From Phycisphaeraceae bacterium (GTDB lineage Bacteria; Planctomycetota; Phycisphaerae; Phycisphaerales; Phycisphaeraceae), in contig JADLAP010000056.1 in NCBI GenBank assembly GCA_020848195.1, positions 1 to 48,016 on the forward strand: a stretch of DNA of 48,016 nt, given 5' to 3'. The first letter of the stretch is position 1. Each line of letters begins with the position of its first letter. The position numbers were made by a program, and so were the translations under genes. The notes beneath the pieces were generated by a model, which made no database searches, had not been told where the DNA came from, and worked only from the letters and a program-made list of their open reading frames with translations. Below are positions 1-48,016 of the stretch, piece after piece.

Positions 1-1002
1 AATGACGAAGGCATCAAGGCCCTGGATCGCGTGGAGGAAACCGTCCGCGAGACGATCCGCGAGATCGGCTACACCGACCCGCTGATGAAGTTCGACGCCG
101 ACAGCTGCGCGGTGATCCGCACACTGCACGGCCAGTCGGCGGATATCGCCCTGGGCGTGGACCGCGAAGGCGCGGGCGATCAGGGCATGATGTTCGGCTA
201 CGCCTGCAAGGAAACGAAGGAACTGATGCCGCTGCCGATCGATCTGGCGCACAAGCTGATGGAACGTCACGCGCTGGTTCGCCGCAAAGGCCTGATCTCC
301 GGCATCCGTCCCGACGCCAAGAGCCAGGTCACGGTGGAATACAACGGCATCAAGGCGACGCGGATTCACACCGTGGTGCTCTCAACGCAGCACAGCGCGA
401 TGTGGAACGGCACAGCCAAGCAGAAGAAGCTCAAGGAGCAGGTGATCAAGCACATCATCGCCCCGGTGATGCCCAAGGGCCTGTTCGACGCGAAAAAGTG
501 CGTGATTCACGTGAATCCGACGGGTCAGTTTGAAATCGGCGGTCCGCACGGCGACACGGGCCTGACGGGGCGGAAGATCATCGTGGACACCTACGGCGGT
601 CGGGGCTGCCACGGCGGCGGCGCGTTCTCCGGCAAGGATCCGACCAAGGTCGATCGTTCCGCAGCGTACATGTGCCGGTACATCGCCAAGAACGTGGTCG
701 CGGCGAGTCTGGCCGAGTGCTGCGAAATCCAGCTTTCCTACGCCATCGGCGTGGCCGATCCGCTGAGCGTCCGCGTGGACACCCAGGGCACGGGCAAGCT
801 GCCGGAGAACGAGATCGAGGACCTGATCCGCAAAAACTTCCCCCTGACGCCTCGGGGCATCATCCAGCACCTGCAGCTCCGCAAGCCGATCTTCAGGGAA
901 ACGGCGCGGCACGGCCACTTCGGTCGTCAGCCCACCAAGGACGGCGGCTTCAGTTGGGAAAAGACCGACAAGGCCGCGGCGCTGGCCAAGGCGCTGGGAT
1001 AA
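1..1002 (+). CDS. metK: S-adenosylmethionine synthetase (5' end outside window)
   Basis: The enzyme makes S-adenosylmethionine from methionine and ATP in the cytoplasm. The frame is open from base 1, so the N-terminal part of the protein lies upstream of the window; the GTG at 31 is internal. Visible family motifs are [46 protein letters not shown] and the P-loop-like [19 protein letters not shown], all in the usual order, followed by the C-terminal GHFGR and WEKTDKA segments. The reading frame is intact to the TAA at 1000-1002. ptsI follows 45 bp downstream on the same strand, so the two may be co-transcribed. Identification is secure; only the upstream end is missing. Confidence 0.97.
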
Positions 1003-1047
1003 TCGCGGACACGCGTCGAAACCCGCTTAGTCGGCAGTGATCCTGTC

Positions 1048-2817
1048 ATGCTCACGAAGAACGGCATTCCGGTTTCGCCAGGCGTGGTCATCAGCCGCGC
1101 GGTCGTGCTGGACGCCGAGGATGTCGCCATTCCCCGCCGTGCGGTGGCGTTGGACAAGCTGCACGCGGAACACAAGCGGCTCGACGCCGCGATCGAAGCC
1201 TCGAAGAAAGATCTGGACCTGCTGAAAAAGCAGGCCATCGCCACTGTCGGCGCGGACCTGGCCAAGGTTTTCGACGCCCACCTGGCCATGCTCAAGGACG
1301 TCAGCACGATCGAGCAGGTCCGGCAGATGATCCGCGACGACATGGTCACCGCGGAATTCGCCGTCTTCACGGTGTTCCACAAGATCGCCGACGTCTTCGA
1401 GGGTCAGGAGGACCGCTACTTCCGGGAACGGGTCAGCGACATCCGCGACCTGGAGCGGCGGCTGCTGGGCCACCTGATCGGCGAGACGCGGGCGAACCTC
1501 GACCGGCTGGAGCATGAGGCGATCCTCGTCGCCCATGACCTGACGCCCAGCCAGACGGCGGCGCTGGACAAGACCAAGATCAAGGGCATCGCCACCGACG
1601 CCGGCGGCCGAACCAGCCACACCGCCATCCTCGCCCACGCCCTGGGCATCCCCGCCGTCGTCGGTCTGGAGAACATCACCACGCTGGTCAACACGGGCCA
1701 GTTGCTGGTGCTCGACGGCAACCGGGGCCGGGTCATCATCGACCCCGACGCCGCCGAACTGCTTCAGTCCCGGGAGTACGGCAAAAAGGTCGCCAACCTC
1801 GAAAGCATGCTCGTCGAGGTGACCAAGCTGCCGGCGAGGACCACCGACGGCACGGACCTGGAGATCAACGCCAACATCGAATTTCCCGACGAAATCGAAG
1901 CCGCGCTGCAGAAAGGCGCCGCCGGCATTGGACTCTACCGCACCGAGTTCCTTTTCCTTTCCTGTAACCACGAACCGACGGAAGAGGAACAGTGCAAGGC
2001 GTACAAGCAGGCGCTGCGGGCGCTGCGGGGCAAGACGCTGATCATCCGCACGCTGGACCTGGGCGCGGACAAGATCTGGCCCGCGGCGATGGCCAACCCC
2101 CACGTGGAGCGCAATCCGTTCCTCGGCTGCCGGTCGATCCGGCTGTGCCTGCAGAATCTGCCGCTGTTCAAGACGCAGCTCCGCGCCATTCTCCGCGCCA
2201 GCGTGGAGGGGCCTCTGCGGATCATGTTCCCCCTGATCAGCAACGTGATGGAGCTGCGGCAGGCAAGGATGATTCTCAACGACGTCATGGAGGACCTCGA
2301 CGATCAGAACATCGCGTATCGGCCCGACATTCCGGTGGGCATCATGATCGAAGTGCCCTCGGCCGCGCTGCAGGCGAACATCCTGGCGCGGGAAGTGGAC
2401 TTTTTCAGCATCGGAACCAATGACCTGATCCAATACACCGTCGCCGTGGACCGCAGCAACGAGCGGATCGCCAACCTGTACTCCGGGGCTCACCCCGCGG
2501 TGCTGCAACTGATCCGCGACGTCGTGAGGGCCGCCAAGCGGGCCAAGATCGACGTCAGTCTCTGCGGAGAAATGGCGGGAGAGCCGGAGTTCGTCATGGC
2601 CTTGGTCGGCATGGGCCTGCGGTCCCTGTCGATGACGCCGCCGGCGATTCCGGAAGTGAAGAAAATCCTCCGTTCCGTTTCGATCGAGAAATGCCGCCGT
2701 CTGGCGCGGAAGGTCAGCTCGTTCGAGTCGGATCGGCAGGTGCTTAACTATTTGCGCGAGGAGGTCCGGAAAATCCTCCCCGAAGGACTGGTCTCCGGCG
2801 GCATGATGGGCAACTGA
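1048..2817 (+). CDS. ptsI: Phosphoenolpyruvate-protein phosphotransferase, PTS Enzyme I
   Basis: This cytoplasmic enzyme takes the phosphoryl group from phosphoenolpyruvate and passes it to HPr. The protein has 589 residues, close to the usual 570-590. It begins with the typical KNGIPVSPGVVISRA segment. The phospho-accepting histidine lies at about residue 191 in GGRTSHTAIL. The PEP-binding barrel follows, with GLYRTEFLF, GTNDLIQYT and the active-site cysteine at about residue 506 in LCGEMAG. No HPr, EIIA or sugar permease gene is nearby, so the partner is encoded elsewhere. In organisms without sugar permeases such systems are often regulatory; whether that holds here is inference. Confidence 0.96.
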   Translation: MLTKNGIPVSPGVVISRAVVLDAEDVAIPRRAVALDKLHAEHKRLDAAIEASKKDLDLLKKQAIATVGADLAKVFDAHLAMLKDVSTIEQVRQMIRDDMVTAEFAVFTVFHKIADVFEGQEDRYFRERVSDIRDLERRLLGHLIGETRANLDRLEHEAILVAHDLTPSQTAALDKTKIKGIATDAGGRTSHTAILAHALGIPAVVGLENITTLVNTGQLLVLDGNRGRVIIDPDAAELLQSREYGKKVANLESMLVEVTKLPARTTDGTDLEINANIEFPDEIEAALQKGAAGIGLYRTEFLFLSCNHEPTEEEQCKAYKQALRALRGKTLIIRTLDLGADKIWPAAMANPHVERNPFLGCRSIRLCLQNLPLFKTQLRAILRASVEGPLRIMFPLISNVMELRQARMILNDVMEDLDDQNIAYRPDIPVGIMIEVPSAALQANILAREVDFFSIGTNDLIQYTVAVDRSNERIANLYSGAHPAVLQLIRDVVRAAKRAKIDVSLCGEMAGEPEFVMALVGMGLRSLSMTPPAIPEVKKILRSVSIEKCRRLARKVSSFESDRQVLNYLREEVRKILPEGLVSGGMMGN

Positions 2818-3031
2818 CCCTGCCCGCGCACCGCAGCGCCGCCCGCGATCGTCCGCATGAAACCCAGGGTCCTGCCGGGCCCCCACGACCGCTGATCGCC
2901 TCCGCCTGGTTCGGGTTGATCGCTCGTCACCTGTCGAGGCCCCGGCAAACCACCCCCATCCGGTCCGCGATCCGACCGGCCCTGGCGCTCTGACGCCGGC
3001 CGCAGGACGCGAAAACCACAGGAAAACGCTT

Positions 3032-5740
3032 ATGCCCGTTCGTCAAATGCTCATCAACTTCAACCCCGGCGAAGAATGCCGCATCGCCATCACCGAGGAT
3101 GGAATCCTCGAGGAACTCTATCAGGAACGCGCCAGCGCCGGCTCCCACGTCGGCAACATCTACAAAGGCCGCGTCCTCAATGTCGAGCCTTCCATCCAGG
3201 CTGCCTTCATCGACTTCGGTCTCGGTCGCAACGGCTTCCTCCACATCACCGACCTGCATCCGAAGTATTTCCCCGGCGACGCGCGGGAAGCCTTCGAACG
3301 CGTGGGCATGAAAACCCCCCACCGCGACCGGCCTCCCATCCAGAAATGCCTCCGCCGCGGACAGGAACTGCTCGTCCAGGTGCTCAAGGAAGGCATCGGC
3401 ACCAAAGGCCCCACCCTGACCAGCTATCTCTCCATTCCCGGCCGGTTCCTCGTCATGATGCCCGACATGGAACGCCTGGGCGTCTCCCGCAAAGTCGAGG
3501 ACGACGACGCCCGCCGCGACGCACGCGCCATTCTCGATCAGCTCAGTCCGCCGCCGGGCTTCGGCTTCATCATCCGCACCGCCGGCATCGGTCGAAACAA
3601 GACCGAAATCAAACGCGACATGGCCTACCTCACCCGGCTGTGGAAGAACCTCGACCGCCAGAAACAGAGCGTACGCATCGGCGAACTCTACACCGAGAGC
3701 GACCTGATCATCCGCACCCTGCGCGACATCTTCTCCGCCGACATCGAACGCATCGTGGTCGATGACGAAGACGCGGCCGTGCGGGCCCGCGATTTCCTGG
3801 CCATCTCCAATCCCCGCTCCGGCTCCTCCGTCTTCGTCTACCGCGATCCCGTTCCGCTCTTCCACCGCTTCGGCGTCGAACAGCAGATCGAAAACATCCA
3901 TTCCCGCATCGTTCCGCTGCGCTCCGGCGGCTCGCTGGTCATCGACTCCACTGAAGCCCTCGTCGCCATCGACGTCAACAGCGGCAGGATGCGCGACAAC
4001 CACGACGCGGAAACCACCGCGTACAAGACCAACGTGGAAGCCACCGACGAAATCTGCCGGCAACTGCGCCTGCGCGACCTCGGCGGCGTCATCGTCAACG
4101 ACCTGATCGACATGCGCGACGCCCGCCATCGCCGCGCGATCGAAGCGAAATTCAAGGACAATCTCAAACGCGACCGGGCGAAGACCCGCGTGCTGCCCAT
4201 CAGCCAGTTCGGCATCCTGCAGATGACGCGCCAGCGCATGAGGCCGTCGCTCAACAGCGCCGTCTATCGCCGCTGCCCTTCCTGCGATGGCCAAGGCTCC
4301 GTCAAGACCGCCGAGTCCATCGTGCTCGACGTGATGCGCCGCATCGCCGCCGTGATCCACCGCGAGAACATCGCACGCCTCGAACTGACCATCAGCCCCG
4401 ACGTGGCGTTCCAACTACTCAACCACAAGCGTCAGCAACTGGCGCGGATGGAGGAACGGTTTGAGACGCCGGTGACCGTCCGCGTGCATGCGCAGGACCG
4501 CATGGACTTCGTGGAACTGATGGCGTTCGACGTCCGCGGCGGCGCGGTGAACATCGAATCCAATGCCGTGCTGCCCGCCCCGCAATTGGAGTCCGTGGAG
4601 GAATGGGAGAAGCGTCAGGGCCAGGTTTCCGAGCCTGTGCCCGTCGATCTGGACGACGACGAAACCGCACTGGAACCCGTCGCCCCCGCGCCGGTCGCGG
4701 TCTTGACGCCGGCCCCGGTCTCGGAAGAAGCCGACGAGCGGAAACCGAAGGCCGAGGAGACGGACGAATCGAAACCCCCGCGACGGCGTCGCCGACGGCG
4801 CGGCCGCGGTGGCAAGGACGAAGCTCAGACCGAACCGGCCGCACCCACCGATGAAGCTGTCGCGTCCCCGACCGATGGCGAAGCACCTCGCGTTCTGTCC
4901 ACGGAAGACGACGAAGGCGCAGCCGCCGCCCTGGACGCCATCGAAGCCGCCGCTCCGGTGGATGTCGAGCCGGAGATCGAACCGGAAATCGAAGCCGAAA
5001 TCGAGCCGGAAGCCCCTGCCGACGACGACCAGCCGGTACCCGCGGAAGTTGAAGTGGAAGCGGCGAATCCGGATGACAATGATGTGAATGACGCGGATGA
5101 CGCGGAACCCAACGGCAATGTCCGGGAACCGAATGACAACGCGTCCTCCGACAATGAACCGAACGCCGGTGAACCCCGCTCCGGTCGCCCCCGTCGCCGC
5201 CGGCGTCGTCGCGGCCGCTCCGGCGGTGGTCAGGGTCAGGGTGGACAGCAGGGAGGTCAGGGTGGCCAAGGTGGTTCGGATGGTCCAGACATTCAGGGTC
5301 AGCCGGCCCAGCCGCATCGCCCTTCGCCCGCCCCGACGAGCCAGGCCGCGTCGCCGGACGGCAGCAACCAGGCCGGCGGCAGCGGACGCCGTCGCCGTCG
5401 CGGCGGTCGTCGCCGACGTGGCGGCGGCAATGCCGGCGGCGGGACTTCCACAGGCGCCAATCCCGGCCCTGGCAGCGCCAATTCCGGTGGCGCAAATCCC
5501 GCAGGCGGCAATGCCGGGGGCAGCCAGGGCAAGCCCAGCCACAACCCCGCATCCAACAGCCACGGTCACAGCCAAAGCCACAGCCAAGGCCACCACCACA
5601 CCAGTGGAAACAACGCCCCATCCGCGACGCGCCCCGCCGATGGCAGCCGGGGTTACCATAACAGCCGCGCCAACCATGACACGACGGCACCGGGCAATGT
5701 CCGGCACGACCATCCCCAGAACCACTCCGGCAACGACTGA
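3032..5740 (+). CDS. Ribonuclease E/G family endoribonuclease with long disordered tail
   Basis: This is a single-strand endoribonuclease of RNA decay and rRNA processing. Residues 1-430 are the catalytic half: an S1 domain (about 36-135, starting GSHVGNIYKGRV), the DNase I-like region with metal-binding aspartates at about D314 (VAIDVNSG) and D357 (VNDLIDM), and the zinc-link CPSCDGQG at 415-422. From about residue 530 the protein becomes disordered: acidic Pro/Glu repeats (EPEIEPEIEAEIEPE), three arginine-rich patches, a Gly/Gln stretch, and a His/Ser-rich end. Such tails bind RNA and partner enzymes in RNase E. At 902 residues the size is closer to RNase E than to RNase G. An AGGAAAA ribosome-binding site precedes the ATG at 3032. 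Confidence 0.93.
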   Translation: MPVRQMLINFNPGEECRIAITEDGILEELYQERASAGSHVGNIYKGRVLNVEPSIQAAFIDFGLGRNGFLHITDLHPKYFPGDAREAFERVGMKTPHRDRPPIQKCLRRGQELLVQVLKEGIGTKGPTLTSYLSIPGRFLVMMPDMERLGVSRKVEDDDARRDARAILDQLSPPPGFGFIIRTAGIGRNKTEIKRDMAYLTRLWKNLDRQKQSVRIGELYTESDLIIRTLRDIFSADIERIVVDDEDAAVRARDFLAISNPRSGSSVFVYRDPVPLFHRFGVEQQIENIHSRIVPLRSGGSLVIDSTEALVAIDVNSGRMRDNHDAETTAYKTNVEATDEICRQLRLRDLGGVIVNDLIDMRDARHRRAIEAKFKDNLKRDRAKTRVLPISQFGILQMTRQRMRPSLNSAVYRRCPSCDGQGSVKTAESIVLDVMRRIAAVIHRENIARLELTISPDVAFQLLNHKRQQLARMEERFETPVTVRVHAQDRMDFVELMAFDVRGGAVNIESNAVLPAPQLESVEEWEKRQGQVSEPVPVDLDDDETALEPVAPAPVAVLTPAPVSEEADERKPKAEETDESKPPRRRRRRRGRGGKDEAQTEPAAPTDEAVASPTDGEAPRVLSTEDDEGAAAALDAIEAAAPVDVEPEIEPEIEAEIEPEAPADDDQPVPAEVEVEAANPDDNDVNDADDAEPNGNVREPNDNASSDNEPNAGEPRSGRPRRRRRRRGRSGGGQGQGGQQGGQGGQGGSDGPDIQGQPAQPHRPSPAPTSQAASPDGSNQAGGSGRRRRRGGRRRRGGGNAGGGTSTGANPGPGSANSGGANPAGGNAGGSQGKPSHNPASNSHGHSQSHSQGHHHTSGNNAPSATRPADGSRGYHNSRANHDTTAPGNVRHDHPQNHSGND

Positions 5741-5758
5741 CCGTTGTTTCCACACCGC

Positions 5759-6988
5759 ATGAGTTCGCCCATGGCCCGACCCGACGTCACTCCAACCCGA
5801 CGCCTGATCATCCTCGGCAGCACCGGCAGCATCGGCGTCAATACGCTGGATGTCGTGGCGCACCTCAACGCCACGCGTGAGCAACGGCAGGCGGCCGGCC
5901 TGTCGGGTCGCCACGACGGCTATGTGCAGGTCGTGGGTCTGGCTGCGGGCCGCAACGTGCGGAAGCTCGTGGAGCAGGCCCGGGCGTTCGCCGTGACCAC
6001 CGTGGCGGTGGCGGACGCGCAGGCCGCGGAGGCGGTGCGACAGGCCCTGCCCGACGTACGGGTCTTTGCCGGCGAGGATGCCGCGCTCAAGCTCGTGGAA
6101 CAGGTTCCCTGCGACGAGATCATCGCGGCGGTCGTCGGCAGCGCTGGTCTGCCCGCCACGCTCCGCGCCGCCGAGCAAGGCAAGCTCATCGGGCTGGCGA
6201 ACAAGGAAACCCTCGTCGCAGCCGGGGCCTTGGTCACGCCCACCGTTCGCCGGTGCAACGCCCGTCTGCTGCCGGTGGACAGCGAGCATTCCGCCATTTT
6301 CCAGTGCCTGGAAGGCCAGCCGCGTCAGGCCGTCAAACGCATCGTCCTGACCGCCTCCGGCGGCCCGTTCCGCAAAGCCACCAAACAACAGATGGACAAC
6401 GCCACCGTCGATGAAGCGCTCAATCATCCGACGTGGCGCATGGGGCCGAAGATCACCATCGACTCGGCCACCATGATGAACAAGGCATTGGAAATCATCG
6501 AGGCGCACTGGCTGTTCGACCTGCCGGCGACGAAGATCGACGTGATCATTCACCCGCAGTCGATCGCCCACAGTTTCGTGGAGTTCGAGGACAACTCGAT
6601 CCTGGCCCAGATGGGACCGCCTGACATGCGGACGCCGATCCAGTACGCGCTGACGTATCCGGATCGGCCCGTGGGATGCAGCCGGGCGATGGACTGGTCG
6701 AAGCTGGGAACGCTGGAATTCGAGCCGCCGGACCACGATCGGTTCGGGGCGCTGAAATTGGCCTATGATGTGATCGAAGCGGGCGGCACGGCCGGGGCGG
6801 TGTTCAACGGTGCCAACGAAGCGGCGGTGGCGGCGTTCCTGGCAGGTCGCATCCGTTTTGGACGGATCGTGCAACTGGCGGCCGAGGCGCTCTCGGCGAT
6901 CCCCGCCCGTCCGGTGGACAGCCTCGCGGCCGCCCTCGACGCCGACCGCCAGGCCAGGGCGTATGTCGAGTCGGCGGTGGGAAGATGA
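5759..6988 (+). CDS. dxr: 1-deoxy-D-xylulose 5-phosphate reductoisomerase
   Basis: It catalyses the NADPH-dependent rearrangement and reduction of DXP to 2-C-methyl-D-erythritol 4-phosphate, the second step of the MEP isoprenoid pathway. The NADPH-binding GSTGSIGVNTLDVV is near the N-terminus, followed by GLANKETLVAAG, the DXP/metal-binding PVDSEHSAIFQCLEG, TASGGPFR and MGPKITIDSATMMNKALE. The length from the ATG at 5759 is 409 residues, normal for the family. An in-frame ATG at 5771 and a TTG at 5744 are alternative starts; none has a clear ribosome-binding site. It lies 18 bp after the RNase E/G gene. The family is certain, the start is not. Confidence 0.95.
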   Translation: MSSPMARPDVTPTRRLIILGSTGSIGVNTLDVVAHLNATREQRQAAGLSGRHDGYVQVVGLAAGRNVRKLVEQARAFAVTTVAVADAQAAEAVRQALPDVRVFAGEDAALKLVEQVPCDEIIAAVVGSAGLPATLRAAEQGKLIGLANKETLVAAGALVTPTVRRCNARLLPVDSEHSAIFQCLEGQPRQAVKRIVLTASGGPFRKATKQQMDNATVDEALNHPTWRMGPKITIDSATMMNKALEIIEAHWLFDLPATKIDVIIHPQSIAHSFVEFEDNSILAQMGPPDMRTPIQYALTYPDRPVGCSRAMDWSKLGTLEFEPPDHDRFGALKLAYDVIEAGGTAGAVFNGANEAAVAAFLAGRIRFGRIVQLAAEALSAIPARPVDSLAAALDADRQARAYVESAVGR

Positions 6989-6993
6989 GTTTG

Positions 6994-7143
6994 AGCCGCG
7001 GATAAACGCAGATGAACGCAGATAAGAAATTCATCCAGAACCCGCGGAAGTTCCGAAGACGGAACATCCGCGGGCTTTGGTCGAAAAACCATGCTTTGAC
7101 TTCCTTGTCTTATCTGCGTTTATCTGCGTTCATCTGCGGCTAA
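6994..7143. repeat. 150-bp inverted-repeat element with nested hairpin
   Basis: The left arm (6994-7026) reads AGCCGCGGATAAACGCAGAT and continues with a second GAACGCAGATAAG unit. The right arm (7109-7143) is its near-perfect reverse complement. The arms are built from a 10-bp unit, GATGAACGCA or its GATAAACGCA variant. In the middle, 7041-7080 is a 40-nt hairpin also found at 40150-40189. There is no coding potential. Related copies of the arm occur at 31967-32001, 32103-32127 and 23936-23970. The structure is like a non-autonomous mobile element or a composite REP-type repeat; no transposase is present. Confidence 0.8.
7041..7080. repeat. 40-nt hairpin repeat, copy 1
   Basis: The first 10 bases (CCCGCGGAAG) and last 16 bases (CATCCGCGGGCTTTGG) are identical to those of the copy at 40150-40189. 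The 14 bases between them differ but still form a stem, TTCCG-AAGA-CGGAA here against CATCG-AGTA-CGACG there. The outer part pairs as CCGCGGA with TCCGCGG. Confidence 0.75.
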
Positions 7144-7156
7144 ATTGGATCACGAC

Positions 7157-9268
7157 ATGGCAATACCATCCAACATACTCCCGATGATCTGGCTGCTGCT
7201 GGGGTTCGGGTTCATCATTTTCGTGCATGAACTGGGCCATTTCCTGGCGGCGAAGCTGGTGGGGATCAAGGTGACGCAGTTCGCCATCTGCTTCGGTCAC
7301 GCGCTGGTGACGTGGCGGAAGGGGATCGGGTTCCGGGCCGGTTCGTCGGAAAAGGAATATCAGCGTCGGATCCGCGCGGAGCTGGCGCGTCGAGGCCGGC
7401 CCGTGGATGAGGACAAGGAACTGGACACCGCCGTGGCCGACCGCGTCGGCGGCGAACTGGGCATGGGCGAAACGGAGTACCGGATCAACTGGATACCCAT
7501 GGGCGGGTACGTGAAGATGCTGGGTCAGGAAGACCTGGACCCGACGGCGCAGAGCAGCGACCCGCGCTCGTTCAACCGCAAGCCGGCGTGGGCGCGGGCG
7601 ATCGTGATCAGCGCCGGCGTGGTGGTGAATCTCATCTTCGGCGTGATTTTCTTCGTGCTGGCCTTCATGGCGGGCGTGGAGTTTCCCCCGGCGCAGATCG
7701 GGGCGATGACTCCAGGCAGCGCGGCCGAGCAGGCCGTGTGCACGCAGCATCCCAACGCGCCGCAGTACCGGGGCCTGCGACCGGGCGACGACATCCTCAC
7801 CGTCGACGGCAACGACGTGACCGACATGATGGAAGTGGCGATCCACACCGCGTTGTCGGATCCGGGCAAGGTGATCCGCGTGCGGGTGCAGCGGGAAGGC
7901 GAGCCAGCGCCGCTGGATTACGACGCGTTGCCTCAGATCAGCGAGCTTCCGCCGCGGCTGCTGGCGCTGGGCATTGAACCGCCGATGTCGCTGGAGGTGT
8001 CGAAGAACCTGGCGGAGGATGATCTGCCGGCGCTGCTGCGCAACGCGGGGGTCAGGCCGGGGATGACGCTGTCGGCAGCGGGCGATCGGGCGATCCGTCG
8101 ATTCGACCAGTTCCGCCATGCGATCATCGACGCCCAGGGCGCGCCGGTGACGGTGACGTTCAGCGACGCGAGCAAGGCGGAAAAGGCGGAAGTGGCGATG
8201 CGGGCCGAGCCGCGCCTGGTGTACAGCGAGACCGAACCCGTGGCGAACCTGGCGGGCCTGACGCCGACGACGCGGGTGGCGGCCGTGGAGCCTAAATCCG
8301 CCGCGGCGGTCGGCGGCATCCAGCCCGGCGACGTCCTGGCCCGCGTGGGCGACGTGCTCTGGCCCGAACTGGAGGAAGTCCGCGAGGTGGTCAATCCGGA
8401 CGGCAAGAGCGAAGGCGACCGTCCGCTGGTCGTCGATGTGCTGCGCGGGGAGACGATCGTGCATCTGGACCCGATCACGCCGCGCAATGGCCTGCTGGGC
8501 ATCCATATGACCCGGGCAGTGGAGCACGCGGTGGTGGCCACCGCGATGCCGGGCACGCCGGGCGATCTGATGAACCTGACGCCCGGTTCGCGGATCGTGC
8601 TGCTGGACGATCATGTGATCCACGACTTCGGCGACCTGCAGCGGTGGCTGGCGTTCCTTTCCCGCCGCGCGGTGGAGAAGGGACTGGACCGGCTGGACGT
8701 CGCCGTCACCGCCGAGATGAACGTCAAGGACAAGCCGCAGGTGGAGCGGACGCTGGTGCTGGACCGCCAGACGATGACGCAACTGATGGCCACGGAATGG
8801 TCGCTGCCGTCGGCGCTGGGACGTGAGGGTTCGGCCGTGTTCGACCTGCTCCGCGTGCGGGTGGCGGCGACGAATCCGATCACCGCCCTGAAGCTCGGCG
8901 TGCGGAAAACCCATCAATTCATGGTGCAGACGTACATCACCATCGCCCGGCTGATCCAGGGTTCGGTGCGGGTGGAGCATCTGCGAGGCCCGGTGGGCAT
9001 CGTGGACGAAGGCCGGCACATCGCCAAACAGGGCTGGCCCTACCTGATGTTCTTCCTCGGCCTGATCAGCGCCAACCTGGTCGTGCTCAACTTCCTGCCG
9101 ATCCCGATCGTCGACGGCGGCCTGATGGTGATGCTCATCATCGAAAAGCTCAAAGGCTCGCCGCTGAGCGCGCGCATCCAGACGGCCGCAACCCTGGCGG
9201 GACTCGTCCTGATCGGCGGCATCTTCCTCGTCACGTTCTACTACGACATGCTTCGCCTCATGCAGTGA
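7157..9268 (+). CDS. rseP: RseP-type site-2 (M50) intramembrane metalloprotease
   Basis: Proteases of this family cut transmembrane anti-sigma factors and leftover signal peptides within the inner membrane. The zinc-binding HELGH is at residues 24-28 inside the first membrane helix. The second conserved site, NFLPIPIVDGG, lies at about 644-654 near the last helices. The 703 residues greatly exceed the roughly 450 of E. coli RseP. The excess lies between the active-site helices, where about four PDZ-like segments can be traced by their xLRPGD/xLTPGS-type turns (near GLRPGDDILTVDG, GVRPGMTLSAAGD, GIQPGDVLARVGD and NLTPGSRIVLLDD). The ATG at 7157 was preferred over a TTG at 7145 that abuts the repeat element. 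The order dxr-rseP is common in bacteria. Confidence 0.93.
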   Translation: MAIPSNILPMIWLLLGFGFIIFVHELGHFLAAKLVGIKVTQFAICFGHALVTWRKGIGFRAGSSEKEYQRRIRAELARRGRPVDEDKELDTAVADRVGGELGMGETEYRINWIPMGGYVKMLGQEDLDPTAQSSDPRSFNRKPAWARAIVISAGVVVNLIFGVIFFVLAFMAGVEFPPAQIGAMTPGSAAEQAVCTQHPNAPQYRGLRPGDDILTVDGNDVTDMMEVAIHTALSDPGKVIRVRVQREGEPAPLDYDALPQISELPPRLLALGIEPPMSLEVSKNLAEDDLPALLRNAGVRPGMTLSAAGDRAIRRFDQFRHAIIDAQGAPVTVTFSDASKAEKAEVAMRAEPRLVYSETEPVANLAGLTPTTRVAAVEPKSAAAVGGIQPGDVLARVGDVLWPELEEVREVVNPDGKSEGDRPLVVDVLRGETIVHLDPITPRNGLLGIHMTRAVEHAVVATAMPGTPGDLMNLTPGSRIVLLDDHVIHDFGDLQRWLAFLSRRAVEKGLDRLDVAVTAEMNVKDKPQVERTLVLDRQTMTQLMATEWSLPSALGREGSAVFDLLRVRVAATNPITALKLGVRKTHQFMVQTYITIARLIQGSVRVEHLRGPVGIVDEGRHIAKQGWPYLMFFLGLISANLVVLNFLPIPIVDGGLMVMLIIEKLKGSPLSARIQTAATLAGLVLIGGIFLVTFYYDMLRLMQ

Positions 9269-9284
9269 CCGCAATAACATCGCA

Positions 9285-10229
9285 TCACGCGGACGCGGTG
9301 AAATCCGCGTCATCCCCAGCCCGACCCGGTTCGTCCTCCGACATCGCCGACGAGTGATGGATGAGCAGCTTCGAGACCGGAATGGGGTGGCCCTGCGCCA
9401 GCCAGGTCCGCATCGCGCCGGGCGGCTTGCCGTACAGGTCGCGGAACCGGCGGGAAAAATGATCCGCGCTGGCGAAGCCGCATCGCTGGGCGATCTCCGA
9501 CATCGGCAGGTTGCTCCGCGCCAGCAGCCCCATTGCCATGTCGAGCCGGAGAATGCGCAGGGCTTCCATGGGGCCGACGCCCATCGCCCGTCGGAACCGG
9601 CGGCACAGGTGCTCGCGGCTGACGCCCGCGGCGTCGGCGATGTCGGCCAGGTCCAGCGACGCCGACGGCGTTTCGTCGAGTTTCGTCCGCATGAACCGGA
9701 TCGCATGATCCACGACCGCGGGCAGGTCGTGGGGATGCTCGGGCGCCAGGCCGACGGGACCGACGACCATCGCGCCCAGCAGGGTTTCCATGGCACGCTG
9801 GAGCATCGCCGCGCTCGTCGCGGTCCGCGGGTGGTGTTCCAGCCGGCCGACAGGCCCCCATACCGTCTCGCAACTGGCCAGCACATAGCGGAACAGCGGA
9901 CGAATGATATCGGCATCCGGCAGGCGATGGCACAACGGCCACGAAGCGGCGTCGGGCCAGTCCTCGGGAAAGCTGCGGATCAGAAAGTGCAGAAAGGCGT
10001 GTCGGGTCGGCCGGTGCGGATCCCATGTGAAGCCGTCCTGGAATCCGGGACGCCCCAGCACCACGGCTCCGGCCGGCGCGTCGATGTTCTGGCCGTTGAC
10101 GTGATAGACCGCGTTCCCGGCGAGCATCCACACCAGTTCATAATCGATCAGCACCCGTGGTCCGAACGTCGCGCCGGGAGGATACGTCACCACGCCGCCC
10201 CGCACGTAATCCAACGCGAATCCAGGCAT
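9285..10229 (-). CDS. AraC family transcriptional regulator
   Basis: This is a 314-residue regulator. An N-terminal cupin-like sensing domain (YELVWMLAGNAVYHVNG, about residues 28-60) is followed by the C-terminal double helix-turn-helix of the AraC family (about 205-300). The first helix-turn-helix contains LADIADAAGVSREHLCRRF, the second MSEIAQRCGFASADHFSRRF, then the conserved Y-G-K-P-P-G end. The ligand is unknown; such regulators in this lineage often sense sugars. It is convergent with rseP (16 bp between stop codons) and lies 32 bp downstream of the small membrane gene at 10262, so it could be read through from the mre operon. Confidence 0.92.
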   Translation of the reverse strand: MPGFALDYVRGGVVTYPPGATFGPRVLIDYELVWMLAGNAVYHVNGQNIDAPAGAVVLGRPGFQDGFTWDPHRPTRHAFLHFLIRSFPEDWPDAASWPLCHRLPDADIIRPLFRYVLASCETVWGPVGRLEHHPRTATSAAMLQRAMETLLGAMVVGPVGLAPEHPHDLPAVVDHAIRFMRTKLDETPSASLDLADIADAAGVSREHLCRRFRRAMGVGPMEALRILRLDMAMGLLARSNLPMSEIAQRCGFASADHFSRRFRDLYGKPPGAMRTWLAQGHPIPVSKLLIHHSSAMSEDEPGRAGDDADFTASA

Positions 10230-10261
10230 GGCGGAACGTCTTCTTTCCGGGGCCGATCCCG

Positions 10262-10477
10262 TCAGGAGGCGGCGGACTGCGTGATGCCCAGCACGACGGC
10301 GAGGATCATCAGCGCCACGGTTGCCAGCGCCAGCAGCAGGGCGAGGATGGCGATGACGCGGAAGATGATCCCACGCGGAGGCGTCCAGGTCGCCAGGTCC
10401 GGGTTGTCCGGCATGTCCAGGTCAACCGGCGTCCGAGGCTCGTCGTCCGGCGATTCGTTGTCGGTCGCATCATCCAT
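10262..10477 (-). CDS. Small single-pass membrane protein downstream of mreD
   Basis: It encodes 71 residues from the ATG at 10477, which lies 18 bp after the mreD stop. An earlier in-frame start at 10549 would overlap mreD and add a basic segment without membrane character. The first half is acidic and proline-rich (MDDATDNESPDDEPRTP). The second half is one hydrophobic helix (FRVIAILALLLALATVALMI). No family was recognised. Close spacing suggests that it belongs to the mreBCD transcription unit. Confidence 0.6.
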   Translation of the reverse strand: MDDATDNESPDDEPRTPVDLDMPDNPDLATWTPPRGIIFRVIAILALLLALATVALMILAVVLGITQSAAS

Positions 10478-10494
10478 GGGAGAATCATCCGCCG

Positions 10495-11070
10495 CTAACG
10501 CATGGTATACCCGGCGAAGCCGGCTTTGCCCAGATCGTAGACGAACCACTTGTGGAACCGCCCCAGCAGATAGCCCAGCGGCAGGGCCAGGAGGCTGGAG
10601 TAGAGCAACTCGAAAAACGCGCGGACCATCTGGTCGGAGGCGGACCAGGCGGGAATGGGATGGGCCAGCAGCCAGGGCAGGCCGCGGAGGGTCAGCAGCG
10701 CCACGACGATCAAATGCACGAAAATCCCGGCGATGAAGACGGTCGCCGCCAGACCGATCAGGGATCGCCGGACCAGCCCGCGGAGCTGCAGCGCCATGAT
10801 CGCGCCAACGAAGAATCCGATCGCCATCGGCCCGGGAATGACCACGGTGGTCAGATCATCGACGGCAACGGGACGTGTGAAATCCACCAGCAGACCGAGA
10901 ATCAGCGACGCCGTCAGGGCCTGCGTCGGCGCGGCGTACAGCCCGAGAAACACCATGAGAATCAGCACAAAACTCGGCGACGTGTGGCCCCCCAGCGACA
11001 GCAGGCCGCGAAGACCCGTTTCCAGGCCCAGAAACAGATAAGCCAGTATGGCGAACACAGGCCAGCGCAT
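10495..11070 (-). CDS. mreD: Rod shape-determining protein MreD-like membrane protein
   Basis: This 191-residue polytopic inner-membrane protein is thought to complete the MreBCD scaffold of lateral wall synthesis. The sequence contains five or six hydrophobic helices, beginning MRWPVFAILAYLFLGLETG and including the family-typical region around GLYAAPTQALTASLILGLLVD. The start at 11070 was chosen because GAAGGAACGGAG lies just upstream; an ATG at 11106 would overlap mreC and give a charged, non-membrane extension. It lies 25 bp after mreC. MreD is poorly conserved, so the call leans on position after mreB and mreC as well as membrane topology. Confidence 0.82.
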   Translation of the reverse strand: MRWPVFAILAYLFLGLETGLRGLLSLGGHTSPSFVLILMVFLGLYAAPTQALTASLILGLLVDFTRPVAVDDLTTVVIPGPMAIGFFVGAIMALQLRGLVRRSLIGLAATVFIAGIFVHLIVVALLTLRGLPWLLAHPIPAWSASDQMVRAFFELLYSSLLALPLGYLLGRFHKWFVYDLGKAGFAGYTMR

Positions 11071-11095
11071 GTCGTGCTCCGTTCCTTCTTCCCCG

Positions 11096-11983
11096 TTACG
11101 GCGCAATCGCCTTCGTGCCCGGCGTGGTCAGCACATCCGGCTGCGTGCTGACATTGATCACGATCACCTGTCCGAGAAACGGCAGCGAACGCAGAGGCTT
11201 GACCACGAACTGCGTCCTGAGCAGCGGCGTTTTGGGGTCCGGGGTCACCTGGACCACCGTGCCGACGATCAGGCCCTGCGCCTGCCTTGGCCAGCGGTCG
11301 TCGGCCAGATGCGCCAAGTCGCCGACCTGCACGGGATTGTCCGCGTCGCCGCGGCCCAGCAGTGCCATCGACGTCGGATCCGACTCGATCTGACACAGCG
11401 CCTGACGCGGCTGGGGCCTGGCGTCCGGGGGCAGGATGCGGACGATCAGCGTCGTCTTCGGCGACGTGATCAGGCGGACGTTGGAACTGTTCTGCCCGGC
11501 GAAGCCGATCCGGCCGACGAGGCTCGCTCCCGTGGCGACGACCATGCCCTCGCGGATGCCGTGCATCGCGCCCATGCTCAGCGTCAGCGTGTGCAGATCA
11601 TCCTCGATCGCCGCGCCGGCGACGCGGACGGGCAGCAACTGCACCTCCTCGACAAACCGGCGTCGCAGGGCGGAAAGCTGGTCGATGGTCTCCTGCATGG
11701 CCTGAATCTGCTGGTTCAGTTGCCGGTTGAGCGCCAGCAGGTCGAGGTAATTGTCGTCGCGTCGCTTCTGCTGTCCCAGCGACACCGTGAGATCCGACGG
11801 CGCGCGAATCAGGTCGGACCCGCGTTTGAGCGGGATTTCCACGAGATTCAGGCAGGTCTGGATCAGGTCTCGCGGCAGCGGGGTCAGCCACGCCAGCCAC
11901 GCGGCGGGCATCTGGCTGGTCAGCGTCAGACAGACCACGGCCACGACGAGCAGGCGGCCGGCGGTGAAAAGTTGACGCTTCAT
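11096..11983 (-). CDS. mreC: Rod shape-determining protein MreC
   Basis: MreC is a periplasmic bitopic protein that links MreB filaments to peptidoglycan synthases. The 295-residue protein has an N-terminal signal anchor (residues about 8-32, LLVVAVVCLTLTSQMPA), a coiled coil at about 60-105 (NRQLNQQIQAMQETIDQLSAL) and the two-part beta domain, with GIREGMVVATGASLVGRIG and GLIVGTVVQVTPDP at the expected places. The ATG at 11983 starts directly before the signal anchor (MKRQLF); an earlier start at 12022 is less likely. It sits between mreB and mreD on the same strand. Confidence 0.93.
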   Translation of the reverse strand: MKRQLFTAGRLLVVAVVCLTLTSQMPAAWLAWLTPLPRDLIQTCLNLVEIPLKRGSDLIRAPSDLTVSLGQQKRRDDNYLDLLALNRQLNQQIQAMQETIDQLSALRRRFVEEVQLLPVRVAGAAIEDDLHTLTLSMGAMHGIREGMVVATGASLVGRIGFAGQNSSNVRLITSPKTTLIVRILPPDARPQPRQALCQIESDPTSMALLGRGDADNPVQVGDLAHLADDRWPRQAQGLIVGTVVQVTPDPKTPLLRTQFVVKPLRSLPFLGQVIVINVSTQPDVLTTPGTKAIAP

Positions 11984-12035
11984 GGGCCGATGGAGAGGAA
12001 CCGGCGGACCGAGGCCCGCCACTGCGGACAGCGGA

Positions 12036-13085
12036 TCACAATTCGTCCAGATCGCTTTCCATGGTGTGCTTCCATTCCTCGAGATGTTCGAGGTAGATGG
12101 AGGTTCCCAGGGCGACGCACTGGAGCGGGTTTTCGGCGATGCGGACGTTGAGACCGGTGGCTTCGGAGATCACCCGGTCGAGGCTGCGGAGCAGCGCGCC
12201 GCCGCCGGCGAGGACGATGCCGTTTTCCACGAGGTCGGCCGCAAGCTCCGGCTCGGCGCGCTCCAGCGTGCGGGAGACCGCCGCGATGATCGCCCCGATC
12301 GGCTCCTGCAGCGCGATGCGGACTTCCGCCGAGGTGATCACCGTCTTGCGGGGCAGGCCGGAGATCATGTCCCGGCCTCGCACTTCCATGGACATGTCCT
12401 CGCAGTCGCCGGCGGAGCCGATTTCGATCTTGATCCGCTCGGCTGTCTGCTCGCCGATCTGAAGGTTGTACGCCTTCTTCATGTACGTGATGATCGCCTC
12501 GTCCATGTCGTCGCCGGCGACGCGGACGGATTCGCACTGGGCGATGTCGGCCAGGCTCATGATGGCCACTTCCGTGGTGCCGCCGCCGATGTCCACGATC
12601 ATGCTGGCGGTGGCTTCGACGACGGGCAGATTCGCGCCGATCGCGGCCGCCATCGGCTCTTCCACGAGATACACCCGGCGGGCGCCGGCGCGTTCGGCGC
12701 TGTCCAGCACCGCGCGCTTTTCCACTGCCGTGATGCCGCTGGGCACGGCGATGACCACCCGCGGCTTCAGCGGCGCGTATCGCGGCTGCACCTTGCGGAT
12801 GAAGTAGGCGAGCATCGCCTCGGTTATTTCAAAGTCGCTGATGACGCCGTCCTTGAGCGGACGGATGGCGGTGATGGACGTGGGCGTGCGGCCGAGCATT
12901 TCCTTGGCGACCCAGCCGACCGCCTGGCCGTTCTGCAGCACCTGGTTCGTGCCCTTCTTCACGGCCACGACACTGGGCTCGTCGAGCACAATGCCCTCGC
13001 CGCGCACGCAGACGAGTGTGTTGCATGTGCCCAGGTCGATGCCCATGTCGACGCTGAACCAACCTAGGAGCTTGTCCAATATCAC
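12036..13085 (-). CDS. mreB: Rod shape-determining protein MreB (bacterial actin)
   Basis: MreB is the membrane-associated actin homologue that directs cell-wall elongation. From the GTG at 13085 the protein has 349 residues, the usual size. It contains phosphate 1 motif MGIDLGTCNTLV, phosphate 2 motif VDIGGGTTEVAI, and adenosine motif VLAGGGALLRSLD. The N-terminal LLGWFSVDMGIDLG fits the membrane-associating amphipathic region. Longer in-frame starts up to 13202 give a non-conserved arginine-rich extension and were rejected. It is the first gene of the compact mreB-mreC-mreD group; a candidate promoter with an internal palindrome lies at 13128-13157. Confidence 0.97.
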   Translation of the reverse strand: MILDKLLGWFSVDMGIDLGTCNTLVCVRGEGIVLDEPSVVAVKKGTNQVLQNGQAVGWVAKEMLGRTPTSITAIRPLKDGVISDFEITEAMLAYFIRKVQPRYAPLKPRVVIAVPSGITAVEKRAVLDSAERAGARRVYLVEEPMAAAIGANLPVVEATASMIVDIGGGTTEVAIMSLADIAQCESVRVAGDDMDEAIITYMKKAYNLQIGEQTAERIKIEIGSAGDCEDMSMEVRGRDMISGLPRKTVITSAEVRIALQEPIGAIIAAVSRTLERAEPELAADLVENGIVLAGGGALLRSLDRVISEATGLNVRIAENPLQCVALGTSIYLEHLEEWKHTMESDLDEL

Positions 13086-13127
13086 GGCAGAGGCCTTTCC
13101 GCGCCACCAAGCTGGGTATGCCGACGG

Positions 13128-13157
13128 GACATAGGACCGGGCAATGCCCGGGGTCAA
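13128..13157 (-). promoter_or_regulatory. Candidate mreB promoter with palindrome in spacer
   Basis: On the minus strand TTGACC (13152-13157) is separated by 18 bp from TATGTC (13128-13133). The -10 match is weak. The spacer contains a perfect 15-nt palindrome, CCGGGCATTGCCCGG (13137-13151), which could be a repressor site. Predicted leader to the GTG at 13085 is about 35 nt. Confidence 0.35.
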
Positions 13158-13309
13158 ATCCCCATGTCCAGGCCGCCGACGATCCCGACCAACCTCGACC
13201 AAACGGCTTTGGCGACAACACTGTCAGCGAAACGGCGGCGGAATGCAACTGGGGTCGCCCGTCTGCCCGCGAGAACGGGCCGACGCCGGCGATATCCCAA
13301 GGCTTCGGG

Positions 13310-13627
13310 TCAAGGATTAGCGCCTGCGGCCGGTTCCGCGGAAGGGGCCGCTTCGCCAGAGGTATTGTCCGTGGCAGCCGGGGCTTCCGTCGCCGCAGCC
13401 GGCGCTGAAGGCTTCGCCGGCACGGACCGCGCCTGCGTCCGAGCCTGAGGCTTGGGCAGATTGAACATCTCCCCCACGCCGCCGAAAATCTGGCTGCCTC
13501 GGATCATGGTGAACAGGATCGCCGCCAGCAACGCCACCAGCGCCACGCAGGTCAGCACGCAATAGATGTCCGGCCGCGGTTTCCGCGTTGGCACGCTGCC
13601 GCTGAGATTGCCCGGCGCCTGTGTCAC
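13310..13627 (-). CDS. Small membrane protein upstream of mreB
   Basis: It encodes 105 residues from a GTG at 13627. One hydrophobic helix (about residues 23-42, VLTCVALVALLAAILFTMI) follows a short polar N-terminus. A periplasmic-type tail rich in Ala, Pro and Thr follows (about 60-105). No family was recognised. It lies between the coiled-coil protein gene (stop at 13685) and mreB on the same strand, so a role linked to the envelope is inferred from context only. The composition of the tail makes the real extent slightly uncertain. Confidence 0.55.
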   Translation of the reverse strand: MTQAPGNLSGSVPTRKPRPDIYCVLTCVALVALLAAILFTMIRGSQIFGGVGEMFNLPKPQARTQARSVPAKPSAPAAATEAPAATDNTSGEAAPSAEPAAGANP

Positions 13628-13684
13628 AATCGGTTCCCCTGCACCTGTCGAACGTCATGCCGGCCCGTGGTGGCCCCGGCGTCC

Positions 13685-14569
13685 TTACAACCCGCCGGAC
13701 TGGACCTGATCACCCTTGACGATCGGATGGGACATCAGCGTCATCCGACCCGCCGAGGCGTTGGCGTCCACGCGGGTGATCACCATCGACCCAAGGTACT
13801 GGCCCCCGCGGTGGATGATGAATTTCATGTTCGCTTCCACGCCGTCGTTCTTGCCCACGTTGACCTGCACCAGCGTGTCGCTCTCGAACTGCTGGATGTC
13901 GTCGACGGTGCCGGTGATCCGCGTGGCGGAGGAGAACGGCTGGGAAATCGCCGCGGCATCGTCCTTCCGCATGATCTGGGCCCGGATCGCGGGATCCAGC
14001 CGGTCGATCATGCTCTCCAGCTCTTTGCTGCGGTCCTGGAGCTGGGTCATCTGCTCCTGGAACTTGCGAACCTGGCGAACCGTTGAATCCAACTGGCCCG
14101 TCAGGTCGTCGTTCGTGTCGGTCAGAGTAATGATGCGGGTCTGCAACGTCACCGCTTCGTTGCGCCGCTCCTTCAGTTCCGCCTGCGTCGCTTCGAGGAT
14201 GGAGGCGAACTGCTGGTGCGAGGCAGTCAGACGGTTGATGTTGGCGTCGAACTTGGCGTTGTCGGCCTTGGCGGCGGCGAGGCGCGAACGTTCCGTTTCC
14301 AGGTCCTGCGTCAGCGAGGAGATCTGCGACGTCAGGGCCGCGATCTCGCTGCGCAGCGACCGCACGCGTTCGCTTTCCCGATCCTGCAGGGCGTTGATCT
14401 CCGCCTGCCGCAGACGGGCGGTGGCTTCGGCGCGGATGCGCATTTCCTCCGCCCCGCTCAGTTGCGCTTTGTAGTTCTCCGTCTTGGCGACAAAGGGAAC
14501 GATCAGCGCCACGAGAGCCACCGACAGGAAAGTCACCAGGACCACGAAGATCTTGGTCAAAATACTCAA
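13685..14569 (-). CDS. Membrane-anchored coiled-coil protein with C-terminal beta domain
   Basis: The start is a TTG at 14569, supported by a strong GAGGAGG ribosome-binding site five bases upstream; the 294-residue product then begins directly with a signal anchor (LSILTKIFVVLVTFLSVALV). Residues about 30-200 form a long coiled coil (heptads such as LRSEIAALTSQISSLTQDLE). The C-terminal 75 residues look like a small beta domain (LVQVNVGKNDGVEANMKFII). The layout of anchor, coiled coil and beta domain resembles MreC, but no sequence relation is clear. Function unknown. A near-consensus promoter lies at 14669-14697. Upstream of the mre genes on the same strand, it may take part in cell shape. 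Confidence 0.7.
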   Translation of the reverse strand: MSILTKIFVVLVTFLSVALVALIVPFVAKTENYKAQLSGAEEMRIRAEATARLRQAEINALQDRESERVRSLRSEIAALTSQISSLTQDLETERSRLAAAKADNAKFDANINRLTASHQQFASILEATQAELKERRNEAVTLQTRIITLTDTNDDLTGQLDSTVRQVRKFQEQMTQLQDRSKELESMIDRLDPAIRAQIMRKDDAAAISQPFSSATRITGTVDDIQQFESDTLVQVNVGKNDGVEANMKFIIHRGGQYLGSMVITRVDANASAGRMTLMSHPIVKGDQVQSGGL

Positions 14570-14668
14570 GGCGACCTCCTCGACGCAGCGGCAACCATAA
14601 CCCAACTCCCCAGCCTGCCCGTCAGGCGCTGCAGCACAACACTTCTTTCGGCGCAGTGCGGTGTCATT

Positions 14669-14697
14669 TAGATAGCCGCCGCCGAGGCTAATGTCAA
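14669..14697 (-). promoter_or_regulatory. Near-consensus sigma-70 promoter
   Basis: On the minus strand a perfect TTGACA (-35, 14692-14697) is followed after 17 bp by TATCTA (-10, 14669-14674). It lies about 95 bp upstream of the coiled-coil protein gene and probably drives it and perhaps the genes down to mreD. Confidence 0.65.
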
Positions 14698-14787
14698 CCG
14701 AGGCTCAGGCCCCGACGGGGCTTCCTTGCCCGATTCTGTCGTTCGACGAGGCCGATTTTGATACGTCATTGCGGTCAAAAACCGGGG

Positions 14788-15828
14788 TCACAGTCCGTCC
14801 TTGCCGCCGCCGAGCAGGCCCGCCGCCGCGGCCAATCGGACTGTTTCCGTCGGGTCATCCATGAGCCGGACGAGTTCCTGCATGGCGCGGGGATGGCCGT
14901 GCAGCATTCCCAGCGAGATCGCCGCCTGAGCGCGAACCAGTTCCGAAGGATTCTGGGCGGCCTGCAGGATGACGTCCAGGCCGCCGGCGTCGCCGAGTTG
15001 TCCCATCGCGCCGGCCGCGGCGATCTGCAATTCCAGCGGCGGCTTGCTCACGAGGTTCTTGATCGCCGGCAGCCACGCCTTGTCCTGAAGCCGTCCGAGA
15101 ATCTGCACGCCGAGAATCCGCACTTCGTCGAACTGCGAATACACCGACGCGCGGATGGCGTCCAGATCATCCATGTCGCCGAGTTTCACCACCGCTTCGC
15201 CGATCTGAAGCCTCGCCAGCGTGGCCCGCACGGGCGACGCCATGGGCAGCTTCATGTGCGCCGCGTCCTTGAGCATGTCCACCGCGCTGCGATCGTGCAT
15301 CATGCCCATGAGCATCGCCACGTTCGCCCGCGTGCCGGGGTCGCTGCTGTAGAGCAGCCGGGCCATCGGGGTGACATCGACAGCCATGGGGTTGGCGGCG
15401 GGATTGGCGCCGAAATTGGCGGCGATGGCGAACATCGCCGCGGCGCGTACGGAGTCGTTGGGATCCTGCAGCAGTTGCCTGGCGTTGGGTGCGACGCCGG
15501 AGAGCTTGAGCTTGCCGATGGTGGCCAGCGAGGCAAATCGCACCACCGGGTCCGGATCGTCCAGGCCGCGCTGCACCAGAGGCCCGATGCGGGCGGGCAG
15601 CGCCTCGGCCGCCTCGATGGCGTTGGCGCGGAGGAACGCCTCCTTGCTCCGCGCGGAAACCAGAATCTGCTGCACCGCGCGCGACTGGGCCGCCCGCAGC
15701 ACTATCTGATCCGGCGCCGCCGGAGCCGGTGCAGCGCCAGACGCCTGCGCCATCGCTGACGACGCCATCCACAGCAACGCCCACGCAGCCAGGCCCGTGG
15801 CCTTCATCCTCATCCGTGACATGCTCAT
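14788..15828 (-). CDS. Exported HEAT-repeat protein
   Basis: It encodes 346 residues from the ATG at 15828, one of several clustered ATG codons (15828, 15822, 15813, 15807), preceded by AGGGAAG. A signal peptide is evident: basic start, hydrophobic core ATGLAAWALLWMASSAMA, and cleavage near AMA-QA. The rest consists of helical HEAT-like repeats of about 30-35 residues with D-P-x-x-x-V-R turns (DDPDPVVRFASLATIGKL, DPNDSVRAAAMFAIA, DDPTETVRLAAAAGLL). Such proteins are protein-binding scaffolds; partner unknown. It starts 32 bp after the lnt stop and is likely co-transcribed with it. Confidence 0.85.
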   Translation of the reverse strand: MSMSRMRMKATGLAAWALLWMASSAMAQASGAAPAPAAPDQIVLRAAQSRAVQQILVSARSKEAFLRANAIEAAEALPARIGPLVQRGLDDPDPVVRFASLATIGKLKLSGVAPNARQLLQDPNDSVRAAAMFAIAANFGANPAANPMAVDVTPMARLLYSSDPGTRANVAMLMGMMHDRSAVDMLKDAAHMKLPMASPVRATLARLQIGEAVVKLGDMDDLDAIRASVYSQFDEVRILGVQILGRLQDKAWLPAIKNLVSKPPLELQIAAAGAMGQLGDAGGLDVILQAAQNPSELVRAQAAISLGMLHGHPRAMQELVRLMDDPTETVRLAAAAGLLGGGKDGL

Positions 15829-15860
15829 CTTCCCTGTGCTTCGCATCCGTAGTCCCCCCA

Positions 15861-17711
15861 TCATCGCGTCCCGCGTGGAGACCGTGTTGACGTTATGCCG
15901 TTTTCACGACCGCTGTACGAACGTTTATCGGCCCATCGCCCGCCGAGGATCGACAAAAAGACGGTCGCCGCCGTCAGCAGCGCCATCGGCCACTGGCCCA
16001 CCTGGTCGAAAAGCGTCCATCGGCCGTCCATCGTCACGTCCCATGTCGCCCAGCCTTCGACGTTCTGTCGCCGGCCTTCGTGCTCCACCAGGCCCCGGAT
16101 CCGGCCCGTGCCGTCGATCCAGCCGCTGATGCCCGTGTTCACCGCCCGAACCATCGGCAATCGGTTCTCCACGCAACGCAGCGACGCGATCTGCACGTGC
16201 TGCGGCCCCTGCCATTGCCCCGCATACCATCCATCGTTCGTCACATTCACCAGCACGTCAAGGCCCCCCCGGAAGTTCCCCCGGAAGTTGTCACTCGTCT
16301 GATGATCGCCTTGCGGGACATCGCCGACCGCGAACGCGGAACGCTGCATCGCCCGCACCACGCGCGGCACGGCATCCTCAAAACAGATCGGCGTCGCCAG
16401 ACTCCACGGCCGCCCTTTCGCCTCCATCCGCATCGTCACCCACCGCTGCCCCGGCTGGACCGAGTAATCAAAATCGTACGGACTGAGATACTTCAGAAAC
16501 AACGCCTTCAGCCACGGCCACGACGACACCCACGGTATGTACTCGCCGAACGGCACGCGATGCACCTTGTCGTATCGTTGCAGCGGCTGCGCCAGGTCCG
16601 GCGGAACGAGGTATGCCGCGTTGCACCGGCGCGTGGACATCAGCCATCGCTCGCCCCGCGGCCCGCGCACGTCCCGCCAATCAAACTTCGCATCTGCACC
16701 GACCAGCAGGGGAATCCTGATCCCCGCCGCCAGCTCGCGCACCTGGTCGTGGTACATCTCCAACCCGCGCTCGCCCGTCGGCGCGGTGCGGTAGTACGTC
16801 ACCGCCTCCGGATTCAACGCGGCGGGAACCACCGTCTCCGGCCAGACGATCAGGTCCGGCGGCTTGGGCTGCGTCGCAGCCTCGATCGTCATCGCCTTGA
16901 GCTTGCGCCAGTCCTCCGCCACCTGTTCGTCCGTGGGATAGTTCCGGTTGCTCTGGGGCACATCCGTCTGCACCACCGCCACCCGCAACGTCGGCTCGCC
17001 GGACGGGACATGGGTGATGCGTACCCATGCGTAACACCACGTGCCCAGCATGGCGGCCATCCAGACGATGTAGCAGCACGCGGCCGGCGACGGTAGCCAC
17101 TTTCGCAGCGGATTTCGCTTCCATGGCAGTGTCAGCAGGTCCACCACCATGCCGCTGCTCATCGCCACCAGCAGGCTGACCGTCCATTCGCCGCCCAGAT
17201 CGGCAAGCTGCGCCATCCAAGGCGAATGGGCCGACGGGCCGTCGTTGGCCATCGCGTGACTGAGCGCGAACCATCCGAAGCCGCCGGCCACGATGTTGCC
17301 CCGCAGAAACTCCAGGCTTACCCACGCCATCGGAACCGCCGTGACCATCGGCAGCTTCCACCTTCGCCCCAGCATCCGCACCATGACAAGATATGCCGGC
17401 CAGTACAGCGCCAGGTAGGCGCTCAGCGCGATGTGACCCCCCACCGTCACCGCCATCAGCCACCGCATCATGACCAGCCACCAGAACCAGCCGACCAGCC
17501 AGCCCGTGGCGGCAAGGATGCGCCAGGATGCGGATCGCAGCGCCAGCAGCGTCATCGGAGCCAGCGCCACATGCGCCAGCACCCACCAGCCCGGCTGCGG
17601 ATACGCCAGCCCCAGCATCAACGCCGACGCCAGCAGCATGGCGACATGCGTGCGAGCCTCCGGCGCGACGGCTTTCCATTGCGACCACAAACCATGCACT
17701 TGCGACTTCAT
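15861..17711 (-). CDS. lnt: Apolipoprotein N-acyltransferase
   Basis: This inner-membrane enzyme adds the third acyl chain to lipoproteins. The protein has 616 residues from the ATG at 17711 (MKSQVHG). Residues about 20-230 hold several membrane helices. The periplasmic nitrilase-like domain follows, with the catalytic triad E292 (IVWPETVVPAAL), K382 (YDKVHRVPFGEYIPW) and C443 (ATPICFEDAVP), in the family order. A final helix (LLTAATVFLSILGG) precedes a basic tail. The frame stays open upstream to 17810, but that part encodes an intergenic repeat and is not conserved protein. The HEAT-repeat gene follows closely. Confidence 0.93.
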   Translation of the reverse strand: MKSQVHGLWSQWKAVAPEARTHVAMLLASALMLGLAYPQPGWWVLAHVALAPMTLLALRSASWRILAATGWLVGWFWWLVMMRWLMAVTVGGHIALSAYLALYWPAYLVMVRMLGRRWKLPMVTAVPMAWVSLEFLRGNIVAGGFGWFALSHAMANDGPSAHSPWMAQLADLGGEWTVSLLVAMSSGMVVDLLTLPWKRNPLRKWLPSPAACCYIVWMAAMLGTWCYAWVRITHVPSGEPTLRVAVVQTDVPQSNRNYPTDEQVAEDWRKLKAMTIEAATQPKPPDLIVWPETVVPAALNPEAVTYYRTAPTGERGLEMYHDQVRELAAGIRIPLLVGADAKFDWRDVRGPRGERWLMSTRRCNAAYLVPPDLAQPLQRYDKVHRVPFGEYIPWVSSWPWLKALFLKYLSPYDFDYSVQPGQRWVTMRMEAKGRPWSLATPICFEDAVPRVVRAMQRSAFAVGDVPQGDHQTSDNFRGNFRGGLDVLVNVTNDGWYAGQWQGPQHVQIASLRCVENRLPMVRAVNTGISGWIDGTGRIRGLVEHEGRRQNVEGWATWDVTMDGRWTLFDQVGQWPMALLTAATVFLSILGGRWADKRSYSGRENGITSTRSPRGTR

Positions 17712-17760
17712 GCCGCACAGTGTAGCCGGGGCTAGCACTTGTGAATGAAAAAGTGAGTTG

Positions 17761-17834
17761 GACGCGCGGGCAGTTTGCCCGCGGCTGGAACAAGACAGTT
17801 CATTCGTCATTCGGTTTTGGACATTACGTCATTT
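17761..17834. repeat. GCGGGCAGTTTGCCCGC hairpin repeat, copy A, with one long arm
   Basis: The 17-nt hairpin core is at 17766-17782, in the frame GACGCGCGGGCAGTTTGCCC, followed by GCGGCTG. The sequence at 17801-17834 (CATTCGTCATTCGG and onward) matches the right arm of the complete element at 37533-37649. It lies between the AraC gene and lnt. Confidence 0.75.
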
Positions 17835-17875
17835 CCCCCAACACTCGTCCTGAGTCCACAGGCGCCTGCCCCATT

Positions 17876-18697
17876 TCACAACTGCCGTGACTTGCGGTAC
17901 GCCCCCGGCGTCACGCCGAAGGTCTTGCGGAACTGCCGGCTGAAGTAGAACACGTCGCGGTAGCCCAGTTCGTCGGCGATCCGCTTGATCGGTCGATTCG
18001 TTTCGCCGAGCAGTCGCTGCGCCTCGGCCATGCGGTGGCGGATGCGACAGAGGTGCGGCGTCGATCCCGTGGCGCGGCGGAATTGACGCTGAAACGTCGA
18101 CGGCGACATGCCCCGCGCCGCGGCCATGGCGTCGTAGTCCGGCTCGTGCCGCAGGTCCGCCAGTTGCTCCAGTGTTTCCATCAGCCACACGGGATGTGTC
18201 CTCTGCGCCACCTGCCGGCGGGATTCCGACAACTCCAGCAGCAAGCCTTCCAGCAGGTTGACCGCACGCAGATGCGACCACGCGCCAGGCCGGTGCGCAT
18301 GATCCAGCATGGCGTCGAACATCGGCGTCCACCGCCTCGCCTCCCGCCGCGTCAGCGGGGTTGGCTCCCGGAGAATCAGCCCCATCGCTTCCCATGTCGC
18401 GGCCCGCGGACCGGTGTACGCGATGTAGCGATGATCCCACGCCTGATCTGGCGGATGCTCCTGAAAGTAAATCCAAGGCCCCGGCATGCAGGGCCAAATC
18501 CACGTTCCCCGCATCACTGTTTCCCGTTGGTCATAGCGAATCCGCACGCTACCCCGCGTCATCAGTTGCAGGCTGTGATAGGTGAACCGTTTGTCCACCG
18601 TGGCGATGCACGCGGGGCGGTGGTTGCCGTGCAGGAAAATCAGATCGTCGGCAAGCATGGTGACGATATTGTGCAAAGTTGTGCGTCCAGCGTCCAT
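17876..18697 (-). CDS. AraC family transcriptional regulator, divergent to UroD-like gene
   Basis: The protein has 273 residues from the ATG at 18697; an ATG at 18658 giving 260 residues (MLADDLIFLHGNH) is equally possible. The N-terminal part is a beta-rich sensing domain. The AraC DNA-binding domain covers about the last 100 residues, with YDAMAAARGMSPSTFQRQF as first and IKRIADELGYRDVFYFSRQF as second helix-turn-helix, and the usual F-G-V-T-P-G-A-Y-R end. It is transcribed away from the UroD-like gene, with about 50 bp between the starts, which suggests that it regulates that gene. Two TTGTGC copies with a 10-bp period lie just inside the 5' end. Confidence 0.9.
   Translation of the reverse strand: MDAGRTTLHNIVTMLADDLIFLHGNHRPACIATVDKRFTYHSLQLMTRGSVRIRYDQRETVMRGTWIWPCMPGPWIYFQEHPPDQAWDHRYIAYTGPRAATWEAMGLILREPTPLTRREARRWTPMFDAMLDHAHRPGAWSHLRAVNLLEGLLLELSESRRQVAQRTHPVWLMETLEQLADLRHEPDYDAMAAARGMSPSTFQRQFRRATGSTPHLCRIRHRMAEAQRLLGETNRPIKRIADELGYRDVFYFSRQFRKTFGVTPGAYRKSRQL
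18669..18684. promoter_or_regulatory. Direct repeat TTGTGC, possible AraC-type operator
   Basis: TTGTGC occurs at 18669-18674 and again at 18679-18684, exactly one helical turn apart, between two alternative starts of the AraC gene and about 65 bp before the divergent UroD-like gene. AraC proteins often bind direct repeats. Confidence 0.3.
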
Positions 18698-18747
18698 TTT
18701 CACCGGCGACCATCCGTGGCGTAATGTCCGTGAAAGGATAAAACACG

Positions 18748-19797
18748 GTGAACAGCGACCTGACCCGTTGTCTGGATGATCTGGCTCAGCGCATCGACGA
18801 AACCGAAGAGCAGGCGATCCATGCCGCCTGGGACCGCTTCCTCGACGACCGGATCGGCACAGGCTTCTTCGTGCCTCCTTCCCGGCAGAAGAAGCCGCCC
18901 CGCACGCCATGGCCCAACGTGGTCATCAACGACACGCTGCACGATCCCGACCTGATGCTCCTTCAGCAGTTCGGCTTCGTCTCCGACGCGCTGACCCACG
19001 GCGGCAACGGCACGCTCCAGGTCCGCTGCAACTACGGCGTGTCGATCATGTCCAGTCAGTATGGATGTGAAGTGGTGGAAATGCCGCGGGAACAGGGCAA
19101 CACGCCGACGAACCATCCGCTACCGGACCTCGACGCCATCCGCAAGGTCGTGGACGCCGGCGTCCCCGACCTGCGCCTCGGCCAGGGCGGACAGGTCTTC
19201 GACACCGCGGACTATTTCACCGATGTGCTGCGCCAGTGGCCCGTCCTCGATCGCTGGATCGAACTCTATCACCCCGACACGCAAGGCCCCATCGACAACG
19301 CGGAACTGATCTGGGGCAGCGGCATTTTCATCGCTTTCTTCGACGAACCGGAACTGCTCCACCGCTTCCTCGACCTGATGGTGGAACACTACATCGCGTT
19401 CCTGGGCACATGGCTGAAGCGATATCCCGCGAAATACCGCCACGCCAGCCACTGGGGCTGGAAGCATCGCGGACGGATCATGATCCGGGACGACTCGCTG
19501 ATGAATCTGTCGCCGGAACTGTATGTGGATTTCATCCGCGACCGCGAAGCCCGCTGCCTGCGCGAGCTGGGCGGCGGAGCGATCCATTTCTGCGGCCGGG
19601 GTGAGCATGTCATCGAAGCCATGTGTCAGATGGAACACCTCACGGCCGTGAACACCTCGCAGCCGCATCTGAACGACATGTCGAAGATTTACGCCCACAC
19701 GATCGACAAGGGCATTCAACTGCTGAGCCTCGCTCCCGAAGCATGCCGCAAAGCCGGCCGCGACCTGAGGGGCAGGGTCCATTGCAATCAGCAATGA
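18748..19797 (+). CDS. Uroporphyrinogen decarboxylase (URO-D) superfamily protein
   Basis: It encodes 349 residues from a GTG at 18748, with AAAGGA upstream. The sequence follows the URO-D barrel of the accessory type that is abundant in Planctomycetes: WGSGIFIAFFDEPELLHRFL in the middle, then GGGAIHFCGRGEHVIEAM and the C-terminal AVNTSQPHLNDM. True heme-pathway HemE has a different, better conserved N-terminus with arginine-rich substrate contacts, not recognised here, so a role in heme synthesis is unlikely. Members of this group are predicted methyltransferase or decarboxylase-like enzymes of unknown substrate. The divergent AraC gene points to inducible catabolism. Confidence 0.82.
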   Translation: MNSDLTRCLDDLAQRIDETEEQAIHAAWDRFLDDRIGTGFFVPPSRQKKPPRTPWPNVVINDTLHDPDLMLLQQFGFVSDALTHGGNGTLQVRCNYGVSIMSSQYGCEVVEMPREQGNTPTNHPLPDLDAIRKVVDAGVPDLRLGQGGQVFDTADYFTDVLRQWPVLDRWIELYHPDTQGPIDNAELIWGSGIFIAFFDEPELLHRFLDLMVEHYIAFLGTWLKRYPAKYRHASHWGWKHRGRIMIRDDSLMNLSPELYVDFIRDREARCLRELGGGAIHFCGRGEHVIEAMCQMEHLTAVNTSQPHLNDMSKIYAHTIDKGIQLLSLAPEACRKAGRDLRGRVHCNQQ

Positions 19798-19813
19798 GCG
19801 AATGACAGGACTC

Positions 19814-19890
19814 GCGGGCAGTTTGCCCGCGGCTGACAAGCCGGATGGATTCTGTTTCGACATTCGGATTTGGACCTTCGGCCTTTGCCC
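19814..19890. repeat. Hairpin repeat, copy B, with degenerate arm
   Basis: The core GCGGGCAGTTTGCCCGC is at 19814-19830, followed by GGCTGACAAG. ACATTCGGATTTGGACCTTC near 19860 matches the arm of the complete element at 37533-37649. It lies between the UroD-like gene and the topoisomerase A gene. Confidence 0.7.
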
Positions 19891-19909
19891 CACCTTCACC
19901 TTTCAGTCG

Positions 19910-19921
19910 CTAAACTACCGG
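19910..19921 (+). promoter_or_regulatory. CTAAACTACCGG motif upstream of topoisomerase A gene
   Basis: The same 12 bases stand upstream of efp (29321-29332, minus strand). TAAACT could serve as a -10 element, placing transcription start about 35 nt before the TTG start codon. No good -35 is visible at 17-18 bp. Confidence 0.35.
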
Positions 19922-19958
19922 TTTACGTTGTGCCGCAACTGCCAGGGAGGGCAAACCT

Positions 19959-22442
19959 TTGGCCAGACGTCGTTCATCCTCGTCCGATGACAGCTCGCTT
20001 TTCCCCGACGGCGAAGACGGATTTTCGGTGGTCGACGACGGTCGCCCCACCTCCATCCCGCTGCACGAAGCCGCGCAGACCCGTTACCTCAACTACGCCC
20101 TGAGCGTCATCACCAGCCGCGCGCTGCCCGATGTCCGCGACGGCCTCAAACCCGTCCAGCGCCGCATCCTCTACACCATGTGGCAGCAGAGCGTCACCGC
20201 CGACGCCAAGCATCGAAAATGCGCCAACGTCGTCGGCGAAGTGATGGGCAAGTACCACCCGCACGGCGACTCCTCCATCTATGAAGCGCTCGTGCGTCTG
20301 AGTCAGCCGTTCGCCATGCGCATGACGCTGGTCGACGGCAGCGGCAACTTCGGCTCGCTCGACGGCGATCCGGCCGCAGCCATGCGCTACACCGAGTGCC
20401 GCCTGACCAAAATCAGCGAGGAACTGCTGGCCGAACTTGAGCAGGACACCGTGCCGGTGCGGCCGACCTACGACGGCACGCGCAACGAGCCGGTCGTCCT
20501 GCCCGCCCGGATTCCCAACCTGCTGGTCAACGGCGCCACAGGCATCGCCGTGGGCATGGCCACCAACATTCCCCCGCACAATCTCAAGGAAGTCTGCTGC
20601 GCCCTGCTGAAACTGCTGGAAGACCCGGAACTCAAGACGTATCAGCTCATTGCCAACGACGCGATTCAAGGCCCCGACTTCCCCACCGGCGGACAGGTGC
20701 TCAACACCCGCGATGAACTGCGGGAAATCTACAAAAACGGGGCCGGCGCCATCCGCGTCCGCGCCCGATGGGAAGAAGGCCCCGTCACTCGCACCACCAA
20801 AACCATCCACATCACGGAAATTCCCTACGGCGTCAACAAGTCGCAACTCGTCGAACGCATCGCCGAGGTCGTGCTCTCCCGCAAGCTGCCGCCATTGCTG
20901 GACATCAAGGACATCTCCGCCGCGGATGTGCGGATCGCCCTGGAACTCAAGCGCGAAGCCGATGAGCGGATGGTCTTCGCCTACCTGCTCAAGCACACGC
21001 CGCTGCAGGTGAACTTCAACGTCAACCTGACCTGCCTGATCCCCACAGAAAACCCGGAGGTCGGCCGGCCCGAACGGTGCGACCTGCGCGAAATCCTCCA
21101 GAATTTCCTGCAATTCCGCCTGGAAGTCGTCACCCGCCGGCTCGAACACGAACTGGCGCAGCTCCTCAAACGCATCCACATCCTCGAAGGCTTCGCCCTT
21201 GTCTTCGACGCCCTCGACGAAATCATCCGCATCATCCGCGCGTCCGAGGGCAAAGCGGACGCGGCTGCGAAGATCATGGCCCGGTTCAAGCAGCTCGACG
21301 CCGAGCAGACCGACGCCATTCTGGAATTGAAGCTGTACCGGCTGGCGAAGCTGGAGATCAAGCTGATCCAGGATGAACTGAAGATCAAGCGTGCACGGGC
21401 GAAGGACATCCGCAAGCTGCTGGACGAGGAGGACGCCGCCGGCCGATGGAGCATGGTGAAGAAGGAACTGGAGCTGATCCGCGACACATACGGCAAGGCC
21501 GACCCCAGGCGGACGAAGATCGAAGCCATCGGCGACGAGCCGGAGTATAGCGAAGAAGACTTCATCATCGCCGAGGACAACTACATCCTCGTGACGCGGG
21601 ACGGGTGGATTCGCCGGCAGAAAAACCCGCTGGATCCCACGAAAACGCGACTGCGCGAAGGCGACGGCGTGCTGGCTGTGGCGGCGGGCAGCACGCGAGC
21701 CACGTTCGTCTTCCTCAGCAGCTTCGGTGTGGCGTATACCTGCCGCATCATCGACATCCCCGCCACCACGGGCCACGGCGAGCCGGTGCAGAAACTGTTC
21801 AAGCTCAAGGACGGCGAACGCATCATCGCGGGCTACAGCCTCGATCCCCGCGTCATCGGCGACATCGGCAAATCCACGCGATCCAACGGCAATGAAGAGG
21901 AAGCCGAGGAAGCCGACAACGACACCGACACCGAGGAAGCCGGCGAGGCGGGCGTGGTCATTCCTCCGGTCCATGCGCTCGCGGTGACCAGCGACGGCTT
22001 CAGCTTCCGGTTCAGCCTGGCGGAATACCGCGAACCGAGCACGCGAGCGGGGCGGAAATTCGCCCGGCCGCGCAAGACCGCCACCGTCGTCGGCGTCGAA
22101 ATCGTCAACGGCAGCGAAACCGTCATCGCCGCCAGCGTGCAGCGCCGCGTCATCCTCTGTCCCATCGGCGAAATCAACTTCCTCTCCGGCCCCGGCAAGG
22201 GCGTCATCCTCATGAAGATCGCCGACGACGACCTGATCGTCGGCTTCATGGCCGCCTCCGGCGCACGCGACACGCTGACCGTCGTGACCACCAACGGCGC
22301 GGAACATCGCATCAACACCGCCAACCACGAAGTGACCAGCCGCGGCGGCAAGGGACGCGAAATCATCAAACGCGGCACACTCGTCCGCGTCCTGCCCCCG
22401 GAGCCCGACGTCCCCGCCATGCTGGAAGGCGAGGAGAATTGA
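19959..22442 (+). CDS. Type IIA DNA topoisomerase subunit A (GyrA/ParC family)
   Basis: This subunit cuts and rejoins DNA in gyrase or topoisomerase IV. The start is a TTG at 19959, set by the strong AGGGAGG at 19944-19950. Of 827 residues, the breakage-reunion domain covers about 30-510: [10 protein letters not shown] (quinolone-determining region, with S105 and E109 at the positions of E. coli S83 and D87), the catalytic Y144 in AAMRYTECR, and [18 protein letters not shown]. The C-terminal beta-pinwheel (about 525-820) lacks a GyrA box at its usual place near residue 560; only SRGGKGREI near 795 resembles one. An acidic linker interrupts it ([20 protein letters not shown]). This makes a ParC-like role possible. 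The partner subunit lies at 24012. Confidence 0.93.
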
Positions 22443-22470
22443 CCTCGCATTGTCGTAGGGAGCATTTGTG

Positions 22471-22794
22471 ATGAGTTCAACGCTTGAACACATCCAAAGC
22501 CTGGTTGCCGCCGGCAAGTGGATGGTATCGGTTCATGCGGATGAGCGATTGGAAGAAAGGGACATCGACCTTGAAGCTATAATTCAAGGTGTTTCAATCG
22601 CCGTGGATATTGAGGAATACCCCGACGCGTCATCCGGCCCTTGCGTGCTTGTCTTGCAACATGACCCGCATGGAGAACCGATTCATGTGGTCTGGGGCAT
22701 TCGACAAGGAACCACGGAGCCGGCCGTCATCGTGACGGTGTATCAGCCTGATCCCGACAAATGGTCCCCTGATTTCCTCAAGAGGCGGTCATGA
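22471..22794 (+). CDS. DUF4258 domain protein, possible toxin-like
   Basis: It encodes 107 residues from the ATG at 22471, with GGGAG 8 bases upstream (a GTG at 22468 is also in frame). The DUF4258 pattern is visible: VSVHADERLEERDIDLEAI, a Y-P strand, and the closing EPIHVVWGI. This fold is related to small RelE/BrnT-like nucleases, and members often sit in two-gene modules. The stop overlaps the next start by four bases (ATGA, 22791-22794), so the two genes are translationally coupled. Toxin function is inference; no activity can be read from the sequence. Confidence 0.8.
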   Translation: MSSTLEHIQSLVAAGKWMVSVHADERLEERDIDLEAIIQGVSIAVDIEEYPDASSGPCVLVLQHDPHGEPIHVVWGIRQGTTEPAVIVTVYQPDPDKWSPDFLKRRS

Positions 22795-23009
22795 GCACAA
22801 CCACCACGTTCCGAACAGTTCGACGAGACGACCTGCTGGTCGAAGTCGAAGTCGAACTACTCGATCAGGATCACCCTTGGGGTCCGTTTTTGTCGTCGCG
22901 GGATGCGATGAAACTCAACCGCGTTCGCCGGGCACTGCGCGAAGGCGATCTGCGGGAGGCGGCCAAATGGGGCCGGCTGTATCGTCTGACTCCGGTCAAG
23001 CAAGCATGA
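22791..23009 (+). CDS. Small partner of the DUF4258 protein
   Basis: It encodes 72 residues. The first half is acidic and beta-like (RRDDLLVEVEVELLDQDHPW), the second half a basic helical segment (AMKLNRVRRALREGDLREAA) ending in RLYRLTPV. No zinc-finger or classical antitoxin DNA-binding motif is present. Overlaps of ATGA on both sides (22791-22794 and 23006-23009) place it firmly in a three-gene unit. A role as an antitoxin or modulator of the DUF4258 protein is inferred from gene order and size only. Confidence 0.7.
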   Translation: MSTTTTFRTVRRDDLLVEVEVELLDQDHPWGPFLSSRDAMKLNRVRRALREGDLREAAKWGRLYRLTPVKQA

Positions 23010-23902
23010 GTTGGCTATTCATGCGTCAATTCCACTACGAATGTCTTCTTGGTTTACTGTTGATCGCGATCGGTACTTCCCCCTGCATCGCGTGGCTGTC
23101 CGACGGCCACGTCAAGGCGACGAAGGAAGCGATGACGTGGCTTGAGGACAAGGGATTGCCGAAGTTCTTCATGGATCACGGCGACGACATCGCCCGTGAA
23201 GCGACGCTGCCGGATTTGTGGTCGGAGCGGATGATGCCGGAGCTGCGTGACGGGGAGCGGGCGAATCATTACATCGACCTGGAATTGCTGCAGGATCGGC
23301 CCCTGCCTCCGACGCGGCATCAGTTCATCGCGTTATGCGCGGAGATGAAGCTCAATCCGGTGGATGCGGGCTATCTGCCTTATGCCGTGACGGAGCAGAC
23401 GCAGAAGCTGGCGATGACGATGGCGGAACACCGGAAATGGCCGGATGACAAGGCGATTCAGCAGCGGATACTCAGCGAAGCGGCGCATCTTGCCCATTAC
23501 GCGCAGGACCTGGCCCAGCCGCTGCATGTGACGGTGCATCACGACGGCTGGGAGCAGCCGGGCAGCGGGATTCACTTCCGCATGGACAGCCTGTTTCAGC
23601 GGATGACGGTGCGGGCGGGCGAGCCGAATGCCTCGGCGTGGGACAAACTGGACGTGGCTGCGGTGATGCAATGTGTGAACAGCAGTCATGCACTGGTGAA
23701 GCGCGTGTATGAGTTGCAGGTCGATCTTCCGCCGCGGGAAGGCGACTGGATGCCCAACGCGGCGATCCAGAAACTGGCGGACGACCGGTTCCGCGCGGCG
23801 GTGAAGCAGACAGCGGATCTGATCCTGACAGCATGGAAAATGTCGGAGAAGATCAAACTCCCCGCATGGCTCCCCGCCCCGCCAGGGGATCAAGTGCGGT
23901 AA
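23006..23902 (+). CDS. Exported protein resembling the S1/P1 nuclease-phospholipase C superfamily
   Basis: The 298-residue protein starts at the ATG overlapping the preceding stop; an ATG at 23021 is an alternative. A signal peptide is visible (LLGLLLIAIGTSPCIA). The mature part has spaced histidines and acids typical of the trinuclear-zinc fold: a tryptophan-histidine pair near its start (WLSDGHVKATKEAM), NHYIDLE, then AHLAHYAQDLAQPLHVTVHH and GIHFRMDS. This matches the helical S1/P1 nuclease and zinc phospholipase C layout in outline. Substrate unknown. Not obviously related to the small genes with which it overlaps. Confidence 0.65.
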   Translation: MSWLFMRQFHYECLLGLLLIAIGTSPCIAWLSDGHVKATKEAMTWLEDKGLPKFFMDHGDDIAREATLPDLWSERMMPELRDGERANHYIDLELLQDRPLPPTRHQFIALCAEMKLNPVDAGYLPYAVTEQTQKLAMTMAEHRKWPDDKAIQQRILSEAAHLAHYAQDLAQPLHVTVHHDGWEQPGSGIHFRMDSLFQRMTVRAGEPNASAWDKLDVAAVMQCVNSSHALVKRVYELQVDLPPREGDWMPNAAIQKLADDRFRAAVKQTADLILTAWKMSEKIKLPAWLPAPPGDQVR

Positions 23903-23935
23903 AATGCCGTCCAATCTTATGAATCCTCATTGGTT

Positions 23936-23970
23936 TTATCCGCGTTCATCTGCGTTCATCCGCGGCTAAA
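23936..23970. repeat. Single arm of the GATGAACGCA-unit repeat
   Basis: TTATCCGCGTTCATCTGCGT continuing to GCGGCTAAA matches the right arms at 7109-7143 and 32103-32127. No opposite arm is nearby. Its end creates TAAACT (23967-23972), a -10-like hexamer 40 bp before the topoisomerase B gene. Confidence 0.75.
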
Positions 23971-24011
23971 CTGACTTCGCCGCGCAGGACAGCCCCGCTC
24001 AAGGACGAGCC

Positions 24012-25919
24012 ATGACATCGACGTATTCCGCCAAGGACATCACGGTACTGGAAGGCCTGGAGCCGGTGCGCAAGCGGCCGGGCATGTACATCGGCGGCGT
24101 GGGCGCGGCCGGGCTGCACCACCTGGTCTGGGAAATCCTCGACAATGCCGTGGACGAAGCCATGAACGGCTACGCCACGGACATCGGCGTCACGCTGCAC
24201 GACGACGGCACCAGCATCACCATCAGCGACAACGGCCGGGGCATTCCCATCGACAAGCACCCCGTCCACAAGAAGCCCGCGCTGGAAATCATCCTCTGCA
24301 CCCTCCACGCGGGCGGCAAATTCGAGGGCCAGAACTACAAAACCGCCGGCGGTCTCCACGGCGTCGGAGCCAGCGTCGTCAACGCCCTGTCCAAGGATCT
24401 CATCGCCACCATCAAAAAAGACGGCGGGCTGTGGGAACAGAAATTCCGCTGCGGCGTTCCCAACGGCACGCTCAAACGCCTCGGCGACGCTCGCGGCTCC
24501 GGCACCACCATCTACTTCCATCCCGATCCCACCATCTTCCCCAAAATCGAGTTCGATCCCGAACTCATCCGCGTCCGCTGCGAAGTCACCAGCTACCTGC
24601 ACAAGGGCGTACGCGTCAGCTTCGACGATCTGGTGGGCAACAAGAAACACGTCTACGAACACGGCGCGGGTCTCGGCGATTACCTGAAGAAAATCATCGC
24701 CGAGCGCGGCAAGACCATCGTCCACGACGCGCCGTTCACGCTGGAAAAGGAAAATGGCATCCGCCTGCAACTGGTCCTTCAGTGGACGGAAGCCACCGAC
24801 GAACACATCCGCAGCTACGTCAACGGCATTCCCACCGGCTCCGGCGGCACGCACGAAAACGGCCTGCGCAGCGGCGTGACCAAGGCCATGCGCAATTTCA
24901 TCGATGTCCACAAGCTGCTGCCCCGCGGCGTGAGCATGGCCACCGAAGACATCCGCGAGGGCCTGACCGGCGTGCTCAGCGTGTTCATCACCGATCCGCA
25001 GTTCCAGGGCCAGACGAAGGATCGGCTGAACAACCCGGAAGTCCAGGCGCAGGTGGATTCGCTGATCCGCCCCGCCATGGAACACTGGCTCAACCACAAC
25101 CGCAGCGTCGCCGAGGCGATCGTCGCGCGGATCATCCTGGCGTCCAAGGCGCGTGAAGCCTCGCGTGCCGCCAGCCAGGCCGTGGTGCGCAAAAGCGCCA
25201 CCACGGGCCGGCTCAACCTCCCCGGTAAGCTCAGCGACTGCTCCAGCAATGAACCCGAGGACAGCGAACTGTTCATCGTCGAAGGCGAATCCGCCGGCGG
25301 CAGCGCCAAGCAGGGACGCGACCGCACGCACCAGGCCATCCTCCCGCTTCGCGGCAAGGTGCTCAACAGCGAACAGGCCAACCTGCAGAAAGTCCTCGAA
25401 AACAAGGAACTTTCCGACGTCGTCACCGCCCTGGGCTGCGGCATGGACAAGAACTTCGAGCTGGACAAGCTCCGCTATGGCCGGGTGATCCTGCTGATGG
25501 ACGCCGACTCCGACGGGCATCACATTTCCACGTTGCTGCTGACTTTCCTCTACCGCTACATGCGACAGCTCATCAAGGCCGGGAGGGTCTATCTCGCCCA
25601 GCCGCCGCTGTATCGCATCGACATCGGCAAACAGACCTTCTGGGCCTTGGACGACACCCACCGCGACAAGCTGCTGGCCCAGCACGTCAAGGGCAACGCC
25701 AAGCCGGAGATCACCCGCTTCAAAGGCCTGGGCGAGATGATGCCCAAAACGTTGTGGGACACCACGCTCAATCCCCGCACCCGCCGGCTGCTGCGCGTGG
25801 ACATCGCCGATCCGCTGGAAACGGAAAACGTGATCAGCGAACTGATGGGCAAAGATCCGCAGGCCCGCTTCCGTTTCATCATGGAACGCGCGGAAGAGGC
25901 GGAAGAACTGGATGTGTGA
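24012..25919 (+). CDS. Type IIA DNA topoisomerase subunit B (GyrB/ParE family)
   Basis: This is the ATPase subunit of gyrase or topoisomerase IV. The 635 residues hold the GHKL ATPase ([43 protein letters not shown]), the transducer with its lysine loop in [11 protein letters not shown], and the Toprim domain with EGESAGG (about 420) and DADSDGHH (about 497). The serine in DADSDG is typical of ParE, while GyrB commonly has DADVDG; yet SAKQGRDR and ALGCGM are more GyrB-like. The carboxy end is PLYRIDIG through [13 protein letters not shown]. It forms a pair with the A subunit at 19959, separated by three inserted genes. Confidence 0.94.
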
Positions 25920-25966
25920 TTCGTCTGTGTCCAACAGACTGGGACAAACCATTTTTCGGGAGATTG

Positions 25967-26707
25967 ATGATGCGCGGGATCAACAGGTTGGGCGTGATGG
26001 TGGTGGCGACGGTGAGTCTGATGGGATGCTCGTCGTATGTGGTTCCCTCGGGACGAGCGGACCTGAAAGCGATCAGCAGTTACTCCATGCGGGAAAGTTT
26101 CGCCGCGGCGCCAGCAGCGCAGTTTCCCACCTATATTGCCGTGGTTCGCGTACAGGCGCCGAACTATCGCAGCTACTACACATCGCGTGAAGGCGGCGTG
26201 TACGGCGACGGACGGTATTCCATCGTCACCGTGCGCGACGTGGAAGATGATGCCGATATGCAGCGCATCCGCCTGTTGCCGCAGGTCGGAGGCCTGATCT
26301 CCGTGCCCACCATGCTGATGCCGGTCTCTCTGCAATCCGACAAGGAACTGCGTGAAGCCGCAGCTCGCCTCAAGGCCGACATGGTTCTGATTTACACCTT
26401 CAACACCACGTTTCATGAAAACGAAAATGTGGTGGCGTTGAGCGTCATCACGCTGGGTCTGTCGCCGACGCGTGACGTGTTCGTGCATGTGACCGCCTCC
26501 GCCATGCTGATCGATACACGCACCGGCTTCGTCTACGCCGCATTTGAATCCTCGGAAAACCGCAAGATGCTGAGCAATGTTTGGGAATCCGGTGAAACCG
26601 CAGACCGAGCCCGGCGTGACGCGGAAAAGAAAGCCTTCAAAGGTCTGGCGGGCGAAATCGAAAAGAATTGGCCGTATGTTCTGGACCGCGCCAAGCAAGG
26701 CGCGTGA
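25967..26707 (+). CDS. Predicted lipoprotein of unknown function
   Basis: Two adjacent ATG codons (25967 and 25970) follow a GGGAG ribosome-binding site at 25958-25962; the second has the better spacing. The 246-residue product has a lipoprotein signal with lipobox SLMGC, so the mature protein starts at that cysteine. The rest is a soluble alpha/beta domain without a recognised family (pieces include QFPTYIAVVRVQAPNYRSYY and ADMVLIYTFNTTFHENEN). It lies 47 bp after the topoisomerase B gene. Function unknown. Confidence 0.75.
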   Translation: MMRGINRLGVMVVATVSLMGCSSYVVPSGRADLKAISSYSMRESFAAAPAAQFPTYIAVVRVQAPNYRSYYTSREGGVYGDGRYSIVTVRDVEDDADMQRIRLLPQVGGLISVPTMLMPVSLQSDKELREAAARLKADMVLIYTFNTTFHENENVVALSVITLGLSPTRDVFVHVTASAMLIDTRTGFVYAAFESSENRKMLSNVWESGETADRARRDAEKKAFKGLAGEIEKNWPYVLDRAKQGA

Positions 26708-26757
26708 AGCGTAGACCAGGCAGACGGGAAGTGCCTCAACAAGGCCCTGGATGAATC

Positions 26758-27807
26758 ATGAAATTTCCACAGAAACCATTGTCTCCGTCGCTGGGGATCA
26801 GGTCGGGTTTTCAGGCGTGGATAAAGCAGCCGCCGCGATGCGCGTTTGCCGCCAAGAGTCCGACCGAGGCGGAGAAGTGGCGGAAAAATGCCCGAAAAAC
26901 GTTCTGGGCCTGTCTCGGCAACGCGCCGGCCCCGACGCCGCTGAAGGTCAAGGTGCTGGAGAAAGCCCGGCTCGACGGCTACAGCCGCACGACGCTGACG
27001 CTGGACACGGCCCAGGGCATCACGGCGATGGCGTGGTACTGCGTGCCGGACAGCCGCAAGGGACAGCCCAAAGGGCCTGCGATGATCGCCACGCCGGGGC
27101 ACGGCGTGGGCGCGTTGGATCTGCTGGCCATGACCGCCGACGGCTCGCCAAGGCCGGAGGGCGAGGGCTACCAGAAGGACTACGCCTTGCAGGCCGTGCG
27201 ATTGGGCTATCCCACGCTGGTGGTCGAGCCGCTGGGCTTCGGGTTGCGGCGTGATGCGGCGATGATGGCGGAAAAGTCCCAGGAATCCGGCTGCCACGCG
27301 GCTTCGACCATCGCCACGATGCTCGGCACGACGCTGATGCGGATTCGCATCAACGACATCCAGCGCGGGCTGGACTGGCTGATCCAGCAGCCGGAGGTGG
27401 ACGCGAAGCGTGTGGGCATGATGGGCATCAGCGGGGGCGGGCAGCTTACGTTGTGGACGGCCGCGCTGGAGCCGCGGATTGCCGCGGTCATCTGCTCCGG
27501 CTACTTCAATCGTTTCCGCACATCGGTGATGTCGATCCATCACTGCATCTGCAATTTCGCGCCGGGCGTGGCGAAGGCGTTTGAGATGGGCGAACTGGGC
27601 GCGATGGTCGCGCCGCGTCCGATGCTGATCCAGTCGGGCACGAAGGACTGCATTTTCCCCATTGCCGCGTCGCGGTCGGAGACGCGCCGGCTGCGGGGCA
27701 TCTACAAGGTCTGGGACGCCGACGATCGCGTGGAACATGACGTGTTCGTGGGCGAACATCAGTGGTCGCCGCGTCGCGTGGAAACGTTCCTCGCTCGTTG
27801 GTTGTGA
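26758..27807 (+). CDS. Alpha/beta hydrolase, acetyl esterase-like
   Basis: It encodes 349 residues without a signal peptide. The nucleophile elbow is GMMGISGGG (Ser at about 224). An aspartate in QSGTKDCIFPI and a histidine in FVGEHQWSPRR complete a catalytic triad in the usual order. The N-terminal region with PAMIATPGHG forms the oxyanion strand. This arrangement is seen in the dienelactone hydrolase/acetyl xylan esterase-like group common in Planctomycetes. The substrate is probably an esterified carbohydrate; this is inference. An AraC regulator follows 7 bp downstream. Confidence 0.85.
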   Translation: MKFPQKPLSPSLGIRSGFQAWIKQPPRCAFAAKSPTEAEKWRKNARKTFWACLGNAPAPTPLKVKVLEKARLDGYSRTTLTLDTAQGITAMAWYCVPDSRKGQPKGPAMIATPGHGVGALDLLAMTADGSPRPEGEGYQKDYALQAVRLGYPTLVVEPLGFGLRRDAAMMAEKSQESGCHAASTIATMLGTTLMRIRINDIQRGLDWLIQQPEVDAKRVGMMGISGGGQLTLWTAALEPRIAAVICSGYFNRFRTSVMSIHHCICNFAPGVAKAFEMGELGAMVAPRPMLIQSGTKDCIFPIAASRSETRRLRGIYKVWDADDRVEHDVFVGEHQWSPRRVETFLARWL

Positions 27808-27814
27808 GCCGAAC

Positions 27815-28648
27815 ATGGCCAGACCTGTGATCCAACTGGAGACGATGCCGCCGCTGGGCTTCAACGTCTGGCATCAAAAGGTTCAGCAGCGGATGCCCGT
27901 GGCGCACCGTCACGACGACGTTGAAATCAACGTGGTGCTGGAAGGCCGGGCGAACTACCTGATGGGCGGCTGGCTGACGACGATCATCCAGGGACAGATG
28001 TGCCTGTTCTGGGCTGCCCTGCCTCATCAGATGGTGGAAGTCACGCCGGGCACGCACGGCATCTGGGTGTCGTTGCCGCTATCGTGGCTGCTGGACTGGA
28101 AGCTTCCTCCGGCGGCAACGCGGGCATTGCTGGACGGCCGGTTGATTGTCGACGACAAGCTGTGCGAATGGGAAATACCCGCGATTCGGCGCTGGATCGA
28201 CGACTTCGCCGCCGGGGCGAATCGCCGGCAGATCGTGGAGTTGGAGCTGGAAGCCCGCATCCGCCGGGTGATGCAGAACGTGCGGGAAACCGATCGTGCC
28301 TCGCACGAGCCGCCGGGGCCGGGTCTGGCCAAGGTGCAGCGCATGGCGCGGTTCATCGCCGAGAAGTTCATGGAGCCGATCCGGTCGCAGGACATCGCCC
28401 AGGCCGCGGGCGTGCATCCGCACTACGCCATGACGCTGTTTCACCGTCACTGCAACCTGACGATCAACCAGTACCTGACGCGCCAGCGCGTCGGCCACGC
28501 GCAGCGGCTGCTGGCGACGGGCGACGACGGCGTCACGGAAGTGGCCATGGCCAGCGGATTCGGCTCCGTCAGCCGGTTCTACGAAGCCTTCGTGGAAATC
28601 TGCGGCTGCACGCCGAGGCAGTACCGGCTGCGCATGCGGCGATCCTGA
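27815..28648 (+). CDS. AraC family regulator with cupin domain
   Basis: It encodes 277 residues starting 7 bp after the hydrolase gene. The N-terminal cupin has the metal-site-like PVAHRHDDVEINVVLEG and continues to PHQMVEVTPG. The C-terminal double helix-turn-helix begins at about 180, with IRSQDIAQAAGVHPHYAMTL and TEVAMASGFGSVSRFYEAF, ending C-T-P-R-Q-Y-R. The domain order is that of sugar-responsive regulators such as MelR. Gene order suggests that it regulates the upstream hydrolase or a linked catabolic pathway. Confidence 0.9.
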   Translation: MARPVIQLETMPPLGFNVWHQKVQQRMPVAHRHDDVEINVVLEGRANYLMGGWLTTIIQGQMCLFWAALPHQMVEVTPGTHGIWVSLPLSWLLDWKLPPAATRALLDGRLIVDDKLCEWEIPAIRRWIDDFAAGANRRQIVELELEARIRRVMQNVRETDRASHEPPGPGLAKVQRMARFIAEKFMEPIRSQDIAQAAGVHPHYAMTLFHRHCNLTINQYLTRQRVGHAQRLLATGDDGVTEVAMASGFGSVSRFYEAFVEICGCTPRQYRLRMRRS

Positions 28649-28670
28649 GACCCCTCAAACAATCAGCGGA

Positions 28671-28695
28671 CGCGACAAGTCGCGGCGCTACGTCA
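28671..28695. repeat. 25-bp repeat, copy 1
   Basis: An exact 25-bp match to 44826-44850. The first 14 bases, CGCGACAAGTCGCG, are self-complementary; GCGCTACGTCA follows. It lies 22 bp after the AraC gene stop. Confidence 0.75.
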
Positions 28696-28733
28696 GGCGC
28701 GGGTGCAACAAGGCGGTGTCAGCAGTCCGCGTC

Positions 28734-29294
28734 TCAATTGCCCGCCCGGCCCATGTATTCGCCAGTGAGCGTGGAGACGCAGACGATTTCGCCGACCTTG
28801 ATGAAGGCGGGGACGCGGATGACCAAGCCCGTTTCCAGTTTGGCTTCCTTGACCTGGCCGGTCTTGGTGGCGTCCTTGACGCCGGGCGGCGTGTCCACGA
28901 CTTCCAGTTCCACCTGGGCCGGCGGATCGACGGCGATCACGTTGCCGCCGATCACCGTGCCGACCACTGGGGTGTTGGGCTTGATGTAGTGGATCACTTC
29001 ACCGAGGACGGAAAGAGGAATGGGAATCTGGTCGTAGGTGGTGGTGTCCATGAAGACCGCGCCGGTGCTGTCGGTGTAGAGGTACTCCATGGGTCGTTTT
29101 TCGACATCGACCTGATCGATGTCCTCGCCGCTGCGCAGCCGACGTTCGATGTGCGAACCGGTCTGCATGTTTTTAAGTTTCACCTGGACATACGCCGGCC
29201 CCTTGCCGGGCTTGACGTGTTCCGTGGTGACAACCTGCCAGGTCTGGCTTTCGTAACCGATGACCATGCCGGGGCGGACTTCCTGAGCCTTCAC
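28734..29294 (-). CDS. efp: Translation elongation factor P
   Basis: EF-P relieves ribosome stalling at consecutive prolines. The 186-residue protein has all three beta-barrel domains. The exposed tip is VKPGKGPAYV with lysine 31 at the modified position (E. coli Lys34 type), followed by KNMQTGSHIERRLRSG. The C-terminal OB domain ends with IRVPAFIKVGE and V-S-T-L-T-G-E-Y. A lysine at the tip fits EpmA-type lysylation or no modification; no modification gene is in the window. The upstream CTAAACTACCGG motif is shared with the topoisomerase A gene. Confidence 0.97.
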   Translation of the reverse strand: MKAQEVRPGMVIGYESQTWQVVTTEHVKPGKGPAYVQVKLKNMQTGSHIERRLRSGEDIDQVDVEKRPMEYLYTDSTGAVFMDTTTYDQIPIPLSVLGEVIHYIKPNTPVVGTVIGGNVIAVDPPAQVELEVVDTPPGVKDATKTGQVKEAKLETGLVIRVPAFIKVGEIVCVSTLTGEYMGRAGN

Positions 29295-29320
29295 GATGCG
29301 GTTCCTGTGGGGTGTGAAAG

Positions 29321-29332
29321 CCGGTAGTTTAG
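29321..29332 (-). promoter_or_regulatory. CTAAACTACCGG motif upstream of efp
   Basis: It is identical to 19910-19921. TAAACT at 29326-29331 could be the -10 element; the hexamer 17 bp upstream is CTGAAG, a modest -35. The leader would be about 25 nt. Confidence 0.35.
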
Positions 29333-30510
29333 CTCAGATAGACCGACGCTTCAGCCCCGAGTCGTTCCTTGAGCAGATCGGCGACGCTGATTTCGACACC
29401 CTCGGTGACACCCTGATCGCCCGGCTTGCCCCGGTGAAGGCTCTGTTCCGCGGCTTCACAGACGACGGTGGTCCAGAAACCCAGCTCGAACAGGTCATTG
29501 AGCGTGGCCAGTTCCCTGGCCGCCAGATCGCCGTTGCGGTGCTTGAGGAACTTCTGGTAAATCCGGCCGGGCCTGGACATGCCGTAACCCGTCACCGTGC
29601 CGTCGGCCTCGAAATTCCGGAACAGCGGATTGCGCTCGAAGATGCCGTCGGGAATGATCTCGTGATAGCCCGGCGTGTCGAGTCCCAGGTCCACGCAGCC
29701 GTCGGTGCAGATGATGCGGGAGGACTGCACGGTCGTCGCGTGCGCGGTGTTGGGCAGATGCCAGCCGGTGATGATGTGCGCCACGCCGCCGTTTTCGAAG
29801 ACCACTTCCGTGTCGCACAGGTCGTAGCCGTTGACGGAGATCGGCTTGAGGCTGGACAGCTTCTGTTTCCACCCGCGTGCGCGGACCTTCACCGGCTTGA
29901 GGCCGATGATCCGCATGAAAGCGTCGGCCATGTGGACGGTCAGGAAGCTGATCGGCGAGTTTTTCTGGGCGAAGTCCGGCGAAGCGAAAAACCGCGGCTG
30001 ATGATTCGGGTCCGCCACCATCAGCTTGTCCACCATGTACCACACGGCAAGCTGGAACCGGCCATACGCGCCGGACTGGTAGCGGGCCTGGCATTCCTTG
30101 ATGCGTGGATCGTCGCGTTTGTGGAAGTCCACGCCGATGAGCCGGCCGGAGGCTTTCATGGCCTGGATCATGTGATGGCCGGCCGTGATCGTGTCCGCCA
30201 GCGGCTTGGGAACCATGGCGTCCAGGCCGCGAGTAAGCGCGAAGATCGTCGGCTTCTCGTGCAGGCTGTCCGGCGTGTTGACCTGCACGGCATCGAGCTT
30301 CACCGACTCGATCATCTTCTCGTAGCTCGTGAACCGCCGATCCCTGGGAATGTTGTGCTTGTCGCAGAATTCATGAAGCCCCGCCTCGTACGGGTCGGCC
30401 GCGGCCTCGATGCTCAGCAGATGCGAATACTCGCTGTGGTAGTACAGGTGCTGGTAAATCTCACGCACCACGCTGCCCGTGCCGATCACGCCCAGTCGAA
30501 TCTTGTCCAT
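29329..30510 (-). CDS. Gfo/Idh/MocA family oxidoreductase
   Basis: It is a 393-residue NAD(P)-dependent dehydrogenase-like protein acting in the cytoplasm. The Rossmann motif RLGVIGTGSVVREIY is at the N-terminus. The usual catalytic EKP is VPKPL here (about residue 100), an unusual first residue. The C-terminal beta-sheet domain contains the conserved GVDFHKRDDPRIKE segment and VHMADAFMRI. The substrate is probably a sugar or cyclitol derivative. CCGGAG lies upstream of the ATG at 30510. The 3' end overlaps the motif region upstream of efp. Confidence 0.9.
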   Translation of the reverse strand: MDKIRLGVIGTGSVVREIYQHLYYHSEYSHLLSIEAAADPYEAGLHEFCDKHNIPRDRRFTSYEKMIESVKLDAVQVNTPDSLHEKPTIFALTRGLDAMVPKPLADTITAGHHMIQAMKASGRLIGVDFHKRDDPRIKECQARYQSGAYGRFQLAVWYMVDKLMVADPNHQPRFFASPDFAQKNSPISFLTVHMADAFMRIIGLKPVKVRARGWKQKLSSLKPISVNGYDLCDTEVVFENGGVAHIITGWHLPNTAHATTVQSSRIICTDGCVDLGLDTPGYHEIIPDGIFERNPLFRNFEADGTVTGYGMSRPGRIYQKFLKHRNGDLAARELATLNDLFELGFWTTVVCEAAEQSLHRGKPGDQGVTEGVEISVADLLKERLGAEASVYLS

Positions 30511-30600
30511 CGCGGTTACTCCGGTTCAGGGTGAGGGGGAACATGTTACACGAATCAGCAGCGGGTTTGCGAACGCTGATGGCACATATGTTCAGGACGC

Positions 30601-30617
30601 GCGGGCAGTTTGCCCGC
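30601..30617. repeat. Hairpin repeat, copy C (core only)
   Basis: GCGGGCAGTTTGCCCGC preceded by GGACGC, as in the other copies. It sits in the divergent intergenic space between the Gfo/Idh gene and the DUF3467 gene, so it is not acting as a simple terminator for either. Confidence 0.7.
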
Positions 30618-30708
30618 AGATGGAAAAGAGCGAACGCATCTCGCGGCATCCCATCGCCGGATAGGGTACGATTGCTGATTCGCAATCCTTCCCACGAGAA
30701 CAATTTCC

Positions 30709-31458
30709 ATGGACCAGAACAATCCCACGCCTGAAGAACCGACGCCGCAGGGGCCTTCGGAAGACGATGGCATGATCCGCGGCCAGGTGCGACATCAGCA
30801 GCTCAGCGCCCGGGTGCCCGAATCCGTCGGACGAGGCGTCTTCTCCACCGGCGCCATCGTCCTGATGGGCAATACGGAGTTCATCCTCGACTTCGTCCTG
30901 CGCATGCAGAGGCCGCACCAGGTCACCGCCCGCGTCATCCTGCCCCACGCGGTGATGTCGCAGCTCATCAACGCGCTGGAGAAGAACCTGGAGAAATATC
31001 GCGAACGCTTCGGCGAACCGATGGAAATGCCCAAGCCGCAGATCGAGCCAGGCTCGCCCAGGCCGTCGATCGAGGAAGTCTACGACGAGTTGAAAATGCC
31101 CGATGAAATCCTCAGCGGCTCGTACGCCAACGGCGTGATGATCAGCCACTCGCCCGCGGAGTTCTGCTTCGATTTCATCACGAATTTCTTCCCCCGGTCG
31201 GCGGTGTCCTGCCGGGTGTTCGTTTCCGTGCCCCAGGTGGGCCGGCTGCTGGACGCTTTGAAGAACACGAATCAGGAGTTCCAGAAGCGGATCGCCGCCG
31301 CCCGTCCGCCGCAGGAGCCTTGGCGCAAGCCGCGAACGCCGCCGGCCACGGAACCGACGACGCCGAATCCGTACTACCCGCCGTCGGGCGAAACGTCGTC
31401 GGAGTCGGACGATCAGAATCCGGACACGGACAGGCCCGGCGAAGGCGAAATGCAGTGA
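30709..31458 (+). CDS. Protein with two tandem DUF3467 domains
   Basis: It encodes 249 residues. Two DUF3467-like units are visible. Unit one (about 43-100) has GNTEFILDFVLRMQ and ARVILPHAVMSQLINAL. Unit two (about 138-195) has SPAEFCFDFITNFFP and CRVFVSVPQVGRLLDAL. They are joined by a Pro/Glu-rich linker and followed by a disordered Pro/Thr/Asp tail. DUF3467 proteins are usually about 100 residues with a single unit, so this appears to be an internal duplication or fusion. Function unknown. The downstream neighbour is convergent, 6 bp away. Confidence 0.8.
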   Translation: MDQNNPTPEEPTPQGPSEDDGMIRGQVRHQQLSARVPESVGRGVFSTGAIVLMGNTEFILDFVLRMQRPHQVTARVILPHAVMSQLINALEKNLEKYRERFGEPMEMPKPQIEPGSPRPSIEEVYDELKMPDEILSGSYANGVMISHSPAEFCFDFITNFFPRSAVSCRVFVSVPQVGRLLDALKNTNQEFQKRIAAARPPQEPWRKPRTPPATEPTTPNPYYPPSGETSSESDDQNPDTDRPGEGEMQ

Positions 31459-31464
31459 ATCCCG

Positions 31465-31956
31465 CTATTGGCCCGCGCGCTCGGACTTTTCCTTCCGGGA
31501 GCCGGATCGGGGGTCCAGGCGGTACGCCAGGCCGTGGAGGATCGCCAGGGTCTGCCCGGATTCATCGGTGACGCGAACGTCGAAGACCGCCATCTTGCGT
31601 GAGCAGGAGACCTGCCTGGCCTCGGCCCAGATGGTCCCGGCGGTTCCCGCGCGCAGGTAGTTGACGCCGGCGTTGATGGACACGGCGGCATCCCCACAGG
31701 CATTGGCGGCCGCGGCGAACGCGACGTCCGCCAGCGTGAAAATCGCTCCGCCGTGCAGCATGCCCAGGCTGTTGAGATGACGGTCGGTGGCCTCCATTTT
31801 CGCCCGGCAGAAACCACGTCCGACTTCCACCACGTGAATGCCGTTGGCCACCGCGAATTGATCGCGCTCGAACTGCTCGATCACCATCGCCTCATGCACC
31901 TGAGGCCCGGCGTTGTCGTCGTGCTGCCAGCACTGATCGGGGTTGTGACATTGCAT
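31465..31956 (-). CDS. PaaI family (hotdog-fold) acyl-CoA thioesterase
   Basis: It encodes 163 residues. The hotdog signature is LGMLHGGAIFTLADVAFAAA at about residues 64-83, with the catalytic aspartate and the preceding His-Gly-Gly. The pattern V-S-I-N-A-G-V-N-Y-L-R follows, then the central strands. An N-terminal segment with MQCHNPDQCW is unusual and could be a short zinc-binding extension or an early start. Family members hydrolyse aromatic or medium-chain acyl-CoA. Substrate unknown. Confidence 0.88.
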   Translation of the reverse strand: MQCHNPDQCWQHDDNAGPQVHEAMVIEQFERDQFAVANGIHVVEVGRGFCRAKMEATDRHLNSLGMLHGGAIFTLADVAFAAAANACGDAAVSINAGVNYLRAGTAGTIWAEARQVSCSRKMAVFDVRVTDESGQTLAILHGLAYRLDPRSGSRKEKSERAGQ

Positions 31957-31966
31957 GGGGGGGATT

Positions 31967-32127
31967 TTAGCCGCAGATGAACGCAGATGAACGCGGATAA
32001 GACAAATTCAATTCAACCGCCAAGGCAGGAAAAGAAAAACAATCATTTGATTTTTCTCTTCCAGACTTGGCGATCTTGGCGTCTTGGCGGTTAGCTTTCC
32101 GTCTTATCTGCGTTCATCTGCGGCTAA
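31967..32127. repeat. 161-bp inverted-repeat element with nested second repeat
   Basis: The left arm (31967-32001) has TTAGCCGCAGATGAACGCAG plus a second GATGAACGCG unit and GATAAG. The right arm (32103-32127) is the inverse but with one 10-bp unit fewer. Inside lies another inverted pair: AACCGCCAAGGC (32015-32026) against a set of CTTGGCG repeats ending TTGGCGGTT (32064-32092). The right end gives the stop codon of the symporter gene (32124-32126). Confidence 0.8.
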
Positions 32128-34013
32128 ACGCTTTGCCTGAAGCAGCGATCCAGATGGTCCTTGGCGCAGGGGCGGGTGAGGCAGGAGACGACGATCGCGG
32201 TGAGGAGGGAGATGGGCAGAGCGATGACGATGGGATCGACGACAGGCCAGTTGGGGTGGTCGAGGAGGAGGCTGGCCTTACCGGAGCATTTCTGCGCCAG
32301 GCCGAACATGGCGGATTCGGGGAGTTTGACGAGGACAATCCATGCGGTGCTGACCAGGGCGCCGACGATGAGTGAACTGATTGCGGCGGCGGGAGTCATG
32401 CGGCGGAAGAACAGGCCTCCGATGAAGGCGGGGAGGAACGCGGCGGCGCAGAGGCCGAAGAAGATGGCGGTGGCGCGGGCGATGATGTAGCCGCCGCGGA
32501 GGTGATGGGCGAGGGCGACGGCGAGGATGATGCCGACGATGATGGCCATGCGGGTGGCGAAGATGCCGTGCGGCCGATTGGGTCGCATCGCGCCGATGCA
32601 GTCGCGGCTGAGCGCGGCGCCCTGGGCGTGGAACTGGCTGGCCAGCGTGCTCATGGCTGCCGCCAGCAGGGTCAGCAGGAACACCATGCCGAACCAGTTG
32701 GGCATGGCGCTGGTGATGAAGAGCGGAATGATGCTGTCGGGATTGAGTTCCCAGCCGCGGGCGGTGTGGACGAGGGAACGGGTGAAGCTGGTGGCGGCGG
32801 GCCGGACTTCGACCTTGCCGTCGGACAGGTTGACGATGTTGGCGTGGGGCATGATTTTCGCGGCCGGTCCCAGGCCTTCGGCGATCAGGTCCACGTTGGC
32901 ATGTCCGTCGCCGGTGGTGTCGAGGTGGATCAGGCGGCAGGGGACGGTTTTGACGCCGGTGTGATCGCGTTTGACCACGACGTCGGCGGAGGGCGTTTCG
33001 TTGATGAGCCGGCCGCGGATGACTTCATGTTGGTGAAAGTAGACGTTGCTCAGCGCGCCGACGGTGAACGCCACGCCGGGGACGACGAGGATGAAGAACG
33101 CGCCGATGGCCACCGCGCGGTTGAGCTGGCGCTTGCTGCTGACGGTCATGAACCGCACCGCCAGTTGAGGCTGCGCGAGGACGCCGATGCCCACGCCGAG
33201 GATGATGGTGCTGACGACGATCCACCAGAGGTTGTACTTCATGTCGCCCCAGCCGAATTGAGGCATGGCGGTGAAGCCCCGGTGCCCGATCGCGCGGAAA
33301 CCGGGGAAAACCTGGTCATTCATGCCGGTCAGCGCGTGATGGGCCGGTGTGACGCCGCCGAGGATGGCATACGTGCCCACGAGCAGCACGAGCATGCCGA
33401 CGACCATGACGATAGCCTGGAACGCCTCGGTGTACATCAGGCCCTTCATGCCGCCGCTGACGACGTAGACCGCCACAAGCACGCTGAAGACCAGCAGAGC
33501 CACGGTGTAGTCGACGTTGAACTGCGCGGCAACGAACTCCGCTCCGCCGATCAGCACCGCCGCGGCGTACAGGGGCATGAACACGAAGATGATCAGCCCC
33601 ACCAGTCCCTGCAGCGTCCGGCTCTGATACCGCCGACCGAGCAGTTCGCCGAAGGTGTGGGCGTCGAGATGATGCCCCATCTTCCGCGTGGGACCGCCGA
33701 GGAAGATGAATGCGATGAAGATGCCGACGAAGATATTGCAGAAGGTCAGCCAGAGCAGGCTCATGCCGAACATGGCCGCCACGCCGCCAAAGCCGACGAT
33801 GGCGCTGGTGGAAATGAACGTCGCGCCGTAGGACAGGGCCATGACGAAGGGGTGGACCTGCCGACCCGCCAGCAGGTAGTCCGCCGCGGTCGTGGTCCGG
33901 CGAAAGCCAAGCCAGCCGAGGAACACGGTCACCAGCAGGTACAGCAGCACCACGAGAATGTCGATCAGCCCCACGGCTTGTCCCAGCGCCGGCAGCATCG
34001 TCGCGCAGATCAT
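32124..34013 (-). CDS. Sodium:solute symporter (SSS family) with extracytoplasmic insert
   Basis: This Na+-coupled transporter lies in the inner membrane; the 629-residue protein has about 12-13 membrane helices. The start at 34013 overlaps the small accessory gene's stop (ATGA) and follows GGAGGAGG. SSS hallmarks include ADYLLAGRQVHPFVMALSYG near residues 44-63 and the GGMKGLMYTEAFQAIVM region at 187-205. Residues about 322-430 form an unusual extramembrane insert containing LDTTGDGHANVD (364-375), similar to calcium-binding repeats. The substrate is unknown. The stop codon lies inside a repeat element. It forms an operon with the porin-like gene. Confidence 0.9.
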   Translation of the reverse strand: MICATMLPALGQAVGLIDILVVLLYLLVTVFLGWLGFRRTTTAADYLLAGRQVHPFVMALSYGATFISTSAIVGFGGVAAMFGMSLLWLTFCNIFVGIFIAFIFLGGPTRKMGHHLDAHTFGELLGRRYQSRTLQGLVGLIIFVFMPLYAAAVLIGGAEFVAAQFNVDYTVALLVFSVLVAVYVVSGGMKGLMYTEAFQAIVMVVGMLVLLVGTYAILGGVTPAHHALTGMNDQVFPGFRAIGHRGFTAMPQFGWGDMKYNLWWIVVSTIILGVGIGVLAQPQLAVRFMTVSSKRQLNRAVAIGAFFILVVPGVAFTVGALSNVYFHQHEVIRGRLINETPSADVVVKRDHTGVKTVPCRLIHLDTTGDGHANVDLIAEGLGPAAKIMPHANIVNLSDGKVEVRPAATSFTRSLVHTARGWELNPDSIIPLFITSAMPNWFGMVFLLTLLAAAMSTLASQFHAQGAALSRDCIGAMRPNRPHGIFATRMAIIVGIILAVALAHHLRGGYIIARATAIFFGLCAAAFLPAFIGGLFFRRMTPAAAISSLIVGALVSTAWIVLVKLPESAMFGLAQKCSGKASLLLDHPNWPVVDPIVIALPISLLTAIVVSCLTRPCAKDHLDRCFRQSV

Positions 34014-34180
34014 TGTGCCTCCTCCGCGTCCTTTTCCTCCCGGGCCCACCGGACGTCCTCGGGCAGCGGTGCTTCGTCGCCGCGGTTCCAGTTCACCACG
34101 CCCCAGACCACGCTCAGCAGCGTGCTCAGCATGCACAGCCCGTACGCCAGCGCGATCCACGTATCGTCGATGCCCAGCAT
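34010..34180 (-). CDS. Symporter small accessory protein
   Basis: This small gene encodes 56 residues: MLGIDDTWIALAYGLCMLST, a hydrophobic helix continuing through about residue 30, then NWNRGDEAPL and a charged tail ending DAEEAQ. The pattern of an I-D-D-x-W start, one helix and W-N-R-G-D matches the small proteins often encoded directly before SSS transporters. Its stop overlaps the symporter start by four bases, so the two are translationally coupled. It probably forms a complex with the transporter. Confidence 0.85.
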   Translation of the reverse strand: MLGIDDTWIALAYGLCMLSTLLSVVWGVVNWNRGDEAPLPEDVRWAREEKDAEEAQ

Positions 34181-34226
34181 ATTCGCCTCGTCTCTGTATC
34201 CGCCGCTTGCGGCGTCGCGAAACTCC

Positions 34227-35687
34227 TCACCACACGAACGTCAACTCCGCCCGCAGGAACGTCGCCGTCGCCTGGCGGGTCGAGCCATAATAATCCCCCG
34301 GCACAAAGCATTCCGCCAGCAGATGGCCCAGCATATGGTCGTTGAACTTGTGCCGCAGGCAGGATGTGACCAGATGGCCCTTGACCATGCCGTTGTCGCT
34401 GAAGCCGGCCACGCCGCGACGGCTGTTGTTGTCGGCGAACAGGATGTTGTAATCGTTGGCCCAGCTCATCCCCTTGGTGATGTCGAACGTCAGGCCCGTG
34501 CCCAGGCGGTGGAAGTTGGTCGTCTCGCCGATGCGATTCTCCATCGCGTCGGTGTAGATGAACAGTTCGGAGAACTGAGGCCAGCGTCCCCACAGCGGAT
34601 CGAACTCCTCCGACTTGCCGGTCGTGGGGTTGTCGCCGCCGCGGTATTCGTAATTCACGCGCCACTGCGTCTTGCGGGCGTCCTTGAAGTCGTAGCTGAG
34701 CCGGCTGTTCACGCCGCCGGCAAGCAGATCGGCGTCATTCTTGCGCCCGAACTGCCCAGCGCCTTCGGCCCGCCATGTCCAATGATCGTTGAACGCATGC
34801 ACGAACCGACCGCCGAGCGTGTAAAGGTCGCCGTTGTCGCCCGGCGAATTGAATCGTGAACCGCCCGCATCACGCACCACGCCCGGAGCTGCCTCCATGT
34901 GCTTGTACATGCCGTAGACGTTCAACTCCGTGCTGTCGATCGACTTGTTCGTCAGATATGCGATGACGCCCCGCTCGTCCTGCTCGATGTTGTCCTCTTC
35001 CAGATCGTTCAACGGCTGGATCAGCCGGTCGTCCGCGCTGCCCTGGTCGATGTAGATCAGTTCCAGATCAGTTTTGTCGGTGTCGAAATGCACCGTCGAA
35101 CGCACCGCGTCGAAGAACAGCGTCCGACTGCCGTCCAGCGGCGTGCCGTCCATCACCAGCCAGCCGTCGCCGAGCTTCATGTCCTGCCGGCCGGCAACGA
35201 CCGTCACGGGCAGATTCTCCGGACGATCGAGCTTGACGTTGAGCTGATCGAACATCACCGTGCCGCCGTACCAGTCGTCGAATATCTCCGGCTGGCCGTA
35301 CCAGCGGCTTTCCCAGCAGAGCCGGATGTTCACTTCCACGTGTTCCATCGGCTTGATCGCGTTCCACCAGCGGGCGCGGTAACGGTGGAAATATCGCTCC
35401 GCCGTGGGGCTGTCCGCGCCCAGGTGAATGGCGTCCTTAAGATAGACCGTTCGCAGGCGCAGGTCCGCGCCCCACTTCCAGCCCTCGATCGGCTCCTTGG
35501 TGGATTTGATCCAGTCCTGCCAGCTTTTCTGGGCGGATTCCAATGCCGGTTCGCCCGCGGGGGCAGGCTGCTTCACCGCGGCTTCCTCGGCGCGCAGCGT
35601 TCCGCCTCCCATCAGCAGCGATACCGCTCCAAACCCCGAAAGAATCCACCAGATGAACAGCACACGACGAAATGAGATGTGTTGCAT
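34227..35687 (-). CDS. Outer-membrane porin of the alginate-export (AlgE-like) type
   Basis: It encodes 486 residues from the ATG at 35687. A signal peptide (FIWWILSGFGAVSLLMGGG, cleavage near RAEEA) precedes alternating amphipathic beta strands typical of a barrel, e.g. GWKWGADLRLRTVYLKDAI, VTVVAGRQDMKLGDG and TQWRVNYEYRGGD. The sequence ends with an aromatic residue (LTFVW), the outer-membrane sorting signal. The family includes alginate export porins, but here the direction of transport is unknown. It is followed 46 bp later by the small accessory protein and symporter genes. Confidence 0.82.
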   Translation of the reverse strand: MQHISFRRVLFIWWILSGFGAVSLLMGGGTLRAEEAAVKQPAPAGEPALESAQKSWQDWIKSTKEPIEGWKWGADLRLRTVYLKDAIHLGADSPTAERYFHRYRARWWNAIKPMEHVEVNIRLCWESRWYGQPEIFDDWYGGTVMFDQLNVKLDRPENLPVTVVAGRQDMKLGDGWLVMDGTPLDGSRTLFFDAVRSTVHFDTDKTDLELIYIDQGSADDRLIQPLNDLEEDNIEQDERGVIAYLTNKSIDSTELNVYGMYKHMEAAPGVVRDAGGSRFNSPGDNGDLYTLGGRFVHAFNDHWTWRAEGAGQFGRKNDADLLAGGVNSRLSYDFKDARKTQWRVNYEYRGGDNPTTGKSEEFDPLWGRWPQFSELFIYTDAMENRIGETTNFHRLGTGLTFDITKGMSWANDYNILFADNNSRRGVAGFSDNGMVKGHLVTSCLRHKFNDHMLGHLLAECFVPGDYYGSTRQATATFLRAELTFVW

Positions 35688-35783
35688 GGCGATAAAATAC
35701 AATCAAGTCTTAATAGTGCAAATCCAGTCTCCTCATCGCTGCCTGAACCAATCTGTCATAGCTGCCGCTCCAGTCTGTCATAG

Positions 35784-35803
35784 CTGCGGCTTCTTAGCCG
35801 CAG
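35784..35803. repeat. Perfect hairpin CTGCGGCT-TCTT-AGCCGCAG
   Basis: An 8-bp perfect stem with a four-base loop in the space between the porin start and the oxidoreductase terminator. Just upstream, TCTGTCATAGCTGC occurs twice, about 22 bp apart, partly overlapping the hairpin. Confidence 0.55.
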
Positions 35804-35815
35804 GCTTCGCGTACA

Positions 35816-35851
35816 TCAACAAAAACGCCCGCGTTCATCGAACGCGGGCGT
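35816..35851 (-). terminator. Intrinsic terminator of the Gfo/Idh gene
   Basis: On the minus strand a perfect 12-bp stem, ACGCCCGCGTTC with loop GAT, is followed directly by TTTTTGTT. It starts 33 bp after the stop of the gene at 35884. It is the clearest terminator in the window. Confidence 0.9.
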
Positions 35852-35883
35852 CATGAACTGTTGGGAAAGATCAGCGTTGCGAC

Positions 35884-37227
35884 TCAGATCATCTCGTGCA
35901 GATGCTTGTGATCGGGCAGTTGGGGGCAGAGGTCCTTGATCTGGACGGGCAATCCGGTGCGGAAACTCTGGTTGGCGGCGATGCCGATGAGGATGGACGA
36001 GGCGCCCTGCTCGTGCCCGGCGTTGCGGCCATCGACTTCAGGCCTGGGATTGGGGCTGAAGATTTGCTCCTGGATCAGCGGGTCGCCGCCGCCGTGGCTG
36101 CCCTCGGCCTTGGGAATCTCCACCTGATACGCCCGGCCGAACATCGGATGCACCACGACCTGCGATTCCCACTTCATCTCGTGGGCCAGATCGGCGTTGT
36201 CCGCGCCGGTGATGATGTGGGACGCATGGGCCTCGGTGATTTCCAGCCGGCCCTTCGTGCCGTTGAACACGCAGTAGAACCCTTCACGCGGCAGGTAGGC
36301 GTTCAGCGAGTAGTTGAGCACCACGCCCGTGCGGTACTTCACCAGCACGCTCATGGTGTCCTCGATGCTGATCGGCTCGCCGAAGACGTTGCGGTCGCGG
36401 ATGTAGCCGTCGTACTTTTCGCAATCGAGGTAGAGCTTGCGAAGACCTTCATCGCTGTCGAGTTTGAGGGCGAACGGATCGTTGCCGGTGTCGGAGCCGG
36501 TGTATCGGGAATAGTTCACATGCTCGCCGCGTTTGGCTCCGTTTTCCTTGCCGTAGAACGCCAGGCGACCGAAGCCGAAGACCGTCTGGGGCACGGCGTC
36601 GATCCACCAGTTGACCAGATCGAAATGGTGCGTGGACTTGTGCACCATCAGCCCGCCGGACTTGTCCTTCTCGCGGTGCCAGCGACGGAAGTAGTCCGCG
36701 CCGTGGCTGGTGTTCAGCAGATATTCCATGTCCACGTGAATCAGATCGCCGATGATGCCCTGTCGCAGCAGCCGGTAGACGAGTGTCGGAGCCGGGGCCC
36801 AGCGATAATTGAAGGACACGCGGCATTTGCGGCCGGTCTTCTTGATCGCGTCGAAAATCGCCCGGCACTTGGCGTCGTCGGTCGTCATGGGCTTTTCCGT
36901 GACGACGTCGCAGCCCAGTTCCATGGCGCGGATGATGTACTGGTGGTGATAGGCGTCCACCGTGCAGACGGCGACGATGTCGGGCCGGGTCTCCTGGATC
37001 ATCTTGTCGAAGTCGGCGGCAAGGTAGGCGGGGATGTCGCCGTAGCCCCATTCTTCCCGGGCGCGTTTCTGGTAATACGCGATCCGGCCGGCGTTGACGT
37101 CGCAGAGGCCGACGACCTCGCAATGGTCGCGGAAGGTGGTGCAGGCCGGTTCGATGAACATGGGAAGCCGACCTCCGGCGCCGACCATGGCGTACCTGAC
37201 TTTCGCGTTAGCTTTGACGATTGACAT
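35884..37227 (-). CDS. Gfo/Idh/MocA family oxidoreductase
   Basis: It encodes 447 residues from the ATG at 37227, which has GAGGAAA upstream. The Rossmann fold starts with VRYAMVGAGGRLPMFI; the catalytic VVTEKPMTTDDAKC is in the usual place (about 110), and HHFDLVNWWIDAVPQTVFGF lies in the C-terminal domain. The protein resembles the cytoplasmic planctomycete-type sugar oxidoreductases of 400-450 residues. No signal sequence is seen. It is closed by the terminator at 35816-35851 and transcribed from the side of the tRNA gene. Confidence 0.92.
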   Translation of the reverse strand: MSIVKANAKVRYAMVGAGGRLPMFIEPACTTFRDHCEVVGLCDVNAGRIAYYQKRAREEWGYGDIPAYLAADFDKMIQETRPDIVAVCTVDAYHHQYIIRAMELGCDVVTEKPMTTDDAKCRAIFDAIKKTGRKCRVSFNYRWAPAPTLVYRLLRQGIIGDLIHVDMEYLLNTSHGADYFRRWHREKDKSGGLMVHKSTHHFDLVNWWIDAVPQTVFGFGRLAFYGKENGAKRGEHVNYSRYTGSDTGNDPFALKLDSDEGLRKLYLDCEKYDGYIRDRNVFGEPISIEDTMSVLVKYRTGVVLNYSLNAYLPREGFYCVFNGTKGRLEITEAHASHIITGADNADLAHEMKWESQVVVHPMFGRAYQVEIPKAEGSHGGGDPLIQEQIFSPNPRPEVDGRNAGHEQGASSILIGIAANQSFRTGLPVQIKDLCPQLPDHKHLHEMI

Positions 37228-37375
37228 ACTGATTTTTCCTCGATGGTCGCTGGATTGCATCCAGGTTGACCGAAAAGCCCGTGGCGGCGCGGCATGTGGC
37301 GTTCGCGTCGTACGGAAGGGAAAAGCCAAACGGCATGGAAGTCGACCCGGATGGATCGTCTCACATGCCGCCCAA

Positions 37376-37448
37376 TGCCGACGACAGGACTCGAACCTGT
37401 AACCTAGGGCTTATGAATCCCTCGCTCTGCCAGTTGAGCTACGTCGGC
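37376..37448 (-). tRNA. tRNA with CAT anticodon (elongator Met or Ile2)
   Basis: The 73-nt cloverleaf is complete without an encoded CCA. Acceptor GCCGACG pairs with CGTCGGC, discriminator A. D arm GCTC-AACTGGCA-GAGC, anticodon arm AGGGA-TTCATAA-GCCCT, T arm ACAGG-TTCGAGT-CCTGT. The anticodon CAT fits methionine or lysidine-modified isoleucine. The first acceptor pair is G-C, not the mismatch of initiator tRNA. The base of the anticodon stem next to the loop (A31-G39) is mismatched. A candidate promoter is at 37484-37511. Confidence 0.93.
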
Positions 37449-37483
37449 ATGTACCCCCTCAGGGTGGGGTCGCAAGGTGTAGT

Positions 37484-37511
37484 AGCATACCAGCGTCGTC
37501 GCGTGTGACAA
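37484..37511 (-). promoter_or_regulatory. Candidate promoter of the tRNA gene
   Basis: On the minus strand TTGTCA (37506-37511), a 16-bp spacer and TATGCT (37484-37489). The predicted transcript would start about 29 nt before the tRNA. The -35 matches five of six and the -10 four of six bases. Confidence 0.5.
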
Positions 37512-37532
37512 GCGACCTGCCGGCTGAAATGG

Positions 37533-37649
37533 AATGACCGAATGCCCAAATCCGAAGGACGAATGTCGGACGCGCGGACAGTTTGCCCGCGGCTGAAAAA
37601 GAACGTCGCACGACACCATTCGTCATTCGGATTTGGACATTCGGTCATT
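37533..37649. repeat. 117-bp inverted element containing the hairpin repeat, copy D
   Basis: The left arm (37533-37566, AATGACCGAATGCCCAAATC and onward) and the right arm (37617-37649, CATTCGTCATTCGGATTTGG and onward) are inverted copies of about 33 bp. The hairpin core GCGGACAGTTTGCCCGC lies at 37574-37590. It is the most complete member of the family with copies at 17761, 19814, 30601 and 41256. Confidence 0.8.
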
Positions 37650-37678
37650 TTCCCTGACATCACATCCGTGCGCGAAAA

Positions 37679-38296
<618 letters not shown>

Positions 38297-38367
38297 GACG
38301 ATTCCTTTCTGAAAACGGGGAAACGTAATGCGGCGGGAAGAGCCGCGACAGTTCGGAAGATTGACCA

Positions 38368-40176
38368 TCAGGGCGGGGACGCCTGTGCCAGCGCGTCCGC
38401 GATCATCGTAGGCGTGATGACCGTGGGCAGGACGATCGGATCATTGACGCGGACACCGTACACGACGTACAGCGGCACGCTGTTGCGGCCGAACCGCGCC
38501 AAGGCCGCCGTCACCGTTTCGTCCCGCGAGGTCCAGTCTGCCTTCAGCAAGGCGACCTTGTGCTTCGCCACCGCCTGCTTCACCGTATCCGTCGCCAGCA
38601 CCGTGTGCTCGTTGAACTTGCACGTCAGGCACCAGTCGGCGGTGAAGTCCACCAGCACGGTCCGGCCCTGTTTGCGCAGCAAATCCAGCTCGCCTTCGGT
38701 GTAGGACTGCCATGCGAGCGTCTGATCGGAAGCGAGCCATCTCGCGGCATTCAGCGGCGTCGCCACCGCCAGCAGCAGCAGCAGCAGCGCGACCACCGTG
38801 GCGCTGCGCCGCACGCCGGGCTTGCGATGCGGCTGGCCCCACTTGCCCAGCACCCACGCTGCCATCGACAGCAGCAACATGCCGATCAGCAGGAGCATCA
38901 TGCCGTGGATGCCCGCGACCTGCTGGCCGAAGACCCACGCCAGCCAGATCGCCGCGGCGAACATGGGAAACGACATCAGTTGCCGGAACGTGACCATCCA
39001 CGCCCCCGGCCTCGGCAACACGTTCAGCCACGCGGGAAACGCCGACAGCAGCACATAAGGCATCGCCATGCCGACGCCCAATGCGGTGAAGATCAGCAGT
39101 GTCTGCGCGATGGGTAATGTGAGAGCCGCCCCCACCGCCGGTCCCATCAGCGGCGCGGTGCAGGGCGTGGCGATCACCGTCGCCAGCACGCCGCTGAGCA
39201 GGCTCGCCGTCAGCCCGCCCTTGCCCTCGGCAGCGACCTGCGCCTTGCCCGCCAGCGTCATCAATCCCGCGCCGAACTCAAACACGCCCGCGAGGTTCAG
39301 CCCCACCGCCATCAGCAGCAGTGCCATCACCGCGACAAAGCCCGGCCTTTGAAGCTGAAAGCCCCAGCCCAACTGCTCCCCCCCGCCCCGCAGCGCCAGC
39401 AGCACCGCCGTGAGCAGCCAGAATGAAATCAGCACCCCGGCGGCGAACGCCAGACCATGCTGCAGAATCTTCCGGCGATCCTCGCCCGCCTGCTGCACGA
39501 AGCCGAGAATCTTGATCGACAGCACGGGAAACACGCAGGGCATCAGGTTCAGCATTGCCCCGCCGAGCAACGCGTACAGCAGCATCAATCCCAGCGATCG
39601 CGGCTGCTCCGCGATCGGCGACACTTGCGGAACCGAAGCAACCGCGGCGGCGAACAACGCCGCCCACCGCGCATCGGACGCCGCCGGCCCCGGCCCTGCC
39701 GGCAAGGTCAGACTCAACTCCGCGCTGCCCGGCACGCACTCCTCACGGCACATCAGCCAGACCGCCTCGGCGGCCAACGTGACCTTGTCGCCCTCGATCT
39801 TCGCCGGCGTCTGGATGTCCACCGGCAACACGATTTCACCTTCATAGACGTTGTTCACCAGCCCGCCTAACACGATCCGCTGCGCTTTGGGCCACAGAAT
39901 CGAACCGGCTGCGAACCCGACGGGCAGCTTCCAACGCAGTTCCGTCGGCATCCCCGAATCGCCGGGGTCCTGCGTGTACGTATGCCAGTGCGGATCATGT
40001 TTGATGCGCAAGCCCACGCGGAGCGGCTGCCCCGGCACGACCGCCTGTGTTTGGGCGATCAGTTCCACCTCCACATGGCCCACGCGCTTCGCCTGGGCGT
40101 GAGCGAGCGCTACGGGGCCAAACAACAGAAGCAGTGCGATCAACGAGACCCCGCGGAAGCATCGAGTACGACGCAT
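38368..40176 (-). CDS. DsbD-family protein-disulfide reductase
   Basis: The 602-residue inner-membrane protein passes electrons from cytoplasmic thioredoxin to the periplasm. Start at 40176 gives MRRTRCFRG and the signal core VSLIALLLLFGPVALAHA. The domains are: N-terminal DsbD-alpha/ScsB-like beta domain (about 30-180), a membrane domain with the redox cysteines in NLMPCVFPVLS and IATPCTAPLMGP (about 215-480), and a C-terminal thioredoxin domain with DFTADWCLTCKFNEHTVL (CxxC at about 530). The start codon and first nine residues are encoded by a palindromic repeat (40150-40189). It follows the PHP gene and precedes the redoxin. Confidence 0.9.
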   Translation of the reverse strand: MRRTRCFRGVSLIALLLLFGPVALAHAQAKRVGHVEVELIAQTQAVVPGQPLRVGLRIKHDPHWHTYTQDPGDSGMPTELRWKLPVGFAAGSILWPKAQRIVLGGLVNNVYEGEIVLPVDIQTPAKIEGDKVTLAAEAVWLMCREECVPGSAELSLTLPAGPGPAASDARWAALFAAAVASVPQVSPIAEQPRSLGLMLLYALLGGAMLNLMPCVFPVLSIKILGFVQQAGEDRRKILQHGLAFAAGVLISFWLLTAVLLALRGGGEQLGWGFQLQRPGFVAVMALLLMAVGLNLAGVFEFGAGLMTLAGKAQVAAEGKGGLTASLLSGVLATVIATPCTAPLMGPAVGAALTLPIAQTLLIFTALGVGMAMPYVLLSAFPAWLNVLPRPGAWMVTFRQLMSFPMFAAAIWLAWVFGQQVAGIHGMMLLLIGMLLLSMAAWVLGKWGQPHRKPGVRRSATVVALLLLLLAVATPLNAARWLASDQTLAWQSYTEGELDLLRKQGRTVLVDFTADWCLTCKFNEHTVLATDTVKQAVAKHKVALLKADWTSRDETVTAALARFGRNSVPLYVVYGVRVNDPIVLPTVITPTMIADALAQASPP

Positions 40177-40245
40177 CCGCGGGCTTTGGCGGTTGTCAAT
40201 CGTGAGCAAAGCCTGCGAATGCGTCGTACTCGATGCTTCCGTGGG
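40150..40245. repeat. Inverted pair of the 40-nt hairpin repeat
   Basis: Copy one at 40150-40189 and copy two at 40206-40245 are in opposite orientation, separated by 16 bp, so the pair can fold into a large hairpin with about 40-bp arms as well as two small ones. Copy one shares its ends with 7041-7080. It lies over the 5' end of the DsbD-type gene. Confidence 0.8.
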
Positions 40246-40323
40246 GATTTGCACGCCATCCAATTGTCGCTGGAGTTTGAGCATCGTGGTAGACAACTGC
40301 GGCTCCCGTGCGTCTATTCCCAC

Positions 40324-41199
40324 CTATGTACGCCGCCTGGCCTGAAAAAGTTGCTCGTACATGGCAAAAGGCACGCGTTGGCTGCCCAGATCGACAGGTT
40401 TGCGGGAGCCGTGGTAGTCGCTGCCGCCGCTGGTGAGCAGGCCGAGTTTCTGGGCCATCTGGGTGTATTGACGGACCAGGGCGGGCAGATGATCGCTGTG
40501 CAGCACCTCGACGGCGTCAAGGCCGAGGTCGCGCAGACGGGCGGTGAAGTATTCCAGTTCGTCGGGATCGGTCAGACCGAGTTGCACGGGATGGGCGAAA
40601 ACCGCCAGACCGCCGGCCTGATGGATGGCGTCGATGGCTTCCGTCGCCGGCAACCGGTCTCGCCGGACATACGCGGGCTTGCCCTGCGCGATGTACCGGG
40701 TAAAAGCGTCCTGAACGCTTTTGACGTAGCCCTTGCGGATCAGCACCTGCGCGATGTGAGGCCGGCCGATGATCTCCGTCCCCTGCTCCTTCGCCAGATC
40801 CAGCACCTCGCGGTAGTCGATGCTGACGCCCAGTTCCTGCAGCTTGGCAACGATGGCGGGATTGCGCGAATCGCGGGCCTCGCGCATGCGATGCTCGATC
40901 TGCTTGAGGCCCGGATCGTCGTGGCGGATGAACAGGCCAAGGATGTGCAGCGTACCGCGGCGTGGCGCGTCGTGCTCTTCGCCGGGCCGGACGCCGGGAT
41001 CGACGGAGAGTTCGATGCCGGGCACGAAGGCGATGCCCAGCGTCTCGCACGCCGCCTGGCACGCGGGAAGCCCGGCCGTGGTGTCGTGATCCGTCAGCGC
41101 GATCGCGCTCAGCCCCGCCGCCTTCGCCATGGCGGGCAACTCATCCGGCGTCACCGTCCCGTCCGACGCCGTGGAATGCATGTGCAGATCGCAAAACAT
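40324..41199 (-). CDS. PHP domain phosphoesterase (YciV/TrpH type)
   Basis: It encodes 291 residues. All PHP metal-site motifs are present in order: DLHMHSTASDG at the N-terminus, SAIALTDHDT, PGIELSVD, GRPHIAQVLI, AVFAHP, EVLHSDH and SGGSDYHG. The E. coli homologue (YciV, RNase AM) hydrolyses 5' nucleotides from RNA and 3',5'-bisphosphates. A similar role is likely. Transcribed toward the DsbD-type gene, with 147 bp between stop and next start, filled largely by the repeat pair. The divergent sulfotransferase-like gene begins 130 bp away. Confidence 0.92.
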   Translation of the reverse strand: MFCDLHMHSTASDGTVTPDELPAMAKAAGLSAIALTDHDTTAGLPACQAACETLGIAFVPGIELSVDPGVRPGEEHDAPRRGTLHILGLFIRHDDPGLKQIEHRMREARDSRNPAIVAKLQELGVSIDYREVLDLAKEQGTEIIGRPHIAQVLIRKGYVKSVQDAFTRYIAQGKPAYVRRDRLPATEAIDAIHQAGGLAVFAHPVQLGLTDPDELEYFTARLRDLGLDAVEVLHSDHLPALVRQYTQMAQKLGLLTSGGSDYHGSRKPVDLGSQRVPFAMYEQLFQARRRT

Positions 41200-41255
41200 G
41201 GTGGAACTATACCCGGCTTTCCGACGCGGTTCCCGACCTGTACTCCATCTCAGCC

Positions 41256-41272
41256 GCGGGCAAACTGCCCGC
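41256..41272. repeat. Hairpin repeat, copy E (inverted)
   Basis: GCGGGCAAACTGCCCGC, the reverse complement of the other cores. The flank GCGTCCGTCGTTCGTCAT repeats the arm next to the core in the other copies. It lies between divergent genes. Confidence 0.7.
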
Positions 41273-41329
41273 GCGTCCGTCGTTCGTCATTGCATTTCCG
41301 TCCCCCGTTCTGCCGATCTCTTCTTGACC

Positions 41330-42109
41330 ATGCACTTTTTCCTCTCCTATCCCAAGGCCGGGCGCACGTGGGTCCGGTTCATGCTCGACAGTTACGCCTG
41401 CAAACTCGCCGGCACGCCATTGAACAATGTTTTTGACGCCGAAAAGCAACTGGCATCGCATCTGCACGTGGAGTGGTCCCACCTCACAGCCGCGATGCTG
41501 TTCAAGCTGCACTACTGGCAGATGGGCTTCATCGACCCCAAGGCGTTCAAGGGCAAACGCGCGGTGCTGATGACCCGCAACATCTACGCCACCATGACCT
41601 CGGCCTACTTCCAGGCTGTCAACCGCGTGAAGGTGTTCGCCGGCACGCCCGCCGAGTTCATCCGCAGCCCGCAGTACGGCATCATCAAACTCGTCACGTT
41701 CTACAACCTCTGCCACCACCTGATGCCGGGCTTTTGCCACTGCCACGCGTTCACGTACGAGCAGCTCAAGGCCGACCCGACGGGCCGGTTCCGCGACGTG
41801 CTGACCGCGCTGGACATGCCGATGCGGGAGGAGCTTATCGAACAGGTGATCGCGGAAGGCTCGGCCGCGAACATGCGAGCCTTGTCCACCACCCCCGCCT
41901 ACGCCGGCACCCCGCTGGCGCCGTCCAACCCGGACGATCCGCAATCGCACAAGGTCCGCGCCAGCGCCGACGGTGAAAAACAAAGCATCTACAGCCCGGA
42001 CGACATGGCCTACATCCGCCGCGTCTGCGACGACCTGCTGGTCTGCCCGGATGAGCCTTGGCTGCAAGGCGCGCTCGACATGCCCGCGGCGAAGACGCCG
42101 CGGCTATGA
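41330..42109 (+). CDS. Sulfotransferase domain protein
   Basis: It encodes 259 residues. The 5' phosphosulfate-binding loop is the N-terminal FLSYPKAGRTWVRFMLDS, close to the family pattern S-Y-P-K-S-G. The 3' phosphate-binding region appears at about 80-95 in VLMTRNIYATMTSAYFQ, where R-x-x-x-x-x-x-x-S is expected. TYEQLKADPTGRFRDVL is the typical downstream segment. The acceptor is unknown; a carbohydrate or small molecule is likely. An ATG at 41330 directly precedes the conserved strand, so there is no N-terminal extension. purD follows 34 bp downstream. Confidence 0.85.
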   Translation: MHFFLSYPKAGRTWVRFMLDSYACKLAGTPLNNVFDAEKQLASHLHVEWSHLTAAMLFKLHYWQMGFIDPKAFKGKRAVLMTRNIYATMTSAYFQAVNRVKVFAGTPAEFIRSPQYGIIKLVTFYNLCHHLMPGFCHCHAFTYEQLKADPTGRFRDVLTALDMPMREELIEQVIAEGSAANMRALSTTPAYAGTPLAPSNPDDPQSHKVRASADGEKQSIYSPDDMAYIRRVCDDLLVCPDEPWLQGALDMPAAKTPRL

Positions 42110-42143
42110 CAGTTCCGCCGTTCTTCCGTACCATGTCGCGCCT

Positions 42144-43430
42144 ATGAACATCCTCATCCTCGGCAGCGGCGGGCGCGAACATGCGCTGGGTTGGAAGCTC
42201 AAGCAGAGCAAGCGGTGCGGCAAGCTGTTCTTCGGCCCCGGCAACGGCGGCACGGCATCCATCGGCGAAAACATCGCCATCGATCCGGAGACAGTCAACA
42301 CCAAACTCGTCGACCAGATCGACTACTTCTGCCGACATAACCAGGTGGAAATGGTCGTCATCGGCCCGGAAGACCCGCTGGCGCAGGGCCTGGCGGATCG
42401 GCTGGCTCAGCCGGGGCGGTACGTGTTCGGCCCCGTGAAAGCGGCGGCGAGACTGGAGGGCGACAAGGCATGGGCGAAACAGCTCATGCGGGCCGCCTCC
42501 GTGCCCACCGCCGAGGCCCGCGCGTTCAGCGACTACGACGCGGCGGTGACCTACATTGAAAGCCGGGAAACGTCGATGGTCGTCAAGGCTTCGGGCCTGG
42601 CCAAGGGCAAGGGCGTATCCGTCTGCGACAGCCCCGCCGAGGCGTTGGAAGCCGTCAAGCGGATCATGAAAGATCGCGAGTTCGGCGCGGCCGGCGACAC
42701 GGTGGTGATCGAGGAAAAGCTCCTGGGGCAGGAATTGTCCGTCCTCGCCCTCGTCGATGGCCGAAACATTTTCGTGCTCGATCCCGCGCAGGATCACAAG
42801 CAGGTCGGCGAAGGCGACAAAGGCCCGAACACCGGCGGCATGGGCGCGTACAGCCCCACGCCCCTGTGCGACGACGAACTGATGACCACGATCCAGCGCG
42901 AAGTGCTGGTTCCCGTGGTCGACGCGCTGCGGCGGGACGATGTGGTGTTTCAGGGCGTGTTGTACGCGGGCATGATGCTCACAACCGGCGGCCCACGGGT
43001 GCTGGAGTTCAACACGCGATTTGGCGATCCGGAAACGCAGGCGCTGATGATGCGACTTCGTGGCGATCTGCTGGAAATCATGATCGCCACATGCGAGGGC
43101 AGGCTGGACGAGGTTGATTTGTCGTGGGATCCACGCTGCTGCTGCTGCGTGGTGATGGCCAGCGGGGGGTATCCGGGAGCGTACGCGAAGGGCAAGCCGA
43201 TCGCGGGCCTGGACGAAGCAGCGAAGCTGGCGGATGTGCAGGTGTTCCACGCGGGAACGAAAGCGGACAAAGGACAGGTCTTGACCGCCGGAGGCCGGGT
43301 GCTCAACGTGTGCGCGTTGGGCAAGGATTTGCAGGAAGCCCAGCGGAAAGCCAACGCCGCGTGCGAGACCATCCATTTTGAAGGCGGATTCTACCGGCAC
43401 GACATCGGCTTCCGGGTGATGAAAGCCTGA
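42144..43430 (+). CDS. purD: Phosphoribosylamine-glycine ligase
   Basis: This purine-pathway enzyme joins 5-phosphoribosylamine and glycine with ATP. The 428-residue protein begins NILILGSGGREHALGWKL. The ATP-grasp core contains VVKASGLAKGKGV and VVIEEKLLGQELSVLALVDG, then AQDHKQVGEGDKGPNTGGMG, and the metal-site FNTRFGDPETQALM, all in order. A short run of four cysteines (RCCCCVVMASGGYPG) replaces the usual mixed residues at the start of the C-terminal domain, an oddity that does not disturb the frame. No other purine genes are adjacent. Confidence 0.96.
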   Translation: MNILILGSGGREHALGWKLKQSKRCGKLFFGPGNGGTASIGENIAIDPETVNTKLVDQIDYFCRHNQVEMVVIGPEDPLAQGLADRLAQPGRYVFGPVKAAARLEGDKAWAKQLMRAASVPTAEARAFSDYDAAVTYIESRETSMVVKASGLAKGKGVSVCDSPAEALEAVKRIMKDREFGAAGDTVVIEEKLLGQELSVLALVDGRNIFVLDPAQDHKQVGEGDKGPNTGGMGAYSPTPLCDDELMTTIQREVLVPVVDALRRDDVVFQGVLYAGMMLTTGGPRVLEFNTRFGDPETQALMMRLRGDLLEIMIATCEGRLDEVDLSWDPRCCCCVVMASGGYPGAYAKGKPIAGLDEAAKLADVQVFHAGTKADKGQVLTAGGRVLNVCALGKDLQEAQRKANAACETIHFEGGFYRHDIGFRVMKA

Positions 43431-43443
43431 AACGAGACCCACC

Positions 43444-44784
43444 ATGAACAAGCAGTCAATCTTGCGTGCGGGCGTAGGCCGGGCGGACATCACGCCCGCG
43501 CTGGGCACGGCGCTGATGGGCTATCCCGATCCGCTGATGCAGCGAACCGCCACGAGCGTGCGTGATCCGCTGCACGCCACCGCGCTGGCGCTGCAACAGG
43601 GCGACGAGACAGCGATAATCCTGAGCCTCGACATCACGATCATCGATGATTCACAGGTGCTGGTGATTCGTGAGATCATCGAGAACACGCTCGGTATTCC
43701 CGGCGATCGGGTATCGCTCTGCGCGATCCAGACGCACAGCGCGCCGAGGACGATTCGCGCCTGGGGCTGGTGCGAGATCGATGAGCCTTACGTGAACGAC
43801 GTGATGATCCCCGGCGCGGTCCGCGCGGCGGAGGTCGCCTGGCGCAGCATGGTTCCCGTGCGCGTGGGCATCGCCGAGACACAGAGTCACGTCGGCGTCA
43901 ACCGTCGCGGCATTCATCCGAACCATGGCGTGGGTCTGGGCGTCAATCCGTGGGCGGCGTATGACCCGACCATGACCGTGCTGCGGTTTGAAAGCGCCAG
44001 GGGTCCGCTGGCGAACGTGGTGCATTACGGCGCGCATCCGACGGTGCTGGGATCGTGGAGCCAGGTGATCTCGCGGGACTGGCCTGGGATCATGATCGAC
44101 CGGATGGAGCAACTCACGAAGGCGACGACGCTGTATCTCAACGGCGCGGTGGGCGACATCGCGCCGCGGACCAATTCCATGGGCGCGGTGGGCGACGTCG
44201 AAGCGGCCTTGTGGGAAGCTGGCGCGGCGGCGGCGATGGACGCCATGCGGGCCTGGCGCTCCATCAAGGACCTGCGCGACCTCGACCTGGCGGTGGCCAC
44301 GTCCACGCTGATGCTGCCTCATCGTCCACTGACGCCGATGGAAGAAGCGAAGCGGGAGCTGGCCAAAGCGGAGCCGAACAAGGATACACCAGGCCAGGGC
44401 ATCTGCGATTATCTGCACTGGAAGTCCGTGGTGGAAGCGTACAGCCGACCCGTGCAGACCAGCAGGCCGTACCGACAGGTCATTACCTCGCTGGGGCCGG
44501 TGGCGATGGTCCCCTTCCCCGGCGAACCGTTCGCCGAAACGGTGCTGCGCCTGCGCCATGTCAGCCCGTTCGCCCACACGCTGGCGCTGAGCACATCCTG
44601 CGGCTGCAACGGCTATTTCCCTTCCCGTGAATCGCTGCACCGCGGCGGGTACGAAACCTGGGTCGGCCGGGCGTTCGGTCCTTACCTGCTGTCGGAAACC
44701 ATCGATGACGCGCTGGTCGACCTGAACCTTGCGGAACTGGAACCGCTGTGGTCGAAGCTGAATCCGCCGCTGGCTGAGGTGTGA
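43444..44784 (+). CDS. Neutral/alkaline ceramidase-like domain protein
   Basis: It encodes 446 residues starting 13 bp after purD. Family marks are the N-terminal AGVGRADITPALGTALMGY, IQTHSAPRT (the zinc-site histidine region), VHYGAHPTVLG, RDWPGIMIDRME, and LNGAVGDIAPR. No signal peptide is seen, so it would act in the cytoplasm, unlike secreted ceramidases. In Planctomycetes this family is large and its members are not shown to be ceramidases; the natural substrate is unknown. Co-transcription with purD is likely from the spacing. Confidence 0.87.
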   Translation: MNKQSILRAGVGRADITPALGTALMGYPDPLMQRTATSVRDPLHATALALQQGDETAIILSLDITIIDDSQVLVIREIIENTLGIPGDRVSLCAIQTHSAPRTIRAWGWCEIDEPYVNDVMIPGAVRAAEVAWRSMVPVRVGIAETQSHVGVNRRGIHPNHGVGLGVNPWAAYDPTMTVLRFESARGPLANVVHYGAHPTVLGSWSQVISRDWPGIMIDRMEQLTKATTLYLNGAVGDIAPRTNSMGAVGDVEAALWEAGAAAAMDAMRAWRSIKDLRDLDLAVATSTLMLPHRPLTPMEEAKRELAKAEPNKDTPGQGICDYLHWKSVVEAYSRPVQTSRPYRQVITSLGPVAMVPFPGEPFAETVLRLRHVSPFAHTLALSTSCGCNGYFPSRESLHRGGYETWVGRAFGPYLLSETIDDALVDLNLAELEPLWSKLNPPLAEV

Positions 44785-44825
44785 AGACCCATTCACAACG
44801 ACGCGTTTTGCCGTGTTCGGGAATG

Positions 44826-44850
44826 CGCGACAAGTCGCGGCGCTACGTCA
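44826..44850. repeat. 25-bp repeat, copy 2
   Basis: It is identical to 28671-28695: self-complementary CGCGACAAGTCGCG followed by GCGCTACGTCA. It lies 41 bp after the ceramidase-like gene, again downstream of a plus-strand stop codon. Confidence 0.75.
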
Positions 44851-45074
44851 ATGTCGGATCACGATCAAAAGACTCAACGCGTGATGTGGACTGGCGCTAA
44901 GCTCGCGCTATCATGATTTCACCCTCCCGCCAGCGCGACGCCGCGATGCGTCGGGCTTGTGAACTGGACATCCAAGGCGTCGAAGCCGGGCCACGTGGCC
45001 GGTGCGGACATTGATCCAGGGTCGAAGACGGCATGGGAGGCAAGTCTTTCGCATCTCGGAATTTGCCTAATCTC

Positions 45075-45117
45075 TTGACGTCCATTGACGAATTGTTTAT
45101 CTACTTATCCCTATAAT
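45075..45117 (+). promoter_or_regulatory. Promoter region of the respiratory gene cluster
   Basis: TTGACG (45075-45080), 17 bp, TATCTA (45098-45103) forms a good sigma-70 promoter with the same -10 as that at 14669. A second TTGACG (45085-45090) and a perfect TATAAT (45112-45117) are also present but 21 bp apart. The segment is strikingly A/T-rich in a GC-rich window. Confidence 0.6.
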
Positions 45118-45157
45118 TCAACCTGCGGTCCTTTCCCGCCAAGCCAAGGGCTGACGT

Positions 45158-45772
45158 ATGGATGAGAAAACACGGTCGCGTCTGATTCAGGATCATCTGG
45201 AATCGATCCGCCAGCTTCAGGCCGAGGCGGCAGTGGAGGCTGGGGGCAAGACGATGACCTGGCCGCCGCGGGGGTATTACTGGGTGTTTCAGACGGTGGC
45301 GGGGCTGACACTCGGCGGCTTGGGTGCAATGGTCAGCCTGGGCGTGAACATCCTCGGCGCGTTGATCGTCGGCGTGCCTCCGCTGAAGCTCATTCAGGTG
45401 TACCTGACGTTTCCCATGGGACAACGCGCGCTGGAGCTTGGACCTCATGAAGCCGGGGCGGCATACTTTGTCGGCTGTCTGCTCTATCTGGTTACCGGTG
45501 GGCTGTACGGCATCGGCTTCCATCTCTTCATGACGTGGTACTACGATGACGCGAACTTCAGCAAGCGGTTCATCGTCGGCTCCGTCGTGGGGCTGGGCAT
45601 CTGGTTCGTCAATTTCTATCTTGTGCTCAGTTGGCTTCAGCCGGCGCTGCTCGGCGGGAACTGGATTGTCCGGGAAGTGCCGATCTGGATCGGAGCGGGT
45701 ACGCACCTGGTCTTCGCGTGGACCATGGTGCTGGTGCAGAACTGGAGTGCGTTCGATCCACGCAGTCGATGA
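45158..45772 (+). CDS. Four-helix inner-membrane protein upstream of cytochrome genes
   Basis: It encodes 204 residues. After a charged cytoplasmic N-terminus (MDEKTRSRLIQDHLESIRQL) come about four hydrophobic segments, at about 43-72, 104-128, 138-163 and 176-196, the last two being IVGSVVGLGIWFVNFYLVLS and the region around LVFAWTMVLVQ. No family was recognised. Its stop overlaps the cytochrome c start (ATGA), so it is coupled to a respiratory operon. A role in oxidase assembly or as a subunit is inferred from context. Confidence 0.7.
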   Translation: MDEKTRSRLIQDHLESIRQLQAEAAVEAGGKTMTWPPRGYYWVFQTVAGLTLGGLGAMVSLGVNILGALIVGVPPLKLIQVYLTFPMGQRALELGPHEAGAAYFVGCLLYLVTGGLYGIGFHLFMTWYYDDANFSKRFIVGSVVGLGIWFVNFYLVLSWLQPALLGGNWIVREVPIWIGAGTHLVFAWTMVLVQNWSAFDPRSR

Positions 45773-46926
45773 TGGGATTTTCCATGACGAGTCTCGTACG
45801 AAAACGCAAACATCGGGCATGGGGTCAGACGGCGCTGCTGGCGGTGGGTTTGACCGGCACACTGGGCTTGCTGCTCGGCGCGGATGCCAGCCAGACGCCA
45901 CCGCCGGCGGCGACGGATTCGACAGCCGCGGCGAAGGCGAAGAATCCATATGCCCTGGACCACTTCCACACCAACGAGCCGGGCGAATACGTCAACTACA
46001 ACCAGCGTCAGCGCCTGATCGGTCTGGGCCTGGAAATCTACACGACCCACTGCGCCGGTTGCCATGGCGATCAGGGCGACGGCGACGGCCCGGCGGCGGC
46101 GAGGCTTCTCGTCAAGCCCCGCAACTTCAAGGCTGGCGTGTTCAAATTCCGATCCACGAAACAGCTTCAACTGCCCCTGGAAGCCGACCTGCACCGCACG
46201 ATCACCAAGGGTCTTCCGGGGGCGAGCATGCCGGCGTTTCCGCTGATGCCGGAGAACGATCGCGTCGCGGTGATCGAGTACCTCAAGACCTTCGTGCCCG
46301 ACTGGGACAAGCTGGCCAGGCAGCGCGAAGTGGTCCCCGTGCCGCTGGCGCCGATGGACTTCGGCAGCGAGGAACGCATCGGCCGCGGGCGCGTGGTCTA
46401 TCTGACCATGCAGTGCGGAAGGTGCCACGGCATGGAGGGCGCGGGAACGAATGCGACCATCGGCTATGTCGATGACCCGGCGCTGGGCCACATCCGTCCG
46501 CGCAACTTCACCCGAGGCCGATACCGCGGCGGCAATAATCCTGAAGATGTCTACCGCACGTTCAACACCGGGCTTGGCGGCGCGATGCCCAAGTTCGACG
46601 CCTCCGTCATCCTCTACGCCAACCAGCAGACGCTGGCGACGCAGACGGCCTACATGTTCCCCGGCGAAATGAAGAAGCTCGAACCCTACGCCAAACAGTT
46701 CGCCGCCGATCCCGGCGCCCTCTTCAAGCTCACCGAAACCGAAAAACAGCAGCTCGTCGAACGCAACAACTGGGACCTGGTGTCCTACGTGCTGTCGCTG
46801 ACAAAAGACCCCAAGCCCACCGCCCCGCCACCCGCGCCGGAAGTTGCTCCCGCAGCTGAGGCGGGAACGGGCAAGGCGGAAGGGAACCAGACGGATTCGA
46901 CTTCGGGAGATGCCGATGGCTACTGA
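45769..46926 (+). CDS. Membrane-anchored or exported di-heme cytochrome c
   Basis: It encodes 385 residues from the ATG overlapping the previous stop; 45784 is an alternative. A basic start and hydrophobic core (TALLAVGLTGTLGLLLGA) form a signal or anchor. Two class I heme sites are present: CAGCH at 95-99 and CGRCH at 216-220, each followed by a plausible Met ligand (GASMPAF, GGAMPKF). A Pro/Ala-rich tail ends the protein. It resembles the di-heme CcoP-type electron donor in function but not clearly in sequence. The oxidase gene overlaps its 3' end. Confidence 0.88.
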   Translation: MMGFSMTSLVRKRKHRAWGQTALLAVGLTGTLGLLLGADASQTPPPAATDSTAAAKAKNPYALDHFHTNEPGEYVNYNQRQRLIGLGLEIYTTHCAGCHGDQGDGDGPAAARLLVKPRNFKAGVFKFRSTKQLQLPLEADLHRTITKGLPGASMPAFPLMPENDRVAVIEYLKTFVPDWDKLARQREVVPVPLAPMDFGSEERIGRGRVVYLTMQCGRCHGMEGAGTNATIGYVDDPALGHIRPRNFTRGRYRGGNNPEDVYRTFNTGLGGAMPKFDASVILYANQQTLATQTAYMFPGEMKKLEPYAKQFAADPGALFKLTETEKQQLVERNNWDLVSYVLSLTKDPKPTAPPPAPEVAPAAEAGTGKAEGNQTDSTSGDADGY

Positions 46927-48016
46927 TGTGAATTTCAAACCCGTTCCACAGCCCGCCCCCGGCCCCGGAAGCGGCCCCGGAAGCAGCGGATCGACGCCGG
47001 CTGTCACGCCCCTTGAGCCGCTGGTCTGCCAGCCTTTGGTCAAGTGGCATCTGGCGTTCGCGTTCCTCTGGTTCACCATCGCGCTGCTGGCGGGGCTGTT
47101 CTATTCGACGCAGTTCCTTCAGCACTGGGTGCTGCCGAAGTGGGCGATCCTTTCGCCCGGCAGGATTCGGATGGTGCATACCAACCTGATCGCCTTCGGC
47201 TGGCTGACCAACGGATTCTTCGCCATGCTCTACTGGACGGTGCCCCGCCTGACGGGCCGGCGCGTCACCAGCGTGAAGCTCGGATGGGCGATCCTCGGCG
47301 CGTGGAACCTGATCATCTTCGCCACCTGGATCGGTCTGCACATCGGGCAGGCGCAGGCGATCGAATGGGGCGAGACGCCGGTGTGGGTGGACCCCTTCGT
47401 CGTGGTGGGCGCGATCCTGATCTGGGCGCAGCTTTATCCGCCGATCATCCGGAGCAAAGAAAAGGCGATGTACGTCTCGCTCTGGTACTTCTCGGCGGGG
47501 TTCATCTGGCTGGGCCTGACGTACATCATGGGCAACTTCTTTCCGCAGTATCTCGTGGCGGGCAACGCGGCCGGGCCTCTGCTGGGGCTGTACATTCATG
47601 ACCTCGTCGGCCTGTGGGTGACGCCCATGGGCTGGGGCATGATGTACTTTTTCGTGCCGATTCTGCTGAAAAAGCCCATCTGGTCGCACGCCCTGTCGCT
47701 GGTGGGTTTCTGGGGTCTGGCGTTCTTCTATCCGCTCCAGGGCGTCCACCACTTCCTCGGCTCGCCGATTCCCATGTTCGCCCAGTACAGTGCCGTGGTC
47801 AGCACGATCGCCATCGAGATCGTCGTGACCACCGTGGTGATCAACTTCTACATGACGTGGCGCGGCGAGGAACACACGCTCAAGGACAATATCGCCGTGC
47901 GCTGGTTCTGGGTCGGCGCGCTCAACTACTTCATCACCTGCCTTCAGTGCTCCTTCCAGGTCACGCTGACCTTCCAGACGATCATCCACTTCACCGACTG
48001 GGTCGTCGGCCACGCG
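46916..48016 (+). CDS. Heme-copper oxidase subunit I, CcoN-like (3' end outside window)
   Basis: The gene starts at the ATG at 46916, overlapping the cytochrome stop by 11 bp, and is still open at the last base; 367 codons are visible. A disordered N-terminus is followed by membrane helices. The low-spin heme histidine is in RMVHTNLIAFGWLTNG. The CuB region has YIHDLVGLWVTPMGWGMMYF and GVHHFLGSPIPMFAQYS, the spacing of cbb3-type (C family) subunit I. Members reduce oxygen with cytochrome c electrons. A NorB-like nitric oxide reductase is less likely as its motif differs. CcoO and other subunits should lie further right. Confidence 0.85.
   Translation, partial: MATDVNFKPVPQPAPGPGSGPGSSGSTPAVTPLEPLVCQPLVKWHLAFAFLWFTIALLAGLFYSTQFLQHWVLPKWAILSPGRIRMVHTNLIAFGWLTNGFFAMLYWTVPRLTGRRVTSVKLGWAILGAWNLIIFATWIGLHIGQAQAIEWGETPVWVDPFVVVGAILIWAQLYPPIIRSKEKAMYVSLWYFSAGFIWLGLTYIMGNFFPQYLVAGNAAGPLLGLYIHDLVGLWVTPMGWGMMYFFVPILLKKPIWSHALSLVGFWGLAFFYPLQGVHHFLGSPIPMFAQYSAVVSTIAIEIVVTTVVINFYMTWRGEEHTLKDNIAVRWFWVGALNYFITCLQCSFQVTLTFQTIIHFTDWVVGHA

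Follow-up and report, generated by a model that had tools for sequence, protein, structure and literature searches.

A REP-like inverted repeat doublet at the 5′ end of a DsbD-like gene in a Phycisphaeraceae genome and its possible role as signal peptide start

The window analysed here is a whole stretch of 48,016 nucleotides, contig C77 of G000, and belongs to the 3.77-Mb draft genome of a Phycisphaeraceae bacterium. On its minus strand, a gene for a PHP-domain phosphoesterase (41199-40324; PF02811, E = 2.3e-13) is followed by a DsbD-like gene and by a gene for an AhpC/TSA-type thiol protein (37679-38296, likely start at 38296 with AAAGGAA upstream). The closest NCBIfam model for the PHP protein is the 3′,5′-nucleoside bisphosphate phosphatase, with a score below its cut-off. 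The DsbD-like protein (38368-40176, minus strand) is 602 aa long if read from an ATG lying in a repeat, and it contains DsbD_N, DsbD_TM and thioredoxin-like domains (Pfam E values of 5.9e-17, 3.4e-15 and 1.7e-18). We call it DsbD-like because its score is under the cut-off of the curated NCBIfam DsbD model (PRK00293; 115 vs 330 bits). Among the genomes searched, the nearest relative with a DsbD-like gene is the Phycisphaeraceae MAG SJ709.

Between the stop codon of the PHP gene and the DsbD domain lies a pair of inverted arms of 40 nt each (40149-40188 and 40207-40246), 18 nt apart and 93 % complementary, which covers the 5′ end of the DsbD-like gene. The computed arms, complementarity and positions bear out the hairpin repeat that the initial annotation had placed over this gene start. 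The consensus of the element is slightly longer than the arm (AGACC...GCTTTG, approximately 40146-40189). Copy 1 (40146-40189, plus strand, 69.5 bits with model R1) is a hairpin of the form AGACC-CCGCGGAAG-CATCG-AGTA-CGACG-CATCCGCGG-GCTTTG with zero mismatches outside the core. After a spacer (40190-40206) follows the inverted copy 2 (40207-40249, minus strand, 55.4 bits), which has the same unique core and three changes in the outer stem. The 25-nt core had no other match in the window at up to three mismatches (shuffle expectation 0.00). Since the core common to both copies is absent from all other copies seen, the two are probably sister copies. A third copy of the element is located in an intergenic region of the window (7041-7079, plus strand).

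Read on the minus strand, copy 1 contains an ATG (40176-40174) from which ATG CGT CGT ACT CGA TGC TTC CGC GGG encodes MRRTRCFRG, followed by VSLIALLLLFGPVALAHAQA. The proposed start codon and n-region (40150-40176, minus strand) are repeat sequence throughout, as had been claimed. The segment VSLIALLLLFGPVALAHAQA (40090-40149, minus strand) would make up the hydrophobic core and the c-region, with an A-Q-A end that looks by eye like a cleavage site. It directly follows MRRTRCFRG, also in agreement with the earlier description, and because the consensus extends to about 40146-40189, its first codon (GTC, 40149-40147), encoding the valine at residue 10, is still repeat-derived.

The element is dispersed, with the consensus AGACC-CCGCGGAAG-N5-AGTA/AAGA-N5-CATCCGCGG-GCTTTG. 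Using a covariance model, we counted about 50 copies in its own genome, 56 in G035, 27 in G023, 10 in G008, 5 in G007 and 2 in G056, and zero or one match in eight other relatives. A strict pattern recovered the element in four of 400 genomes of the order. The distribution is patchy and mobile-like, and the element is plausibly mobile. Most copies in the own genome (44 of 52) lie outside genes, as called by a simple self-trained caller based on codon usage, and inverted doublets with a short spacer are found also on contigs C109, C204, C342, C370, C401 and C85. The inner stem displayed 46 double-change cells with 97 % of cells paired. The covariation score was 0.332 vs 0.087 in shuffles, a control that ignores the relatedness of the copies, and none of 500 shuffles reached it. 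All slid controls were exceeded too; these keep the relatedness and agree, but they are biased towards the structure, which was itself obtained from these very sequences. The repeat element is real and carries compensatory changes in its inner stem. No curated Rfam model matched it up to E = 1, a search of PHROGs gave no match, and we found no description in the literature resembling the sequence of this repeat. The repeat looks undescribed.

Several other repeats were observed alongside the element. A doublet version of about 107 bp with longer terminal inverted repeats (CGTCGCAAGACC...) and GGGGCG and GACCCG cores is present at L073, L075, L086 and L138 (contigs C401, C370, C109 and C85, respectively), and it looks like a MITE made of two elements. 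A second palindromic family (GGACGCGCGGGCAGTTTGCCCGCGGCTG) occurs in the window at 17760-17797, 19808-19845, 30595-30632, 37568-37605 and 41250-41291, partly bordered by repeats of the CATTCGTCATTCGG type. The short repeat TTTATCTGCGTTCATCTGCGGCTAAA is found in both orientations (6990-7027, 7105-7147, 23923-23973, 31955-32007 and 32091-32131 in the window). Within 6990-7147 it stands on either side of one hairpin element, and similar sequence lies by copies on other contigs.

In being a short hairpin present in tens of mostly intergenic copies, forming inverted doublets and having a patchy distribution, the element resembles REP/BIME/REPIN doublets. The two large described super-families of REP are defined by a GTAG or CGTC end tag. 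Unlike these, our element has neither tag, and its conserved ends are GACC and GGCTTT (AGACC and GCTTTG in the consensus). On contig C167 of G035 (L284), a RAYT-type gene (1333-1869) has pairs of GACC...GGCTTT hairpins on both sides (1166-1330 and 1895-1990) of the form GACC[CG]GCGATACCATCGC[CG]GGCTTT, with slight variation such as GACCG on some copies. A RAYT-type gene stands beside a weak doublet also on contig C43 of G007. The GACC and GGCTTT ends common to the element and to the C167 hairpins suggest that all GACC/GGCTTT hairpins may be moved by RAYT-like enzymes. We considered a RAYT of the own genome as the mobiliser and rejected it, the single Y1_Tnp hit having no flanking element copies. 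The element is also similar to the class 3 TnpA-Y1 elements, which are hairpins of Planctomycetes linked to a HuH transposase, sometimes of high copy number and with an atypical foot. This likeness is one of description, and the foot reported for them, CnGA (PMC6006769), differs from the ends seen here.

The DsbD_N domain is one that needs export, which bears on the start codon of the DsbD-like gene. Only the ATG at 40176 gives a basic n-region of normal length directly before the hydrophobic core, with four arginines, a 16-residue hydrophobic stretch and an AxA motif. From alternative starts, the n-region would be 36-49 residues longer or uncharged. The sequence preceding 40176 (cgccaaagcccgcgg) contains no Shine-Dalgarno-like motif, and no sigma-70-like promoter was found near this position. 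We also looked for a role of the element as a terminator or sigma-70 promoter and found neither. As coding sequence, the repeat-coded codons score -5.6 over 9 codons, which would be expected after a recent acquisition and lends no support to the start. On balance we favour 40176, inside copy 1, as the start of the gene, arising from incidental co-option of a REP-like element. The REP-like inverted doublet, presumably an insertion, occupies the short gap between the PHP and DsbD-like genes, with one copy overlapping the 5′ end of the latter. The Sec signal peptide would most likely now begin at the ATG built into the element (CGGATG). Its start codon and the four n-region arginines would then come from the element, and its hydrophobic core from the host. 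The co-option would be incidental, at the edge of the insertion. Both the insertion event and the use of 40176 are plausible.

The situation is complicated by another in-frame ATG upstream of the doublet (40282-40284, minus strand), which starts MLKLQRQLDGVQ... and lies 39 nt past the PHP stop, a gap normal for an operon. The doublet may have been inserted in frame within an old n-region whose original ATG at 40284 is still used; we regard this as possible, though rather unlikely. The frame is open from 40284 through both copies, and back to 40323. The 12 codons from 40284 to 40249 score +2.6, a coding-like value that speaks for 40284 as an older start. Scores this high were found in 54 % of coding windows, in 15 % of off-frame windows and, in a small intergenic sample, in 5 %. 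If the intervening 102 nt are removed, MLKLQRQLDGVQ would join SLIALLLLFGPVALAHAQA into a reasonable signal peptide. However, there is no Shine-Dalgarno-like motif at 40284, an n-region of about 45 residues would be unusual for a Sec signal, and a chance open frame of 36 codons is common at this G+C content. With about 33 repeat residues between n-region and core, such a protein would resemble those carrying Rickettsia palindromic elements inside them. Because the codons between 40284 and the doublet score like coding sequence, it is a possibility that the doublet was inserted just inside the old gene, which then either moved its start to the repeat or gained about 33 repeat-coded residues.

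In nearly every copy, the antisense strand of the element reads CGG-ATG-CNN-CGT-ACT..., encoding M-x-R-x-R-x-F-R-G-V. We checked whether this ATG is a portable start in the 52 own-genome copies and in 41 copies of G035 and G023. In the own genome it was in frame with and open to the downstream gene in three of the 21 copies that have such a gene, no more than expected by chance, and only dsbD had no start further downstream. A general portable start was thus rejected. The element ATG is in frame with genes for DHFR (L081, 2711-2758) and GH94 (L140, 2405-2452), which account for two of the three own-genome cases, and, in G035, with a gene for RuvC (L158, 2057-2104). The Pfam domain begins at residue 38 in DHFR and at residue 82 in GH94, both with ordinary starts downstream, and RuvC is alike, with its domain from residue 26. 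The repeat ATGs are clearly not the starts of these genes, and they serve as a warning for annotation, since an ATG built into a repeat can draw called starts upstream. That this family, with its built-in start and basic peptide, was domesticated at least once as start and n-region of an exported redox protein, with the hairpin throttling translation, appears to us unlikely.

The same three genes fit a pattern in which the repeat is purely extragenic, and for many N-terminal REPs elsewhere translation has been inferred to start downstream (Di Nocera et al. 2013, PMC3733652). Applied to dsbD, this would make 40176 an annotation artefact and place the true start downstream, for example at the TTG at 40143. 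The gene, however, has no ATG from the repeat to the mature domain, only TTG inside the hydrophobic core, and TTG starts would give a signal without basic residues; we hold such a start to be quite improbable. As nothing from the repeat to the mature domain can be a normal start, dsbD is exceptional among the genes with an in-frame repeat ATG.

We compared the locus with those of relatives. In the nearest of them, G014 (64 %), DsbD starts with MKHGQSKYEGGRGRQKAAAG... behind its own GGAAAGGA. No element was found near dsbD in four of the closest relatives (G014, G001, G003 and G029). The n-regions of their DsbD proteins are unrelated to that of the window protein and to each other. The initial annotation had expected relatives lacking the repeat to begin with unrelated residues before a conserved hydrophobic core; the unrelated residues were seen in all four, but the core is not conserved in sequence. 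The unrelated N-termini fit recruitment of the repeat only weakly, as signal peptides and their n-regions vary anyway. The AhpC/TSA-type gene adjoins dsbD in G014 and G003 too, and adjacency of PHP and dsbD was not found at the dsbD loci of the relatives. A contig search for an empty site returned only the one relative (61 %, L196), and no locus in its pre-insertion state was found.

The initial annotation had also placed the start codon inside a strong hairpin, and the folding predictions agree. For a minus-strand piece of 161 nt, the predicted fold has an energy of -84.7 kcal/mol (z = -7.1) and pairs copy 1 with copy 2. On a read-through transcript containing both copies, some 40 bp are predicted to form between them. 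The repeat ATG would then lie hidden within a long hairpin, with a predicted probability of being unpaired of about 0.001. For a transcript whose 5′ end falls between the copies, the prediction gives a single hairpin alone, and the mean unpaired probability at the start is 0.32-0.34, compared with 0.40-0.42 predicted for the two neighbouring minus-strand genes. Translation from 40176 would need an opened hairpin or a transcript starting downstream of copy 2, and an effect on expression is plausible. The strong predicted pairing of the ATG could also mean that the doublet is a functional switch of translation or mRNA stability, kept for hiding the start codon of dsbD. The outer stem of copy 1 is perfect consensus and all three changes are in copy 2, but this would happen by chance in about 1 of 8 cases. 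Moreover, similar hairpins lie before, behind and between unrelated genes, and the dsbD genes of relatives are without such an element, which makes a switch very improbable in our view. An edge insertion leaving by chance a working start at 40176 explains everything seen, with no need for selection. The original proposal that a repeat was recruited as part of a signal peptide holds as far as the repeat is amplified and mobile-looking and 40176 offers the best n-region; recruitment in the sense of benefit or selection found no support.

Other repeats provide precedents. For Yersinia YPO1552, the predicted signal peptide contains the enterobacterial repeat RU-2 (Delihas 2007, PMC2759123). RU-2 is 168 bp long, whereas here a 40-nt hairpin would give only the start codon and n-region, and both cases are predictions. 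In-frame REPs have also been described by Di Nocera et al., with the caution that many of the N-terminal ones are artefacts of start annotation. Rickettsia palindromic elements and intragenic REPs (PMC3733652) are similar to our case in that palindromic repeats are in frame as protein, N-termini included. They differ from it in repeat sequence and ends, and in dsbD the repeat reaches no further than the extreme N-terminus, a part probably removed with the signal peptide. A repeat-derived signal peptide has a published precedent in RU-2 (PMC2759123), as reading of REPs in frame has in the work on intragenic REPs (PMC3733652), and dsbD would plausibly be another instance.

The GACC/GGCTTT hairpins extend the range of REP-like ends to planctomycetes related to Phycisphaeraceae. 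If confirmed, the dsbD start would be a clean, small case of a selfish hairpin repeat becoming working protein sequence, in the n-region of a signal peptide, where the demands on sequence are lowest.
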